From positions 4,418,012 to 4,482,011 of the forward strand of contig NZ_CP139992.1 of the NCBI RefSeq assembly GCF_034424155.1: a DNA stretch of 64,000 nucleotides, written 5' to 3'. Both the position numbers and the translations under genes were made by a program. The DNA is from Hafnia alvei (GTDB lineage Bacteria; Pseudomonadota; Gammaproteobacteria; Enterobacterales; Enterobacteriaceae). Positions 1 through 64,000 of the stretch are shown here, piece by piece (within the stretch, counting starts at the first letter, position 1; each line of letters begins with the position of its first letter). Under the pieces are notes generated by a model. That model did no database searches. It saw only the letters and a list, made by a program, of their open reading frames with translations, and was not told where the DNA came from.

Positions 1-88
1 GTTCGTCTTCTTGCGCCTTTTCCGGCTGCTCTTCCTGACGCCCAAACCCTAACCAGGAGAAAAAACCACGTTTTTTATCTTTTGCCAT
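1..88 (-). CDS. ftsY: FtsY, signal recognition particle receptor (5' end only)
   Basis: Only the first 29 codons are inside the window; the gene runs off the left edge. The reverse strand reads MAKDKKRGFFSWLGFGRQEE followed by an acidic Gln/Glu-rich stretch, which is the N-terminus typical of enterobacterial FtsY (amphipathic membrane-targeting segment, then acidic A domain). FtsY is the GTPase receptor that docks SRP-ribosome complexes at the inner membrane. It is divergent from rsmD, as in E. coli. The GTPase domain lies outside the window, so the call rests on this N-terminus and on synteny. Confidence 0.85.
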   Translation of the reverse strand, partial: MAKDKKRGFFSWLGFGRQEEQPEKAQEDE

Positions 89-296
89 AGTGCGACGACT
101 CTCCCGCCTGAAATTCAAAATTATTGATAAACTGCAATTGAACAAGTTTATCACTTAACCCGTTATCGCAACATGCATGCCGATGGGTTTCAAGTGGCAT
201 TTCCATCAATAAACGGTTACCTTGCACGGCAACAATGAAGATTGGCCTGTAATGGCACCGTCTAATACTGCAACCCAAACAAAAAATACCGCATTC

Positions 297-878
297 ATGG
301 CAAAAAAACCTGCATCCCAATCCAGCGGACAAATCCGCATCATTGGCGGCCTATGGCGTGGCCGAAAACTTCCTGTGCCAGACAGTCCCGGCCTGCGCCC
401 CACCACGGATCGCGTGCGTGAAACGCTGTTTAACTGGCTGGCTCCCGAGCTGAATGGCGCTCGCTGTCTCGATTGTTTTGCCGGCAGCGGTGCTTTGGGC
501 TTTGAAGCCGTTTCTCGCTATGCCGAGCATGCTACGCTGCTTGAAGCCGACCGCACGGTGGCTACACAGCTCAAAAAAAATGTCGCGCTGATTGGCACCG
601 ATAAAATCATGGTGCAAAACACCGATGCGCTAAAATGGTTGTCACAGCCGGGTACGCCCTATCAGGTGGTTTTTCTCGATCCTCCCTTTAGAAAAGGGCT
701 ATTGGCAGAAACGATTACGCTGCTAGAAACACATGGCTGGCTCGCAGACGAAGCCTTTATTTACGTGGAGGCCGAAGCCGAAAGCGCAGCGGCAGATGTG
801 CCCGCAAACTGGGCATTGCATCGCGAAAAAGTGGCGGGTCAGGTCGCTTATCGTTTATATACGCGCAGCGCGTCATAA
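297..878 (+). CDS. rsmD: RsmD, 16S rRNA (guanine-966-N2)-methyltransferase
   Basis: Predicted SAM-dependent methyltransferase of about 193 residues that makes m2G966 in 16S rRNA of the 30S subunit. Visible motifs: the IRIIGG.WRGRKLPVPDS opening and the GLRPTTDRVRETLFNWL block of the family, a SAM-binding loop CLDCFAGSGALGFEA, and the catalytic DPPF motif (residues VVFLDPPF). The frame is open further upstream (ATG at 252 and an alternative start at 222), but family alignment places the start at 297, just before MAKKPASQSSGQIRIIGG. Divergent from ftsY and followed 15 bp later by the yhhL-like gene, as in Escherichia. Confidence 0.93.
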   Translation: MAKKPASQSSGQIRIIGGLWRGRKLPVPDSPGLRPTTDRVRETLFNWLAPELNGARCLDCFAGSGALGFEAVSRYAEHATLLEADRTVATQLKKNVALIGTDKIMVQNTDALKWLSQPGTPYQVVFLDPPFRKGLLAETITLLETHGWLADEAFIYVEAEAESAAADVPANWALHREKVAGQVAYRLYTRSAS

Positions 879-893
879 TTCGAGGAAATCACA

Positions 894-1166
894 ATGGGAA
901 TTAATATTGGCCGCTTGCTCATGCTGTGCGTATGGGGGTTTATGCTGGTTAACATCATCCATCCTTACACCCGCCCGCTGAATATCTTTATGAACGTGGC
1001 GCTAGTGTTTATGGTGTTGATGCACGGTTTACAGGTCACAATGCTGAAAACCACGTTAACCAAAGACCAGCCGAAGATCGGCAAATGGCAGGAAGTGCGT
1101 ATTTTCCTGTTTGGCGTTTTTGAACTGCTGGCTTGGCAGAAAAAGAATACTCCGCCGAAGAAATAA
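894..1166 (+). CDS. yhhL: YhhL-like DUF1145 small membrane protein
   Basis: A 90-residue protein resembling E. coli YhhL (DUF1145). It has two probable membrane segments, about residues 8-24 and 30-50, and a conserved C-terminal stretch VRIFLFGVFELLAWQKK. Function unknown. It begins 15 bp after the rsmD stop with an AGGAAATCACA ribosome-binding region, so it is probably cotranscribed with rsmD. A terminator follows at 1183-1204. Confidence 0.85.
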   Translation: MGINIGRLLMLCVWGFMLVNIIHPYTRPLNIFMNVALVFMVLMHGLQVTMLKTTLTKDQPKIGKWQEVRIFLFGVFELLAWQKKNTPPKK

Positions 1167-1182
1167 TGAATGGCTGGATAAT

Positions 1183-1206
1183 CCTCCCCTACAGGGGAGG
1201 TTTTAG
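1183..1206. terminator. Bidirectional intrinsic terminator between yhhL and yhhM
   Basis: Perfect 8-bp stem CCTCCCCT / AGGGGAGG with an AC loop, followed on the plus strand by TTTT. It lies between two convergent genes and can serve both. The sequence resembles the tips of the roughly 100-bp repeat family seen elsewhere in the window. Confidence 0.7.
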
Positions 1207-1209
1207 CTA

Positions 1210-1566
1210 TTACGCCTGTGGTTCAAAACTCACGAAGCGCGTGCCCTGCGTGCTGAGTGTACCGCGCGCACCTTTGTCTATCTGATGATAGGTTTTTTCC
1301 GGTACGACAAACTTCAGCTCACTTCCCCCCATTATTGGCTGGAAATAAACCTCATAACGCATATCTTCACCCGCAATCACTTCGCGCTGGCGTGAACGCC
1401 GATTGGGCGCAGGAAACTCGCGCTTAGCGCTCACTTCAACCTGTTGAGTGCTCAGCGGTGCGGCATCGTTAATGGCATTTTGACGGCGTTGCTGCATGAA
1501 GCGTTGGGCAGCAAATACCACAATAACAGCAACGATCACGACGAATATCAGCGGTGGTTTACTCAT
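1210..1566 (-). CDS. yhhM: YhhM-like DUF2500 protein
   Basis: A 118-residue protein resembling E. coli YhhM (DUF2500). It has an N-terminal membrane anchor (about residues 4-22) followed by a short basic linker with repeated Arg/Gln. The soluble domain contains the conserved VSAKREFP, RRSRQREV and GTRFVSFE segments. Function is unknown. Its ATG overlaps the stop of the upstream DUF1820 gene by four bases (ATGA), so the two are translationally coupled. Confidence 0.85.
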   Translation of the reverse strand: MSKPPLIFVVIVAVIVVFAAQRFMQQRRQNAINDAAPLSTQQVEVSAKREFPAPNRRSRQREVIAGEDMRYEVYFQPIMGGSELKFVVPEKTYHQIDKGARGTLSTQGTRFVSFEPQA

Positions 1567-1883
1567 GGTTTTTTGCCGGGGAGATAAGGGAAGACGGTGA
1601 CATTATCGCCTAAATCAGAGATTCGTGCGCTGCCGCGTTCGGTGACGGCATCAATGCGAATAACGGCCTGAATAGGAATATAGCTGCGCTCTACGCCAGA
1701 GAATTCGTTCTTCAACTTCTCTTCTGAAGGATCGACCAACACGGCGCTTTGGGTATCAAAAACAAAATCGGCGATTTCGAGAAAACCAAACAAATTGCTT
1801 TGTACAATTTCACGCACGTAAAGCTGATAGTTTTTACCGTTGTTCATAAACTGAATTCGGTATAAAGGCGCTTGACCAGACAT
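1563..1883 (-). CDS. DUF1820 family protein
   Basis: A 106-residue soluble protein that I recognise as DUF1820 from the N-terminal pattern MSGQAPLYRIQFMNNGK, the FGFLEIADFVFD segment and the conserved SEEKLK...FSGVERSYIPI block. The function is unknown; some members are annotated as RNA- or regulation-related, but nothing here supports that. The frame is open 7 codons further upstream. The start at 1883 is preferred because GAGGAAC precedes it at good spacing and the family begins there. Overlaps yhhM by four bases. Confidence 0.75.
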   Translation of the reverse strand: MSGQAPLYRIQFMNNGKNYQLYVREIVQSNLFGFLEIADFVFDTQSAVLVDPSEEKLKNEFSGVERSYIPIQAVIRIDAVTERGSARISDLGDNVTVFPYLPGKKP

Positions 1884-2161
1884 GACGTTCCTCATCACTG
1901 CCAATGGGCAATTTCAAATTCAATAACTTTGTAACGACCACAACGCCTGCTCAGCAGCATATGCGCTATGGATACAGCGGGTTAACATAACATGAAGTTG
2001 TTTACACTTCATCCGCACCGATAGCAGGTAAAGTGATTGTCGCCGCCTGCGGTGATCCCCTACACTCAGAAGATAAGTGACTATCTATTTATTCTTATTC
2101 TTGATGCGACGTCAGCATCATAAGAATCAGAAAATTAACCTGCTAATTAAAAAAAGGATAA

Positions 2162-2791
2162 ATGATGAGTTGGGCTTTTCTTGCAGTTTTATTTTCTGGC
2201 TGGCTATTTGTTGATGCCAGCTATCGTGGCCCGCGCTGGCAACGTTGGGTCTTCAAACCCGTCACCCTGCTGTTACTGCTTTTGCTGGCATGGAGCGCGC
2301 CCAATATTCAGGCCAGCGGCTATTTGATTCTACTTGGCCTGCTCGCCACACTTGCCGCTGATGCGCTGTTATTGCTGCCACGCGAGCGCGTGCTGTATGC
2401 CATTGGCGCGTTTTTCTTATCACATCTTCTGTACACCATCAGCTTCGCCAGTGCCTTAACGGTCTCGTTCTATCTGCCGATGTTGGCGGTATTAATCATT
2501 ATCGGGATTGCTTTGATAGCCACCATCTGGACGCGTTTAGACGATATGCGCTGGCCAGTGGTGACCTATATTGCGATGACGCTGTTGATGGTGTGGATGG
2601 CTGGCGATCAATACTTTGCACGCGGCACCGATTTTGGTTTCTCACTGTTGGTGGGAGCATCGCTATTGCTGTTGTCTAACGTGGTATGGCTGGTCAATCG
2701 TTATCGCTTCACTTTCCGCGCCGCCGACGCCATTATCGCCGCCAGCTATTTTGCCGGTCATTTCCTGATTGTGCGTTCGTTGTATTTGTAA
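2162..2791 (+). CDS. yhhN: YhhN family membrane protein (TMEM86/lysoplasmalogenase family)
   Basis: A 209-residue polytopic membrane protein very similar to E. coli YhhN. About eight hydrophobic segments fill nearly the whole chain. Family signatures are the VDASYRGP segment near residue 18, [15 protein letters not shown] near residue 80 and the C-terminal [14 protein letters not shown]. The family includes eukaryotic TMEM86B, which hydrolyses lysoplasmalogens; the bacterial substrate is not known. Preceded by AAAAAAAGGATAA. Two consecutive ATGs (2162 and 2165) leave the exact start open by one codon. Confidence 0.88.
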
Positions 2792-2822
2792 GCTCCGCAG
2801 ATAACCCTCAGATAGATATAGA

Positions 2823-2843
2823 AACGGGGCAGCTTGCCCCGTT
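2823..2843. terminator. Hairpin between yhhN and dsdA
   Basis: Nine-bp stem AACGGGGCA / TGCCCCGTT with a GCT loop lies between the convergent yhhN and dsdA genes. The downstream T-tract is weak on both strands. Confidence 0.55.
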
Positions 2844-2865
2844 CGCCTATTTATCGCACCAGCGA

Positions 2866-4197
2866 CTACACTTTCGCCGCAGAAAGATATTTCGCCATCT
2901 CATCTGCTGGCACCATGCCTCCACCCGTTGCCCATACCAAGTGAGTCGCATTTTGCATTTTCTGTGCGTCTAATCCGTGGCTCTGTAGATATTGAGCATC
3001 CCCACAGACTCGTGCTGCTCCCGGCATTCCCGCCAGCGCCGAAGGTTCTAGCTGAATACCTTGCTGCTGATTTAAAAGTCCCAACAGGTTATACATTTCC
3101 TGATCGCTTAAGGTATACAGACCATCAAGCAGGCGCTCCATCGCTCGCCCAACAAAGCCGGACGCACGTCCCACGGCTAAACCATCGGCGGCGGTGATAT
3201 TGTCGATCCCAATATCCTGAACTGAAATTTCATCATGCAGGCCTGTATGAATACCCAGAAGCATACACGGTGAATGAGTCGGCTCTGCAAAGAAGCAATG
3301 CACGTTGTCGCCAAAGGCTAATTTCAGGCCAAATGCCACTCCGCCAGGGCCACCACCAACGCCGCACGGCAGATAAACAAACAGCGGATGTTCGGCATCA
3401 ACGTGAATATTCATTTGGCTAAACTGTTGGCGTAAACGCCCACCGGCAACGGCATAACCTAAAAATAGCGTGCGTGAATTTTCATCATCAATAAAGAAAC
3501 AATGAGGATCTGATTCCGCCTCTTTGCGCCCTTGAGCAACGGCCACGCCATAATCCTGCGCATACTCCACCACATTCACGCCGTGCTCACGCAGTTTTTG
3601 CTTTTTCCACGCTCGCGCATCAGCCGACATATGCACACTAACGCTGAAGCCAAGTTTGGCGCTCATAATGCCGATCGACATGCCTAAATTACCAGTAGAG
3701 CCTACCGCAATACTGTATTGGCTAAAGAATTGGCGGAACTTGTCGGAATACAGCACGCTGTAGTCATCATCTTCTGACAGCATTCCCGCTTCAATGGCCA
3801 GCTTTTCAGCGTGGGTAAGCACTTCATAAATCCCGCCACGCGCTTTGATCGACCCAGAGATAGGCAAATGACTGTCTTTTTTCAGCATCAGCTGACCAGC
3901 AATTTTTTGCTGATAGCGCTGTTCCAACGCAGCCTGCATCTCCGGGATCGCAACGACTTCTGACTCAATAATACCGTGCGTTTTTTGCGTTTCTGGGAAC
4001 GCTAAGCAAAGGTATGGCGCAAATCGTTTAAGGCGCGCTTCCGCCTGCGTAACGTCATCCTGCGTCAAACCAACGTAAGGAAGCCCCTCAGCCAACGTGG
4101 TGGTATTTGGGTTAAACCATGTAACTGCATCTAAGTTAATCAGCTTTTTAACCAATGGATATTGTTCAACCAAATGTTCAATTTCAAACGTATTCAT
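2866..4197 (-). CDS. dsdA: D-serine dehydratase (D-serine ammonia-lyase)
   Basis: Cytoplasmic PLP enzyme converting D-serine to pyruvate and ammonia. At 443 residues it matches E. coli DsdA (442). The PLP-lysine segment is [14 protein letters not shown] at about residue 113-126. The glycine-rich phosphate-binding loop VGSTGNLG lies near residue 167, and the C-terminal active-site segment is [21 protein letters not shown]. It lies 17 bp downstream of dsdX, so dsdX-dsdA form an operon divergent from the activator gene dsdC, the classic arrangement. D-serine is toxic and abundant in urine; the module allows its detoxification and use. Confidence 0.96.
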
Positions 4198-4214
4198 AAA
4201 TAGTATCTTCTCGA

Positions 4215-5552
4215 TTAAACGATATAAGAGAGTAGGAAAGTCGTGCCTAAAGCGATCAGCGACGCGATGAAAGTCGCCACTGTGTAATATTTAAATGTCT
4301 CACTCAGCGTTGCACCACAGTATTGCTTAACCAGCCAAAACAGGGAGTCGGTGACGATGGTGCAGCCAATCGCACCAGAGCCAATGGCTAGCGTGATAAT
4401 TTCAGGGCTCACGTTGGGATAAAGCGGCAATACCGGCGCAACAATCGCTGTGGCCCCCATCATGGCCACCGTGGCAGAACCCACTGCGGCATGAAGAATG
4501 ATCGCCACCAACCAAGCCAGCAAAATTGGATGCATATGCATATTGGAGAGCAGCACCGCCAAAGTATCAGCAAGGCCACTGGCTTTAAGAATGCCGTTAA
4601 ATGCGCCGCCCGCACCGATAATCAGCAAAATGTTAGCAATTGAAGAGAAACCATCTTCCGTTTTGCTCAGCAGTTTACCCATGCCCATATGCTGACGGAT
4701 GCCTAAAACGTAATAGGCAACGAAGGCAGCGATAAACATCGCCGTAATCGGGTTACCAATGAATTCAAAGAAGTTATACAGCGCTGAACCCTTGGTCATA
4801 TTGAGTTCGGCCGCCGTCTTGATCAGCATCAGCACAATCGGCAGCAGCACGGTAAATAACGTGGCGCCCAACGATGGTAGATCCTCTTCTCGGCGCACTT
4901 CCAGCTCAGAAAACGCGGCAGGAACGTGTTTAAACGGAAGGCGATGACCGACAAACTTCAAAAATAGCGGGCCACCGATCAGCGAAGCCACAAGACCCAC
5001 CAACAGGCCGTATACAATGACGGTTCCAATATCAGCGCCTAACGCATTGGTCACATACAATGCCGCCGGATGCGGAGGGACAACGCAATGCACGGCCATT
5101 AATGCGGTACACAGCGGGATTGCCAGCTTCAGCAAAGAAGTGTGGGTCTTTTTAGCAATTGAGAATGCCAGAGGGATCAGCAACACCACACCCACTTCCA
5201 CAAACAGCGTAATACCGCATACCAAGCCAACTAAAACCATAATGACGTCTGGTGATAACCAACGGCATTTTTGCAACGTAATGCCGATACGCTCAGCGGC
5301 ACCAGAAACCTCCATCATTTTGCCCAGAATAGTTCCCAGACCAATCACGGCGGCTAAAAAGCCTAAGGTTCCACCAATCCCACCTTCAATGGCATTCACC
5401 ATTTCCAACGGGTTCATTCCCATTAACACGCCGACATAAAAACTGGCCAGCAGTAGTGCTAAAAATGGGTGAATCTTAAATTTAACGATGGTTAATATAA
5501 TTATTATGATGCTTGTTAATAGCGTTCCAACGACCCAAATTTGCGAGCTCAT
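4215..5552 (-). CDS. dsdX: DsdX, D-serine transporter (GntP family)
   Basis: A 445-residue inner-membrane permease of the gluconate:H+ symporter family, the same length as E. coli DsdX. Many hydrophobic segments are present, with the conserved [19 protein letters not shown] and [16 protein letters not shown] regions. The open frame extends nine codons upstream, but the start at 5552 gives [12 protein letters not shown], matching the family N-terminus. First gene of the dsdXA operon and likely activated by the divergent DsdC. Confidence 0.94.
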
Positions 5553-5773
5553 TTCCAACCTCACCCTGTAATAAATCACCTGTCTATTGGATAAGAAGTG
5601 AACATCGCTGACAAACGATCAAATTCAGCCTTCACATGAGCCAGATTGAATCAAACGGGTGATATTGGTCAAAATAGAAAGGAATTATCGCGATTGAGTC
5701 ACATTAACTCATCTGTGAGCACGCTAAAACGCTCCGCTAGCGTATGCTGATGCTCTGTCCAAACGAGGTCGCT
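5553..5773. promoter_or_regulatory. Divergent dsdX-dsdC control region
   Basis: A 221-bp intergenic region separates dsdXA from its LysR-type activator gene. LysR regulators act from such divergent regions. I could not place the DsdC operator precisely by eye. Confidence 0.6.
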
Positions 5774-6721
5774 ATGTTCGAGCATTCAAAATACATCGCA
5801 CGTAACAAACTGCTTAATGGCTATCAGCTATCAAAACTCTATACCTTTGAGGTTGCGGCCAGACATGAGTCTTTTGCGCTCGCGGCGGAAGAGTTATCGA
5901 TAAGCCCTAGCGCCGTTAGCCATCGCATCAATCAGCTTGAAGAAGAGTTGGGATTTAAGCTATTCCAACGATTTCATCGCCGTATTGCGCTCACGCCTGA
6001 AGGAGAGCGGGTATTTTGGGCGCTAAAATCTTCTCTCAGCTATCTCAATCAAGAAATTCTTGAGATAAAAAGCCAGGAGCTGTCGGGAACGCTGACGGTT
6101 TATTCTCGCCCCTCGATCGCGCAATGTTGGCTGGTGCCTAAACTGGCTGATTTTGCTAAACAATATCCGGCGATCAGCTTAAACATTTTAACCGGCAACG
6201 AGATGGTTAACTTCAACGGCGCGGGAATCGATCTGGCGATTTATTTTGATGATAAACCGCCTGAAACCCTGTCATGCCAGCACCTGATGAATGAGTCAAT
6301 GATACCGGTGTGTAGCCCTGAATATGCCAAACAGCACGATCTCGTTGGCAAGCCATTTAATCTGCGCCAAAGCACGTTGCTGCACGATCGTCAGGCCTGG
6401 AGCTATGACTCCAACGAAAGTGAATGGCATTCATGGGCGCGGAATTTTAACGTTGATATCGCTGAAGATCAGCGAAGTATGGGGTTTGATCGTTCCGATC
6501 TGGCGGTGATCGCTGCAATGAACCATGTGGGTATTGCGATGGGGCGTAAAAATCTGGTGAACAAGCGGCTTGAGAGCCAAGAGTTAATTGCGCCCTTCCC
6601 AGAGTTTGAAATGCAGTGCGAGCAACGCTACTACATTTCAACTCTTTCGGAGCGCCAGTGGCCAAAGATCAACGCTTTTGTTCAATGGCTTAAAACGATG
6701 GCGGGCAATACTGAAGGTTAA
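5774..6721 (+). CDS. dsdC: DsdC, LysR-type activator of D-serine utilisation
   Basis: A 315-residue LysR family regulator. The N-terminal winged helix-turn-helix spans about residues 18-75 (KLYTFEVAARHESFALAAEE, then SPSAVSHRINQLEEELG). The substrate-binding domain contains SRPSIAQCWLVP and GFDRSDLAVIAAMNH, both characteristic of DsdC. The start at 5774 is chosen over upstream in-frame ATGs because a CGAGGTCGCT ribosome-binding site precedes it and it matches the family length. DsdC activates dsdXA in the presence of D-serine. Confidence 0.94.
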   Translation: MFEHSKYIARNKLLNGYQLSKLYTFEVAARHESFALAAEELSISPSAVSHRINQLEEELGFKLFQRFHRRIALTPEGERVFWALKSSLSYLNQEILEIKSQELSGTLTVYSRPSIAQCWLVPKLADFAKQYPAISLNILTGNEMVNFNGAGIDLAIYFDDKPPETLSCQHLMNESMIPVCSPEYAKQHDLVGKPFNLRQSTLLHDRQAWSYDSNESEWHSWARNFNVDIAEDQRSMGFDRSDLAVIAAMNHVGIAMGRKNLVNKRLESQELIAPFPEFEMQCEQRYYISTLSERQWPKINAFVQWLKTMAGNTEG

Positions 6722-6747
6722 ATACTAAAAGCGTTAAATACTAGGGG

Positions 6748-7419
6748 TTAAACCCCGAGTAACCTTCGATTCATATCTTCAATTTTGCCGTTGAGAACCC
6801 GCATTTGCAGCGTTTTACTCCAGCTAGCTGAGATCCCAGCCGCACGCATCAGTCGGCGATACTCTTCTTCGTCAAACGGCATATGGAAGCAGATAGAAAT
6901 TGCTTCTGCCACGCTGATGTCGCTGTTGCGCGAAACGAGTTCCAGCGGCTGATCTTCGCTGACCATACCTTCACCAACGATGCGATACAGCCAGCCGCAG
7001 CGGCCAGTTTGTTGCATCTGAACGGAAAACTCATCGATGTCCATGTGATAGTTGAGTTTATAGCACGGCGAACGCGGCTGAGTGACCTGAATCAGCGCCT
7101 CTCCCCAACGGTAGATATCACCGATAAAAACACTCTCTTCGGTCATCCCTTCAGTGGAAATATTTTCGCCTAAGGCCGGAGCGCAAAATTGCTCAGCTTG
7201 CTGGGGATACTGCCGTTGCCAAAACTGATAATGCTCACGCGGATACTGACACAGCGCCCGATCGGGGCCGCCATGGACTTTTTTCTCTGCCTGTTCATCA
7301 CCTTCCAACCCAAGGCGGTTAAGCATCACGCCACCGGAAACCTGACGTTTGCCAATTGCACTCGGCTTGCTGCCTTCATAAGGAATGATGGTACCGGTGT
7401 AAATCGTTGGATAGTGCAT
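6748..7419 (-). CDS. yiiM: YiiM, MOSC-domain protein (N-hydroxylated base analogue resistance)
   Basis: A 223-residue MOSC domain protein resembling E. coli YiiM. YiiM is a molybdenum-cofactor enzyme that reduces N-hydroxylated compounds such as 6-hydroxylaminopurine. Key blocks: LGLEGDEQAEKKVHGGPDRA (about residues 37-56), YPREHY, GENIST and the cofactor-cysteine segment QPRSPCYKLNYH near residue 120. The C-terminal 3-alpha helical extension (KTLQMRVLNGKIEDMNRRL) is present. The gene is next to sodA, as in several Enterobacterales. Confidence 0.9.
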   Translation of the reverse strand: MHYPTIYTGTIIPYEGSKPSAIGKRQVSGGVMLNRLGLEGDEQAEKKVHGGPDRALCQYPREHYQFWQRQYPQQAEQFCAPALGENISTEGMTEESVFIGDIYRWGEALIQVTQPRSPCYKLNYHMDIDEFSVQMQQTGRCGWLYRIVGEGMVSEDQPLELVSRNSDISVAEAISICFHMPFDEEEYRRLMRAAGISASWSKTLQMRVLNGKIEDMNRRLLGV

Positions 7420-7488
7420 GAAAAGCTCCCGAAAGCGGATTCATCAAGAAAATGACAATACCCTTACTATACCGTTCCCATCGGGTTT

Positions 7489-7520
7489 AAAAACAAAAAA
7501 AGCGTGGGTTTCCCCACGCT
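7489..7520 (-). terminator. Intrinsic terminator downstream of sodA
   Basis: On the minus strand an 8-bp stem AGCGTGGG / CCCACGCT (7501-7520) is followed by a run of seven T and a further T-rich stretch. It lies just past the sodA stop. Confidence 0.85.
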
Positions 7521-7561
7521 CCGATCACAGCTGTCTCACTATGGACAATGAGTACAGACGA

Positions 7562-8188
7562 TTACTTTTTCGCTTCAGCAAAACGTTTTGCAGCTTCGTC
7601 CCAGTTCACCACGCTCCAGAACGCTTTGATGTAGTCTGGACGACGGTTCTGATATTTCAGGTAATAAGCATGTTCCCACACATCCAGACCCGCGATTGGG
7701 TAGCCGGAAGCACCAGAAACCGCTTCGCCCATCAGCGGGCTATCTTGGTTTGCAGTTGAAACCACGGCCAGTTTGCCGTCTGCTTTCAACACCAGCCACG
7801 CCCAGCCGGAGCCAAAGCGCGTTGCTGCTGCTTTTTCAAATTCTTCTTTAAATTTATCAACGCTGCCGAAATCGCGTTCGATAGCCGCTTTTAGGTCGCC
7901 CTTCAGCTCAGTACCAAGTTTCAAACCTTTCCAGAAGAAGCTGTGGTTTGCATGACCGCCTGCGTTGTTACGCAGCGCAGTACGTTTTTCAGCAGGGACT
8001 TTATCAAGCTGAGCAATCAGCTCTTCTGCGGTTAATTTAGCTAATTCTGGCAGAGACTCCAGCGCGGCGTTCGCGTTGTTGACGTAGGCCTGATGGTGTT
8101 TGCTGTGATGGATTTCCATCGTTTGCTTATCGAAGTGAGGCTCTAATGCGTCGTAGGCATAAGGTAGGGATGGCAGGGTATAGCTCAT
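7562..8188 (-). CDS. sodA: Manganese superoxide dismutase
   Basis: Cytoplasmic Mn-SOD of 208 residues converting superoxide to peroxide and oxygen. Metal ligands are visible: His27 in [12 protein letters not shown], the His of [13 protein letters not shown], and Asp/His of the [19 protein letters not shown] block. An in-frame ATG two codons upstream (8194) has GGAG only three bases away. The ATG at 8188 has it at a normal distance and gives the family start [13 protein letters not shown] Fur-like box upstream indicates iron control, as known for E. coli sodA. Confidence 0.96.
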
Positions 8189-8264
8189 ATTCATCTTCTC
8201 CAGATTTCAAAGGAGCAAAACATCCGCTCCGGTTAAGCAGTCTGGTCATTATAGTTAATTAAAT

Positions 8265-8283
8265 GATATTGAAAATGATTATC
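8265..8283. promoter_or_regulatory. Fur box upstream of sodA
   Basis: GATATTGAAAATGATTATC matches the 19-bp Fur consensus GATAATGATAATCATTATC at 16 positions by eye. It lies about 77 bp upstream of the sodA start codon. Fur repression of sodA is established in E. coli; function here is inferred. Confidence 0.75.
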
Positions 8284-8504
8284 AATCGCTTGTAAGCGGT
8301 AAGGGTATTATTAAAATCGGCGGGAAAATCACGTACATTCAGCCCTAGCAAGGCTCTCAGCCCGATGTTCGCGTTCAATTTTAGCACCATCGTTAATATC
8401 AATAGTTGCGATTGCCAGTGCCAATGGCCCCACGATGTAGTGGTAACGAGTTAAAAGTGAGCAAAAAACTGTGACTTCATTTGCAACTCTTAACTGCTAT
8501 CTTA

Positions 8505-8528
8505 AACATTGTGCATTTGCACAATGTT
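8505..8528. promoter_or_regulatory. Perfect palindrome upstream of the CdaR-type regulator (candidate operator)
   Basis: AACATTGTGCA - TT - TGCACAATGTT is a perfect 11-bp inverted repeat ending 58 bp before the regulator start codon. Its length and symmetry fit an operator for a dimeric HTH protein, most simply autoregulation by the adjacent CdaR-type gene. This is inference. The rest of the 8189-8586 region holds the sodA promoter side and no other gene. Confidence 0.5.
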
Positions 8529-8586
8529 TACCGGTATCCGTCTCGGTATGCTCGGAATATTCTACTTAACATACACGGAGCGCAGC

Positions 8587-9798
8587 ATGGCGACCTATCA
8601 TCTCGATACCCGACTTGCTCAGGATATCGTGGACCGAACCATGAAAATCATCGATAGCAACGTTAACGTCATGGACGCACGGGGCAGAATAATAGGCAGT
8701 GGCGCTCAAGAACGCATTGGTGAATTGCACGAAGGTGCATTGCTGGCTATCTCGCAGGAAAGAATTGTCGATATTGATGAAAATATGACCCGCCACCTGC
8801 ACGGCGTTCGCCCCGGCGTGAATCTTCCTCTGCATTTTGACGGTGAAATTGTTGGCGTGATTGGGCTCACCGGCGATCCTTCTGAGCTAAGGCGATATGG
8901 TGAGCTGGTGTGCATGACCGCAGAAATGATGCTGGAGCAAGCGCATCTGATGCACATGCTGGCACAAGACACTCGCCTGCGCGAAGAGTTAGTGCTTAAT
9001 CTTATTCGTGCCGAAAAACTTTCTCCTGCGCTTCAGGAATGGGCTCAGCGCCTAGGGATAGATCTCAATCAGCCACGCGTTGTTGTGGTGGTAGAAGTGG
9101 ATAGCGGCCAGCTTGGCGTGGATAGTGCCATCGTCGATCTTCAGCAGTTGCAGACGTTACTCACCACCGCCGAACACGATAATCTTGCGGCAATCGTCTC
9201 GCTCAATCAGATGGTGGTTCTCAGACCTGCTTTTAGCTCGCTCGGGCGCTGGGAGCCAGAAAGTCAGCGTAACCAAATTAATCTTTTGCTCAAAAAATTA
9301 GCCAAAAATAGCCAGTTGAAAATCAGAATCGCATTGGGCAACTACTTCCCAGATGAAAGCGGCATTGCGCGCTCATACCGCACGGCCTACACCACCATGA
9401 TGGTAGGCAAACAGCGCACGCCAGAACAGCGCAGTTATTTTTATCAAGACCTGATCCTGCCCGTTTTACTCGATAGCCTGCGTGGCGGATGGCAAGCCAA
9501 AGAGCTGGTTCGCCCCCTATCACGGCTACGAGCCATCGATAGCAACGGCGTACTTAGAAAAACACTTACCGTATGGTTTATGAATAACGTCCAACCAAGC
9601 GCAACCGCCAAGGCACTCTTTATTCATCGCAACACCTTGGAATATCGCTTACACCGCATCTCTGAGCTTACGGGGCTCGATCTCAATAACTTTGACGATC
9701 GCTTGCTGATTTATATCTCATTACAGCTAGATAGCGGCTTCCTTTACCCTGCTGGCGATGCGGATTCAATTAGCCACCTTCCTCAAGCAGGCCAATAA
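8587..9798 (+). CDS. cdaR: CdaR/SdaR-type sugar diacid regulator
   Basis: A 403-residue transcription factor very similar to E. coli CdaR. The N-terminal sugar-diacid recognition domain includes NVMDARGRIIGSG (about residues 22-34) and the ERIGELHEGA segment. A central GGDEF-like region follows, and the C-terminal PucR-type HTH is at about residues 335-390 (ATAKALFIHRNTLEYRLHRI). The frame is open 26 codons upstream, but the start at 8587 matches the family. CdaR activates glucarate/galactarate/glycerate genes in E. coli. Here it is convergent with a glycerate kinase-permease pair, the probable target. Confidence 0.9.
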   Translation: MATYHLDTRLAQDIVDRTMKIIDSNVNVMDARGRIIGSGAQERIGELHEGALLAISQERIVDIDENMTRHLHGVRPGVNLPLHFDGEIVGVIGLTGDPSELRRYGELVCMTAEMMLEQAHLMHMLAQDTRLREELVLNLIRAEKLSPALQEWAQRLGIDLNQPRVVVVVEVDSGQLGVDSAIVDLQQLQTLLTTAEHDNLAAIVSLNQMVVLRPAFSSLGRWEPESQRNQINLLLKKLAKNSQLKIRIALGNYFPDESGIARSYRTAYTTMMVGKQRTPEQRSYFYQDLILPVLLDSLRGGWQAKELVRPLSRLRAIDSNGVLRKTLTVWFMNNVQPSATAKALFIHRNTLEYRLHRISELTGLDLNNFDDRLLIYISLQLDSGFLYPAGDADSISHLPQAGQ

Positions 9799-9800
9799 AA

Positions 9801-9831
9801 AAAGAGCAATACGATCAACGTATTGCTCTTT
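9801..9831. terminator. Bidirectional terminator between cdaR and glycerate kinase
   Basis: Perfect 13-bp stem AAAGAGCAATACG / CGTATTGCTCTTT with a five-base loop, flanked by A-rich sequence on one side. It sits between convergent genes. Confidence 0.85.
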
Positions 9832-9852
9832 CATAGGCTTATGTCTGTATAT

Positions 9853-10998
9853 TTACGCGCGTGCAATCTTTAGCAGTCTGCCAATATTTTCGCAGGTTCT
9901 TTCAACATTGGAGCAGCCATTCTTGAGCAGCGCATCAATGTTCTCAGCGCCTGGCACGATACCAAAAATGGCATCAATACCTTCGCTATAAAGCTCACTC
10001 ACGCCTTCACCGATATAGCCAGCCAGAGCAATAACCGGTACTCCCTGTGCTTTAGCCGCCTGAGCAACACCATAAGGCGTTTTGCCAAACTTGGTTTGGA
10101 AGTCGATGCCCCCTTCGCCGGTAAAGCAGTAATCGGCACCCACCAACTTTTCATTTAAACCTGAGTATTGGGTCACGATATCAATGCCTCGCGCCATTTT
10201 GCAGTGGGTGAATGCCATCAAGCCTGCACCCAAGCCTCCCGCAGCGCCCGCTCCTGGGACGTCTTTCACTTGACGTCCCAGCTGCGAATCAATCACGTCT
10301 GCATAGTGAGCCAAAGCACTGTCCAGAATCGCCACAGTTTCTGGTGTAGCACCCTTTTGCGGGCCAAACGTTTTTGATGCACCCGTGTCGCCACACAGTG
10401 GATTGGTCACGTCGCTGGCAACCAAAAACTCTACGTCTGCCAGCCGTGGATCTATGCCATCCAGATCGATTTTGCACAGCGAGCCCAACGCGCCACCACC
10501 CGCTGGCAGTGGTGAACCGTTTTTATCTAAGAAGCGAACCCCAAGCGCAGCAGCCATACCCGCCCCGCCGTCATTGGTGGCGCTGCCGCCGATGCCCAAA
10601 ATGATCTTGTTAATCCCTTTATCGAGACAGGCCTTAATCAGTTCGCCGGTTCCGAAGGTCGTCGCCGTTAACGGATTTTTGGTTTCTTTGGTGGTGAATT
10701 GAATGCCGCTCGCCGACGCCATTTCGATAACCGCCGTTTGCTGGCTCCAAATAATCCCAAACTGTGCATCAACCGGCGTACCTAACGGCCCAGTAACCTC
10801 TTGGTGATAAATTTCGCCATCGGTGGCATCGATCAACGATTGAACCGTTCCCTCACCGCCGTCAGCCATCGGTACATGGATGAACTCAGCGTCGGGGAAT
10901 GCGACTTTGAGCCCGGCTTCCATTGCCTTGCACACTTCTTTAGCGGTCATGCTTTCTTTAAACGAATCTGGAGCCAAAACAAACTTCATTCTTTTCAT
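9853..10998 (-). CDS. garK: Glycerate kinase (GarK/GlxK family)
   Basis: Cytoplasmic kinase of about 381 residues phosphorylating D-glycerate, feeding it into glycolysis (the garK class yields 2-phosphoglycerate). Motifs: APDSFKESMTAKEV at the N-terminus, PMADGGEGTV, the GIGGSATNDGGAGMAAALG loop, DVTNPLCGDTGAS and VPGAGAAGGLGAG. Start 10998 follows AAGGGAATAACC; a second ATG three codons later is possible. It starts ten bases after the stop of the upstream permease, so the two form an operon. Confidence 0.92.
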   Translation of the reverse strand: MKRMKFVLAPDSFKESMTAKEVCKAMEAGLKVAFPDAEFIHVPMADGGEGTVQSLIDATDGEIYHQEVTGPLGTPVDAQFGIIWSQQTAVIEMASASGIQFTTKETKNPLTATTFGTGELIKACLDKGINKIILGIGGSATNDGGAGMAAALGVRFLDKNGSPLPAGGGALGSLCKIDLDGIDPRLADVEFLVASDVTNPLCGDTGASKTFGPQKGATPETVAILDSALAHYADVIDSQLGRQVKDVPGAGAAGGLGAGLMAFTHCKMARGIDIVTQYSGLNEKLVGADYCFTGEGGIDFQTKFGKTPYGVAQAAKAQGVPVIALAGYIGEGVSELYSEGIDAIFGIVPGAENIDALLKNGCSNVERTCENIGRLLKIARA

Positions 10999-11008
10999 GG
11001 TTATTCCC

Positions 11009-12310
11009 TTAGATGAACCCATACATAATTGTTGCCACAATCGTCATTGTTCCGCCCACCATCGCTTCATAAGGGATTAATGCCATACGCTGTCTAATCG
11101 ACATATGCATGCTGTCTGCGGTAACGTGGAAATAGTTGCCTTGTGGTAAAGAGTCAATGACGGTAGCACCCGTATGAACCATCACCGCAGAGGCCAATGG
11201 AGATAGCCCTACCTGCGAAATGGCGGTCCCGAAGGTACCTGTTGCTAAAATGACGCCGGTTGACGTTGAAGCCGTGGCGGCAGCCATGAGGATCCCTGAT
11301 ATTGGCGCTAAGAAAGTGCCTGAAATGCCCGAAATATCGATTAATTTAACAACTTCCATTGAAAGGTTTGACGCACCAATTAGCCCGGCAATCGCACCCG
11401 CACCAATCAGAATTAATACCGTCGCCGTCATTTTTTCAACGCCAGAGGTTGTATAGGATATTATTTTATTTTTTTGTCCCATCGCTATCATGCCAACAAT
11501 ACCGGCAAACGGCAGAACATATAATGCATCGAGCTTAAAGTGAGATAATGCGTCAATATTAAGAATAGAACCAATCGGGTTCACCATCAATAATACAATT
11601 GCAATCACCGGAGTAATAATAGCTTTATTCAACGGTGGTCTTGTTTGGTCGTCACCCTCTGTTTTAGACGAAATTAAATTAGCTTCTTTATCTGTGACCA
11701 TCACCCCACGATGTTTAATCATGGAAGCAACAATAACGGTCATCGCGAGCCCAAAAAGTGCAGGAATAAAGCCGCCAATCATTACATCGCTCAGGCTAAT
11801 ATGAAAACCATTTGCTGCGGCTATCGTGTTTGGGTTTGGCGAGATAATGTTCCCTGCCTTACCGCCACCGGAGAGCGCCAGCAACAGTGCCAGCTTTGAG
11901 ATCCCCATCTTATTGCCGACTTCCAACGCGATAGGTGCCACAATAAGCACCGCAACAGGGATAAATACGCCAACGGCGGTGATCACCATCGTTGCTAGGG
12001 CAAGCGCAAGAATCGCTTTTTTCTCACCCATTTTTTTAACGATAGCCTGCGCAATCGTACCCGCAGCACCCGACTGCATCATCACACCCGCTAATACACC
12101 TGCGGCTAAGACGCGAATAACCGTCCCCATCACGCTTTGGGTACCGGTAATAATAATGCTTATAGTTTTACTTAAATCAGCGCCACCAATTAAACAGCCA
12201 ACAATCGCGCCAAAAAATAATGAATATACCGGATTGAATTTTTTTAGAATAAGAAATATTGCGACAAACAGCCCTATTAGGGCGCCATACCAACTCAGTA
12301 GGTCTTCCAT
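11009..12310 (-). CDS. GntP-family permease, probable glycerate transporter
   Basis: A 433-residue inner-membrane permease of the GntP family with about twelve hydrophobic segments. Conserved segments include GVLAGVMMQSGAAGTIAQAIVKKMG, SGGGKAGNIISPNPNTIAAAN and the C-terminal HTGATVIDSLPQGNYFH. Its operon partner is glycerate kinase and a CdaR-type regulator gene is convergent. The same trio occurs in Haemophilus (remembered, not searched). D-glycerate is therefore the most likely substrate, though a sugar acid is possible. A GGGGAATAACA ribosome-binding site precedes the ATG. Confidence 0.82.
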   Translation of the reverse strand: MEDLLSWYGALIGLFVAIFLILKKFNPVYSLFFGAIVGCLIGGADLSKTISIIITGTQSVMGTVIRVLAAGVLAGVMMQSGAAGTIAQAIVKKMGEKKAILALALATMVITAVGVFIPVAVLIVAPIALEVGNKMGISKLALLLALSGGGKAGNIISPNPNTIAAANGFHISLSDVMIGGFIPALFGLAMTVIVASMIKHRGVMVTDKEANLISSKTEGDDQTRPPLNKAIITPVIAIVLLMVNPIGSILNIDALSHFKLDALYVLPFAGIVGMIAMGQKNKIISYTTSGVEKMTATVLILIGAGAIAGLIGASNLSMEVVKLIDISGISGTFLAPISGILMAAATASTSTGVILATGTFGTAISQVGLSPLASAVMVHTGATVIDSLPQGNYFHVTADSMHMSIRQRMALIPYEAMVGGTMTIVATIMYGFI

Positions 12311-12365
12311 TGTTATTCCCCAAGATGTTCTATCGTTTATATACGTATTTTATAAGAGTAATATT

Positions 12366-12381
12366 CACCAATATATTGGTG
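12366..12381. promoter_or_regulatory. Perfect 16-bp palindrome upstream of the GntP permease (candidate operator)
   Basis: CACCAATATATTGGTG is fully self-complementary and lies 56 bp upstream of the permease start, within the expected promoter region. It does not match the palindrome at 8505-8528, so it may be read by another regulator. The remainder of the 12311-12618 gap is AT-rich and shows no gene. Confidence 0.4.
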
Positions 12382-12618
12382 CTTTAATAGTAAGGGATTA
12401 ATCAAACCGAAGGTATGTGCTATTGCCTAGAAGATAGAGAGTAAAAGTTTTATTTTTTGGATAAGTGCACAACGCAAAGTGACGGCGATCGTACTTTTGG
12501 CTCTTCGAGGCAAAGTAGACAATCCTCATGGCTTCTAAACACTCCGATGCCTGAAGTCAAAAGACAGCAACATAGCGATAGCTAGAATACAAGGCTATAG
12601 TCACATAAATAGAATTTA

Positions 12619-13218
12619 TTAATCAGTGTAATCCTGCAAAAAGTAACGATAGCTAAAATCATCAAGTTGGCTTACGTCCTTGTCTCGGCGTTGATAGTGT
12701 TGCAGTTCTCGCAATCGCCCTCTTTTCCTTTCTGGTAAGTTTAGCCCGTAGTGCTCAATGGTGACCTGTGCACGTCTCTGATGATTAGAATCAACTGCCG
12801 CGGAGGGCTCAATAGCGCCAGTGCGGTAATCGAGCATGAAGTAGCCATCAAATTGATAAGCGATATCGTCGGCAATGAGCAAGTCAGGATCAAATCGCTC
12901 CCGCTTTTGGCTTTGGCATTGATCGCAACACGGGTAAAGGTTTTCCCACTTATAAGCTAAATCTGGGAAAAGGCTTTTAGGCTTAAAATGTTCAATGGTC
13001 TTACGGCTTTGTTCGCCAATTCCGCCACCGTCACAAAACGCACAATGACCGACATTCATTGTGAATAGTATGTCTAGTGTCGTGCCATATTTGAAACCCG
13101 CATACCAATCAAACTTATGTTTAGGGTTATTTTCTTTGGCTTGACGGTGTTGAGCAGTGAGTGACTCCCAACATAAGGCTAAGTACTCAGGGCACTCACT
13201 GCGGATAAACTTATACAT
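12619..13218 (-). CDS. HNH endonuclease of a Septu-like defence pair (PtuB-like)
   Basis: A 199-residue protein with a zinc-ribbon HNH nuclease fold. C59-x2-C62 lies in HCAFCDGG, the core motif IEHFKPKS is at about residues 75-82, and WENLYPCCDQCQSQK is at about 91-105 with the paired cysteines. This matches the PtuB/TIGR02646 family known from Septu and retron Ec78 systems, in which it is the DNA- or RNA-cutting effector. It begins nine bases after the stop of the ATPase gene, so the two are cotranscribed. No reverse transcriptase is adjacent, so this is a Septu-like pair and not a retron. The usual CNxxK is CQSQK here. Confidence 0.75.
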   Translation of the reverse strand: MYKFIRSECPEYLALCWESLTAQHRQAKENNPKHKFDWYAGFKYGTTLDILFTMNVGHCAFCDGGGIGEQSRKTIEHFKPKSLFPDLAYKWENLYPCCDQCQSQKRERFDPDLLIADDIAYQFDGYFMLDYRTGAIEPSAAVDSNHQRRAQVTIEHYGLNLPERKRGRLRELQHYQRRDKDVSQLDDFSYRYFLQDYTD

Positions 13219-13227
13219 ACTTGGTAT

Positions 13228-14577
13228 TTAACCTTTCTTCACCAACCGCGTTATTTGACGCAGCTCCATGCTCACAATAGTTGCAACTTCAGAGCCTTTG
13301 CTGCTTAATTCTGCCGCCAATGCAACGAGCTGGCTATCATCTTGTGGATTGGATAAATAAGCCTTTTTTAGCTGATAGAATTTTTCAAGCAACGCTTCAG
13401 TTTCAACGTCAAATTGCTCTTCAATGCCAAACACTTCATCTAAAATCAGCTGATAGCTTTTACCTGCAGCAGACGGCGTTGGCGTTATCACCTCTGCCGA
13501 TGCAGGATCTCTACATACCGTTCTCTGAGGATCTGGCAGGCGGTAAACAAAGGCATCCTCAACGGAGCCCACTACAAAAGGTGAGTGAGTTGAGACAAAC
13601 ACTTGAGCATTTGGTAGCAGTTTTTGAATGGCAGGAAGAATTCGGCGCTGCCATTTAGGGTGCAGATGAATATCAACTTCGTCGAGGAATAAGATAATTG
13701 GCTGGGAAAAGATATCGCGATTTTCTTGCCAAGGAATAGATTCAAGGCGGAGAGCTAAATCAGAAATCCAACAAATTATAGACTTAAGCCCTTCAGGCAA
13801 AGCATCAAAAGTTACTTTCAAACCGTCCATATTGATAATAACTTCGAGCGGTAAACGCTTAAGTTGAAACGATACATCTAAGGAGCAGATATTACGAATA
13901 AACTGGCTAATACGTAATAATGCTAAATCATAATGTTCTGCTTCTAAAACCTCCCCATCAGCGCGCGCAAGCGCAGCCTGAGTTCTATTATTAGCAATCC
14001 ATTGAGTTAACACCTGTGGTCGCACTGTTTGCCCAAAAGACAATGAACTCTCAAAAGGCGAGTTAGTAATATTTTGAATTGCAGAAACATTAAAGGAAGA
14101 TTGCATATCACGATTACCAGAATATGCAAAAGCAGCAAAATCAAACTTCTTTGTTGAATATTCTTGGCTATGATTAAAATAGCTAACGTTACGCCACAAC
14201 ACACTACGTACGCCATTAGTCACCGCATAGTAGAAACTATCAGTATTGTATATTTGCTGAACAGAATCAGGAGATGCCATATTTTGCACACCAAATACGC
14301 CCTGCTCTTGGTAAAAAATAAATCTAATGCTGCTATTTTCACCACGATAGCGTTTTCTAACAAGCCTTCCACCATCATTAGGATCAGGCTGAAACACCGC
14401 AGCCAACGCATACAGCAGAGTACTTTTCCCACAGCCATTTGGGCCGGTGAAAATATGGATTTCCGCTTTCTCAGCGTCTTTTTCTTCGCTTTTGATCTGT
14501 GGAAAATCAAAATGGGTATGCTCAAACACGCCAACATCGCGCAGTGTTATGCTTTCTAACCGGTATTGTTGACGCAT
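13228..14577 (-). CDS. AAA/ABC-type ATPase of a Septu-like defence pair (PtuA-like)
   Basis: A 449-residue cytoplasmic ATPase of the AAA_15/21 (OLD/SMC-like) group. Walker A is GPNGCGKST at residues 45-53. A degenerate ABC signature region LPEGLKSIICW comes late in the chain. Walker B is PIILFLDEVDIHLHP, and the switch histidine is in VFVSTHSPFVVGS. Together with the adjacent HNH gene it matches the PtuA-PtuB organisation of the Septu anti-phage system. The start has an AAGGAACATCAG ribosome-binding site. The pair lies between a metabolic module and fdhD, as expected for an accessory insertion. Confidence 0.75.
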   Translation of the reverse strand: MRQQYRLESITLRDVGVFEHTHFDFPQIKSEEKDAEKAEIHIFTGPNGCGKSTLLYALAAVFQPDPNDGGRLVRKRYRGENSSIRFIFYQEQGVFGVQNMASPDSVQQIYNTDSFYYAVTNGVRSVLWRNVSYFNHSQEYSTKKFDFAAFAYSGNRDMQSSFNVSAIQNITNSPFESSLSFGQTVRPQVLTQWIANNRTQAALARADGEVLEAEHYDLALLRISQFIRNICSLDVSFQLKRLPLEVIINMDGLKVTFDALPEGLKSIICWISDLALRLESIPWQENRDIFSQPIILFLDEVDIHLHPKWQRRILPAIQKLLPNAQVFVSTHSPFVVGSVEDAFVYRLPDPQRTVCRDPASAEVITPTPSAAGKSYQLILDEVFGIEEQFDVETEALLEKFYQLKKAYLSNPQDDSQLVALAAELSSKGSEVATIVSMELRQITRLVKKG

Positions 14578-14680
14578 CTGATGTTCCTTGCCATGTTTGA
14601 GTATAAAACGCTGGTTATTTTATACAGCAATTGCCTTCAAAGCACCGCTCTAGCGTGACTTCTGCGCAGCGCTCCGCAAA

Positions 14681-15487
14681 CTACCTCAGCCGCTGCGGGT
14701 GAGTAAATACCGTGCCACGCCCTGGTTTACTAAAACCAACCAGCGTGAGATTGCATTTTTCGGCAACATCGATCGCCAGCGTGGTCGCTGCCGAGACGGC
14801 AAACAAAATTTCGACACCGCACATCGCCGCCTTTTGTACCATTTCATAGCTTGCTCGGCTGGAAACCAATACCGCACCTTGCGTCCACGGCTGCTTGGCA
14901 CGTATGCCCAACAGTTTATCCAGCGCCACATGGCGGCCGATGTCCTCGCAGCCTCCGAGCAATTCACCTTGCGGATCAATCCACGCAGCAGCATGAGTAC
15001 AACCGGTGAGATCGCCGATTTGTTGCACGCTACGCAGCTGGCGCAATGCCTGATCCAGATTTTGTAGATCAAACGTTTGGGTAAACGGCAATGGCTCTAG
15101 CGGACGAACGACGTCGGTGATCTGCTCAACGCCACACACGCCACAGCCGGTTCGCCCAGCCATCGAACGTCGACGCTCTTTGAGTGCCATAAAACAGCGG
15201 CTTGAAAGCTCAATTTGCACCTCCACGCCGTTGCAGGCTGGCACCACGTCCATACCGTAGATATCCTGCGGGGTACGAATAATGCCTTCTGAAAGCGAAA
15301 ATCCGAGCGCGAAGGCCTCAAAATCCTTCGGCGACGCCATCATCACCACGTGAGAGATGCCGTTATACACCAGCGCAACCGGGACCTCTTCCGCCACCCA
15401 GTCAGGCTGAGAACTGTGCAGCTGCCCACGTTGTTGCACCATGGTCTGGCGAACGCCATTAACTGGATTATTATTTAAAAAACTCAT
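14681..15487 (-). CDS. fdhD: FdhD, sulfurtransferase for formate dehydrogenase
   Basis: Cytoplasmic protein of about 268 residues that transfers sulfur from IscS to the molybdenum cofactor of formate dehydrogenases. Conserved segments: [30 protein letters not shown], the redox CGVCGVEQI loop (functional cysteines) and [20 protein letters not shown]. The open frame begins at a TTG at 15520; the ATG at 15487 is preferred, although its ribosome-binding site is weak. It is divergent from fdoG, as in E. coli. Confidence 0.93.
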
Positions 15488-15710
15488 CTTATTCACGTCT
15501 TTGATACCTACCTGTAACAACCACAGGATTCATGTGGTAGTATTTAAGCACAAAGCGACTCCGCTCGCCGCTAAGAGTGAGCAAGTCCGTTAAGTTCTTA
15601 TGACTCTAAACCTGCCATATCGAAAAATCGTGCGCGGGTTTAACGATGAATTTGTAAACAAACCAAATAAAACACACTTTTTGAAGCAATGTGATAGGAA
15701 GGAGATCACC

Positions 15711-18700
15711 ATGCAGGTCAGCAGAAGACAGTTCTTTAAGATCTGCGCTGGCGGTATGGCAGGCACCACGGCGGCGGCGCTGGGCTTTGCTCCAGCGGTA
15801 GCGCTCGCGGAAACTCGGCAGTACAAACTGCTGCGAGCACGCGAAACCCGTAATACCTGTACATACTGTTCTGTCGGCTGTGGGCTGTTGATGTACAGCC
15901 TCGGCGACGGCGCAAAAAACGCAAAAGAGAGCATTTTCCACATTGAAGGGGATCCGGATCATCCGGTAAACCGTGGCGCTCTGTGCCCGAAAGGCGCAGG
16001 TCTGGTGGATTTCATCCACAGCGAATCTCGTCTGAAATACCCTGAATACCGCGCTCCCGGCTCTGATAAATGGCAACGCCTCACTTGGGACGATGCTTTT
16101 GAGCGCATCGCCAAGCTGATGAAAGCCGACCGTGACGCCAACTTTATTCCGACCAACGATCAGGGAACCACGGTTAACCGCTGGCTCTCGACCGGTATGC
16201 TCTGCGCCTCTGCATCGAGCAACGAAACAGGTTTATTAACCCAAAAATTTAGTCGCGCCCTCGGCATGCTTGCCGTGGATAACCAAGCGCGCGTCTGACA
16301 CGGACCAACGGTAGCAAGTCTTGCTCCAACATTTGGTCGCGGTGCGATGACAAACCATTGGGTTGATATTAAAAATGCCAACCTGATCGTCGTTATGGGT
16401 GGCAACGCCGCCGAAGCGCATCCCGTTGGGTTCCGCTGGGCGATGGAAGCCAAGATCCATAACAAAGCTAAGCTGATCGTTATCGATCCACGCTTTACCC
16501 GAACTGCCTCGGTGGCAGACTTTTACACGCCGATCCGCTCCGGTACCGACATTGCTTTCCTGTCGGGCGTATTGCTGTATCTGATAACCAACAACAAAAT
16601 TAACGCTGAATACGTTAAGAACTACACCAACGCCAGCCTGCTGGTGCGCGAAGACTATGCCTTCGACGACGGTTTATTCAGTGGCTATAACGAAGAAAAA
16701 CGTACCTACGACAAAACGACCTGGAACTATCAGCTCGACGAAAACGGCTTCGCCAAACGCGATGACACACTGCAAGATCCGCGCTGTGTGTGGAATATGC
16801 TGCGCGAACATGTCAGCCGCTATACGCCAGAAGTGGTGGAAAACGTCTGCGGCACGCCAAAAGCCGATTTCCTCACCGTTTGCGAATATATCGCTGAAAC
16901 CAGCGCCGCTGATAAAACAGCCTCGTTCCTGTATGCCTTGGGCTGGACCCAGCACTCCGTCGGTGCGCAAAACATCCGCACCATGGCGATGATCCAGCTG
17001 CTGTTGGGCAACATGGGGATGGCCGGTGGTGGCGTTAACGCCCTGCGCGGTCACTCCAACATTCAAGGTCTAACCGACTTAGGATTGCTGTCCACCAGCC
17101 TGCCGGGCTATCTCAATTTGCCGTCAGAAAAACAGGCCGATCTGCAAACCTATCTCACTGCGACAACGCCAAAACCAACGTTACCGGGTCAGGTAAACTA
17201 CTGGGGTAATACGCCTAAGTTCTTCGTTAGCCTGATGAAATCTTTCTACGGCGATAAAGCGCAGAAAGAAAATAACTGGGGCTTTGATTGGCTGCCGAAG
17301 TGGGACAAAGGCTACGACGTTCTGCAGTATTTCGAAATGATGTCGCAGGGCAAAGTGAATGGCTATCTATGCCAAGGCTTTAACCCGGTGGCCTCGTTCC
17401 CGAACAAAAACAAAGTGGTGAAATCACTCTCCAAGCTGAAATTCTTGGTGACGATTGATCCTCTGAACACCGAAACCTCGACGTTCTGGCAAAACCATGA
17501 CGAATTCAACGACGTTGATCCGTCACAGATCCAGACAGAGGTCTTCCGCTTGCCTTCAACCTGCTTCGCCGAGGAAAACGGTTCTATCGTGAACTCTGGC
17601 CGCTGGTTGCAATGGCATTGGAAAGGAGCAGACGCCCCGGGTGAAGCGTTAAATGACGGTGAAATTCTGGCCGGTATTTTCCTTCGCCTGCGTGAAATGT
17701 ATGCCAAAGACGGCGGCGCCGTGCCTGAGCAAGTCCTTAATATGACGTGGGATTACCTCACGCCAGAAAATCCTGCGCCGGAAGAAGTGGCAAGGGAAAG
17801 CAACGGTAAAGCGCTGGCTGATTTGATTGACCCAGCTACCGGCGCTGTTCTGGTGAAAAAAGGTCAACAGCTTAGCTCCTTTGCTCAGCTGCGTGACGAC
17901 GGCACCACCTCAAGCGGCTGCTGGATCTTCGCCGGAAGCTGGACGCCAGAAGGTAACCAGATGGCGCGCCGTGACAATAGCGATCCGTCCGGTTTAGGCA
18001 ATACTTTAGGTTGGGCATGGGCATGGCCGCTGAACCGCCGCATTCTGTATAACCGCGCTTCAGCCGATCCATCGGGTAAACCGTGGGATCCAAAACGTCA
18101 GTTGCTGGAGTGGGACGGCGCAAAATGGTCAGGCATTGATATTCCTGACTACAGCACCGCCGCGCCAAACAGCGGTGTCGGTCCGTTCATCATGCAGCCG
18201 GAAGGTATGGGACGCCTGTTTGCGATTGATAAAATGGCCGAGGGCCCGTTCCCTGAACACTATGAGCCGTTTGAAACGCCGCTGGGAACCAACCCGCTGC
18301 ATCCAAACGTGGTGTCTAACCCTGCTGCTCGCGTGTTTAAAGACGATCTGGCTGCCATGGGCAAAGCCGATAAGTTCCCCTACGTGGGCACTACTTACCG
18401 CCTGACCGAGCATTTCCACTACTGGACTAAACATGCCCTGCTGAACGCCATTCTTCAGCCTGAGCAGTTTGTCGAAATCGGTGAAACGCTGGCAGAGAAA
18501 AAAGGTATCAAGCATGGCGATACCGTGAAAGTCAGCTCCAACCGTGGCTACATCAAAGCCAAGGCGGTGGTGACCAAACGTATCCGCACGCTGAAAGTGG
18601 ACGGTAAAGATATCGATACCATCGGTATTCCAATCCACTGGGGTTACCAAGGCGTGGCGAAGAAAGGCTTTATCGCCAATACCCTGACACCGTTTGTCGG

Positions 18701-18761
18701 TGATGCCAACACGCAAACGCCAGAGTTCAAGGCGTTCCTGGTCAATGTGGAAAAGGTGTAA
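15711..18761 (+). CDS. fdoG: Formate dehydrogenase-O major subunit, selenocysteine-containing
   Basis: Molybdopterin formate dehydrogenase alpha subunit, 1016 residues read through an in-frame UGA at 16296-16298 (codon 196, selenocysteine). The frame before and after the UGA is continuous and matches FdoG/FdnG. The Tat signal SRRQFFK at residues 4-10 sends it to the periplasm. The 4Fe-4S ligands are CTYCSVGCG and later GALCPKG. It oxidises formate, passing electrons to FdoH and FdoI and then quinone. A GGAAGGAGATCACC site precedes the ATG. A naive ORF caller would split it in two at the UGA. Confidence 0.95.
16296..16335 (+). promoter_or_regulatory. Bacterial SECIS element for Sec196 of fdoG
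   Basis: Immediately after the UGA a hairpin can form whose tip is GG-U-AGCA-AGUCU-UGCU-CC (16310-16327). The U is bulged and the five-base loop contains GUCU, as in the E. coli fdhF/fdnG SECIS recognised by SelB. This supports selenocysteine insertion and not termination. Confidence 0.85.
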
Positions 18762-18773
18762 CGGAGACGCATT

Positions 18774-19718
18774 ATGGCTTATCAATCTCAGGACATAATC
18801 CGGCGCTCTGCCACCAATTCCCTGACGCCGCCCCCCGAGGCGCGTAACCATCAGGAAGAAGTGGCAAAGCTGATAGATGTGACCACCTGTATAGGCTGCA
18901 AAGCCTGTCAGGTGGGCTGTTCCGAATGGAATGACATCCGTGATGAAGTTGGTCATAACGTCGGGGTGTACGATAACCCCGCCGATTTAACCGCTAAATC
19001 GTGGACGGTAATGCGTTTTTCCGAAGTTGAGGAAAACGGCAAGCTGGAATGGCTTATCCGCAAAGATGGCTGCATGCACTGCGCCGATCCGGGCTGTCTA
19101 AAAGCCTGCCCATCGGAAGGCGCAATCATTCAGTATGCCAACGGCATTGTCGATTTCCAGTCAGAGCACTGCATCGGCTGCGGTTACTGCATCGCAGGCT
19201 GCCCGTTTGACGTGCCGCGCATGAACAAGGAAGACAATCGGGTGTACAAATGCACCCTGTGCGTCGACCGCGTAACCGTGGGACAAGAGCCCGCCTGCGT
19301 GAAAACCTGCCCAACCGGCGCCATTCATTTTGGCACCAAAGAAGCGATGAAGAACCTTGCCGCCGAGCGTGTTGCCGAGCTGCAAACCCGGGGTTTTGCG
19401 AATGCAGGGCTGTACGATCCTGCTGGCGTCGGCGGTACTCACGTGATGTACGTATTGCACCACGCCGACAAGCCAGAGCTCTACCACGGCCTGCCGAAAG
19501 ATCCAACCATCAGCCCAACCGTGCAGTTCTGGAAAGGTGTTTGGAAACCGCTGGCCGCCATTGGCTTTGCGGCCACCTTTGCCGCCAGTATCTTCCACTA
19601 CGTCGGCGTCGGCCCTAACCGCGTCCACGACGAGGAAGAAAACGAAGTGGATGGCAAAGTCGACGATATCCCGCCAGATACCGAACAGCACGATCACGAT
19701 AAGGAGGAGCGCAAATGA
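18774..19718 (+). CDS. fdoH: Formate dehydrogenase iron-sulfur (beta) subunit
   Basis: A 314-residue electron-transfer subunit with four ferredoxin-like Cys clusters: [49 protein letters not shown] and [26 protein letters not shown] single C-terminal transmembrane helix (about residues 258-276, [20 protein letters not shown]) anchors it to the inner membrane on the periplasmic side. It follows fdoG by 12 bp, and its stop overlaps the fdoI start by four bases. Confidence 0.95.
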
Positions 19719-20347
19719 AGAAGGAAAAGCCGATTCAGCGTTACTCAGCGCCAGAGCGGATTAACCACTGGGTGGTGGCGTTCTGCTTTATTGTGGTGTC
19801 CATCAGCGGCTTGGGGTTCTTTTTCCCCTCGTTTAACTGGCTGATGAATGTCTTTGGCACGCCGCAGCTCGCACGCATCCTGCACCCCTTCTTTGGCGTG
19901 GTGATGTTCGCTTCGTTCCTGATCATGTTCTTCCGCTATTGGAAGCATAACCTGATCAATCGCGAAGACATCACATGGGCAAAAAACATTCATAAGATCG
20001 CGATGAATGAAGAAGTGGGTGATACCGGTCGCTATAACTTTGGGCAGAAGTGTGTGTTCTGGGCCGCCATCGGCAGCCTGCTCCTCCTTTTGGCCAGCGG
20101 CATCGTGATTTGGCGTCCTTATTTCGCCGATGCGTTCTCCATTCCAGTGATCCGTTTGGCGCTGATGGTGCATTCATTCGCCGCAGTGCTGCTGATTATT
20201 GTTATTATGGTACATATCTATGCGGCACTGTGGGTGAAAGGTACGATCACCGCGATGGTCGAAGGCTGGGTACCTGCTGCATGGGCCAAAAAACATCATC
20301 CGCGCTGGTATCGAGAAGTGAAAGCCAAAGAGCAAGAGCGGAAGTAA
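19715..20347 (+). CDS. fdoI: Formate dehydrogenase cytochrome b556 (gamma) subunit
   Basis: A 210-residue membrane cytochrome with four transmembrane helices and histidines for two b hemes, e.g. His18 in [12 protein letters not shown] and later [11 protein letters not shown] and [11 protein letters not shown]. It receives electrons from FdoH and reduces quinone. ATGA overlap with fdoH indicates translational coupling. Confidence 0.94.
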
Positions 20348-20441
20348 CCTTATCTCCTCCACACGCCAGCGTCGTTTTGCGCTGGCATCTCCCCCTGATA
20401 AGGGGGAGCGCGAGAGGAGGTCTTAACACTGGATCAATTTC

Positions 20442-21371
20442 ATGAGCATTAAAATCGTCCCAAAAGAACAGCTAGGTGCAGAACGCGAAAAATCAGGTGG
20501 TTTAGACAATATTCCTCCGGTGCTGTTTGCTAACCTTAAGAGCCTCTATTCCCGCCGCGCGGAACGTCTGCGTCAACTTGCGGAAAATAATCCTCTGGGC
20601 GATTACCTGAATTTTGCCGCGGCGATTGCTGATGCTCAGCAAAAAGCATTGCACGACAATCCATTAACCATCGATTTAACCCAAACGCTAACCAACGCGG
20701 CCGCCATGGGCAAACCGCCTCTGGATACGAGTATTTTCCCACGCACTCATCACTGGCACACCCTGTTGCAGGCGCTGATTGCCGAACTGATGCCTGATGC
20801 GCCAGAGCATGTTCAGCCGGTGCTAGAGAACCTATCTAAAACATCTGATTCCGAGCTGGAAATCATGGCGAAGGATCTGTTTGCCGGTAACTACGGTGTC
20901 GTCGGTAGCGATAAAGCCCCCTTCATCTGGGCCGCGCTGTCTTTATATTGGGCGCAAATGGCAACCCAAATTCCGGGCAAAGCCAAAGCCGAATATGGTG
21001 AACATCGCCAATTCTGCCCGGTATGCGGCAGCATGCCAGTAGCCAGCGTCATTCACATGGGTACCACCAACGGCTTACGTTATTTGCACTGCAACCTGTG
21101 CGAAAGCGAATGGCACGTAGTACGCGTAAAATGCACCAACTGTGAACAAACGCGCGATCTCAATTACTGGTCACTCGACAGTGAAAATGCCGCTGTCAAA
21201 GCAGAAAGCTGCGGGGATTGCGGAACTTACCTGAAAATGGTTTATCAGGAAAAAGACCCGAAAGTTGAGCCCGTTGCCGACGACTTAGCAACGCTGGTGC
21301 TCGATGCAAAAATGGAAGAAGAAGGCTTCGGGCGCAGCAGCATCAACCCGTTCCTGTTCCCAGGGGAATAA
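20442..21371 (+). CDS. fdhE: FdhE, formate dehydrogenase accessory protein
   Basis: A 309-residue cytoplasmic protein needed for maturation of Tat-exported formate dehydrogenases, thought to interact with the catalytic subunits. It has the C-terminal rubredoxin-like metal site made of paired Cys motifs: [24 protein letters not shown] and CGDCGTYLK. Length equals E. coli FdhE. It is separated from fdoI by 94 bp that hold a short palindromic CCCCCTGATAAGGGGG element. Confidence 0.94.
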
Positions 21372-21395
21372 ACCCCACCCGTTCTCTTTCTTCAT

Positions 21396-21429
21396 AAAAA
21401 AACCCGCCGATGTATGGCGGGTTTTTTAT
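21396..21429 (+). terminator. Intrinsic terminator after fdhE
   Basis: Stem AAACCCGCC / GGCGGGTTT with a seven-base loop and a T-run of six; the A-run upstream makes it potentially bidirectional. The remainder of the 21430-21620 gap shows no gene. Confidence 0.88.
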
Positions 21430-21620
21430 TGCCCAGTCTGCGAGCTCAACTCCATCCTTGGTGACAACATTCTGTAAATCTATCCGAACTGTTTTCTTGG
21501 TGTAAAAGCTGGCGTAGCGTAACCCTTCACAAACGAGAAAACGAAATAGAGCTCGACCAGCTCCTCCCGCACCCAACAAGGCGAGGATTGGGAAAGGGTC
21601 AGTCCGTAATACTGATATTT

Positions 21621-21723
21621 CCCCCCCTAACCCTCCCCTTCACAAAAGCGGGAACTGTTCGGCTATATTCGTAAGGATCACGATCGGCTCCTCCCCCTGC
21701 GAAGGGGGAGGTTGGGAGGGGGT
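21621..21723 (+). repeat. Palindromic intergenic repeat, copy A
   Basis: A roughly 100-bp unit starting CCCCCCTAACCCTCCCCTT, with a core resembling GTTCGG(C)ATATTCGTAAGGATC.CGATCGG, and ending GGGGGAGGTTGGGAGGGGGT. The ends are imperfect terminal inverted repeats. The last bases provide the purine-rich ribosome-binding site of the DUF559 gene, whose ATG follows directly. Confidence 0.85.
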
Positions 21724-22110
21724 ATGCCGAAAAACTCAATATTTAACGTTCCACAACATACCGATTTGCGTAAAGACTTAAGACATAACCTCACCTACCC
21801 AGAACGAAAACTCTGGTCAGCGCTTAAACATCGCCAGCTAGGCATTAAGTTCAGACGTCAGCATGGAGTTGGTCGCTACATCGTTGATTTTTATTGTGCC
21901 AGCTTATGCATGGCCATTGAGCTAGACGGCAATAGCCACTTCAACACAGAAGCCATCCAATATGACCGCATTCGCGATGATTATTTAAAATCATTAGGTA
22001 TTCACGTAATTCGGATATGGAATAGTGATGTGATGGGGAATATCGATGGTGTTTTAGCGATGCTTGAGCACGAGATAAAAAATCTGGCTTTGCGACAGAC
22101 CCCACCCTAA
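21724..22110 (+). CDS. DUF559 family endonuclease-like protein (Vsr/PD-(D/E)XK fold)
   Basis: A 128-residue protein of the DUF559 family, related to very-short-patch-repair nucleases. The N-terminal region has the family motif TYPERKLWSALKHRQLG-KFRRQ. The core contains IVDFYCASLCMAIELDG (probable acidic active-site residues Asp and Glu), followed by YDRIRDDYLKSLGIHVIRIWN. Cellular role unknown. The gene is framed by repeat copies A and B. The ATG follows copy A with no spacer, and the TAA stop lies within the first bases of copy B. A TTG four codons upstream, inside the repeat, is a less likely start. Confidence 0.82.
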   Translation: MPKNSIFNVPQHTDLRKDLRHNLTYPERKLWSALKHRQLGIKFRRQHGVGRYIVDFYCASLCMAIELDGNSHFNTEAIQYDRIRDDYLKSLGIHVIRIWNSDVMGNIDGVLAMLEHEIKNLALRQTPP

Positions 22111-22204
22111 CCCTCCCCTTCACAGGGGAGGGAACTGTCCGGCGATATTCGTAAGGATCTCGATCGGTTCCTCCCCCTGCCAAGGGGGAGGTTGGGAGGG
22201 GGTC
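22100..22204 (+). repeat. Palindromic intergenic repeat, copy B
   Basis: Same family and orientation as copy A: ACCCCACCCTAACCCTCCCC at the left end, the AAGGATCTCGATCGG core and GGGGGAGGTTGGGAGGGGGT at the right end. Its first bases contain the DUF559 stop codon. Confidence 0.88.
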
Positions 22205-22214
22205 ATGATATTTA

Positions 22215-22319
22215 CCTCACCCTAGCCCTCCCCTTCACAAAAGAGGGAACTGTTCGGCGATATGCGTAAGGATCTCGATCGGCTCCTCCCCCTGCCAAGG
22301 GGGAGGTTGGGACGGGGTC
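22215..22319 (+). repeat. Palindromic intergenic repeat, copy C
   Basis: Third direct copy, only about 10 bp after copy B. It begins CCTCACCCTAGCCCTCCCC and ends GGGGGAGGTTGGGACGGGGT. The convergent yigL gene ends within its last bases. Confidence 0.88.
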
Positions 22320-23130
22320 AGTCAGCAGATGCTTCCAAATACATCTTCCGCAGATAATGTGGCACCGCATCGTCAACGTTGCTGCCGATAACTTCCAGAT
22401 TTGGCAACGCGTCTTTCAGGCGCTGATGGGAATCGCGCATGATGCAGCCTTTACCCGCCATCGATAGCATTTCCATATCGTTCATGCCGTCGCCGAAAGC
22501 GATGCAATCTTTAAGCGTATAACCCAAGAGCTTCGCCACATATTCCAGCGCGTGGCCTTTTGATACGCCGCCCGCCATCACTTCCAAGCAGGTTGGCAGC
22601 GAGAAACTGACGTTTACGCGATCGCCCCAGCGTGCATTGATAGCTTCTTCCAACGGCAGCAGTTTTTCATGAGTATCGCTGGTGAAGTAGACTTTACAGA
22701 TGCCGTCTGTAGGTAAAAATGCCGGTTCAAACAGCTGATAGTGGAAAACGGACTCTTGGAAAAACTCTTTCTGCTCAGGGCTTTCACGGTTCATAAACCA
22801 ATCATCATTACGATAGACGTTGGTCAGAATGTCTGGGTCGTTATGCACGATGTTATAAAGATCGCGGGCGATATCTTCATCTACGTTATGGCTGAAAATC
22901 AGTTCACCGGCGGTGTTATGTACACGCGCACCGTTTGACGTGATCATGAAAGCGCTGATACCTAAACTGTCTCTAACCTGTGCAATATCAATATGATGAC
23001 GGCCTGTGGCAAACACAAAGTTTACCCCTAGCTGGGTCAGCTGTTGCAAAGTTTCACGGGCAAACGGAGTCAATGTATGTGCAGGTGACAGCAGGGTGCC
23101 GTCCATATCAGAAGCAACAATGTGGTACAT
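22318..23130 (-). CDS. yigL: YigL, HAD-superfamily phosphatase (Cof type)
   Basis: A 270-residue cytoplasmic HAD phosphatase; E. coli YigL dephosphorylates pyridoxal phosphate and some sugar phosphates. Motif I DMDGTLLSP is at residues 8-16, motif II is ITSNGARV, the Lys segment is EVMAGGVSKGHAL and motif IV is IAFGDGMNDMEML. The frame extends upstream into the pldB region, but start 23130 (MYHIVASDMDG) matches the family. It lies 16 bp after pldB, as in E. coli. Confidence 0.92.
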   Translation of the reverse strand: MYHIVASDMDGTLLSPAHTLTPFARETLQQLTQLGVNFVFATGRHHIDIAQVRDSLGISAFMITSNGARVHNTAGELIFSHNVDEDIARDLYNIVHNDPDILTNVYRNDDWFMNRESPEQKEFFQESVFHYQLFEPAFLPTDGICKVYFTSDTHEKLLPLEEAINARWGDRVNVSFSLPTCLEVMAGGVSKGHALEYVAKLLGYTLKDCIAFGDGMNDMEMLSMAGKGCIMRDSHQRLKDALPNLEVIGSNVDDAVPHYLRKMYLEASAD

Positions 23131-23146
23131 AAAGTGTGTTCTAACC

Positions 23147-24172
23147 TCAGCTGGGGTTGGCGGCAGTTTCTGCCGACGAATCGGAGTGAAGAGCGTAAAA
23201 ATGCAAAATGGCATTTAACGCCTCAGAGCGCATTGCGTCCCGCTCAAACAGGATCTCGTGGCGTGCGCCCTTAATAATATGGGGAGCCCCACCGTATGGT
23301 GGATTCCCCGCTTTCGTGAGTGACTGACAAAAAGCAAAATGCGATGCGTTGGCAACGACCCGATCATCACCCGCTTGTAATAACAGCAGCGGCGCAGTGA
23401 TATTTTCAGCGTTGGCGATGGCTCGTTCTCCCGCCTGAATACTCTCGCGCACCCAGTGGTAAGTCGGCCCGCCGACCTGTAATTCAGGGTAATCAGCGTA
23501 ATAGCGTAAAAAACGACGATAGCGAACCCGACTATGAGTGAGTTCATTAACAATAAAAGGCAATGGGCGCCAATGGCCGGTACCTAATGCGTAATTATCC
23601 CGCATTTTCGGATAGCGTTCTGCCCAGTCAGCAATCCGTTTGGCAACCCATAACGGCATGGGCAATTTTATCCCCGTCATAGGCGCACACAGCGCGGCGG
23701 CGGTAACGCCCTGCGGCCTGCGAGCCAAAAACAGCGCGAGTATCGCACCGCCCATGGAGTGGGCCAGCGCAAAACGCTGTTTGTAGGGTTTAGATAAAAT
23801 TTCTTGCTGCCAGAGAATCTCTAGATCATCGACGTAATCATCAAAACGAACGACGTGTCCACGGTGATGATCGTCCAGCATTCGCCCTGATTTTCCCTGT
23901 CCACGATGATCGACAATCACCACGTCATAGCCGCTGTGAAACAGATCGTAGGCGAGTTCAGGATACTTCATGTAGCTTTCGATGCGCCCTGGCGAAACCA
24001 GTACCACACGGGAATGCTGTTTTGACGTAAAACGGACAAACCGAATTGAAACATCGTCCACGCCCATAAAAACCTCTTCCTGACGTTGTTGCCAGAAATC
24101 GAGTAATGGACCGGTGGTAAATGCGGCGAATTCGTTCTCGCGCTGTAACCAGCTTTGGTTCAGAGGAGGCAT
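23147..24172 (-). CDS. pldB: PldB, lysophospholipase L2
   Basis: About 341 residues, alpha/beta-hydrolase fold, inner-membrane associated. It hydrolyses 2-acyl lysophospholipids and performs acyl transfer to phosphatidylglycerol in E. coli. Visible: VILVSPGRIESY-like strand, DHRGQGKSGR oxyanion region, nucleophile elbow AHSMGGA (Ser) and the late KGARHEILFE histidine. The open frame extends 39 codons further upstream; the start at 24172 is chosen by family length and gives MPPLNQSWLQRENEFAAFTT, although no strong ribosome-binding site precedes it. Confidence 0.9.
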   Translation of the reverse strand: MPPLNQSWLQRENEFAAFTTGPLLDFWQQRQEEVFMGVDDVSIRFVRFTSKQHSRVVLVSPGRIESYMKYPELAYDLFHSGYDVVIVDHRGQGKSGRMLDDHHRGHVVRFDDYVDDLEILWQQEILSKPYKQRFALAHSMGGAILALFLARRPQGVTAAALCAPMTGIKLPMPLWVAKRIADWAERYPKMRDNYALGTGHWRPLPFIVNELTHSRVRYRRFLRYYADYPELQVGGPTYHWVRESIQAGERAIANAENITAPLLLLQAGDDRVVANASHFAFCQSLTKAGNPPYGGAPHIIKGARHEILFERDAMRSEALNAILHFYALHSDSSAETAANPS

Positions 24173-24458
24173 AGGAGCCGTTATTGTCCTTTGGTAATTT
24201 TGTGAGCAATCGCACAAGAAATAGCTGTTTCGTATTGTGGCATAAAAGCGTTCGTTCAGGGAGTGATAACCATATTGTCGGCGGAACATGAACCAAAAAG
24301 GTGATTATTAGTTACACACATGAATACATTCTCCCATATCGAATAAATTCACTTGCGCATCGTCACACATTTTGTAAGTTTGGTTAATGGGGCAAGCCCC
24401 ACCGCACAGACAGGCGGCTTTAATTTCTTAATATAAAAACTCCAAGGCAGGACTACAT

Positions 24459-25562
24459 ATGAAAAACGTTGGTTTTATCGGTTGGCGCGGGATGGTCGGC
24501 TCTGTACTCATGCAACGCATGATTGAAGAACGCGATTTTGACGCCATTCGCCCGGTTTTTTTCTCAACATCTCAGCACGGTGAACCTGCGCCAACCTTTA
24601 CCGGTCAGCAAGGTACCTTGCAAGATGCGTATGATATCGACGCATTGAAGGCGTTGGACATTATCATCACCTGCCAGGGCGGCGATTACACCAACGAGAT
24701 TTACCCTAAGCTGCGCGCCAGCGGCTGGCAAGGTTACTGGATTGATGCCGCGTCTTCGCTGCGCATGAATGAGGACTCGGTTATTATCCTCGATCCGGTT
24801 AACCACGATGTGATTCATGATGCGCTCAACAAAGGTATTAAAACCTTCGCGGGCGGTAACTGCACCGTAAGCCTGATGTTGATGTCTCTGGGCGGCCTAT
24901 TTGCCAATAATTTGGTCGATTGGGTATCCGTGGCGACTTATCAGGCAGCCTCCGGCGGCGGTGCACGCCATATGCGTGAGCTGCTCAGCCAAATGGGTAT
25001 GCTGCATAACAGCGTTGCCAAAGAGCTACAAAACCCAGCATCCGCCATTTTAGATATCGAACGTAAAGTCACCGAACTAAGCCGTAGCGGCACACTGCCA
25101 ACGGATAATTTCGGCGTACCGCTAGCGGGTAGCCTAATTCCTTGGATCGACAAAGCGCTGGATAATGGCCAGAGCAAAGAAGAGTGGAAAGGTCAGGCTG
25201 AAACCAACAAGATTTTAGCCACCAAAGAGATCATTCCCGTCGATGGTTTGTGCGTGCGCGTTGGTGCTCTGCGTTGCCATAGCCAAGCTTTCACCATCAA
25301 GCTCAAACAAGATGTCTCCCTGCCTGAAATCGAGCAAATGCTGGCCAGCCACAACGACTGGGTCAAAGTGGTTCCGAATGACCGCGAACTTAGCATGCGC
25401 GAGCTAACGCCTGCCGCCGTCACCGGTACGCTATCAACGCCGGTCGGTCGCCTACGTAAGCTGAATATGGGACCACAGTACCTTTCTGCATTTACCGTGG
25501 GCGATCAGCTGCTGTGGGGCGCTGCGGAACCTCTGCGTCGCATGCTGAAGTTTGTGCTGTAA
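24459..25562 (+). CDS. asd: Aspartate-semialdehyde dehydrogenase
   Basis: Cytoplasmic NADPH enzyme making aspartate semialdehyde for lysine, threonine, methionine and diaminopimelate. 367 residues, the same length as in E. coli. N-terminal Rossmann loop [17 protein letters not shown], catalytic cysteine in [17 protein letters not shown], and active-site region [19 protein letters not shown] stand-alone gene ending in a terminator. Confidence 0.96.
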
Positions 25563-25568
25563 ATGATT

Positions 25569-25594
25569 AGCCCTCTCCTTCGTTGGAGAGGGTT
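25569..25594. terminator. Terminator between asd and btsS
   Basis: Eight-bp stem CCCTCTCC / GGAGAGGG with a TTCGTT loop, between convergent genes. The T-tract is short. Confidence 0.65.
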
Positions 25595-25609
25595 CCCATT
25601 CCGTCACTA

Positions 25610-27304
25610 TCACGCCTCGACCACCACCTTCGGCACCCGAATCACAATACGGGTAAATTTATCAGCCTCGCTTTCCACGCTCACACCAAACCTATCGCCA
25701 TAGCGAGCTTTAATCCTTCTATCAACCAAGTTCATGCCTAAGCCATCTCCGCGTGGTTTGGACTGATAGAGACCCGCATTATCTTCAACGCTAATCAGAA
25801 TATCGTCGCCCTCCCTCCAGCTATGCAAACGAACCTCGCCAACGCCAAACAGCTGCGACGTGCCATGCTTAATCGCATTCTCCACAATCGGCTGCAACGA
25901 AAACGCGGGTAAGCGTATGTGTAGTAAGGACTCGTCAATATCAAAATCAATCATCAGATGATCGGAGAAACGCGCTTTCTCAATTTCCAAATAAGCTTTT
26001 ACATGTTCAATTTCATCACCCAGCGTCACTTCGTCGCTGCTGCGTTTTAGATTTTTGCGGAAAAACGTCGACAGCGAAAGCACCAGCTTACGGGCATGGT
26101 CGGGATCACGCCGGATCACCGCCGATAAGGTATTCAGCGCGTTAAATAGAAAATGGGGATTCACCTGCGCATGCAACAACTTGATCTCAGACTGAGCCAG
26201 CAATTGTTTCTGCTGCTCATATTTACCCGCCAATATCTGCGCCGAAAGTAAGTGAGCAATACCCTCACCCAATGTACGGTTAATGCTTGAGAACAACTTA
26301 TTCTTCGGCTCATACAGTTTGATGCTGCCTACCACGCGGTTATCTTCACCGCGCAGCGGGATCACCAGCGTTGAGCCAAGCTTACAGTTCGGCGTGACCG
26401 AGCACTGATAGGCCACTTCGTTGCCATCGGCATAGACCACCTGATCAAGCTCAATGGCACGATGCGTGTGATGAGAGGTAATGGGCGACCCCACTAAATG
26501 GTGATCGTCGCCAATGCCTATAAATGCCAACAGCTTTTCACGATCGGTGATCGCCACTGCGCCGACCCCTAATTCTTCATACAGCACTTTGGCAACTTTC
26601 ATGCTGTTTTGTGGGTTAAAACCTTGCCGCATAACACCTTCAGCTCGAGCCGCAATTTGCAGGGCTTTTGAGGAGAACGCCGAAGTGTACTTTTCAAAGA
26701 TCGCCCGCCGATCGAGCAAGATCTGCATAAACATGGCCGCACCGACGGTGTTGGTGATCATCATCGGCAAAGCAATATTTTCCACCAGCTCTTCGGCCTC
26801 CCAGAACGGGCGCGCCACGATCAAAATGATCAGCATTTGGAAACACTCAGCCAAAAATGTAATTGCAGCAATCACCAACGGCTGGAACAGCAGATCTAAC
26901 CGATTATTTTTCAGCATATAGCGATGCAATAACCCACCGACCAAGCCTTCCACCACCGTGGAAATCATACAGGCCATTGCCGTCATGCCGCCCATCGAAT
27001 AGCGATGCAGGCCGCCGGTCAATCCCACCAAAAAGCCCACCGATGGACCACCAAGAACCCCACCTAAAACGGCGCCTATGGCACGGGTATTAGCGATAGA
27101 ATCATCGATGTGCAGGCCAAAATAGGTACCCATGATGCAAAACATCGAAAAGGTGAGATAACACACCAGCTTATGCGGCAAACGAATAGTGACCTGCATC
27201 AGCGGGATAAACAGCGGGGTTTTACTCAACAAATAGGCGATAACCAGATACACGCACATCTGTTGAAGTAGGGAGAGAATTAAATCGATCTGGCTGACAC
27301 CCAT
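25610..27304 (-). CDS. btsS: BtsS (YehU)-type sensor histidine kinase
   Basis: A 564-residue LytS-type inner-membrane kinase. The N-terminal 5TM region (about residues 1-200) includes IDDSIANTRAIGAVLGG, followed by a GAF domain (about 215-365). The HisKA_7TM-type domain has the phosphorylated His384 in QVNPHFLFNAL, and the N-box is PIVENAIKHG. It closely matches E. coli BtsS, a high-affinity pyruvate sensor that controls the transporter BtsT through BtsR. Start 27304 follows AAGGATATTTTCC. The response-regulator gene that normally follows is absent: asd lies convergent just downstream. Confidence 0.9.
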   Translation of the reverse strand: MGVSQIDLILSLLQQMCVYLVIAYLLSKTPLFIPLMQVTIRLPHKLVCYLTFSMFCIMGTYFGLHIDDSIANTRAIGAVLGGVLGGPSVGFLVGLTGGLHRYSMGGMTAMACMISTVVEGLVGGLLHRYMLKNNRLDLLFQPLVIAAITFLAECFQMLIILIVARPFWEAEELVENIALPMMITNTVGAAMFMQILLDRRAIFEKYTSAFSSKALQIAARAEGVMRQGFNPQNSMKVAKVLYEELGVGAVAITDREKLLAFIGIGDDHHLVGSPITSHHTHRAIELDQVVYADGNEVAYQCSVTPNCKLGSTLVIPLRGEDNRVVGSIKLYEPKNKLFSSINRTLGEGIAHLLSAQILAGKYEQQKQLLAQSEIKLLHAQVNPHFLFNALNTLSAVIRRDPDHARKLVLSLSTFFRKNLKRSSDEVTLGDEIEHVKAYLEIEKARFSDHLMIDFDIDESLLHIRLPAFSLQPIVENAIKHGTSQLFGVGEVRLHSWREGDDILISVEDNAGLYQSKPRGDGLGMNLVDRRIKARYGDRFGVSVESEADKFTRIVIRVPKVVVEA

Positions 27305-27429
27305 GGAAAATATCCTTCATTCACATGGCAGGTTTTACATGGTAAATAGTGTAACTGATCGAGGAGTAGCGACCGTGCTTTTATCCCCAAAAATCATAGG
27401 CGATACTCGAAGCACAGCCGAATTTAGGC

Positions 27430-27568
27430 AAAAAAAAAGCCAGCACCCGAGCTGGCTAAAAAAACACTGGAAGCAATGTGAGCAATGTCGTGCCTTCTCG
27501 AAAGGACTCCTTGGATAGCGTGAGTCAAATATGAGCTACTTGACTGACGTTTCTCTAAGGTTGTCTTC
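27430..27568 (-). ncRNA. ryhB: RyhB, iron-responsive small RNA
   Basis: The minus strand carries the diagnostic RyhB pairing core (GCACGACATTGCTCAC followed by ATTGCTTCCAGTG, 27466-27494). A rho-independent terminator then follows (AGCCAGC / GCTGGCT stem with T-runs, 27430-27464). A Fur box lies upstream at 27581-27599, and aaaT (yhhY) is the neighbour, as in E. coli. RyhB represses mRNAs of iron-using proteins with Hfq when iron is scarce. The 5' end is inferred from a TTGATA-N18-CATTCT promoter overlapping the Fur box. That gives about 138 nt, longer than the 90-nt E. coli RNA. Confidence 0.93.
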
Positions 27569-27580
27569 CCTAGAATGCAC

Positions 27581-27599
27581 GGCAATGATAATCATTATC
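27581..27599. promoter_or_regulatory. Fur box of ryhB
   Basis: GGCAATGATAATCATTATC matches the Fur consensus at 17 of 19 positions. It overlaps the candidate ryhB promoter on the minus strand and is about 107 bp upstream of the divergent aaaT. Confidence 0.9.
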
Positions 27600-27705
27600 A
27601 ATATCACTTGTAAAGCGTTTTTTTATCTATTAATAACCCTACTAAAATAGTTTTTATCCTTTATATTGAATGGGTTATTTGCTAACTCGTTGACAGGAAA
27701 AACAA

Positions 27706-28206
27706 ATGCCCGAGATTATAATTCGCGCAGCAACGCCAAAAGATGTCGAAGAATTGCACAAATTACATACTTATCCGCAGGTCTACGCCCAAACGCTACA
27801 GCTTCCGTATGCCACGACAGAAGTTTGGGAAAAACGCCTGAATCAAACGCCGGCTGGCACCTATCATCTTGTGGCGGTGCATGAAAATGACATCGTGGGA
27901 TGTGTGAGTTTAGACGCCTACCAGCGGCCACGTATGCGCCACAGCGGAACGTTTGGCATCAGCGTTAGACATGATTTTCAAGGGCGCGGCGTGGGAAGCA
28001 AACTGATGACAGCGATGCTGGAGCTTGCCGACAAATGGCTGGATTTAAAAAGAATTGAGCTTACGGTGTTTACCGACAACGTCGGTGCCGTTGCGCTGTA
28101 TAAAAAATTTGGTTTTGAAATAGAAGGCACCAGCCGTAGCTACGCATATCGTGATGGTGATTACGTTGATGCATTCCATATGGCGAGACTACGCGTGCTC
28201 CTGTAG
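27706..28206 (+). CDS. aaaT: AaaT (YhhY), L-amino acid N-acetyltransferase
   Basis: A 166-residue GNAT acetyltransferase. The acetyl-CoA loop is in SVRHDFQGRGVGSKLM (about residues 85-100), and the C-terminal GNAT signature is NVGAVALYKKFGFEIEG. It resembles E. coli YhhY, which acetylates L-phenylalanine and L-methionine. Position next to ryhB is conserved with E. coli. It overlaps the end of the convergent RcsB-like gene by 18 bp. Confidence 0.87.
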   Translation: MPEIIIRAATPKDVEELHKLHTYPQVYAQTLQLPYATTEVWEKRLNQTPAGTYHLVAVHENDIVGCVSLDAYQRPRMRHSGTFGISVRHDFQGRGVGSKLMTAMLELADKWLDLKRIELTVFTDNVGAVALYKKFGFEIEGTSRSYAYRDGDYVDAFHMARLRVLL

Positions 28207-28827
28207 CAACCCTTCCTTGTGGCTGACCAGATAACGACAGAAATTGGCGTGATTGGTTAGCCCAAGCTTGCGCATTGCGCTACGTTTATGGCCACTAATC
28301 GTTTTCTCACTCACCTTCAATTTACGCGCAATTTCTCCGAGCGTTTGTCCCTGCTGCAAACAACTCATCACCCTTTCTTCGCTACGCGTTATCTTAACAT
28401 CGGCTTGTTTTCCTCGCTTTTCAAGGAAGCCTCTAATGGCATCGCTGTGATCAATCACGCCCGATAATAAACGAGCCAAAATCGCCTCACGCAGCGACGA
28501 AATTGGTTCCTGCTTAGACAGTAATGTATAAGTGTTATGTGAGATGACTCTCGACAAAACATAAGGATCTTCAGAGCGCGTTAAGACGATCACTGGAAGT
28601 TTAGGAAAAGCCGCCTTCAGAAAATGCAACGTATCTAATGCGCCTGATAAGCCATATTCAAAAGGAACAATTTCGATAATTAATGCATCAAATGGTTTTA
28701 GCGTGTGCTCAAGAACAAACTGAGAACATAGATTGAAGGGCTGACATTTGATATCCATGCCATCCATGCAACTATATATTCCCATCGCATCAACATGAGA
28801 GGTTTCAACTAATGCAATTCTTAACAT
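28189..28827 (-). CDS. RcsB-like LuxR-family regulator with pseudo-receiver domain
   Basis: A 212-residue two-domain regulator. The N-terminal receiver-like domain (about 1-120) aligns with RcsB over FPKLPVIVLTRSEDP and neighbouring segments. The C-terminal LuxR HTH (about 145-205) contains LGEIARKLKVSEKTISGHKRSAMRKLGL. The position of the phosphoaccepting Asp of RcsB is Glu52 (ALIIEIVPFEYG), and the N-terminal acidic pair is also reduced. It may therefore work as an unphosphorylated partner, like BglJ-type RcsB heterodimer partners. Start 28827 follows AGGGATAAA. Proximity to a fimbrial operon suggests surface-structure control (inference). Confidence 0.72.
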   Translation of the reverse strand: MLRIALVETSHVDAMGIYSCMDGMDIKCQPFNLCSQFVLEHTLKPFDALIIEIVPFEYGLSGALDTLHFLKAAFPKLPVIVLTRSEDPYVLSRVISHNTYTLLSKQEPISSLREAILARLLSGVIDHSDAIRGFLEKRGKQADVKITRSEERVMSCLQQGQTLGEIARKLKVSEKTISGHKRSAMRKLGLTNHANFCRYLVSHKEGLLQEHA

Positions 28828-29270
28828 TTTATCCCTAATGATAATTATATGAGGAAAAATCTTCAAATTATCCTGCAAATTTGCAATGCAATGTATAAAT
28901 TCCTAAGGCAGTAAAAATAATTATTCACAAACCTTAAAGAAAACTATAACACTCTAAGTTGTTATCAATACATGAACATTTCTGGTATGTTTTGTATATA
29001 ATTTCACCGCTTTTTGCAAAATAAAAAACCATTACTTTACGAAAAACCAGAATTATTACCTACTAAAATGATGTTTTGCATGCTGAAAAAGTTATTTTAT
29101 GGCTGTATTTTACTCAATCAAATAATAGGTTATACAATTAACAAATAGCATTGACATCATGACATTGCGCTTAATCTAGATATAATGAATCTGGGACACT
29201 AACCTAAATTTTTACACACAGTGCAAATACCTCAATCGTGGTAATTGCAATCAATATAAAAAAGAGAAAT
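28828..29270. promoter_or_regulatory. AT-rich divergent intergenic region
   Basis: About 440 bp of very AT-rich DNA between two divergent regulator genes. It must carry both promoters. No gene, RNA or clear operator was seen. Base composition suggests an H-NS-type silenced region (inference). Confidence 0.5.
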
Positions 29271-30134
29271 ATGCACAAAAACAATTTAGCAAAAGAACTA
29301 TTTCTTTATAGTTCAGTTATACAAACGCTGCCTAATTTTAGACAGTCCATCGGACGTCATTATGATTTGATGTTATCAATGTGTAACACTCATCCTTTAT
29401 TCTATAAAACGATGTTTAAAGATACGCGTTTCAATATCGCTATAACGATATTATGTTTTTATTTTACGCGTAAAGACCCCACATTATCCGATGTTAAAAG
29501 CTACTGTGTAAATCATGGACTAGGAAGCCATAACAGTTTGGAATCATTAATGTTTTTCTTGCGTGTCGGTGGAAGGCTTAATGTAAGAAAAAGCGAAAAA
29601 GACAAACGAATTCTATTGTTCAATCCTACAGAAAAAGGTTTGGATGAGACTCGTCGTTATTTAGCAAATTCTCTCGCTATTTTTCCCGATCTCCTACCGG
29701 ATTATCGATTAAAAAAAGATCACCTTGAAAATTATGAGGGATTAAAAAATTTCTTCATCCGCTGTGCTGACCTGATGTTCAATGATGTTATTGTGAGCAA
29801 TATACTTCCTGACTCTCAGGTTTTTTTATTAAAAGATGCAGGACATATGATCTTTATACGTCTTTACATCGAATCGTTAAAACAAAAGGAAAATCATGGC
29901 GTCACTGCCAATATATCCTATAGTCAAATTGCCAAAGAAACTTCCGTTTCACGTACTCACTTACGCAGGATTGTTGATGCCGCAGCCAAGAAAAATCTTA
30001 TGACGCCTCATGAGAATATGACGCTGACATTGCATGACTCTTTCATTACATTAGCGGAAGAATACATGGGATTATATTTTGCCTTTGTGCTGTATTGTTT
30101 AGATATTGACCCTACAAATTCAGTATTAATGTAG
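29271..30134 (+). CDS. Uncharacterised protein with two putative helix-turn-helix regions
   Basis: I do not recognise this 287-residue protein. It appears soluble, with no signal peptide or clear membrane helix. Residues about 51-130 look like a MarR-style winged helix: helices, then GGRLNVRKSEKDKRILLFNP as a wing and EKGLDETRRYL as a closing helix. Residues about 215-245 (SYSQIAKETSVSRTHLRRIV) look like a second HTH. Low GC and position beside a fimbrial operon fit a horizontally acquired regulator. The ATG at 29271 follows AAAGAGAAAT; a GTG 11 codons upstream is less likely. Confidence 0.6.
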   Translation: MHKNNLAKELFLYSSVIQTLPNFRQSIGRHYDLMLSMCNTHPLFYKTMFKDTRFNIAITILCFYFTRKDPTLSDVKSYCVNHGLGSHNSLESLMFFLRVGGRLNVRKSEKDKRILLFNPTEKGLDETRRYLANSLAIFPDLLPDYRLKKDHLENYEGLKNFFIRCADLMFNDVIVSNILPDSQVFLLKDAGHMIFIRLYIESLKQKENHGVTANISYSQIAKETSVSRTHLRRIVDAAAKKNLMTPHENMTLTLHDSFITLAEEYMGLYFAFVLYCLDIDPTNSVLM

Positions 30135-30208
30135 AGCGGTTACAACCATATATATTTAAAGCTAATCACATCTAAAATAGCACCGATGAAAAATGGTCAC
30201 TTAAATGA

Positions 30209-30916
30209 TTAGTTGATTATCTGGTTGTAATCCCAGTAATTCCCTTCATCGTTTATTAGCGAGAAGGATATCTTCTTGCTCGTATTTTCTAAGCCCGAAG
30301 GCAACGTAATTTGATGATGGCTTTTGGGCGGTAACGTTCCTATATCTAAAGGAATATTATTTATTGTCACACCAATAAGACTTAAGTAAAACTCGGTTGG
30401 ATTTTCAATTGTTAGGCTCTCGTTTTGCCGCATAAATGTGATCTTTTGACCAATCGACTTTTCTGGCTTACCCAGTCCTTTTGGGCGTAAAAAGAGCTTC
30501 ATTTGAGTACGTAGTGCAATCGTAATTTTCTGCACAGAGTCCCCTGCCAAACGTGGAGGGATCTCATAAATATTCAGCCAAAACATCGATTCACGGTCCT
30601 TGGGAAGCGGATTGTCCATCACCATTAAGCGTAAATTCGTCATCTCTTCGGGTTGCAGCTTAAATACAGCGGGCAATACCAACACAGGGGAAGCGCTTTT
30701 ATCCGGCGTTGCCTGTGGATCTCCATCGTCAGACCAAGCCTGAACAACCACGGGATAAGTGTTTTTATTCACCAGCTGTAGCGACGCTTCTGTTTCGCCA
30801 TCGTTAAACACCACGCGAGTCGCCGCGGCGTTCACCGCTGCCTGCACATTGGCTACGCCGAGCAGAGCAAAAATAATGCAGCCAATACTACTGAATGCGG
30901 ATAAGAATCTGTGCAT
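30209..30916 (-). CDS. Second periplasmic fimbrial chaperone of operon 1
   Basis: A 235-residue PapD-like chaperone with a signal peptide (about 1-26, ending VQAAVNA). The immunoglobulin-like N-domain has TRVVFNDGETEASLQLVN and the conserved PPRL / ALRTQMKLFLRPKGL segment with the Arg/Lys pair that anchors subunit C-termini. The start overlaps the adhesin 3' end by 29 bp; the ATG at 30916 is chosen over upstream ATGs because it opens a proper signal peptide. It is the last gene of the operon and may serve a particular subunit, for example the adhesin (inference). Confidence 0.82.
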   Translation of the reverse strand: MHRFLSAFSSIGCIIFALLGVANVQAAVNAAATRVVFNDGETEASLQLVNKNTYPVVVQAWSDDGDPQATPDKSASPVLVLPAVFKLQPEEMTNLRLMVMDNPLPKDRESMFWLNIYEIPPRLAGDSVQKITIALRTQMKLFLRPKGLGKPEKSIGQKITFMRQNESLTIENPTEFYLSLIGVTINNIPLDIGTLPPKSHHQITLPSGLENTSKKISFSLINDEGNYWDYNQIIN

Positions 30917-32186
30917 GCGCCTGATAGCTCCCTGCGGTGAGTTCATCCGAGCCAAATTTCTCTAGCTGCGCCATAAATGTTTCGGTGTAGCTATCAATTC
31001 CCTGAGCCGTATTCGAATCCACTTTGGTTTGATCTCCGCCAAGAATCGGTGACCAACCGGTTGTTTGAGTCGTATCCGTGGTTAAGAACTGCATCGGCTG
31101 ATTATTACGGTAGATCTTCACTCCCACTCCGCGGGCATGACCTTGCGCACCATACTGTTCATCTAATAGGTAGTTCGCTGCACCTGACGTGATGAGTCCA
31201 TATTTTGTTGCAGCCGCAACGCTAGCAGGCGGAGCCAAGAAACCTAGCGCTATCTGCCCCGTTTTCAAACCCGACTTAGCGGCGGATTGACACTTAAAAT
31301 CTAGCGTAAACGGCGATTGGCTTACTTCTCCCGCCTGAAGCGCACTGATATTGATCGCGGGCAATGTCACCACCGGCGTGAAATTACTGACCTTACAGGT
31401 CGCCCCCCGGCGAAACGTCACGTATTTATACAGTCCAATCGATGCAGGCCAAGTGCCGTACCAGCCAGGAAAACTGGTTTGGGAATCCGCGCCATCGGCA
31501 GGCCCAGAGATACCAGGCCCTCGAAATGCAATATATGCGTTAGGTTGCGTGTACCCATACAAATAGCTCGCAACGCTATAGGTTCCTGCACGCACGTAGT
31601 TGAGACGAAAGAGTTCAGTTTGCACCGCGCTAAAATTCTTCGCTTTAATCAGCAAACGTCCTTTGCTATCAGTATCAAGCCCTGTCAACAAACGAGACTT
31701 CCAGATTTTGTCGTAGAACTGGCCCGTTTCCATGTTAGTAAAGCGTATAGCAATGTTGCTCACAAAAGTGGCGTAGGCTTTCGGTGCAACACCGGTAATA
31801 CTGCCATCATCGTACAAGCCGCCATAGGCCGCATCGCCGTTGGTCGCATACATTTCAAAAATTTGGTTGGCATCTGCCGCATCGCAGCGAAACAGGACTC
31901 GCTCACTCTCAAAGCCTGAGTTAATTGCATAGGTGGTAAACGGTGCCACGCTGGAGGCTAATAAAGTGCCATCAGGCTGGAAATCATTGCTGGTGCTGAT
32001 ATCCACAACGCTAGGCAACCCTAAAGAGCCGTTGTTGTTATCTAGACTACCGAGCCATGAACTTGCCACCCCATCACTGGGACTGCTCAGCTGCGATTGA
32101 GCGGTAATTTTTGTGCAATTAGCGATTGCAGATGTTGATATCATCAACAGGAAAAGTGTTGATATTGCACCGGTGTTGGCTCTCAT
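30888..32186 (-). CDS. Fimbrial tip adhesin of operon 1
   Basis: A secreted protein of about 432 residues with a signal peptide (about 1-22, TSAIAN). The N-terminal region (to about 240) is probably receptor-binding and is rich in Ser, Thr and aromatic residues. The C-terminal pilin-like domain (about 255-430) contains CQSAAKSG-type and GVGVKIYRNNQP segments and ends QILIRIQ, as needed for donor-strand exchange. Length and position after the usher fit a two-domain tip adhesin; the ligand is unknown. Several ATGs lie close together: 32186 has AAGGGA at a good distance, while the first overlaps the usher stop. Confidence 0.75.
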   Translation of the reverse strand: MRANTGAISTLFLLMISTSAIANCTKITAQSQLSSPSDGVASSWLGSLDNNNGSLGLPSVVDISTSNDFQPDGTLLASSVAPFTTYAINSGFESERVLFRCDAADANQIFEMYATNGDAAYGGLYDDGSITGVAPKAYATFVSNIAIRFTNMETGQFYDKIWKSRLLTGLDTDSKGRLLIKAKNFSAVQTELFRLNYVRAGTYSVASYLYGYTQPNAYIAFRGPGISGPADGADSQTSFPGWYGTWPASIGLYKYVTFRRGATCKVSNFTPVVTLPAINISALQAGEVSQSPFTLDFKCQSAAKSGLKTGQIALGFLAPPASVAAATKYGLITSGAANYLLDEQYGAQGHARGVGVKIYRNNQPMQFLTTDTTQTTGWSPILGGDQTKVDSNTAQGIDSYTETFMAQLEKFGSDELTAGSYQAHAQILIRIQ

Positions 32187-32205
32187 CCTGAACATTCCCT
32201 TCCCC

Positions 32206-34803
32206 TTAATGTACACATTGCCCAGAAACAGAAACCAACTCCTGCTCTTCAGACGACTCTGGTAAGACGTAGCTCACGCGACACATCTCTTCTGCACTCT
32301 CACCCCAACGCACGGTCAACGTACCTTGACGCTCACGTACGCGGGCATAAATCAGGCTCGCTTGGCCAGACATCCCTACTACATGATTTTGGTCATCCAC
32401 CACGTTGGCGCCCATTGGCAAAGCATCGGTGCCATTGATTTTGGCTTTGATTAACACGCCATAACCACTCAGCGTATCGAAGGACGCCTTCACGGCAGCA
32501 CCCGCATACGGGATCACGCGGCTTTGCGTGCTCTTAAGTTCGGTATGCTTGTTGATCCCTTTAGGATCAAGGCTGATCGTGTTGTAACGATAAGGCGTCA
32601 GCGATGGAATAATGGCGTAGCCATTGCCGTCTATTCGCGCGCCCTGCCCGTTTTTCACCAATGCGCCTTTAGCGCCTTTGGCTTCAACCAAACCAAACGT
32701 CTCGCTCAGATAAGGCCCAACCGTAACGCCACCGCGATGGATCACCGCCGCGCCGCGCCCCCCGACACCCCATTGGGTATATTCGCTCGAGGCGGAATAA
32801 CTACCGTTAAGCGTACCGAACGCAGAGTTCTTTTGCAGATTCGCGCCCCAGTTATTAGTGCTACCCGCTTGGTTTTCGCGGTTTTGCTGATATCCGGCAT
32901 ATACCGAATAATTCAGCGTTCCTTGTTCATCTAACATGCCAGAAAGGGATGTTTGCGCTGAGTTACCGGAGCTATCAGCATGACTGAGCGACGTCGAAAC
33001 GTAGTTTTCACGTCCGCCAAACGAAAGCGGGATTGAGAACGTTAATGTAATCAGGTTCTCAGTATTGCCCACGTAGGAAGAGGAATACCTGCGCTCAGAA
33101 TCATCATCACCACCAATATCCATCTGGTTACGGTATACCGACTGCTGACGGCTGATCGCCAAGTTGTAGCTAATGCTTTTCCAACTGTTGGAATAACCCA
33201 GTTGAAGCTGCGTATTACGCGATTGATTATCGTAGTAATCCATCACCGATCCCGACAAGTACAAGCTGCCGTAATCACCCAGCGTCTGGTTGATCATCGC
33301 GGTAAACTGATTACGCTGATTCAAGGTATCCGACTTAAACACATTGTTTGAGCCATGTTTTTTACTTGCTCGCTCGCCTAATACATCACTCAGCTCGCGA
33401 TAGCCTTCCGTGGAATAGCGATAACCCGCCAGCGCAACGTTAGTACCGGTGTAATCAAATGTTCGGCTATATGAGGCCTGCACTCGCCACCCTGACTGAC
33501 TTTGTTCATCATCAATTTTGGCATGCGACCATGTGGTGTTCACACCAAATGCGCCTAACCAATGACTCCATACGCCACCGGCCAAAATAGCCTGATAGTC
33601 ATCTGCAACACGCAAGCCGAGGTTGCCGGTAAGGCTATTGGAAACCCCGCGCTCATAGGTGAAATCACCGAACAGGTTCTGCGTACCGCCGTAATCACGT
33701 GCTTTCCCAATGAGAGCGTTATAACGACCAACGCCAGGACGCATCGAATCAGGTACCGCAGAAAATGGCACGGTAAACGTTGAGCTACGCCCATTTGCTT
33801 CGATGACTTCAACCTTCAAGTCACCTTCATAGTGGGTGCTGCTCAAATCATCAATAACAAAAGGCCCCTGAGGGACGTTGGTTTCGTAGATAGTACGGCC
33901 ATTTTGGCTCACCACTACGCGCGCGTTGGTCTGCGCTGTTCCTCGGATCTCAGGCGCATAGCCACGACGCGACTGTGGCCACATACGCTGGTCGGTTTCC
34001 AGCTTGACGCCGTTAAACGCCATGCTGCCAAACAACGAGCCACCGCTATAGCTTTGGCCAATCATCAAGTTGCTGTTCAATGCCGCAATTGGCCTTTGCA
34101 GGTAAGTTTGCAGCGATTGCCACTGATAATGGGATTGGCTCGGCGACTGGCTATACGTTGCCGATGATTGCTGGCGTAGCTGCCATAAACCTAGGTTGAT
34201 ACCCGACTTCAAGCCAAGAAAACCATACTGACTGGTTCCACCAGAGCCCGAGCGATAGTGACTTTGATAATAGTTAGTGCTGTAGTTGAGGAACATCAAC
34301 GATTCGCCAGCATCCCAACTTTCCACGGGAACGGCGTCACGCGGTGAGCGCGTTAACAAAGCCTGAGGAATATAGAGATCCAAACGCAGCCGAGGCTGGT
34401 CAAAGGCCCAACTGGCTCCCTTTAGCAGCTGTTCAGGCGCCTGACATACCGCTTTTTGTTGTGGATCGGCGGCTTTATCGACGGGCGGCAGCGAACTTTC
34501 GTTAACACCTGATTCCAAATAAAAATCACGGCTAAGGCAAGGTTCGCTCTTTTCTTGAGCGGAGTTGTTAACAAAGTCAACGCTGTCTCGCTGCATAAAA
34601 CGGCCATTCAGATAAATATCGACTGAATATTTTCCCGCAGCGGTATTATTATCCGTATTAAAACGCTTTAGTCCCTTAGCAAATCCACCACCTAAAAACA
34701 ATGACTCATCAAAGGTATATTGGCTATTATCTGTCGCCCACGAATAAACGCTCATCGGGAATAATGCACAGGTAATCCACGAAGCTAATTTACGATTATT
34801 CAT
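32206..34803 (-). CDS. Outer-membrane fimbrial usher of operon 1
   Basis: An 865-residue PapC/FimD-family usher forming the secretion and assembly pore in the outer membrane. Signal peptide about 1-23. The periplasmic N-domain starts YTFDESLFLGG. The beta-barrel region includes LSSTHYEGDLKVEVIEANGRSSTF (plug/middle domain). The C-terminal domains have GANVVDDQNHVVGMSGQASLIYAR and the final Cys pair (CRV...SGQC). It follows the chaperone by about 40 bp. Confidence 0.92.
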   Translation of the reverse strand: MNNRKLASWITCALFPMSVYSWATDNSQYTFDESLFLGGGFAKGLKRFNTDNNTAAGKYSVDIYLNGRFMQRDSVDFVNNSAQEKSEPCLSRDFYLESGVNESSLPPVDKAADPQQKAVCQAPEQLLKGASWAFDQPRLRLDLYIPQALLTRSPRDAVPVESWDAGESLMFLNYSTNYYQSHYRSGSGGTSQYGFLGLKSGINLGLWQLRQQSSATYSQSPSQSHYQWQSLQTYLQRPIAALNSNLMIGQSYSGGSLFGSMAFNGVKLETDQRMWPQSRRGYAPEIRGTAQTNARVVVSQNGRTIYETNVPQGPFVIDDLSSTHYEGDLKVEVIEANGRSSTFTVPFSAVPDSMRPGVGRYNALIGKARDYGGTQNLFGDFTYERGVSNSLTGNLGLRVADDYQAILAGGVWSHWLGAFGVNTTWSHAKIDDEQSQSGWRVQASYSRTFDYTGTNVALAGYRYSTEGYRELSDVLGERASKKHGSNNVFKSDTLNQRNQFTAMINQTLGDYGSLYLSGSVMDYYDNQSRNTQLQLGYSNSWKSISYNLAISRQQSVYRNQMDIGGDDDSERRYSSSYVGNTENLITLTFSIPLSFGGRENYVSTSLSHADSSGNSAQTSLSGMLDEQGTLNYSVYAGYQQNRENQAGSTNNWGANLQKNSAFGTLNGSYSASSEYTQWGVGGRGAAVIHRGGVTVGPYLSETFGLVEAKGAKGALVKNGQGARIDGNGYAIIPSLTPYRYNTISLDPKGINKHTELKSTQSRVIPYAGAAVKASFDTLSGYGVLIKAKINGTDALPMGANVVDDQNHVVGMSGQASLIYARVRERQGTLTVRWGESAEEMCRVSYVLPESSEEQELVSVSGQCVH

Positions 34804-34843
34804 CTAAATACCCTCTCATTCCATGAGATGAATGAGGAATCCA

Positions 34844-35557
34844 TTATAGTTGGTAACGGTGCGTTATTTTCGCTCCCTGATCGTTAATATAATTAATCGT
34901 TAACTCAGGATTTTTTGTTCTGCTTGGCACCGGCCATGCTTCACTACTAAACGGGGCGATCATTTTATTGCCGAGTTGAGTCACTTTATTTTCTGACAAA
35001 ATGCTGGCCCCTGAAATAGACAGGTAATAGCCACTCATATTTTCTAATTCCAGCGAGTAAGAGTTTCCCCGCTGAACTATTTTTGGTTTTACGTTTTGAG
35101 CAATCTCTGCAGGTGATGTCGTGATTCCAGCCGGGCGATAAAAAACCTTCACTCTGTTACGCAGCATTATCAACATTTGATTACTGCTGCTTTTTGCTTC
35201 TCTTGGTGGAATTTGTAAAAAATTAAGGTAATAGACGGACTCGCGATCCTGAGGTAATTGTGCCCCAGTAAACATTAGCCGTACGGTTTGGCCTGCTTTA
35301 GCCGCCATTTTAAAAAATGGCGGTGTAATAATGAATGGCGCTTGGCCTGTTTCAGGCGTTGAGTCTTCATTACCGCTGTCCATCCATACCTGAATCACAT
35401 TAGGAAAATCATCGTGATTAGTCAGTTGGATATTTACCTCTTTGTTTTGTGCAGGGTAAACCACACGGTTTCCTGTCATCACCACGCTTGCCTGCGCCGA
35501 AGCAACTAGGCAAAGCGCCAAAACACATCCAGTAAAAACACCCCTGACAGATAACAT
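34844..35557 (-). CDS. Periplasmic fimbrial chaperone of operon 1
   Basis: A 237-residue PapD-like chaperone with a signal peptide (about 1-23, ASAQASVVM). Family segments: GNRVVYPAQNKEVNIQLTN, PPFFKMAAKAGQTVRLMF, DRESVYYLNFLQIPP and LRNRVKVFYRPAG. It captures pilin subunits and delivers them to the usher. Start 35557 has TTTAGGAATAATAAT before it; the frame extends 11 codons further upstream. Confidence 0.9.
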   Translation of the reverse strand: MLSVRGVFTGCVLALCLVASAQASVVMTGNRVVYPAQNKEVNIQLTNHDDFPNVIQVWMDSGNEDSTPETGQAPFIITPPFFKMAAKAGQTVRLMFTGAQLPQDRESVYYLNFLQIPPREAKSSSNQMLIMLRNRVKVFYRPAGITTSPAEIAQNVKPKIVQRGNSYSLELENMSGYYLSISGASILSENKVTQLGNKMIAPFSSEAWPVPSRTKNPELTINYINDQGAKITHRYQL

Positions 35558-35605
35558 ATTATTATTCCTAAATAATTTACAGACCGGCATCCCGGTCTGT
35601 ATGGC

Positions 35606-36145
35606 TTACTGGTAAGAAATTGCGTACTGTAATGAGCCCGCTACGGTGCCCGCTGTTGCTGCTGCAGTTGCGTAATACTGAACAGCGAAGTCATGCGTCG
35701 CTTCGGTATCACCTTGTTTCAGTACCAGACCATCAACGCTTTGTGGGCTTGTTAAATTAATACCCGTCGTGTCTTGCGTGCTTTTCAGGATTTGTAATTC
35801 GACGTTTCCAGCACCACCGGTATTACCTAAATTGCCGCTATTGGTAACGTTATTACCAACGAAAACGGTTTTAATATTGGTGTCTGCCGCATCATTTTTG
35901 GTGCAGCCTGTTACGCCCAGAGTAAATATCGTTTGGCCAGCAGTGTCACCAGATGCCGCCAAATCAGTAGCCGCTACGGTTGGCAGTAAAACAATTGGGC
36001 TCGCATCATTTCCGTTAATAGAAACAGAGCAAGTCTGAGCGGTAACTTCACCTTGGAAAGTGATGGTATTCGCACTGATTGCCATTGCAGATGCAGAAAC
36101 AAAACAGCCCGCCATTAGTGCGATTGATAAAATAGATTTATTCAT
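35606..36145 (-). CDS. Major fimbrial subunit (pilin) of operon 1
   Basis: A 179-residue secreted pilin. Signal peptide about 1-22 (ASAMA then ISANTITFQG). The usual disulfide cysteines are in TAQTCSVSI and GVTGCTKN, and the C-terminus ends in the beta-zipper pattern SLQYAISYQ with penultimate Tyr. First gene of the operon after a long AT-rich upstream region, preceded by AAAGGATAGAACCTA. Confidence 0.9.
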   Translation of the reverse strand: MNKSILSIALMAGCFVSASAMAISANTITFQGEVTAQTCSVSINGNDASPIVLLPTVAATDLAASGDTAGQTIFTLGVTGCTKNDAADTNIKTVFVGNNVTNSGNLGNTGGAGNVELQILKSTQDTTGINLTSPQSVDGLVLKQGDTEATHDFAVQYYATAAATAGTVAGSLQYAISYQ

Positions 36146-36931
36146 TAGGTTCTATCCTTTAATTTATACAGATGATTATCGTTATTTGTTTTAACGATTT
36201 TATTAATTTAAAAATCCCTGTTTTTTTAGTCGCTAGAATAAAAACGGGCTATTTGGTGTTTACTGCAGAGTGAAGCGCGATCACTCTGGAGTAGAAACCT
36301 AAAGCAAGTTTTTAGTTATCTAAGGAAAACAAAAACGTCGAATTAAAAGTGTATTTCAAAACAAACAAAAATGTATTCATGATCCTTCACCTTATATATC
36401 GGCTAACACCACTTTTCTATGCGTTCACATAGCAGGAAGCGTTCCTCTTATCCGAGAGGAATATGCGTAATTAACCAAGAGATTTGTTATTTATTTTTTA
36501 ATTCGATTTAGCTAATCCTTATAAACATGACCAGATAGAAAGTAAGAAAAAGATTAACAGACTGCTCAGAAGATTCCTATACCCACAAGGTGAATGAGGT
36601 GTTAAATAAATGTTATTTCATTCGGAAGTCAGATCTATTTCAGGTGTCAAATCGATAACATTTGTGAATGCAAGGTAAAAAAACACCATGATTTACATAT
36701 AATTAGCATGTTTATCATGAATCCTAACTTTTTAGCCAGCGAAAAATCGCCCCATTTTTGTTCAGGGTGTACATTTTGGGGGTCATATCTAAAAACATGG
36801 TTTTTTACAAAAATACATAGACGCGTCATGATCAATTTTTGCAAAAATAAGATAAATCGTGTTTTTGCAGTCAAGTTACATCCAGACGCAATAAATCACT
36901 TACGTTGACTATTGGTTTATCAAATCAACCT
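36146..36931. promoter_or_regulatory. Long AT-rich region upstream of fimbrial operon 1
   Basis: About 790 bp without a convincing gene. It holds the operon 1 promoter on the minus strand side. One clear hairpin is TTCCTCT / AGAGGAA at 36442-36461. No invertible-element inverted repeats or recombinase gene were seen. Short ORFs in both strands lack ribosome-binding sites. Confidence 0.5.
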
Positions 36932-36960
36932 TTACATAACCAATAACCACACTTATAGTT
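36932..36960 (+). promoter_or_regulatory. Candidate sigma-70 promoter for the mgtA transcript
   Basis: TTTACA (36932-36937), 17-bp spacer, TATAGT (36955-36960): each hexamer matches five of six consensus bases. A GGTTTA half-site of the PhoP type lies just upstream (36915-36920), but the second half-site is not evident. Confidence 0.6.
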
Positions 36961-36966
36961 TGCGCA

Positions 36967-37568
36967 GTTAATCAGCGGAGATCCTTCCTTGGAAAGTCAG
37001 AGTAGTAACTTACATAGCAGTGACATATCACTGGCAAGCTGACTGTCTCCCCAGATGCTTTGCTTGCCAGACTCGGCGGGCAGCATCATTTCTCATCTCA
37101 GAACTGTTGCGTACCCATAAAAGACGTTATCAGCCAATAGGCTGATGGATTTGATGCGGACAGTTATCATGCAAATTTATACTCGCGCCCTATTCCCTCC
37201 GGGGAGAAACCTATCGATGTGAGTTGTCGGTAACGTTTAACGTCGCCAACTTTCTCGCGTCAGCTTTTCTTGTTGCTGTTGATTGCACCAAATCAACCTG
37301 CGCAGGAAGGCTTTCTCACGCCGGTATTTCGATATACGTCCACTTTGGACACACAGCAAACACTCTCGCCGCGAGGCGTAAGGAATCAATATGGACGAGC
37401 ACCCCAGAAGCAACGTTATCCGCGTTGCACGGGCTGACGTGAGCAAACTCCGTCCCTAGTCTGCAACGCATACTCTTAGCCATTGGCTAATTAAGTAATT
37501 TAGCGAAAGAAAACTCCTCATTTTGGGGCGGGTTTCTGCACGCAAAAAACAGTGATGAGTACTGTGTT
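36967..37568 (+). promoter_or_regulatory. Structured mgtA 5' leader (Mg2+ control region)
   Basis: About 600 nt of leader precede mgtA. Several stems can form: CAGTGA/TCACTG (37019-37034), TGGCAAGC/GCTTGCCA (37033-37070) and ATCAGCC/GGCTGAT (37129-37146). A segment TCGGTAACGTTTAACGTCGCC near 37226-37246 resembles the E. coli/Salmonella mgtA leader. That leader senses Mg2+ and houses the peptide mgtL. Confidence 0.55.
37169..37222 (+). CDS. Possible MgtL-like leader peptide
   Basis: A 17-codon ORF, MQIYTRALFPPGRNLSM, ends just before the conserved mgtA leader segment. It has two consecutive Pro codons. In E. coli and Salmonella the Pro-rich mgtL peptide at this place couples translation to mgtA transcription elongation. 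The ribosome-binding site is poor and the sequence is not like MgtL, so this is tentative. Confidence 0.35.
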   Translation: MQIYTRALFPPGRNLSM

Positions 37569-40277
37569 ATGACCCAGATAATCGATCAGGCCGCTGAAAA
37601 ACGCAGCCGCAAAGACAAGAAAAAAGTGACCTATCTGATTGCAGAAGAATCTGCGGTCAGCTTGGATGCAACCCTATCTAATCTCTCTTCAAACCTCAGT
37701 GGACTTGAGGAAGAAGACGCACGCGAACGCCTGCTGGAAACAGGCCCAAATCAGGTCGCTCATGAAAAAGTGCCACCAGCTTTGGTGCAGTTGATCAGCG
37801 CGTTTAACAACCCCTTCATTTTTGTTCTGATGGTGCTGGCAGCGATCAGTTTCTTCACCGACTACTGGCTACCGCTACAACGCGGTGAAGAAACCGATCT
37901 CATTGGCGTCATCATTATTTTGATCATGGTGTCGTTAAGCGGATTACTGCGTTTCTGGCAGGAATTTCGTACCAACAAAGCCGCTGATGCTTTGAAATCA
38001 ATGGTGAGAACCACCGCGACGGTGCTGCGCCGGGCGCATCCTGCGGCCAAAAGCGAGTGCAAAGAGATCCCTCTGCAAGAGCTGGTGCCGGGCGATATTA
38101 TTTTGCTTTCCGCAGGCGATATGGTTCCAGCCGACGTTAAATTGATTGAATCGCGCGATCTGTTTATCAGCCAAGCCGTTCTGACCGGTGAGGCGATTCC
38201 AATTGAAAAATATGATGTTACCGCCAGCGTTAGCCAAAAATCATGCAGCGGCAATAATAGCGAAAGCGAGCTGTTAGAGCTGTCCAACATTTGTCTGATG
38301 GGTACCAACGTCGCCAGCGGCACCGCGAAAGCCGTTGTCGTTGCGACCGGTGGCAAAACCTATTTTGGTTCTCTGGCTAAATCCATTGTTGGCACGCGCA
38401 CGCAAACGTCGTTTGACCGTGGTGTTAACAGCGTAAGTTGGCTGCTGATCCGCTTTATGTTGGTCATGGTGCCCGTTGTTCTGTTAATCAACGGCTTCAC
38501 CAAAGGCGATTGGGCAGATGCCGCGCTGTTTGCTTTGGCCGTTGCCGTGGGTTTAACCCCAGAAATGCTGCCAATGATCGTGAGCTCTAACTTGGCGAAA
38601 GGGGCAATTACCATGTCCCGTCGTAAAGTTGTAGTTAAGCGTTTGAATGCCATCCAAAACTTTGGTGCCATGGACGTTCTGTGTACGGATAAAACCGGCA
38701 CGCTAACGCAAGACCGCATCATTCTTGAACATCATATCGACATCAATGGGCACGAGAACAAAGAAGTGCTACAGCTGGCGTGGCTAAACAGCTACCACCA
38801 GAGCGGCATGAAAAACCTGATGGATAAAGCGGTGATCCGCTTCGGGCGTGCCCGTCCTGAAGTTGAGGCTATGGCTCGGTTTAGTAAAATCGACGAACTG
38901 CCATTCGACTTTATTCGCCGTCGCCTGTCGATTGTGGTGAGTGATGAACAACGTCGCCATACGCTGATTTGCAAAGGCGCCGTCGAAGAGATGTTGGCTA
39001 TTGCCACGCATATCAGCGATGACGGCAACATTTTGCCACTCGATGACAGCGCGCGTGCCGAGCTGCTGAAATTAGCCACTCACTATAATGAGCAAGGTTT
39101 CCGCGTGCTGATGGTGGGTACCCGTGATTTAGGTATCGATGGCTGTGTTTTCCCGCTGAGCAACAGTGATGAGCGCGATTTGGTGATCTGCGGATTGCTG
39201 ACGTTCCTCGATCCACCAAAAGAGTCTGCGGCTGAGGCGATCACCGCGCTGCGTGAAAACGGCGTGATGGTTAAAGTATTGACCGGCGATAACCCAATTA
39301 TCACCAGCAAAATCTGCCGTGATGTGGGTTTAGAACCGGGCGAGCCTCTGCTGGGTAGCGAGATTGAAGGCATGAGCGACGAGCACCTTGCCTTGCTGGC
39401 CGAGCAACGCACCGTGTTTGCTAAGCTAACGCCGCTGCAAAAATCACGTGTACTGAAAGCGCTGCAAAGCAACGATCATACCGTCGGTTTCTTGGGCGAT
39501 GGTATCAATGATGCCCCAGCGCTGCGCGATGCTGACGTTGGTATCTCCGTAGATACCGGCACCGATATTGCCAAAGAGTCTGCCGATATCATTCTGTTGG
39601 AAAAAGATCTGATGGTGCTGGAAGAAGGCGTCATTACCGGCCGTGAAACCTTCGGGAACATCATTAAGTACCTGAACATGACCGCCAGTTCTAACTTTGG
39701 CAACGTGTTCTCCGTGTTGGTTGCAAGCGCCTTTATTCCGTTCTTGCCGATGCTTGCCATTCAGCTGTTGCTGCAGAACTTGATGTATGACATCTCACAG
39801 CTGACCCTGCCATGGGACAAAATGGACAAAGAGTTCCTGCGCAAACCGCGTAAATGGGATGCCAAAAACATTGGACGTTTCATGCTGTGGATTGGGCCGA
39901 CGTCATCCATTTTTGATATCACAACCTACGCGATTATGTGGTTTGTCTTTGCCGCCAACAGCATTGAACATCAGGCGCTGTTCCAATCTGGCTGGTTTAT
40001 TGAAGGCTTGCTGTCACAAACATTAGTTGTGCATATGCTGCGTACCCAGAAGATCCCGTTCATTCAAAGCACGGCAGCGCTGCCGGTCATGCTCACCACG
40101 GGCATCATCATGGCGCTTGGTATTTATATTCCGTTCTCACCGCTCGGTACGTGGGTAGGCTTACAACCGCTGCCATGGCAGTACTTCCCATGGTTAGTGG
40201 GTACGCTGTTCAGCTATTGCGTTGTCACTCAGCTGATGAAACGTTTCTATATTCGTCGTTTCGGACAGTGGTTCTAA
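37569..40277 (+). CDS. mgtA: Magnesium-importing P-type ATPase
   Basis: A 902-residue P3B-type ATPase of the inner membrane importing Mg2+ under limitation. The phosphorylated Asp is in DVLCTDKTGTLTQD (about residue 378). The TGES-like segment is AVLTGEAIPIEK, the ATP-binding CKGAVEEML follows, and the hinge motif is GDGINDAPALRDADVG. About ten transmembrane helices. Length fits MgtA/MgtB; MgtA is chosen because no mgtC is adjacent. Regulation is probably by PhoP and the leader. Confidence 0.93.
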   Translation: MTQIIDQAAEKRSRKDKKKVTYLIAEESAVSLDATLSNLSSNLSGLEEEDARERLLETGPNQVAHEKVPPALVQLISAFNNPFIFVLMVLAAISFFTDYWLPLQRGEETDLIGVIIILIMVSLSGLLRFWQEFRTNKAADALKSMVRTTATVLRRAHPAAKSECKEIPLQELVPGDIILLSAGDMVPADVKLIESRDLFISQAVLTGEAIPIEKYDVTASVSQKSCSGNNSESELLELSNICLMGTNVASGTAKAVVVATGGKTYFGSLAKSIVGTRTQTSFDRGVNSVSWLLIRFMLVMVPVVLLINGFTKGDWADAALFALAVAVGLTPEMLPMIVSSNLAKGAITMSRRKVVVKRLNAIQNFGAMDVLCTDKTGTLTQDRIILEHHIDINGHENKEVLQLAWLNSYHQSGMKNLMDKAVIRFGRARPEVEAMARFSKIDELPFDFIRRRLSIVVSDEQRRHTLICKGAVEEMLAIATHISDDGNILPLDDSARAELLKLATHYNEQGFRVLMVGTRDLGIDGCVFPLSNSDERDLVICGLLTFLDPPKESAAEAITALRENGVMVKVLTGDNPIITSKICRDVGLEPGEPLLGSEIEGMSDEHLALLAEQRTVFAKLTPLQKSRVLKALQSNDHTVGFLGDGINDAPALRDADVGISVDTGTDIAKESADIILLEKDLMVLEEGVITGRETFGNIIKYLNMTASSNFGNVFSVLVASAFIPFLPMLAIQLLLQNLMYDISQLTLPWDKMDKEFLRKPRKWDAKNIGRFMLWIGPTSSIFDITTYAIMWFVFAANSIEHQALFQSGWFIEGLLSQTLVVHMLRTQKIPFIQSTAALPVMLTTGIIMALGIYIPFSPLGTWVGLQPLPWQYFPWLVGTLFSYCVVTQLMKRFYIRRFGQWF

Positions 40278-40298
40278 TCTCGGATCCTGTTTGAATCT

Positions 40299-40333
40299 AA
40301 AAGCCGCGGTCATCATGCCGCGGCTTTTGCTTT
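40299..40333 (+). terminator. Intrinsic terminator after mgtA
   Basis: Perfect 11-bp stem AAAAGCCGCGG / CCGCGGCTTTT, loop TCATCATG, followed by T-rich sequence. Confidence 0.88.
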
Positions 40334-40345
40334 TGCTTTTGTATA

Positions 40346-40675
40346 TTAAGAACAGGCTTTAATTAAGGTATCGGTGATCCACTGGTTCACGCTTTTACCC
40401 GCAACCTCTGCCGCCACATTGATTTGTGAGTGCACATCTGGCGGTACACGTAGGCTAATTTTGCCGCTCGCGGGACGCTGGGGTTCACGCCCTCGTGAAG
40501 CGCAATATTCCAGATAGTCATCCACAGAAATCTCAAACTCTTTACGCAAATCAGCCACGTTGTCGGCATGAAAGCCAATAATATCTCTGATCCCCGCCAA
40601 ATGCCCTACCAGACATTTATCTTCTTCACTGTATTCAATACGTGCTGCATAGCCTTTATAGAGCATAGTGTTCAT
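40346..40675 (-). CDS. hicB: HicB-type antitoxin
   Basis: A 109-residue antitoxin. The N-terminal HicB fold (about 1-65) has YKGYAARIEYSEEDKCLVG, GIRDIIGFHAD and EFEISVDDYLEYC. The C-terminal ribbon-helix-helix (about 75-108) contains KISLRVPPDVHSQI and provides DNA binding. It should neutralise HicA and repress the operon. The start overlaps the hicA stop by four bases (ATGA), i.e. toxin first. Confidence 0.88.
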   Translation of the reverse strand: MNTMLYKGYAARIEYSEEDKCLVGHLAGIRDIIGFHADNVADLRKEFEISVDDYLEYCASRGREPQRPASGKISLRVPPDVHSQINVAAEVAGKSVNQWITDTLIKACS

Positions 40676-40941
40676 GGAATAACTCCTAACTCCTCAAGAA
40701 AGACTCTGGCATCTATGATTTGATAAATCTTTGCATTCTTTCCAGGATGAGGCCGATGAAAAGCAACTGACAAACCACCAATTTCAAATTTAACGCGCGA
40801 GCCTTGACCTTCAGAAACCACGGCACCGAGGGCGATTAACAAGTTTTCAATCTTCCGCCACTCTAGCGTTCGAATCGGCGGGTTAGTGAAAATGACGTAT
40901 AGCGTTCGTTGGTGTCTGGCACTGAGCTTATGAGTCGACAT
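40672..40941 (-). CDS. hicA: HicA-type mRNA interferase toxin
   Basis: An 89-residue dsRBD-like toxin that cleaves mRNA independently of the ribosome in characterised members. EWRKIENLLIALGAVVSEGQ is followed by GSRVKF and FHRPHPGK. The conserved histidine-bearing segment is the latter, since the usual GSHHxF is GSRVKF here, as in the longer HicA subgroup. GAGGTGCAAGG precedes the ATG. Confidence 0.85.
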   Translation of the reverse strand: MSTHKLSARHQRTLYVIFTNPPIRTLEWRKIENLLIALGAVVSEGQGSRVKFEIGGLSVAFHRPHPGKNAKIYQIIDARVFLEELGVIP

Positions 40942-40975
40942 CCTTGCACCTCATCCGTGTCGCTCACGCGATAAC

Positions 40976-40994
40976 GATATCAAATTTTGATATC
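40976..40994. promoter_or_regulatory. Palindromic operator candidate for hicAB
   Basis: GATATCAAA-T-TTTGATATC is a perfect 9-bp inverted repeat 35 bp upstream of hicA. It is well placed for autorepression by the HicB ribbon-helix-helix. The rest of the 40942-41245 gap holds no gene. Confidence 0.6.
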
Positions 40995-41245
40995 ATGGCA
41001 AGCGTTTTGCGATGAAAATTTGAGCGCAATGTAGAGCGAATTGAATGAAGTGGCTAACCGCTAAACGCCGTTATTTACTCTGCTTCGCAAACAAAAAATG
41101 TATCCTCAGCGGCGTGGAATAATCTCTGCGGCACTTCTCGCATAATTAATTTGAGTGGCAGCAGCCTATACTGATTTCTAGTGCCATTTGTGCGCCAACA
41201 ACACAACATCAGCGACATGCTGCTCATCCTATTTAGAGACATCAC

Positions 41246-41821
41246 ATGACAAATTCTTGGGAAGACCGTTTAATCATTGCCGATTTAATGACGGGTTGGA
41301 TGCACAGGGATCTGGCCGAGTGGGACCAAATGCTAGAGCTGTTTCACCCAGACGGAACCATCGAGGTAACATGGTTTGAAGGGCTATTTACCGAGTTCGT
41401 GAAAGGCTCCCAGCGCATGGGGAATTCTGCGCTAGTCACTAAGCATCTTATCGGCTCACCGATGATCCAGTTTAACGGTGACAAAGCCATCGCTGAAACC
41501 AACGCCATGATCGTGATTGAAAATGCGCAACTGAAACTCGGTGCCAGCGTTCATAACCGCTTTTACGACTGGGTGGAAAAACGTAACGGCGTGTGGAAAA
41601 TCACCCATCGTCAGTCTATCTATGATTTTGGCTCGTTCAACTTTCCACAGGGCATCGTTGAAATCGATAAAGCCACGGCAGAAAAATTCCCAATTGCCTA
41701 CGCTCCATTGGCATATCTGTTAGAAAAGAGCGGTTTCCCACTATCGCGTGAATTTGCCAGCAAAGGCAGCGTGCTAGAAACAGAAATGAAAGCCGAAGGA
41801 CAGGCGTGGCTGAAAGGGTAA
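41246..41821 (+). CDS. NTF2-like (SnoaL-type) protein
   Basis: A 191-residue soluble protein with an NTF2/SnoaL-like cone fold. The opening helix is EDRLIIADLMTGWMHRDLAEW; then LFHPDGTIEVTWFEG, a TKHLIGSPMIQFNGDKAIAETNAMIVI strand region and the RFYDWVEKRNGVWKITHRQSIYD segment. Substrate unknown; related proteins include isomerases, cyclases and dehydratases. It stands alone, with a shared terminator after it. Confidence 0.7.
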   Translation: MTNSWEDRLIIADLMTGWMHRDLAEWDQMLELFHPDGTIEVTWFEGLFTEFVKGSQRMGNSALVTKHLIGSPMIQFNGDKAIAETNAMIVIENAQLKLGASVHNRFYDWVEKRNGVWKITHRQSIYDFGSFNFPQGIVEIDKATAEKFPIAYAPLAYLLEKSGFPLSREFASKGSVLETEMKAEGQAWLKG

Positions 41822-41834
41822 TGCTCAAATCTAT

Positions 41835-41852
41835 CCGCCCCGAACGGGGCGG
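41835..41852. terminator. Terminator hairpin between the NTF2-like gene and yhiN
   Basis: Perfect 8-bp stem CCGCCCCG / CGGGGCGG with an AA loop between convergent genes. Confidence 0.65.
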
Positions 41853-41862
41853 AAGAACAGTT

Positions 41863-43059
41863 TTATCGTGCCGCTAGCGCCTGCGCACAGGCCCAAGCAG
41901 AGCTCCACGCCCATTGGAAGTTATATCCCCCCAGCCAGCCGGTTACGTCTACCACTTCGCCGATAAAGAACAACCCCGGAGCTTTGTGCGCCTGCATGGT
42001 TTTCGACGACAGCTCATTGGTGTCAACGCCGCCTAGCGTCACCTCTGCGGTACGATATCCCTCAGTGCCGTTTGGGATCACCTGCCAGGCTTGTAGGGTT
42101 TCCACCACCTGCATCTGCTGCGCAACGTTTAACTGTTTCAGCGTGACGTCAGGGATTTGCCCTAAGGTTTGTAAGCACTCAACTAAACGTTTAGGCAGCT
42201 GTTTTGCCAGCGTATTTTTCAGACTCTGATTCGGATGCTCAATACGTTCCGCATCGAGAAAAGCAGTCAGATCGCAATCCGGCAACAGATTAATCGTCAC
42301 TTTCTCACCGGCCTGCCAATAGCTGGAAAGCTGGAGAATTGCTGGGCCGGACAAACCACGGTGGGTAAAGAGAATGCTTTCACGGAAGCTGGTGCCAGAT
42401 TCGGCGGTCACAACCGAAGGAACAGCCACGCCCGAGAGAGTTTGCAGATGATCTAACAGCGGTTTATGCAGCGTAAACGGCACCAACGCCGCACGCGTTG
42501 GCAATACCTTAAGGCCAAACTGCTCTGCAATTTTGTAACCGAATGGCGTTGCGCCAAGGCCCGGCATAGAAAGGCCGCCGCTGGCAATCACCAGCGATCG
42601 GCAGTTAACCTGCTCGCCGTTTAGCTGGAGGGAAAACTCGCCGTTCTCCATCCGCTCAACGTTTAAGATTTCACTGCGTAAACGAATAACCACCTGCCCC
42701 AGCTCACACTCTTTTAGCAGCATGTCCACGATCTGCTCGGCGGAGTCGTCGCAAAAAAGCTGGCCCAATGTTTTCTCGTGGTAAGCAATTTGGTAGCGAC
42801 TCACCAACTCGATAAAATCCCATTGGGTATAGCGCGCCAACGCTGATTTGCAGAAGTGTGGATTCTGAGACAAATAGGCCGCAGGTTCGGCATACATATT
42901 AGTAAAGTTGCAGCGACCGCCACCCGACATCAGGATTTTGCGTCCTGCTTTTTTGCCGTTATCAACCACTAACACACGCAAACCAAGTTGCCCTGCCTGA
43001 GCAGCACAAAACAGGCCAGCGGCACCAGCGCCAACGATCACTACATCGAAATTTTCCAC
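41863..43059 (-). CDS. yhiN: YhiN, HI0933-family FAD-dependent oxidoreductase
   Basis: A 398-residue flavoprotein of the HI0933 family (E. coli YhiN). N-terminal FAD loop VIVGAGAAGLFCAAQAG (about residues 6-22), KAGRKILMSGGGRCNFTN, SGGLSMPGLGATPFGY and C-terminal FFIGEVVDVTGWLGGYNFQWAWSSA. Substrate unknown. It is divergent from pitA, the same arrangement as in E. coli. Confidence 0.9.
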   Translation of the reverse strand: MENFDVVIVGAGAAGLFCAAQAGQLGLRVLVVDNGKKAGRKILMSGGGRCNFTNMYAEPAAYLSQNPHFCKSALARYTQWDFIELVSRYQIAYHEKTLGQLFCDDSAEQIVDMLLKECELGQVVIRLRSEILNVERMENGEFSLQLNGEQVNCRSLVIASGGLSMPGLGATPFGYKIAEQFGLKVLPTRAALVPFTLHKPLLDHLQTLSGVAVPSVVTAESGTSFRESILFTHRGLSGPAILQLSSYWQAGEKVTINLLPDCDLTAFLDAERIEHPNQSLKNTLAKQLPKRLVECLQTLGQIPDVTLKQLNVAQQMQVVETLQAWQVIPNGTEGYRTAEVTLGGVDTNELSSKTMQAHKAPGLFFIGEVVDVTGWLGGYNFQWAWSSAWACAQALAAR

Positions 43060-43382
43060 ACATAACCTCTTGTTTCACGGTTTTAAACGCAACCGCGAAC
43101 GTAAATACCGATTTTTCCAATATGAGCTAATCTGGTAATAAATGCCGAAATAATCCCAGACCAGCGGCGGGGGATTGTAAACGGGGTAATTCTTCACCGC
43201 CAGTGTAAGAAAAAATTAATCTGAAGATATTCACTCAACATACTGAAATGATAGGACTAATCCGAGATATGTATTGATAACCAATGTAAACAAATCAAAA
43301 AAACGTCATATTTTGCTTTTCCCCAGCACGCGTTCTCGCAGATAATGCGCCGCGTTCATGACCACTAACTGGCGTAACGCTT
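43060..43382. promoter_or_regulatory. yhiN-pitA divergent region with a possible uORF
   Basis: A 323-bp region that should carry both promoters. No operator was identified. A 7-codon ORF, MRRVHDH at 43344-43367, ends 15 nt before the pitA start. pitA itself lacks a good Shine-Dalgarno sequence. Confidence 0.4.
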
Positions 43383-44876
43383 ATGCTACATCTATTTGCA
43401 GGGCTGGATTTTCACACTGGCCTTATGTTAGTCCTCGCACTGATGTTTGTTTTGTTTTATGAAGCCATCAATGGTTTCCACGACACAGCAAACGCAGTCG
43501 CAACAGTTATCTATACTCGTGCACTACGCTCGCAGATCGCGGTCGTTATGGCGGGTGTTTTCAACTTCTTAGGTGTGATGTTGGGTGGCCTCAGCGTCGC
43601 CTACGCAATTGTGCACCTCCTCCCAACAGATTTGCTGTTGAACGTGGGCTCGACTCACGGTCTGGCAATGATGTTCTCTCTGCTTCTAGCTGCGATTATC
43701 TGGAACCTCGGCACCTGGTATTTTGGTCTGCCGGCCTCCAGTTCTCACACGCTAATCGGCGCGATTATCGGTATTGCACTGACAAACGCACTGATATCCG
43801 ACACTTCCGTGGTGGATGCGCTCAACATTCCGAAGATGCTGGAAATCTTCCTATCGTTGATTCTCTCCCCACTCATTGGTCTGGTTTTGGCCGGGCTGAT
43901 GGTATTTGTACTGCGTCGTTACTGGAGCGGCACGAAAAAGCGCCGCCGTATGCATATGACGCCTGCTGAGCGTGAAAAGATTGATGGCAAACGTAAGCCA
44001 CCGTTCTGGACGCGTATTGCCTTGATTCTGTCTGCTATCGGCGTGAGTTTCTCTCACGGCGCTAACGATGGTCAGAAAGGCATTGGTCTGTTGATGCTGG
44101 TATTGATTGGCGTGGCTCCGGCCGGCTTTGTGGTTAACATGGACGCCACTGGCTATGACATCACTCGTACCCGCGATGCCATCACGCATCTGGAACAGTA
44201 TTATCAGAAGCATCAGGAAGCACTGCCGCATATCGTTGGCATTGAAGAACACCAGCCCGTTGCGCCAAGCACCGGCAACAATGATTTCCATTGTGATTCT
44301 TCACGCGCACTGATTGCTATCGACCACAGCAAAGCCTTGCTGAACAACCTGCAACGCTACGATGAGCTGACCGTTGATCAACGTAATCAGATGCGTCGTT
44401 TGCTAATGTGCGTTGCTGATACAGCGGGTAAAGTTGCCAAACTGCCAGAGACCGATGCTCAGGATAAGCGCTTCCTGAACGACCTGCGCAAAGACCTGCT
44501 GGAGACCGTTGAGTACGCACCGATGTGGATTATCGTTGCAGTCGCTCTGGCGCTGTCTCTGGGTACGATGGTTGGCTGGCGTCGCGTAGCGACCACCATC
44601 GGTGAGAAGATTGGTAAGAAAGGCATGACCTATGCGCAAGGCGTTTCTGCGCAGATGACTGCCGCCATCTCCATCGGCGTGGCAAGCTACACAGGTATGC
44701 CGGTTTCAACCACTCAGGTACTTTCGTCTGCGGTTGCAGGTACCATGATCGTGGACGGCGGCGGTGTACAGAGTAAAACGATCAAAAGCATTCTGCTGGC
44801 ATGGGTTCTTACCCTTCCAGTCGCAATTGTGCTTTCTGGTGGTTTGTACTGGCTGGCGCTGACCTTCGTGATCTAA
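43383..44876 (+). CDS. pitA: PitA, low-affinity inorganic phosphate transporter
   Basis: A 497-residue inner-membrane carrier that cotransports metal-phosphate with protons. The duplicated PHO4 signatures are visible: [19 protein letters not shown] (about residue 31) and [13 protein letters not shown] (about residue 225). [14 protein letters not shown] and its counterpart [15 protein letters not shown] also occur. A hydrophilic loop (about residues 250-370) separates the halves. Confidence 0.94.
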
Positions 44877-44943
44877 GCGATCAACTAATGCCAACTATCC
44901 TAAAAGCAAATTGCAACTCGGATAGTTAGGTCAGAGAGAACAA

Positions 44944-44980
44944 AAACACCGTAGGATAAAACCTTCGGTGTTTTTTTTGA
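44944..44980 (+). terminator. Intrinsic terminator after pitA
   Basis: Stem AACACCG-AGG / CCT-CGGTGTT with one mismatch and a run of eight T. Confidence 0.8.
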
Positions 44981-45127
44981 GCTTAACATTTAATAATGCA
45001 TCGAAAAGGCTATATGGACTCATATCCAGCAAGGTTTTTTACTATGAGTCATGGTTATAGTCATCGTGACTTTTAAAATGGCATTTTCTAATCAACACAT
45101 TATTTATGTGCCGATTATTCGTCAATA

Positions 45128-45814
45128 TTAATACACACAGGGAAACGGTTTCAATATTCCTTTAAGCTTCCCATATTGAATTTCAATATACCCACCAAAG
45201 CGAAGATCAGACAATATTTTTGCCACTCCACTCCTAGCCAATTTGCTACGAACAAGAATGTAATTTATAACGCTAATTTTTATTCTTTTCTCATATGGAA
45301 TTATATTAATTTCCTGCAACAGCGCACAGACTATTTCATATGTTGTTCTGTTGATCAGTAAATTACTAGTACGAGCTTGGTAGTCACTCATGTAGGAATA
45401 ATAATTTAAAACCTCCCTAATCAGTCCTTGCTTCGCAATCCTGTCAATCGCGATATCACGTGAAAGGCAATAGAGTTCACAACCCGATTTAGGAATAAGT
45501 TTGTAGGTGTCATTTCGAAATGATGATCCCATCAAACCAAACACCGCAGGAGCCTGAGCAGTAGCCACAAGCCGCCTATCCGTAACAACACTCCATAAAT
45601 TGATCTCTCCTTTGACTAATAAAATAACAGCGCATTCTTTTTCACCCTGCTTTTCATCTATGGAGGTAATCAATTTAATTGATTCACCTTTATGCAAAGC
45701 AAGTGCTAAAGATATGGGTTGCAAACACGTTATTAATCGTTCTATATCATCTACAGGCTTTTTCAACTGAATGGGGTAACCATAGAGAAAAGGCTCATCA
45801 TCTAGGCCTTTCAT
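45128..45814 (-). CDS. IprA-like winged-helix regulator
   Basis: A 228-residue protein with a CRP-like architecture. The N-terminal sensor-like half (about 1-130) includes VILLVKGEINLWSVVTDRRLV and AVFGLMGSSF. A helix-rich linker follows, then a C-terminal winged helix (about 165-225; YILVRSKLARSGVAKILSDLRFGGYIEI). It resembles the IprA/YaiV group, known from Salmonella as affecting oxidative stress resistance. Divergent from fimbrial operon 2, so it may regulate it (inference). Start 45814 is preferred over an upstream GTG-like start. Confidence 0.6.
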   Translation of the reverse strand: MKGLDDEPFLYGYPIQLKKPVDDIERLITCLQPISLALALHKGESIKLITSIDEKQGEKECAVILLVKGEINLWSVVTDRRLVATAQAPAVFGLMGSSFRNDTYKLIPKSGCELYCLSRDIAIDRIAKQGLIREVLNYYSYMSDYQARTSNLLINRTTYEIVCALLQEINIIPYEKRIKISVINYILVRSKLARSGVAKILSDLRFGGYIEIQYGKLKGILKPFPCVY

Positions 45815-46046
45815 AATTATCACCAATTAAAGCTTAATAATTTAATATAATGACATACGATACCAAGAAACAAAACTAACCAGTATTGGATACTTTTATT
45901 TGTGTATATGTCATAAATTCAGCGCGATAATTTTTAGACCAAGAACAGACTAATCTTAGATTCGGTATTATTAGAATCTAGCTCTATGTCTGCCTATATG
46001 GAAGAACACCAACGTAATAACATATTACCTAAAGGACTATTTATTT
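45815..46046. promoter_or_regulatory. Promoter region of fimbrial operon 2
   Basis: AT-rich divergent region. It contains a 7-bp inverted repeat TAGATTC / GAATCTA at 45957-45980, about 70 bp upstream of the pilin gene. No fim-switch-type inverted repeats or recombinase gene are present. Confidence 0.45.
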
Positions 46047-46607
46047 ATGACCACTCCATTCAAATTATCCGCCCTTTTTGCCGCTTCTTTTATCATCTTG
46101 TCTGGCTCCGCAATGGCAGCGACAACATCAGTCACCGGCGGAACCGTGCATTTCAAAGGTACGGTTATTGACGCCGCCTGTGCCGTTGATGACAACTCCA
46201 TTGAGCAAACCGTTACAATGGGTCAGGTACGTACCGCCCGCTTTGGCACTGCAGGTTCCGTTACCATCGGCACCGCCGCTAACCAGAAAGTCCCTTTCTC
46301 CATTTCTCTGAAAGATTGCGATAGCACCGTGGCTAGCAATGCCTCCCTGACTTTTAACGGAACAGCCTCAGCAGATTACCCATCAGCGTTAGAAAACGCC
46401 GGTGGTCCAGGTTCAGCATCGGGCGTAGGCATTCAGATTTATGATGCTGAAGGTGCGGCTCTTGGCTTAGGCACTGCATCAGCAACCGTAGCATTAATTA
46501 ACGGTGAGAATACCCTGTCCTTCACCGCTGACTACATCTCAACGAAAACAACCGTCACTTCAGGCGATGTTGAAGCTACTGCAACTTTTAACGTGACCTA
46601 TTCCTAA
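46047..46607 (+). CDS. Major type 1-like fimbrial subunit (FimA-like) of operon 2
   Basis: A 186-residue pilin with signal peptide (about 1-26, SGSAMAATT). Mature part starts SVTGGTVHFKGTVIDAACAVD; cysteines at DAACAVD and LKDCDS form the pilin disulfide; the C-terminus EATATFNVTYS ends with a penultimate Tyr. It heads an eight-gene operon in the order subunit, subunit, chaperone, usher, adhesin, two minor subunits, chaperone. Confidence 0.9.
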   Translation: MTTPFKLSALFAASFIILSGSAMAATTSVTGGTVHFKGTVIDAACAVDDNSIEQTVTMGQVRTARFGTAGSVTIGTAANQKVPFSISLKDCDSTVASNASLTFNGTASADYPSALENAGGPGSASGVGIQIYDAEGAALGLGTASATVALINGENTLSFTADYISTKTTVTSGDVEATATFNVTYS

Positions 46608-46689
46608 TTCATCACGTTTAAGCCTTCAAGGATGAGCAATGCGCCAAGGATGGCGCGCTATAACCCGATTTCGGAATGGAATACCGCCG

Positions 46690-47244
46690 ATGAATCATTT
46701 TGCTTTCAAGCCGGCAGCGTGGGTTTCAGGTGCATGTCTGTTGCTCACGTCCTCGATGGCATTGTCTCAAAGCATGGCTAAGGTTGACGGCGGCAGCGTG
46801 CATTTTAAAGGAACCGTGGTGAACGCGGGTTGTGCGGTAGACACCAACAGCATCGAACAAGAAGTGTCGATGGGTCAGATCAGGCGTGATGCCTTCACGG
46901 GCGTCGGCAGTTGGGTCGATCCTGTTGGTTTCACGATTACGCTCACCGATTGTGATATCTCAGTGAGCCAATCCGCAGGGGTCGCTTTTCAAGGGCCATC
47001 CGATATTCACGATCCCCTCGTCTTCGCCGTCGCGAACGGGCCCGGTTCCGCAATAGGTGTCGGGCTAGGCATCTATGATGAACAAAGCAATCTAATTGTC
47101 CCGAACAGTGCGCCACGCGCTTATAAAACATTGATAGACGGCACTAACGTCTTGCACTTCATCGCTAAATATCGCGCGACAGAGCAACTCCCAGTCGCTG
47201 GCGACGCGAGTGTTACCGCAAATTTCATCGTGCTTTATCAATAG
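46690..47244 (+). CDS. FimI-like second fimbrial subunit of operon 2
   Basis: About 184 residues with signal peptide (about 1-29). It is clearly related to the preceding pilin, sharing the GGSVHFKGTVVNAGCAVDTNSIEQEVSMGQIR block, so the two arose by duplication. C-terminus ASVTANFIVLYQ. It occupies the FimI position and may end or anchor the fibre. The frame is open 17 codons upstream; start 46690 gives the signal peptide. Confidence 0.85.
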   Translation: MNHFAFKPAAWVSGACLLLTSSMALSQSMAKVDGGSVHFKGTVVNAGCAVDTNSIEQEVSMGQIRRDAFTGVGSWVDPVGFTITLTDCDISVSQSAGVAFQGPSDIHDPLVFAVANGPGSAIGVGLGIYDEQSNLIVPNSAPRAYKTLIDGTNVLHFIAKYRATEQLPVAGDASVTANFIVLYQ

Positions 47245-47340
47245 AGCGTATGCGCAGGTGAATAGGCATGCAACAGCGGCGAGCACTTTCCCTCTGCCAC
47301 TTTTAACCCACTGATATGAATAAATAACGCTGAGGCTAAC

Positions 47341-48039
47341 GTGTTTAATTCCACAAAAAAACTCTTGCTCACTTCGCTCTTATTACTCCCTTTTATTGCC
47401 AGCCAAAACGCCTCCGCCGGTGGTGTTGCGCTGGGGGGGACTCGTCTGATTTACCCAATAGGCAACAATCAAGCGTCAATGCCCATCACAAACTCAGATG
47501 AGAAGGGTACTTTTTTAATTCAAACATGGGTCGAAGATAGCAAAGAAGTCAAAACCAGTGATTTTGTCATCACTCCGCCGTTATTCGCCATCGATCCAGA
47601 AAGTGAAAATACGCTGCGTATTGCATATATTGGCAGTAAAACATTGCCAAACGATCGTGAGACCGTCTACTGGCTGAACGTGAAAGCCATACCGGCAGCA
47701 AAGTCGCCCATTAAAGATAGCAATACGTTACAGATAGCCGTCCTCAACAGAATCAAGCTGTTTATGCGGCCAAAAAATCTACCGATGAAATCCGTGGATG
47801 CTCCGGCTCAACTACGTTTCCATCGTAGCGGTAGCCAGCTCATCATCAAAAATCCAACACCTTATTATGTCACGCTGGTGCAGTTCAAAGCGGGAAGTCA
47901 AAAGATCCCGAATACGATGGTGTCGCCAATGGAAAGCACCACGTTAACCCTTCCTGACAATGCACAGGGGGAAATCACTTTCCAAACGGTCAGTGATTTT
48001 GGTGCAAACTCCGCCACACAAAAAAGTGTGATGGAGTAA
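47341..48039 (+). CDS. Periplasmic fimbrial chaperone (FimC-like) of operon 2
   Basis: A 232-residue chaperone with signal peptide (about 1-26, ASQNASAGG). Family blocks: VALGGTRLIYPIGNNQASMPI, PPLFAIDPESENTLRI, LPNDRETVYWLNVKAIP and LNRIKLFMRPKNL. It begins with GTG preceded by GAGGCTAAC. It folds subunits by donor-strand complementation. Confidence 0.9.
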   Translation: MFNSTKKLLLTSLLLLPFIASQNASAGGVALGGTRLIYPIGNNQASMPITNSDEKGTFLIQTWVEDSKEVKTSDFVITPPLFAIDPESENTLRIAYIGSKTLPNDRETVYWLNVKAIPAAKSPIKDSNTLQIAVLNRIKLFMRPKNLPMKSVDAPAQLRFHRSGSQLIIKNPTPYYVTLVQFKAGSQKIPNTMVSPMESTTLTLPDNAQGEITFQTVSDFGANSATQKSVME

Positions 48040-48042
48040 TTC

Positions 48043-50652
48043 ATGCCACGGAGAATGGACTCTTCTCTGCACGGTGTTGCCTGTGCTGTTGCGCAGGCAG
48101 TTGGTGTTTTGCCATTGGCGCTGTTTCCCTGCTTTGCCATGGCGGATAATTACTATAACCCTGCATTTTTATCTAACGACCCATCGGCCGTGGCAGATCT
48201 ATCTCGCTTTGAAAAAAACAGTAGCCAAGCGCCGGGAAAATACCTCGTTGATCTTTACCTTAACGATGTACTTATCTCAACGGAGAACATCAATTTTGTC
48301 GCATCGACAAGCTACAAAAGTAAGATTATCCCCTGCCTAACCAGCAAACGTTTAGGGGACATGGGCGTAAATCTAAAAGCCGTTCCCGATCTGGAGAAAC
48401 TGCCCGCCGATGCCTGTGTTTCTTTAACGGATAGTTTTCCCGGTGCGCGCGCCGACTTTAACATCAAACAGTTACGCCTAGACATTTCCCTACCGCAGGC
48501 TGCATTAACGCAGAACGCACGTGGCTATATTCCCCCTGAACAGTGGGATGATGGCATCAACGCCCTAATGTTTAACTACAACTTTACCGGCAGCAATAGC
48601 TGGGGCGATAACGTCAGTAATAATTATTATCTCAATCTACAAAGCAATCTCAACGTAGGCGCGTGGCGGGTGCATGACTACTCAAGCGGCACCTATAACG
48701 GCGGTGGTTCTAGCGACAGCAGCCATGACTGGCAACATATCAGCACCTATGTGCAGCGCAGCATCATTCCGCTCAAAGGCGAACTGACACTCGGCGACAG
48801 CTATACACCATCAGACGTATTCGACAGCCTGGGTTTTCGCGGCATACAAATCGCCTCCGACGATAATATGCTGCCAGACAGCCTGCGTGGTTTTGCCCCA
48901 ACCGTGCGCGGCATTGCTAAAAGCCACGCCAAAGTTACGGTAAAGCAAAACGGCTATGTCATTTATCAAACTTATGTTTCGGCCGGTGCGTTTGAAATTA
49001 ACGACCTCTATCCCACGTCATCCAGCGGTGATATGGACGTTGAAATTGAAGAGGCGGACGGCAGCAAAAGCACCTATTCCGTACCCTACTCCGCCGTGCC
49101 GCTGTTGCAGCGCGAAGGTCGAGTGAAATACGCCGTTACCGGTGGCCAATACCATTCCAACAACCAAGATCAGGACGAAAATGAGTTTGCTCAGGCAACG
49201 ATAATCTGGGGGTTACCGTACGGGATCACCGCCTACGGCGGAGTGCAACACTCGGATAACTACCAATCTGAAGCATTAGGAATGGGGGTAAATCTGGGTG
49301 ATGTTGGAGCGCTGTCCGTCGACATCACCCAAGCCAGCAGCACGCTGGCAGATGACAGCCAACACACAGGACAGTCGCTGCGTTTTCTCTACGCCAAATC
49401 ATTAAACTCAACCGGCACTAACTTCCAGCTCATGGGCTATCGCTACTCAACAGAAGGCTTTTATACGCTGGATGAAACCACCTATTCTCACATGAGCGGC
49501 TACAACACTGATAATACTCAAGATGACGAGCAGGACGAAGAACCTGATTGGACAGATTATTACGATCTTTATTACAACAAACGCGGGAAAATACAGGTCA
49601 ATATTTCCCAACAAGTGGGGAGCAACGGTTCAATTTACGTCACGGGCAGCCAGCAAAGCTATTGGAACACCGACGAAACTGACAGCGTTGTTCAGTTGGG
49701 CTACAGCGGTAACTATCACGATGTTAATTACAGCGTTTCGTGGAACTACAACAAATCGCAGGGTCAGCCAGAAGCGGATCAGCAGGTTGCCATTAATTTC
49801 TCCGTGCCAATCGGAAAATGGCTTTCACCGGGTGGCGCTGACAACAGCGATGTGTACAGCTCACCAAACAACGCCTATGCCACCTACAACAACAGCACCG
49901 ATAACCACGGCAAGATGCAGCAAATGGCGGGGCTCAGCGGCACGCTGCTGAAAGACAATAACCTCAGCTACACCGTACAGCAGGGCTACGCCAATAAAGG
50001 CGACGGCACCAACGGCAACGCCTCACTGAACTACCAAGGCACCTACGGCAACAGCAATATTGGCTACAACTATAGCAGCGGCTATCAGCAAGTGGACTAT
50101 GGCATAAGTGGCGGCATGGTAGCGCATGCCAACGGCATTACCCTCAGCCAGCCACTCAGCAGCACTAACGTGCTGATCAAAGCGCCGGGCGCGGCAAACG
50201 TAGACGTAGAAAACAGCACCGGCGTAAAAACCGACTGGCGCGGCTATGCCGTAGTGCCTTACGCCACCACCTACCGCCAAAACCGCATTGCGCTAGATAC
50301 CAATACGCTGGGCGACAAAGTCGATCTCGACAACGCGGTAGTGAACGTAGTGCCTAGCGAAGGGGCGCTGGTGGTGGCCGATTTCAAAGCCCACACCGGC
50401 CTACGCGCACTGGTCACCTTGCTCTATCACCACAAGCCGGTGCCGTTTGGTGCCACCGTTAGCCGCAGCGATAGCGAAAATGGCACCATCGTCGGCGACG
50501 ACGGCCAAGCCTATATGCTCAGCATGCCATTAAGCGGTGATTTGCAGGTGCAATGGGGCGACGATGCCGATCAGCAATGCAAAGTACATTATCAACTGCC
50601 AGAAAGTGAAATGAATAAACCTCTTACCCAGTTCAAAGCGGAATGCCAATAA
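48043..50652 (+). CDS. Outer-membrane fimbrial usher (FimD-like) of operon 2
   Basis: An 869-residue usher. Signal peptide about 1-34 (PCFAMA), then the N-domain YYNPAFLSNDPSAVADLSRFE. The plug region has INDLYPTSSSGDMDVEIEEADGS and the C-terminal domains have PFGATVSRSDSENGTIVGDDGQAY and a final Cys pair. It starts three bases after the chaperone stop and overlaps the adhesin start (TAATG). Confidence 0.93.
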   Translation: MPRRMDSSLHGVACAVAQAVGVLPLALFPCFAMADNYYNPAFLSNDPSAVADLSRFEKNSSQAPGKYLVDLYLNDVLISTENINFVASTSYKSKIIPCLTSKRLGDMGVNLKAVPDLEKLPADACVSLTDSFPGARADFNIKQLRLDISLPQAALTQNARGYIPPEQWDDGINALMFNYNFTGSNSWGDNVSNNYYLNLQSNLNVGAWRVHDYSSGTYNGGGSSDSSHDWQHISTYVQRSIIPLKGELTLGDSYTPSDVFDSLGFRGIQIASDDNMLPDSLRGFAPTVRGIAKSHAKVTVKQNGYVIYQTYVSAGAFEINDLYPTSSSGDMDVEIEEADGSKSTYSVPYSAVPLLQREGRVKYAVTGGQYHSNNQDQDENEFAQATIIWGLPYGITAYGGVQHSDNYQSEALGMGVNLGDVGALSVDITQASSTLADDSQHTGQSLRFLYAKSLNSTGTNFQLMGYRYSTEGFYTLDETTYSHMSGYNTDNTQDDEQDEEPDWTDYYDLYYNKRGKIQVNISQQVGSNGSIYVTGSQQSYWNTDETDSVVQLGYSGNYHDVNYSVSWNYNKSQGQPEADQQVAINFSVPIGKWLSPGGADNSDVYSSPNNAYATYNNSTDNHGKMQQMAGLSGTLLKDNNLSYTVQQGYANKGDGTNGNASLNYQGTYGNSNIGYNYSSGYQQVDYGISGGMVAHANGITLSQPLSSTNVLIKAPGAANVDVENSTGVKTDWRGYAVVPYATTYRQNRIALDTNTLGDKVDLDNAVVNVVPSEGALVVADFKAHTGLRALVTLLYHHKPVPFGATVSRSDSENGTIVGDDGQAYMLSMPLSGDLQVQWGDDADQQCKVHYQLPESEMNKPLTQFKAECQ

Positions 50653-51746
50653 TGAAAACGTTCTCTATTTTTAATCTTTCGATATTTAAAAAAATAATAC
50701 TGGGGCTATTTTTAATTATTGGCACAACGCAGGTGGCAAAAGCCTATACCGGAGCTTGCTCCGCCGATAATGGCACTTATAATTACTACGACAATTTCGG
50801 CATGCTCACCGTTGTTGACCCTAAAGGTAATCAACCAGGTTATCTATTCCCCCGTGCTTATAATTGGAACCTTGGAGGCGAATATACTGCGACTTGCGAT
50901 TGCGACCCTGCAGAAGAAAAAAAAGCAGTTGTTAACCCAGATATATATTATAAAGCATCTAGCACTCTTTCAATAGGTCACACAGATGGAACATTACAGT
51001 TTTATAAAATTAATGACTATTTAGAAGTATCTACATTAGTTTGGATTGGTGGGATGCTAAAGCAATATGTAGCTACTCCATTTCATGATATCAATAACGA
51101 AGCATCTACACAGGAACATGCACGCGTAGGTTACGTGTGCGGAGCAAATGCCAACTCTCAATTTTCGTCTGGTAGTAAGGGATTGTTATGGCTTTATATC
51201 ACCAAGCCATTCGTTGGCACAACCTATATTGAGAATGTTAGAGTTGTCGATCTTTATGGTACCACCATACCAGGAAGTTATGGTGGTACCCCGTTATCCT
51301 CCATTTGGGTAAATGGACAAGTGACCGTACCGCAAAACTGTGAAATTAACGCAGGGCAAATTATCACCGTTGATTTTGGCAAAATATGGTCTGGTGATTT
51401 CACCACCAAAGGCCAAAAACCCGATGGCTATGTAGCCAAAAATATTAAAGCCTCAATGAAATGCAATAATATTAATGCCTACACCAATTTAACTATTCGC
51501 TTCCAAAGTGAAATATCCTCCGATTATCCCGATGCGATTAAAACCAATAACCCCGATATTGGCGTAGAAATTATCGATGATAATGGCCATCTAGTATTAC
51601 CCAATACGGGGCTTATTCCTTTTCATATCGATGATAAATATGAAGCTAGCGTAACGTTTAAAGCCCAGCCGGTTAGCACTACGGGAAATCCGCCTTCTGC
51701 CGGTCAGTTTCAGGCGCAGGCCTATATTCGCGTTGATTTTGCCTGA
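50652..51746 (+). CDS. Fimbrial tip adhesin (FimH-like) of operon 2
   Basis: A 364-residue adhesin with signal peptide (about 1-32). The N-terminal lectin-like domain (to about 225) contains several Cys (GACSADNG, ATCDCDPAEE, GYVCGAN). The C-terminal pilin domain begins near VPQNCEINAG and ends AQAYIRVDFA. The coding region for the lectin half is markedly more AT-rich than the rest of the operon, suggesting domain exchange. Ligand unknown. The start overlaps the usher stop by one base. Confidence 0.83.
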   Translation: MKTFSIFNLSIFKKIILGLFLIIGTTQVAKAYTGACSADNGTYNYYDNFGMLTVVDPKGNQPGYLFPRAYNWNLGGEYTATCDCDPAEEKKAVVNPDIYYKASSTLSIGHTDGTLQFYKINDYLEVSTLVWIGGMLKQYVATPFHDINNEASTQEHARVGYVCGANANSQFSSGSKGLLWLYITKPFVGTTYIENVRVVDLYGTTIPGSYGGTPLSSIWVNGQVTVPQNCEINAGQIITVDFGKIWSGDFTTKGQKPDGYVAKNIKASMKCNNINAYTNLTIRFQSEISSDYPDAIKTNNPDIGVEIIDDNGHLVLPNTGLIPFHIDDKYEASVTFKAQPVSTTGNPPSAGQFQAQAYIRVDFA

Positions 51747-51755
51747 GGATAAACC

Positions 51756-52280
51756 ATGCACAAATTCACTTTTATGTTACTGGCAATATTCTCAGCGCCT
51801 CTTTTCGCAGATCTTGGGCACGTTAACCTGATCATGACTGGCACGGTGCTACAGGAAAGCTGCGATATCAGCGCCGATACCAAAAACCAAACGGTGACCA
51901 TTGGCTCGTTTTCATCGGCCGAATTTAAATCCGTGGGCAGCGTCACTACCGCCGTGCCATTTACTATTCAGCTCAACAAATGCTCGCCAAATATCAGCAC
52001 CGCAGGCGTCACCTTTAACGGCACCCAGTTTGGCTCCGACCCCACCCAACTGGCGCTAACCGACACCAGCGGCAGCGGCGATTTAGCCGTCGGCGTGGTG
52101 GTGCAGGTGTTGGATAACAACGGGCCTATCGCCCTAAACAGCGTCAACGGCACGCGCTACGCGCTGCATCCGGGTGATAAAAATAAGCTGCCATTTTCAT
52201 TACGTTATCAGGCCACACAGATACCGGTTAAGCCGGGGAATGGTTCTGCCGTTTTATATTTTTCAATGGACTACCAATAA
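51756..52280 (+). CDS. Minor fimbrial subunit (FimF/FimG-like) of operon 2
   Basis: A 174-residue pilin-like protein with signal peptide (about 1-19). Cysteines in QESCDISAD and LNKCSPNIS, TAGVTFNGTQF core and C-terminal SAVLYFSMDYQ with penultimate Tyr. GAGGATAAACC precedes the ATG. Probably a tip adaptor joining adhesin and rod. Confidence 0.86.
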   Translation: MHKFTFMLLAIFSAPLFADLGHVNLIMTGTVLQESCDISADTKNQTVTIGSFSSAEFKSVGSVTTAVPFTIQLNKCSPNISTAGVTFNGTQFGSDPTQLALTDTSGSGDLAVGVVVQVLDNNGPIALNSVNGTRYALHPGDKNKLPFSLRYQATQIPVKPGNGSAVLYFSMDYQ

Positions 52281-52813
52281 TGAAATCCAATACAGGCGTG
52301 TTTCATTATGGTTTATTGACGCTAATGATGGCTTCAGGCACCTGTTTAGCCTCCGATGACGGTAAAGGCACCATCAATATTATGGGCGATATCCACAACA
52401 ATACCTGCGTGGTGGATACCACCGAGCTAAACGTCGATATGGGCAATGTGGCAACCAAACAGTTTTACCAGACGGGAAACGTGCCTCGGCCAGTGCTTTT
52501 TAATATAGCTCTCAAAGATTGCGGCCCAGATGTCAGCGGCGTTGCCGTGAAATTCACCGGCGAGTCTGCCGCAGCCAATAGCCCTCTGCTAAAACTCGAT
52601 GCCTCTGCTGGCGCCGCTACGGGGGTAGGGATTTCCCTTATGGATAAGAACAAAACGCAGATCGCCATCAACGATAGCAGCAAAATTTATCCCCTTACTG
52701 CGAGTCAAGAAACGGCGAGGCTGGATTTTTACGCCCAATATTCGGCCTACACCCTACCGATAACCGCTGGTCCGGCAAGCGCTAGCGTCATCTTTACCAT
52801 GACCTATCAATAA
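52280..52813 (+). CDS. Minor fimbrial subunit (FimG-like) of operon 2
   Basis: A 177-residue pilin-like protein with signal peptide (about 1-23, TCLAS). NIMGDIHNNTCVVDTTELNVDMG, second Cys in LKDCGPDVSG, C-terminus ASVIFTMTYQ. The start overlaps the previous stop by one base (TAATG), as does its own stop with the next gene, giving tight coupling. Confidence 0.86.
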   Translation: MKSNTGVFHYGLLTLMMASGTCLASDDGKGTINIMGDIHNNTCVVDTTELNVDMGNVATKQFYQTGNVPRPVLFNIALKDCGPDVSGVAVKFTGESAAANSPLLKLDASAGAATGVGISLMDKNKTQIAINDSSKIYPLTASQETARLDFYAQYSAYTLPITAGPASASVIFTMTYQ

Positions 52814-53520
52814 TGAATATTTACGCTGTTTGGTGCATCTTTCCGTTGTTAATGTTTAGCTTCGCTGTTCAAGCCGGAGTGGTTATCGGCGGCACACGCT
52901 TTATCTACCCAGAGGCGGCGGACTCCATCTCATTTGAGGTTAAAAACACCAGTTCGGATACCTATTTAGTCAATACCAAAATTACCCAAGAGAGCGGCAG
53001 TGCTCCGTTTATCGCAACGCCGCCGTTATTTCCTATCTCTCCGGGTGATGCGAATAAAATCCGCATTGTTCGCACCGGTGGCAGTTTACCCAACGATCGT
53101 GAAAGCTTATTCCATCTGTATATCGCCGCGATCCCCTCAGGAAAAGCGCCCACAAACAGCCTACAGATTGCGGTGAAATCCCGCATGAAATTATTTTATC
53201 GGCCTGAAAACCTAAGAAAGGGCGCCGCAGAGGCTTGGCAAAAACTGGAATGGTCACAAACAAACAGAGAATGGCAGGTGAGAAATCTTTCGCCCTATTA
53301 CATCACGCTCAGCCAGTTAAAGGTCAATAACCGCCCCAATAATGCCGTTATCATGCTCGCGCCCTTTGAACAGCAACGCTTTACGGGATGCGAAAAAAGC
53401 CAGCCATGCTCAATTTCATGGCGAAGTATCAATGATTACGGCGCATTAACGCCTGTCTGCCATGCTCAAATTAGCGGTGACAAACTTCGACCAAACTCAT
53501 GTGAGACTAACGAGAAATAA
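52813..53520 (+). CDS. Second periplasmic fimbrial chaperone of operon 2
   Basis: A 235-residue PapD-like chaperone with signal peptide (about 1-21, FAVQAGVV). GTRFIYPEAADSISFEVKNTS, PPLFPISPGDANKIRI, LPNDRESLFHLYIAAIPSG and VKSRMKLFYRPENL are conserved. The C-terminal domain carries extra cysteines (TGCEKSQPCSI, PVCHAQ, NSCETNEK) absent from the first chaperone, suggesting disulfides. Confidence 0.86.
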   Translation: MNIYAVWCIFPLLMFSFAVQAGVVIGGTRFIYPEAADSISFEVKNTSSDTYLVNTKITQESGSAPFIATPPLFPISPGDANKIRIVRTGGSLPNDRESLFHLYIAAIPSGKAPTNSLQIAVKSRMKLFYRPENLRKGAAEAWQKLEWSQTNREWQVRNLSPYYITLSQLKVNNRPNNAVIMLAPFEQQRFTGCEKSQPCSISWRSINDYGALTPVCHAQISGDKLRPNSCETNEK

Positions 53521-53550
53521 GATGAGCCACGAACTAGGTCGTGGCTCATC
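53521..53550. terminator. Hairpin between fimbrial operon 2 and the NSS transporter
   Basis: Perfect 12-bp stem GATGAGCCACGA / TCGTGGCTCATC with a six-base loop directly after the chaperone stop. There is no clear T-run. Confidence 0.65.
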
Positions 53551-53576
53551 TCAACAACAAGGTTATCCGCGCAGCC

Positions 53577-54890
53577 TTACATCAGCCCTCGCACCAAAAT
53601 CACACCGATAAACAGCGGGCCAATGTAGCGCCAAGTGATACGCAGACTGGCACGCCAGAAAGGTGAAATATCCGTAGGCATCAGCGTTGCGGCACGCGGC
53701 GACCAGCCAAATACTAAGCAGATAATAATACCGAACAGCGGCATCATCAGATTCGAAGTTAAGAAATCCAGCACATCAAACAGCGTTTTACCACCCAGCG
53801 TAAAGCCGCTTAATTCACCGAACGATAAGGTCACAGGAATACCTGCCAGCATGATACTCGCGGTGATAATCAGGCTCGCATTGCGGCGCGACCAGCCCCA
53901 GCGCCCCTGAGTAAAGGCAACGATATTTTCCAGCAGAGAAATCGACGAAGACAGCGCAGCCACCAGCAACAGTAAGAAGAAGGCGACGGCCAATACGGCA
54001 CCACCCGGCAAATGCGCGAAGAACACGGGCATGGTCATAAACGTCAATCCAGGGCCTGCGGCAGGGTCCAGACCCGCTGAGCTTAACGCAGGGAAGATCA
54101 TCAAGCCCGCCAACACACAAACCAGACACGACAGCGTGACAACCCAAACGCTTGAGCGCGCAATGCCTTTGCTATCCGGCAAGTACGCTCCGTAGGTCAC
54201 ATGAATACCTAAGCCAATCGACAGTGAGAAAAACGCCAGCCCCAGCGCATCCAAAACACTTTTTCCGCTCATATGGCTAAAATCAGGGTATAAGAACAGC
54301 TTCAGCCCAGCGCTCGATCCAGGCAGCGTCATACCCACCACAATCAACACCAGCATAATTAAGAACAGCAGCGGCATCATGATCTTAACCGCTTTCTCAA
54401 CGCCGCGCTGCACGCCGCCTAACACCACATAGCAGGTCAGCGCCGCAAACAGCAGGTGAGTGATTACCGGCAGAAACGGATTGCTAATGAAATCGGTAAA
54501 CAGCGAATTCAGCTGGCTTGAGTCGGTAATATTCAGCTTGCCCGCCGCCGCCATGAACGTGTATCCCACCGTCCAACCGCCGACCACGCTATAAAAGCTG
54601 AAGATACACCATGAGCACGTCACGCCTAACACGCCAACCCAGCCCCAATGACGCCCTGCCAGCTGTTTAAATGCCTTTACCACGCCCTCGCGGGTATGGC
54701 TGCCCAGCAGCGTCTCCGCCATGAATACGGCCAGACCCAGCGTAAAACTGAACACCAAAAATACGATCAGAAACGCGCCGCCGCCGTTGGTGGCAGACAC
54801 ATAAGGGAATTTCCAAATAGCACCAATGCCAATCGCAGAGCCTGCGGCAGCCAAAATATGCCCAATTCGAGATGACCACTGCTGACTCAT
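53577..54890 (-). CDS. NSS-family sodium-dependent transporter, predicted for Leu/Ile
   Basis: A 437-residue inner-membrane symporter of the neurotransmitter:sodium symporter (SNF) family. About eleven hydrophobic helices. TM1 carries the Na+/substrate-site motif AAAGSAIGIGAIWKFPYV (about residues 13-30); later AFFSLSIGLGIHVTYGAYLP and VALSSSISLLENIVAF. Bacterial relatives (LeuT, MhsT, TnaT) carry hydrophobic amino acids. Start 54890 follows GGAGGTTCGC; an earlier in-frame start lies inside the leader and is not credible. The upstream Leu/Ile-rich attenuator points to branched-chain amino acids (inference). Confidence 0.88.
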   Translation of the reverse strand: MSQQWSSRIGHILAAAGSAIGIGAIWKFPYVSATNGGGAFLIVFLVFSFTLGLAVFMAETLLGSHTREGVVKAFKQLAGRHWGWVGVLGVTCSWCIFSFYSVVGGWTVGYTFMAAAGKLNITDSSQLNSLFTDFISNPFLPVITHLLFAALTCYVVLGGVQRGVEKAVKIMMPLLFLIMLVLIVVGMTLPGSSAGLKLFLYPDFSHMSGKSVLDALGLAFFSLSIGLGIHVTYGAYLPDSKGIARSSVWVVTLSCLVCVLAGLMIFPALSSAGLDPAAGPGLTFMTMPVFFAHLPGGAVLAVAFFLLLLVAALSSSISLLENIVAFTQGRWGWSRRNASLIITASIMLAGIPVTLSFGELSGFTLGGKTLFDVLDFLTSNLMMPLFGIIICLVFGWSPRAATLMPTDISPFWRASLRITWRYIGPLFIGVILVRGLM

Positions 54891-54928
54891 GCGAACCTCC
54901 GAGAGGAGGAAAAAATGCTGAACTTCAT
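54887..54928 (-). CDS. Short ORF overlapping the NSS transporter start
   Basis: Thirteen codons, MKFSIFSSSRRFA, with its own CCGGAG ribosome-binding site seven bases upstream. Its TGA overlaps the transporter ATG (ATGA). The transporter ribosome-binding site lies inside this ORF and can be hidden by a CCTCC/GGAGG hairpin (54896-54909), so translation of the short ORF should expose it. A second hairpin (54936-54941 with 54958-54963) can hide the short ORF's own site. Confidence 0.5.
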   Translation of the reverse strand: MKFSIFSSSRRFA

Positions 54929-54977
54929 GTTGATGCTCCGGTGTTGAATAAATGCTGCCGGAGGGTGCTAGAAACAA

Positions 54978-55027
54978 CAAGGCCGCCCTTCCGGCGGCCT
55001 TGTGAAATTTGAATGCGTGCAGGCCAC
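54978..55027 (-). terminator. Attenuator: terminator and antiterminator hairpins upstream of the NSS transporter
   Basis: On the minus strand, segments 3 and 4 (54993-55002 and 54978-54987) form a perfect 10-bp stem CAAGGCCGCC / GGCGGCCTTG, followed by TTGTTTC: a terminator. Segment 2 (55021-55027, GTGGCCT) can instead pair with seven bases of segment 3 (54994-55000, AGGCCGC). Segment 2 also pairs with the leader start region (TGCACG at 55016-55021 with CGTGCA at 55071-55076). This is the layout of amino-acid biosynthetic attenuators. Confidence 0.75.
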
Positions 55028-55075
55028 CTAGATGATAAGGAGAAGGAGGCTGAGTTGGAGGTTAACTGCTTGCAC
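55028..55075 (-). CDS. Leu/Ile-rich leader peptide of the NSS transporter
   Basis: GTG-initiated 15-codon ORF encoding MQAVNLQLSLLLLII, stop TAG. TTAGGA precedes the start at nine bases. Six of fifteen codons are Leu and two Ile, with an uninterrupted Leu-Leu-Leu-Leu-Ile-Ile run just before the stop. The stop codon abuts segment 2 of the attenuator. A ribosome stalled at the Leu/Ile run would leave segment 2 free and favour the antiterminator. Confidence 0.7.
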   Translation of the reverse strand: MQAVNLQLSLLLLII

Positions 55076-55197
55076 GTTAGGATTTCCTAAAATTGAATAC
55101 CTTTTCAAACTAATCAATGTGCATCGTGCCTGCAATCATTATTTTTCACTTTTACCTTTCGGCAACATCCCGTTGTGCCAAATGCTTCCCTCACTGG

Positions 55198-55533
55198 CTA
55201 ATACCAAACGACCATGGCGCACAGGCTAACCACCACCAAACCGCATAGCCCGCTGGTTAAAATAAACTGTCGGCGTAGCCGTTCGCAGCGGCGAATAAAC
55301 TCATCGTCATGGTGATCAAGATAGCGCTGAGCCTGAATATAACGCACCAAACGCACCTGTTTGCTCGGCTGTCCGTGCGAAGTAAAGAAACCACCGCCAT
55401 CAACATATTGATAAAGCAGGGGATCGCAACCACGCAGAACCACCAGCAACGCACGCAACGAGGAGTAATAGCGCAGCATGTTAATCACGCACACAAAAAA
55501 CAGCGCCCAAAAAAGCGCGACGGTATTAATCAT
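55198..55533 (-). CDS. uspB: UspB, universal stress protein B
   Basis: A 111-residue inner-membrane protein nearly identical in pattern to E. coli UspB: N-terminal helix [20 protein letters not shown], conserved [23 protein letters not shown], and a C-terminal helix [17 protein letters not shown]. coli uspB is RpoS-dependent and needed for ethanol resistance in stationary phase. Start follows GGGAGGAGATC. Divergent from uspA, as in E. coli. Confidence 0.93.
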
Positions 55534-56319
55534 GATCTCCTCCCGGCATCTTCTCTAGCTAAGCATCAGCGATGAGATAACGGTGCCTTTCAATTTTCTC
55601 GCCAGACAACCTTAGTCCAACAGGCATCATCAGACTAAACCACGATGGTTATTATCAACGTCGGCAGAATTACGCTTCACGCTCCGCAACAGTGCCCATT
55701 AATCAGTTTAGGAAAGGAACGGAAAAACGGTATGGGGATCACAGAATTAATTTAGCGGGCTAAGCGATAAAGCGCAGAATACGCTGGCGAATGATTTTAC
55801 CTCGCGATTAATCCCTACAAGAAATCGGCCCAATAGAGATAAACCGAATAACAAAAGCAAAAAAAGGTGAAAATCTTTCTTCAGAAGATAAACAGCTCTT
55901 GCTTTACAGCCACGCTATCCTTATAAAAAACGGGTCTACTATTTTTAGTCACAGGCTAAAGCGCACGCTACAGAGTGCCCAATAAGACGATTTTTTCGCC
56001 GTTTACGCAGTTTTAACGTGTAAAACCGCGTCTTTTGTGACGAAAGCATGTTCAGCTTTAGCTCAAAAGAGTAAAACAATAGATAGAAGCAATATGTTAA
56101 GGATTTGAGTGACGAGTGTGAGCAAAACGACACCCTCGTGATCTATACCCGAAATGATTCGGGTTGCATTGAGGCAACGAGTAAACACAGCCAACAAAAA
56201 TGCAGCCTGAAGTATGATGGGTATGAATGAATGCTAACATGCAGGCATGCAAGCGAAACTAGGTAGCGACACCCAATGCCTGCTACCCCGTTAACCGGCT
56301 TTATGGAAGGAGTAAACTT
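55534..56319. promoter_or_regulatory. uspB-uspA divergent region
   Basis: About 790 bp without a convincing gene. It carries both stress promoters and an ERIC-like repeat remnant (56148-56215). Short ORFs present lack coding features. Confidence 0.5.
56148..56215. repeat. ERIC-like intergenic repeat remnant
   Basis: TATACCCGAAATGATTCGGG followed by TTGCATTGAGGCAACGAG and a later TGCAGCCTGAAGTATGA segment. It resembles the enterobacterial TACCC-AAAT-ATTC-GTTGCA intergenic repeats. A related piece is at 62757-62815. Confidence 0.6.
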
Positions 56320-56757
56320 ATGGCTTATAAACACATTCTGGTTGCTGTAGACCTTTCCCCAGAAAGTAACATCTTGGTTGAGAAAGCAGTATCTATGGCG
56401 CGCCCTTATGACGCTAAAGTTTCTCTGATTCACGTGGATGTTAACTATTCTGACCTGTACACCGGCCTAATTGACGTGAATCTGGGCGACATGCAGAAAC
56501 GTATTTCTGACGAAACTCACCACGCCTTGACCGAGCTTTCTCAAAACGCAGGCTACCCAATTACCGAAACCCTGAGCGGCAGCGGCGATTTGGGTCAGGT
56601 ACTGGTTGATGCTATTAAGAAATACGATATGGATTTGGTTCTGTGCGGACATCATCAGGATTTCTGGAGCAAGCTGATGTCTTCTGCGCGCCAATTGATC
56701 AACACCGTACACATCGACATGTTAATTGTTCCACTACGTGACGAAGACGAAGACTAA
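56320..56757 (+). CDS. uspA: UspA, universal stress protein A
   Basis: A 145-residue cytoplasmic stress protein induced by growth arrest. [42 protein letters not shown] and [19 protein letters not shown] match E. coli UspA closely. The UspA type lacks the ATP-binding GxGx motif. Strong GGAAGGAGTAAACTT ribosome-binding site and a following terminator. Confidence 0.96.
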
Positions 56758-56788
56758 CCTTTTCGCTCTTCTGCTCAATTAAGCTTTC

Positions 56789-56816
56789 AACGCCCGCTCT
56801 GCGGGCGTTTTTGTTT
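56789..56816 (+). terminator. Intrinsic terminator after uspA
   Basis: Nine-bp stem AACGCCCGC / GCGGGCGTT, TCT loop, then TTTTGTTTTT. Confidence 0.9.
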
Positions 56817-56821
56817 TTACC

Positions 56822-56936
56822 CTACCACCCCCTCCCAGCCTTCCCCTTCACAGGGTGATGGGCCGATCGAGATGCCTACAAGCATCACAGCACAGTTCCC
56901 TCCCCTGCCAAGGGGAGGGTTAGAGTGGGGTTATGC
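56822..56936 (-). repeat. Palindromic intergenic repeat, copy D (inverted)
   Basis: Same family as copies A-C but in opposite orientation: CCCCCTCCCAGCCTTCCCCTT at one end, GATCGAGATGCCTACAAGCAT in the core, and GGGGAGGGTTAGAGTGGGG at the other. It lies between uspA and dtpB; the rest of the 56937-57193 gap shows no gene. Confidence 0.8.
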
Positions 56937-57193
56937 TTTCAGCTTCAGCTAAAAACTTAAGGTGGGGTCATTGAATTCTCTACAAAAAAACCACGAATCA
57001 TCTTTTAAAGAGTGTGATCAACCACTAAGATCGCAATCAGTCCATACAATAATCTACATCATCACCAAAAATTGGCATTAACACGGCATCAAAACATATA
57101 AAAACGGAATTCTATTTCATCAGGGATGTATCTTCGGCAGTAGGCTCCGCGCATGCCTACACTTAATTAATCAATATTCGAAGGCGAACTAAT

Positions 57194-58672
57194 ATGAATA
57201 AGCCCGCCCCAGTCGGTTTATTGCAGCAACCTAAACCGTTTTTCATGATTTTCTTTGTTGAGCTATGGGAACGCTTTGGTTACTACGGCGTGCAAGGCAT
57301 TCTGGCTGTTTTCTTCGTTAAACAGCTAGGCTTCTCACAGGAACAGGCCTTCATCACCTTCGGCGCATTTGCTGCTTTGGTTTATGGACTGATCTCCATC
57401 GGCGGCTACGTCGGCGACCATCTGCTTGGCACCAAACGAACCATGGTACTGGGCGCAATTGTCTTAGCGCTCGGCTACTTCATGACCGGTTTGTCACTGC
57501 ATAAACCCGATATGATCTTTATCGCCCTCGGGACTATCGCGGTTGGTAACGGCCTGTTTAAAGCCAACCCGGCCAGCCTGCTATCAAAATGCTATCCGCC
57601 AAAAGATCCCCGCTTAGATGGCGCATTTACCCTGTTTTATATGTCTATCAATATCGGCTCGCTGCTGTCATTGTCACTGGCTCCGATTATTGCCGACAAA
57701 TATGGCTACGCCGTGACCTATAACTTATGCGGCATTGGCTTAGTCGTGGCATTGCTGGTTTATTTCTGCTGCCGTGGCATGGTGCGTGACATCGGTTCAG
57801 AGCCTGATGCCAAACCAATGAACTTCAAAAACCTGCTGCTGGTGCTCATCGGCACCGTGGTTATGGTGTACGTTTGTGCATGGCTGATGCATAACGTCAA
57901 AGTTGCCAATATCGTGCTGATCGTGCTGTCGATCATCGTGATTTTCTTCTTCTTCCGTGAAGCGTTTAAGCAGAATAAAAGCGACCGCAACCGCATGTAC
58001 GTGGCTTTCGTTTTAATGATTGAAGCCGTACTGTTTTACATTCTGTATGCCCAGATGCCGACCTCGCTGAACTTCTTTGCGATTAACAACGTGCACCATG
58101 AAATCCTGGGTATCGCAATTAACCCAGTCAGCTTCCAAGCACTAAACCCATTCTGGGTGGTCGTTGCCAGCCCGATTTTGGCATCGCTCTATACGCGTTT
58201 CGGCGCTAAAGGCAAAGACCTGACCATGCCTGCCAAATTTACGCTGGGTATGTTCCTGTGCTCGCTGGGCTTCCTAACTGCCGCAGCGGCTGGGCTCTGG
58301 TTTGCCGATGCGCAGGGTCTGACGTCTCCGTGGTTTATTGTGCTGGTTTATCTATTCCAAAGTCTGGGTGAGCTGATGATCAGCGCCTTAGGTTTAGCCA
58401 TGGTGGCTGCGCTGGTACCTCAATATTTGATGGGCTTCATTCTTGGGATGTGGTTCCTGACTCAGGCCGCCGCCTTCCTGCTTGGTGGCTATGTGGCAAC
58501 CTTTACCGCCGTACCTGAAGGTATTAGCGATCCGCTGCAAACCCTGCCAATTTATACTGGCGTATTCAGCAAAATCGGCATCGCCACCTTTGTTATCGCC
58601 ATCATTATGGCCGCAATGGTGCCATGGCTAAACCGCATGATGAATACCCAACCGGAAAGCCAAAAAGCGTAA
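57194..58672 (+). CDS. dtpB: DtpB, POT-family di/tripeptide:proton symporter
   Basis: A 492-residue inner-membrane peptide transporter with about 14 helices. The PTR2 signatures are [22 protein letters not shown] (ExxERFxYY-type, about residues 20-41) and [19 protein letters not shown] with [13 protein letters not shown]. Follows uspA as in E. coli. Takes up di- and tripeptides. Confidence 0.94.
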
Positions 58673-58698
58673 ATACAGGTCTTTTCGTCATTTCCCCT

Positions 58699-58726
58699 AA
58701 CGCCTCCATCTGGAGGCGTTTTTATT
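58699..58726 (+). terminator. Intrinsic terminator after dtpB
   Basis: Ten-bp stem AACGCCTCCA / TGGAGGCGTT with a TC loop and T-rich tail. Confidence 0.88.
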
Positions 58727-58897
58727 TGCTACGTGATAATAAATCGCTTGATTAAAAACCTATTCCTAGTGATATAGTCAAAACGCAAACACAAAACATA
58801 ATTGCATTTATAACCATAAAAAACGCATAAAACATCAACTACACTTCCCCTAAATAATCCAAGTTGAAGGACTACGGGAAATAAGGAGTACCAAACT

Positions 58898-60241
58898 ATG
58901 GAGCAGCTATTGTCTCTGGAAAACTTTCTCGCCAGCGTACAACAACGCGATCCCAACCAACCCGAATTCTTGCAGGCCGTGCGAGAAGTAATGACCACCC
59001 TGTGGCCATTTCTAGAGAAAAATCCACGCTATCGTGACGCCGCCCTGCTAGAACGCCTGATCGAGCCTGAACGTGTCATTCAGTTCCGCGTCACATGGGT
59101 TGACGATCGTGGACAGGTTCAGGTCAACCGCGCATGGCGCGTACAGTTTAGCTCGGCCATTGGGCCATTTAAGGGCGGAATGCGCTTCCATCCTTCAGTT
59201 AATCTGTCGATCCTGAAATTCCTTGGCTTTGAGCAAACGTTTAAAAACGCGCTTACCACGCTGCCGATGGGCGGGGGTAAAGGCGGGAGTGATTTCAATC
59301 CGAAAGGAAAAAGCGACGGCGAAATCATGCGCTTCTGCCAAGCCTTAATGACTGAACTGTATCGTCATTTAGGTGCCGACACCGACGTTCCGGCGGGTGA
59401 TATCGGCGTGGGTGGGCGAGAAGTGGGCTTTATGGCTGGCATGATGAAAAAGCTGTCGAACAACACCGCATGCGTATTCACCGGTAAAGGGCTGTCGTTT
59501 GGCGGCAGTTTAATCCGGCCTGAAGCGACGGGCTATGGCCTGGTTTACTTCACCGACGCCATGCTAAAACGCCATGGTTTAGGCTTTGAAGGAATGAAGG
59601 TCGCGGTATCAGGCTCGGGGAACGTGGCTCAATACGCCATCGAGAAAGCAATGGAGCTGGGCGCGCGCGTCGTCACCGCTTCAGACTCTAACGGCACCGT
59701 AGTCGATGAAGCTGGCTTTACGCCGGAAAAACTGGCGCGTCTGTGCCAGATTAAATCTCAGCAGGATGGGCGCATTGCCGACTATGCCAAAGAGTTTGGC
59801 CTCACTTATCTTGAAGGCCAGCAGCCTTGGGGCATCAGCGTTGATATCGCTCTGCCTTGCGCCACCCAAAACGAACTGGATGCGCCAGCCGCACGTCTGT
59901 TGATCGCCAATGGTGTTAAAGCCGTGGCCGAAGGCGCAAATATGCCAACCACGATTGAAGCCACGGATCTCTTCCTTGAAGCGGGTGTTTTATTTGCGCC
60001 GGGTAAAGCGGCTAACGCCGGTGGCGTAGCAACATCTGGTTTAGAAATGGCGCAGAACGCGGCACGCATGGGTTGGAAGGCTGAGAAAGTGGATTTGCGC
60101 CTGCACCACATCATGCTAGATATTCACCAAGCCTGCGTGGAATATGGCGGTGAAGATAAACAAACTAACTATGTGCGCGGGGCGAATATTGCAGGCTTTG
60201 TGAAAGTCGCCGATGCCATGCTGGCGCAGGGTGTTTTATAA
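58898..60241 (+). CDS. gdhA: NADP-specific glutamate dehydrogenase
   Basis: A 447-residue cytoplasmic hexameric enzyme aminating 2-oxoglutarate to glutamate with NADPH. Active-site lysine segment LPMGGGKGGSDFNPKGKS (about residues 120-137); PAGDIGVGGREVGFM; Rossmann loop VAVSGSGNVAQYAIEKA; C-terminal AAN-AGGVATSGLEM. TAAGGAGTACC precedes the ATG. Confidence 0.96.
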   Translation: MEQLLSLENFLASVQQRDPNQPEFLQAVREVMTTLWPFLEKNPRYRDAALLERLIEPERVIQFRVTWVDDRGQVQVNRAWRVQFSSAIGPFKGGMRFHPSVNLSILKFLGFEQTFKNALTTLPMGGGKGGSDFNPKGKSDGEIMRFCQALMTELYRHLGADTDVPAGDIGVGGREVGFMAGMMKKLSNNTACVFTGKGLSFGGSLIRPEATGYGLVYFTDAMLKRHGLGFEGMKVAVSGSGNVAQYAIEKAMELGARVVTASDSNGTVVDEAGFTPEKLARLCQIKSQQDGRIADYAKEFGLTYLEGQQPWGISVDIALPCATQNELDAPAARLLIANGVKAVAEGANMPTTIEATDLFLEAGVLFAPGKAANAGGVATSGLEMAQNAARMGWKAEKVDLRLHHIMLDIHQACVEYGGEDKQTNYVRGANIAGFVKVADAMLAQGVL

Positions 60242-60270
60242 GGTTTTCTCAAGAAAGGTTTTCTCAAGAA
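60241..60270. repeat. Exact 15-bp tandem duplication after gdhA
   Basis: AGGTTTTCTCAAGAA occurs twice head to tail directly after the gdhA stop codon. Confidence 0.9.
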
Positions 60271-60273
60271 GTT

Positions 60274-60342
60274 ACCCCACCCTAGCCCTCCCCTTCGCAG
60301 GGGAGGGAACCGTTCGGTGATCTCTCCCTACCAAGGGGGGGC
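60274..60342 (+). repeat. Palindromic intergenic repeat, copy E (internally deleted)
   Basis: Begins ACCCCACCCTAGCCCTCCCC and contains CAGGGGAGGGAACCGTTCGGTGA, as in copies A-C. The AAGGATCTCGATCGG core is lost and only a stub (CCCTACCAAGGGGGGG) of the right end is left. Confidence 0.78.
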
Positions 60343-60358
60343 TGTATAACTGAACTGA

Positions 60359-61528
60359 TTACTTCCCTTCCAACTCACTTAAGATTTTATACGCCACCGT
60401 TACACGCTGATCGATAGAGTAGTTCTTGTTCGCCAGCATCACGATACCCATCTTTTTAGCCGGAACAAATGCGATGTAGGCACCAAAACCATTGGTGGAA
60501 CCGGTTTTGTTAATCCATACATTTTCCTGTGGTGGCAGCGGTGGAACAATCGGCGTAGCAACGCTTTTTGTCATCGCCATATCGTTGCCAGTGAGCAGAT
60601 CCGGCAGAGATACCGGATATGGCAGCTGTTCCCACATCAGATCCTGAGTGATTTTGCCTGACTTGAAGTAACCGATATGCGTGTCGGTGAGCGCTTTTTG
60701 CAGCGTCGAATTTCCATCAAGTTTTAGCTGCCCCATATTGGCTTGCACATAGCGAATCAGGTCACTCGCATTGGTTCTAATGCCATAGGCTTCGTTGCCC
60801 AACACTTCCATATTAACGTGGATCGGCTCATTCTTTTTGTTATAGCCCCAAGCATAATTTTCCGCTTGGTCTGCTGGAACATTAAGATAGGTGTGCGTCA
60901 TGCCCAACTTCGGAAGGAGCGTTTTCTCAATCGCATCTTCGTAAGTCATTCCCATGCTTTGCGCGGCAATCATGCCCAACAAGCCGGTACCAATATTGGA
61001 ATAAACACGGTGAGTCCCCGCAGGATCGGCGGGTTTCCACGCTTTCAGATAAGCCATCAGCTGATCGGTGTTTTTCACTTCTTCAGGCATGAACAGCGCT
61101 AAACCTGTGGTATGCGTTCCCGCATTCAGCACGCTAATGTGATCGAAGCTGCTGCCGCGCAGTTCTGGAACATAATGGCTAATGCTTTTATCCAGCGATA
61201 ACTTGCCGCTGACCTGTGCATAAGACGCCAGCGTCGCTGCAAAGGTTTTGCTCAGCGAGCCAACTTCAAATAGCGTGTTGTCCGTTACGGGCTGCTGGGG
61301 CTGTTTGGAGGCTAAGCCATAGTTATAAATATAATTTTTACCGTTCAGCGTAACTGCCACCGACATGCCCGGAATATTATTCTTCTGCATCAGCGGCTGG
61401 ATCAGGCTATCAACGGTGTCTTTAATTTTGGCCTGATCCATTTCTGACGCCATGGCACCCTGAGCCGTTAAAGCCAGACAGGTAATCACGGATAACAACT
61501 TCAATGTGCTCTGCATTTTTTTACGCAT
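60359..61528 (-). CDS. ampC: AmpC class C beta-lactamase (ACC-type)
   Basis: A periplasmic serine beta-lactamase of 385-389 residues. Signal peptide LLSVITCLALTAQGAMA. The catalytic motifs are GSLSKTFAA (SxxK), HRVYSNIGT (YxN) and INKTGSTNG (KTG). The sequence strongly resembles ACC-1 and Hafnia AmpC, including PLMQKNNIPGMSVAV and VGSLSKTFAATLASYAQVSG. ATGs at 61528 and 61516 are both possible; AAAAGG lies upstream of the first. Divergent from ampR. Hydrolyses penicillins and cephalosporins. Confidence 0.95.
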   Translation of the reverse strand: MRKKMQSTLKLLSVITCLALTAQGAMASEMDQAKIKDTVDSLIQPLMQKNNIPGMSVAVTLNGKNYIYNYGLASKQPQQPVTDNTLFEVGSLSKTFAATLASYAQVSGKLSLDKSISHYVPELRGSSFDHISVLNAGTHTTGLALFMPEEVKNTDQLMAYLKAWKPADPAGTHRVYSNIGTGLLGMIAAQSMGMTYEDAIEKTLLPKLGMTHTYLNVPADQAENYAWGYNKKNEPIHVNMEVLGNEAYGIRTNASDLIRYVQANMGQLKLDGNSTLQKALTDTHIGYFKSGKITQDLMWEQLPYPVSLPDLLTGNDMAMTKSVATPIVPPLPPQENVWINKTGSTNGFGAYIAFVPAKKMGIVMLANKNYSIDQRVTVAYKILSELEGK

Positions 61529-61754
61529 ATCAAATGACCTTTTAATCGGAGATATTTTGAATCTTGCACGCCTATCAGCATGCAAAAGAAAAAGTTTAGC
61601 GAAATAATCATTCACATGATGAACTGATGGCGCAACAGCACCAAACTCATCGTGGCGGCAGGAATATCCGCTATCACCCGTAGATTGACAAGCGAGATTA
61701 AATTCCCTTAGGGTAAAGAAAAACTTATAGCCAGCTTCTTAAAGGGCCATGATC
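61529..61754. promoter_or_regulatory. ampC-ampR divergent control region
   Basis: About 220 bp in which AmpR would bind to control ampC and itself. The AT-rich segment near 61600-61640 (containing ATCATTCACATGATGAAC) is a plausible operator, but I cannot define it. Confidence 0.5.
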
Positions 61755-62621
61755 ATGCGTTCCCATCTCCCGCTTAACGCGCTGCGCGCCTTTGAAGCCT
61801 CTGCCCGCCACCTTAGTTTTACTCGTGCGGGACTGGAGCTCAGCGTGACGCAGGCAGCCGTTAGCCAGCAAGTGCGCACCCTTGAGGCGAGGTTAGGAAC
61901 GCAGCTATTTAAACGCCTACCGCGAGGATTAGAACTCACCGATGAAGCTCATGTCTTAATGCCGGTGCTCAGCGAAGCGTTTAGCCAGATTGAGGCGGTG
62001 CTTAAACAGTTTGACGGCGGTCATTTTCATGAAGTGCTAACCGTCGCAGCAGTAGGCACTTTCGCCGTGGGCTGGCTGATGCCTCGCTTATAAAGTTTTA
62101 ACGCTGACCATCCCTTTGTTGAGCTTAGACTGCTCACCAATAACAATCTGGTTAATTTAGCCGGAGAAGGCTTAGATTTTGCCATACGCTTTGGCAACGG
62201 CATGTGGCCCGCGACCCATAACGTTCGGCTATTTGATGCTCCCCTCAGCGTACTGTGTACTCCTAGCGTTGCTCAGCGATTAGAGCAGCCTCAAGATTTA
62301 GCCAAAGAAACGCTTATGCGCTCTTATCGAGCCGAAGAGTGGAACAACTGGTTTCTCGCGGCGGATATTGAGCCCATCAGAGTTAACGGGCCTATTTTCG
62401 ATTCGTCACGCTTGATGGTTGAAGCTGCTATTCAGAATGGGGGCGTCGCGCTGGCTCCAGCCAAAATGTTCGAACACGAACTACAAAACGGCATATTAGT
62501 GAGCCCTTTTGATATCAGCGTTGAAGTCGGTAGCTATTGGCTAACGTGGCTGAAATCCAAACCCTTATCACCCGCCATGCAACAGTTCCAGCAATGGCTT
62601 GTGGCACAAGTCAACGAGTAG
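61755..62621 (+). pseudogene. ampR: ampR, LysR-type regulator of ampC interrupted by an in-frame TAA
   Basis: The reading frame encodes an AmpR-like protein of about 288 residues but contains one TAA at 62091-62093 (codon 113). Before it: LPLNALRAFEASARHLSFTRAG and an HTH (TQAAVSQQVRTLEARLG). After it, in the same frame: HPFVELRLLTNNN, GLDFAIRFGNG, RLFDAPLSVLCTP and GSYWLTWLKSKPLSPAMQQFQQWL, ending at the normal place. No frameshift is needed. The truncated product would keep the DNA-binding domain but lose most of the effector domain. A sequencing error is possible. Confidence 0.85.
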
Positions 62622-62756
62622 CGTTGTTAACATAACCATGACCAAACCGTGGCCTATCACAACCATAGACGCAACCTTTGCGGCAATAGCGTGAGTAGCG
62701 GTACACTCTAAGACAATTTTCTCACCGGCAGTGATTAGCTTTGCGCCGCCGGATAT

Positions 62757-62815
62757 ATACCCTAAATAATTCAAGTGGCATCGATGCGGCTTGAAGTATG
62801 ACGGGGACACAACTC
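62757..62815. repeat. ERIC-like intergenic repeat fragment upstream of gor
   Basis: ATACCCTAAATAATTCAAGT, then GGCATCGATGCGGC and TTGAAGTATGACGGG. Same family as the fragment at 56148-56215. Confidence 0.6.
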
Positions 62816-62828
62816 ATGGAACTCCCTG

Positions 62829-64000
62829 ATGACTAAACATTATGACTATCTCGCAATTGGCGGTGGCAGCGGCGGTATTGCTTCCATCAACCGTGCGGCC
62901 ATGTATGGCCAAAAGTGTGCGCTGGTTGAAGCCAAGTATCTGGGCGGCACCTGCGTAAACGTGGGTTGTGTGCCGAAAAAAGTAATGTGGCACGCTGCAC
63001 AAATCGCGGAAGTGATCCATCTGTATGGCCCTGACTATGGTTTTGATACCACGGTGAATAAGTTCGATTGGGGCAAACTGATCGAAAGCCGCACCGCCTA
63101 TATCGACCGTATCCATCAGTCCTATGAACGTGGACTGGGCAACAATAAAGTGGATGTGATCCACGGCTTTGCCAAATTTATTGATGCGCATACCGTTGAA
63201 GTGAACGGCGAAACCATCACCGCCGATCATATCCTGATCGCAACCGGTGGCCGCCCTTCTCGCCCGAATATTCCAGGGGCAGAATACGGCATTAACTCCG
63301 ATGGTTTCTTTGAATTAGATGCACTGCCAAAACGCGTGGCAGTGGTGGGTGCTGGCTATATCGCAGTAGAAATTGCCGGTGTGCTGAATGGTTTGGGCTC
63401 TGAAACCCATCTGTTCGTGCGTAAACACGCGCCTCTGCGTACCTTTGATCCAATGATCGTTGAAGCATTGGTTGAAGTGATGAACGCCGAAGGCCCGCAG
63501 TTGCACACCCAGTCAGTGCCAAAATCCGTGGTTAAAAATAGCGACGGTAGCCTGACGTTAACGCTGGAAAATGGCAAAACGTTTGAAGTTGACTGCCTGA
63601 TTTGGGCCATTGGCCGTGAACCTGCCAACGACAATATCAACCTGAGCGCCGCGGGTGTCAAAACCAACGATAAAGGCTATATCACCGTTGATAAGTATCA
63701 GAATACCAACGTAAAAGGCATTTATGCCGTTGGTGATAACACCGGTGCCGTTGAGTTAACGCCGGTCGCCGTTGCTGCAGGCCGCCGCTTGTCTGAGCGT
63801 TTGTTTAACAACAAACCTGATGAGCATCTCGACTACAGCAATATTCCAACCGTAGTATTCAGCCATCCGCCAATTGGCACCGTTGGTTTAACTGAAGACC
63901 AGGCGAAAGAGCAGCATGGCGAAGACAACGTGAAGGTGTACAAATCCTCCTTCACCGCGATGTATACCGCTGTGACTCAGCACCGCCAACCGTGCCGCAT
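62829..64000 (+). CDS. gor: Glutathione reductase (3' end beyond window)
   Basis: The first 390 codons of an approximately 450-residue FAD/NADPH disulfide reductase that reduces glutathione disulfide. N-terminal FAD loop [18 protein letters not shown], redox-active CVNVGC (about residues 42-47) followed by [15 protein letters not shown] loop [14 protein letters not shown] and FAD site IYAVGD. The gene continues past the right edge. The order after the usp genes and dtpB resembles the E. coli region, with gdhA, ampC and ampR added. Confidence 0.95.

Follow-up and report, generated by a model that had tools for sequence, protein, structure and literature searches.

A predicted leucine-responsive transcription attenuator upstream of an NSS-family transporter gene in Hafnia alvei and its relatives

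On the minus strand of the window (the whole 64,000-nucleotide stretch of Hafnia alvei DNA that was analysed) lies a gene for a transporter of the NSS family. It scores 179.5 bits against PF00209 (cut-off 27) and is the only PF00209 gene in the Hafnia genome, which has two BrnQ homologues elsewhere. Upstream of its leader is uspB, also on the minus strand. A fimbrial cluster converges on the NSS gene from the other side (48043-53520, plus strand; a usher-like protein of 869 amino acids, small adhesin-like proteins and a PapD-type chaperone), with a terminator-like repeat at 53553-53518 between the two. Elsewhere in the window, Rfam matches RyhB (27431-27497, minus strand, 90.7 bits) and the selenocysteine insertion element SECIS_3 (16293-16351, plus strand, 84.3 bits). 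The leader region and the gene comprise the following features.

55138-55165, minus strand: candidate sigma-70 promoter, TTGCCG-16-AATAAT (pattern match, 9/12)
55088-55085, minus strand: Shine–Dalgarno sequence of the leader, AGGA, 9 nt 5′ of the GTG
55076-55071, minus strand: segment 1, CGTGCA, pairing with TGCACG at 55021-55016 (1:2 protector)
55075-55028, minus strand: leader ORF, 15 codons with a GTG start, VQAVNLQLSLLLLII (from the sequence and the homologous Leu leaders of relatives)
55060-55058, 55054-55052 and 55048-55037, minus strand: six predicted Leu control codons, CTC, CTC and CTC CTT CTC CTT, respectively (from the stall model below)
55028-55021, minus strand: segment 2, GGTGGCCT, 5′ strand of the antiterminator, pairing with 55000-54993
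55003-54977, minus strand: segments 3 and 4, intrinsic terminator with an 11-bp stem and a GGAAG loop, T-rich tail to 54971
54890-53577, minus strand: NSS-family transporter gene, 437 amino acids (PF00209, E = 1.4e-52)

The leader ORF has the position and the 15 codons given to it by a sequence-only reading of this DNA, with the correction that its start is GTG and not ATG. The peptide is V(M)QAVNLQLSLLLLII, where V(M) stands for the GTG first codon; the stop codon is TAG (55030-55028), and two Ile codons lie directly 5′ of it. Predicted to be translated, this leader carries the conserved run of Leu that marks an attenuator. From the candidate promoter, RNA would start about 55 nt 5′ of the leader; the match is weak because such matches arise by chance about twice in the window. 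In Morganella and Proteus, an extended −10 element (TGnTATAAn) lies 60-77 nt 5′ of the leaders.

The three alternative pairings that the same reading had described are present, the terminator and the antiterminator at the sites it had named, and they are mutually exclusive. The 1:2 pairing is present in the minimum-free-energy fold. The terminator (3:4), with arms CAAGGCCGCC/GGCGGCCTTG, has 10 bp, or 11 with an outer A-T pair, and its tail is T-rich but interrupted, with no clean T-run. Segment 2, GGTGGCCT, is complementary to the 5′ arm of the terminator, and the resulting antiterminator (2:3) pairs GTGGCCT (55027-55021) with AGGCCGC (55000-54994) over 7 bp, which become 8 bp when the stop codon contributes its final G. 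The 141-nt leader folds at −40.9 kcal/mol (z = −3.46), and 0 of 200 dinucleotide shuffles folded as well. A predicted intrinsic terminator is located between leader and gene, and would be excluded by an antiterminator at the leader stop codon.

We gathered orthologues of the transporter gene from genome contigs and whole genomes and read the region upstream of each. Leaders of the same kind were found in Edwardsiella (MTMPVQRRLLNLLLLLST and MTMSTQRRLLNLLLLLST), Morganella (MNAMMNRQLSLNLLLS and MNAIINHLLSLNLLLS), Proteus and its close relatives (MNMNTNNRLLGLNLLLLR, MNINTNNRLLGLYLLLLY, MKAHVNILRLLSLNLLLR and MNVYINNRQLSLNLLLLS), Xenorhabdus szentirmaii (MNIKNRAMNAIVNLLLSLLSK) and a second genome of the Xenorhabdus group (MNAIVNLLLSLLSLSE). 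Leu is the sole residue conserved as a run across the otherwise diverged leaders of this clade, and every leader stop codon adjoins or overlaps segment 2; from the start of the stop codon to the start of the terminator there are 29-34 nt in the 10 sequences that were modelled. Across 12 sequences, all cells (100%) of the terminator pairs keep their pairing, and at two of the pairs both partners have changed; pairing falls to 17-64% when the register is slid. In a table of 18 sequences that includes Aeromonas, each helix has 144 cells, of which 131 are paired for 2:3 and 143 for 3:4. Compensatory changes thus occur in the terminator, and segments 2, 3 and 4 covary between clades. The 1:2 stem keeps a 4-bp core in most relatives, with one double change (A-U to G-C, inside the Proteus group) and one pair broken in Edwardsiella; its outer part is specific to Hafnia, and relatives have AGCC/GGCU or GGCC/GGCC. 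Because the covariation amounts to few independent events, we place more weight on the joint conservation of the peptide, the position of the stop codon and both stems.

The Hafnia leader is more than a chance arrangement, because the same architecture and covarying stems precede the orthologous genes of relatives. This bears on a rival explanation, namely that the hairpin is a plain terminator of the uspB transcript, that the hydrophobic ORF beside it is accidental, and that the NSS gene has a promoter of its own further downstream. Such an explanation would suit the end of uspB, which is only 120 nt upstream on the same strand with no other terminator-like site between it and the leader. However, Morganella, Proteus and Xenorhabdus keep the leader and stems without uspB upstream in the stretches that were read, and the Leu codons, segment 2 and the spacing, none of which a terminator needs, are conserved. 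We consider it the most improbable of the readings weighed here.

A covariance model was built from 12 attenuators and searched in 392 genomes of the family. It gave 17 strong matches (67-129 bits), 16 of which stand directly before this NSS gene, and none of the 17 precedes an unrelated gene; several of the matched attenuators had been used to train the model, so only the matches outside the training set carry independent weight. The seventeenth match, in a genome of the Edwardsiella group (locus L129 in genome G137, same genus as Edwardsiella), precedes a decayed NSS copy: the gene is broken by stops and deletions, and the attenuator in front of it persists, its Leu run shortened. Among nine weak matches that were inspected (33-38 bits), one is a plain terminator and eight are a different, putative attenuator with two adjacent Trp codons before a tryptophanyl-tRNA synthetase gene.

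This apparent Trp attenuator, with its terminator, occurs in several enterobacterial genera, with leaders such as MNTNVPLLRSNRWWLPA and MNISMHSTHNQSWWRLF (loci L130, L133, L134, L137, L138 and L140, at about position 1500-1640, and L131 and L132 on the other strand). A literature search found no description of an attenuator on the tryptophanyl-tRNA synthetase gene.

The upstream regions that we read also include enterobacterial orthologues without an attenuator, namely those of Xenorhabdus and Photorhabdus (two Xenorhabdus excepted) and of two further genomes (G145 and G027), so the attenuator is not indispensable. In the gene tree, the Xenorhabdus/Photorhabdus clade breaks up the Leu type, which is consistent with one loss.

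Which amino acid would be sensed was addressed with a stall model, in which a ribosome of fixed footprint is set at each leader codon and the RNA is folded to the end of segment 3, kinetics being left out; it was applied to 10 Leu-type sequences. In Hafnia, stalls up to Leu12 give the full antiterminator in the model, which engages 8 bases of the terminator arm (−13.8 kcal/mol). A stall at Leu13 gives it only in part, and it is lost once the ribosome stands at Ile14, Ile15 or the stop codon; with the ribosome at either Ile codon, 0-3 bases of the terminator 5′ arm are paired, against 8 at Leu10-Leu12. The other nine sequences behave in the same way: in each, the antiterminator disappears within the final codons of the Leu run or immediately beyond them. 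The sequence-only reading had held that the whole Leu/Ile run is spaced so that a stalled ribosome would free segment 2; in the model this applies to the Leu codons, but not to the Ile codons.

Outside Hafnia, the codons used also favour the attenuator, as the rare codon CUA is in excess. In the loci of Morganella, the Proteus group and Xenorhabdus, 43-83% of the leader Leu codons are CUA, against 0-10% in the adjacent genes of those loci (small samples); the count is 2 of 7 in Edwardsiella and none in Hafnia, where CUC and CUU are used. The leu operon has CUA as its natural control codon, and replacement of this codon by CUG in Salmonella lowered sensitivity (PMC1183508).

Sensing of both leucine and isoleucine, in the manner of the ilv operon, would account for the two Ile codons immediately 5′ of the Hafnia stop codon. 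These codons are, however, peculiar to Hafnia: the Leu run is conserved in relatives, but no other genus has Ile in the control run, and the position of Ile-Ile is occupied by ST, LS, LR, LY, SK or SE. A ribosome stalled at either of them would also cover segment 2 and block the antiterminator in the model. We rejected isoleucine as a second signal and regard dual sensing as highly improbable. Stall model and conservation together indicate that Leu is a usable signal and Ile is not. Of the earlier proposal that scarcity of charged tRNA-Leu or tRNA-Ile switches the transporter on, the Leu half is therefore predicted to hold and the Ile half fails; likewise, of the two operons to which its logic had been compared, leu is the proper comparison and ilv is not.

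Leucine alone is thus the preferred signal, and the locus is very probably a ribosome-mediated transcription attenuator that responds to leucine; the gene it controls would encode an importer of leucine and, probably, of other branched-chain or hydrophobic amino acids. The earlier proposal of an attenuator with mutually exclusive pairings on an NSS gene is supported, for its leucine signal, by homologous leaders, covarying stems and the stall model. Comparison between genomes shows which parts are present, that they are conserved and covary, and where the Leu codons sit; from this we infer stalling and a transcriptional response of the following kind. A ribosome would follow RNA polymerase as the leader is transcribed. 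With charged Leu-tRNA plentiful, it would reach the stop codon and cover segment 2, which would let the 3:4 terminator form and end transcription ahead of the gene. With Leu-tRNA scarce, it would stall in the Leu run (positions 6-13), leaving 2:3 to pair and the polymerase to read through. If the leader were not translated, 1:2 would form, and with it the terminator.

A second layer of control, on which the sequence-only reading had not remarked, may lie between the terminator and the transporter gene, where three further features were found.

54963-54958 and 54941-54936, minus strand: possible hairpin CTCCGG/CCGGAG over the ribosome-binding site of ORF2 (from the sequence)
54928-54887, minus strand: ORF2, MKFSIFSSSRRFA*, overlapping the NSS start codon as ATGA
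54896-54909, minus strand: hairpin CCTCC-TCTC-GGAGG, which would mask the NSS ribosome-binding site (from the sequence)

The overlap suggests that ORF2 is translationally coupled to the NSS gene; in the read-through mRNA, its translation would probably open the hairpin over the ribosome-binding site of the transporter. ORFs of 8 to 41 codons with the same overlap and differing sequence occur in Aeromonas, Morganella, the Proteus group and two Xenorhabdus. In the Edwardsiella upstream regions compared, no ORF with an ATGA overlap was found, and a similar CTCCGG/CCGGAG hairpin lies over the NSS ribosome-binding site. The lowest-energy fold of the isolated 102-nt Hafnia stretch differs from the CTCCGG/CCGGAG hairpin.

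In six loci of Morganella, Proteus and X. szentirmaii, inspection by eye shows a CCTGCTGGTGG-like sequence just 3′ of the terminator that can pair with the loop and the 5′ arm of the latter, and so may form yet another alternative structure. This sequence is followed by a T-run and then by a repeat of the GGAACT/AGTTCC type at the ORF2 ribosome-binding site.

The best solved relative of the transporter is MhsT, a transporter of hydrophobic amino acids. Residues are numbered here as in LeuT, by a correspondence assigned by way of MhsT. The Na2 ligands (T354 and S355) are kept, as Ser/Thr and Ser, in all aligned rows. The canonical Na1 ligands are missing: Hafnia has Ala and Ser at N27 and N286, and among 90 aligned rows of the subfamily none has Asn at the former or Asn/Asp at the latter position. 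In the subfamily, N27 is replaced by Ala or Ser, N286 by Ser, Ala, Thr or Gly, and the R30 gate by Lys. Coupling to one Na+ is possible for these transporters.

Given the Leu attenuator on its gene, the transporter is probably an importer of leucine (branched-chain amino acids), and probably also takes other branched-chain or hydrophobic amino acids. In the Xenorhabdus and Photorhabdus genomes without an attenuator, the NSS gene lies 3′ of an intact brnQ or of an N-terminal brnQ fragment, which lends independent, circumstantial support to a role in branched-chain amino acids. At the 12 loci concerned, the gene looks as if it had landed in or beside brnQ. The import of branched-chain amino acids proposed in the sequence-only reading is accordingly supported as probable by the Leu leader, the brnQ adjacency and the kinship with MhsT.

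Cousins of the gene have leaders of other composition, which likewise went unremarked in the sequence-only reading. One Aeromonas clade has a terminator upstream, and in a scan 10 of its loci also had an antiterminator of 7-11 bp and a Phe-containing leader (such as MSPLIARFGRFFSSQER and MSPIFALSGRFFSSQER, and MSLFTLSFGRFFNRFFAVA in A. diversa); we have moderate confidence in a Phe signal here, as no Phe other than that of GRF is invariant. Four loci of the Iodobacter group have MNTNMINFFAGWWRF-type leaders with an invariant WWRF, ending in GWWRF, and upstream of these leaders is sequence that by eye ends like another NSS protein. One locus from a MAG has a Tyr-Tyr-Tyr leader, MMNLTRIYSYYYLACPLAARWVAFI. 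In the stall model, the control residues of the Phe, Trp and Tyr types precede the position at which the antiterminator is lost, although in A. diversa this is true of just a part of the Phe codons. Automatic detection overlooked the attenuators of E. piscicida and E. anguillarum, for which it reported another hairpin, and those of Iodobacter, where the antiterminator is interrupted; these were read by eye, and representatives were put through the stall model. The Phe and Trp types each form a single clade in the tree. Upstream of more distant, class-level NSS homologues, 69 regions (29 loci plus 40 regions, with at least one gene in both sets) contained no leader in which one amino acid forms a run, and no hairpins beyond the kind expected by chance; attenuators of this type thus seem restricted to the present clade.

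At the pocket position equivalent to LeuT F259, the transporters have Leu in the Leu and Phe types, Ala in the Trp type and Thr in the Tyr type, which fits larger ligands in smaller-lined pockets, for one Trp clade and one Tyr row. This bears on the possibility that leucine is sensed only as a general starvation signal, the main substrate being another hydrophobic amino acid. Relatives of MhsT carry several hydrophobic amino acids, and the Phe, Trp or Tyr leaders on orthologous genes elsewhere could be read in the same sense. By contrast, in characterised attenuators the control codons normally specify what the operon itself provides, the gene is associated with brnQ in Xenorhabdus, and the residue at the F259 position differs between the Leu- and Phe-type proteins and those of the Trp and Tyr types. 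We judge a pure starvation signal unlikely, and prefer import of the amino acid that the leader senses. We put at slightly better than even the chance that control codons in this NSS clade have moved among Leu, Phe, Trp and Tyr in step with the substrate pocket of the transporter, which would make the leader a read-out of specificity.

Few bacterial NSS homologues have a known substrate, although the family is the model for human neurotransmitter transporters; regulation here yields a testable substrate prediction, with Leu for Hafnia, Edwardsiella, Morganella and Proteus, whereas the cousins would take Phe, Trp and Tyr. Should uptake agree, the attenuator codons and the F259-equivalent position would form a natural specificity series.

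The mechanism is a known one on a new target, the NSS gene, for which we found no prior description. Our literature search, with the main prior survey beyond its reach, found no published case of a leader peptide or attenuation on an NSS or sodium transporter, and the main text of the survey by Naville and Gautheret (PMC2965389) does not mention symporters. The closest known system is the leader of the leu operon (leuL; RF00512), which likewise has a run of Leu codons, shares rare CUA codons with most of the relatives, and has a mutually exclusive terminator and antiterminator. It differs in controlling leuABCD, and the NSS leader is much shorter, with the Leu run at its end. Membership of the NSS leader in the Rfam family Leu_leader (RF00512) was rejected, as nothing in the window matched even at E values up to 10; the Hafnia genome's own leu leader, before a leuA-like gene, matches RF00512 with 67 bits. 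As in trpL, the control codons lie a few residues before a stop codon that is next to segment 2, and the GWWRF of the Iodobacter NSS leader resembles the GWWRTS of trpL; the target gene is another one, and the control amino acid in Hafnia is other than Trp. Vitreschak and co-workers reportedly predicted attenuators and T-boxes on amino acid transporters, including those of histidine; such predictions also used attenuation of a transporter gene to predict substrate, but concerned histidine and other transporter families. MhsT and LeuT share the family, the hydrophobic substrate pocket and the conserved Na2 ligands with the Hafnia protein, in whose subfamily, unlike in MhsT and LeuT, the Na1 ligands are replaced throughout. 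With this locus, a textbook mechanism would gain a transporter target on which ORF2 and the masked ribosome-binding site probably add a second layer of control, at translation.
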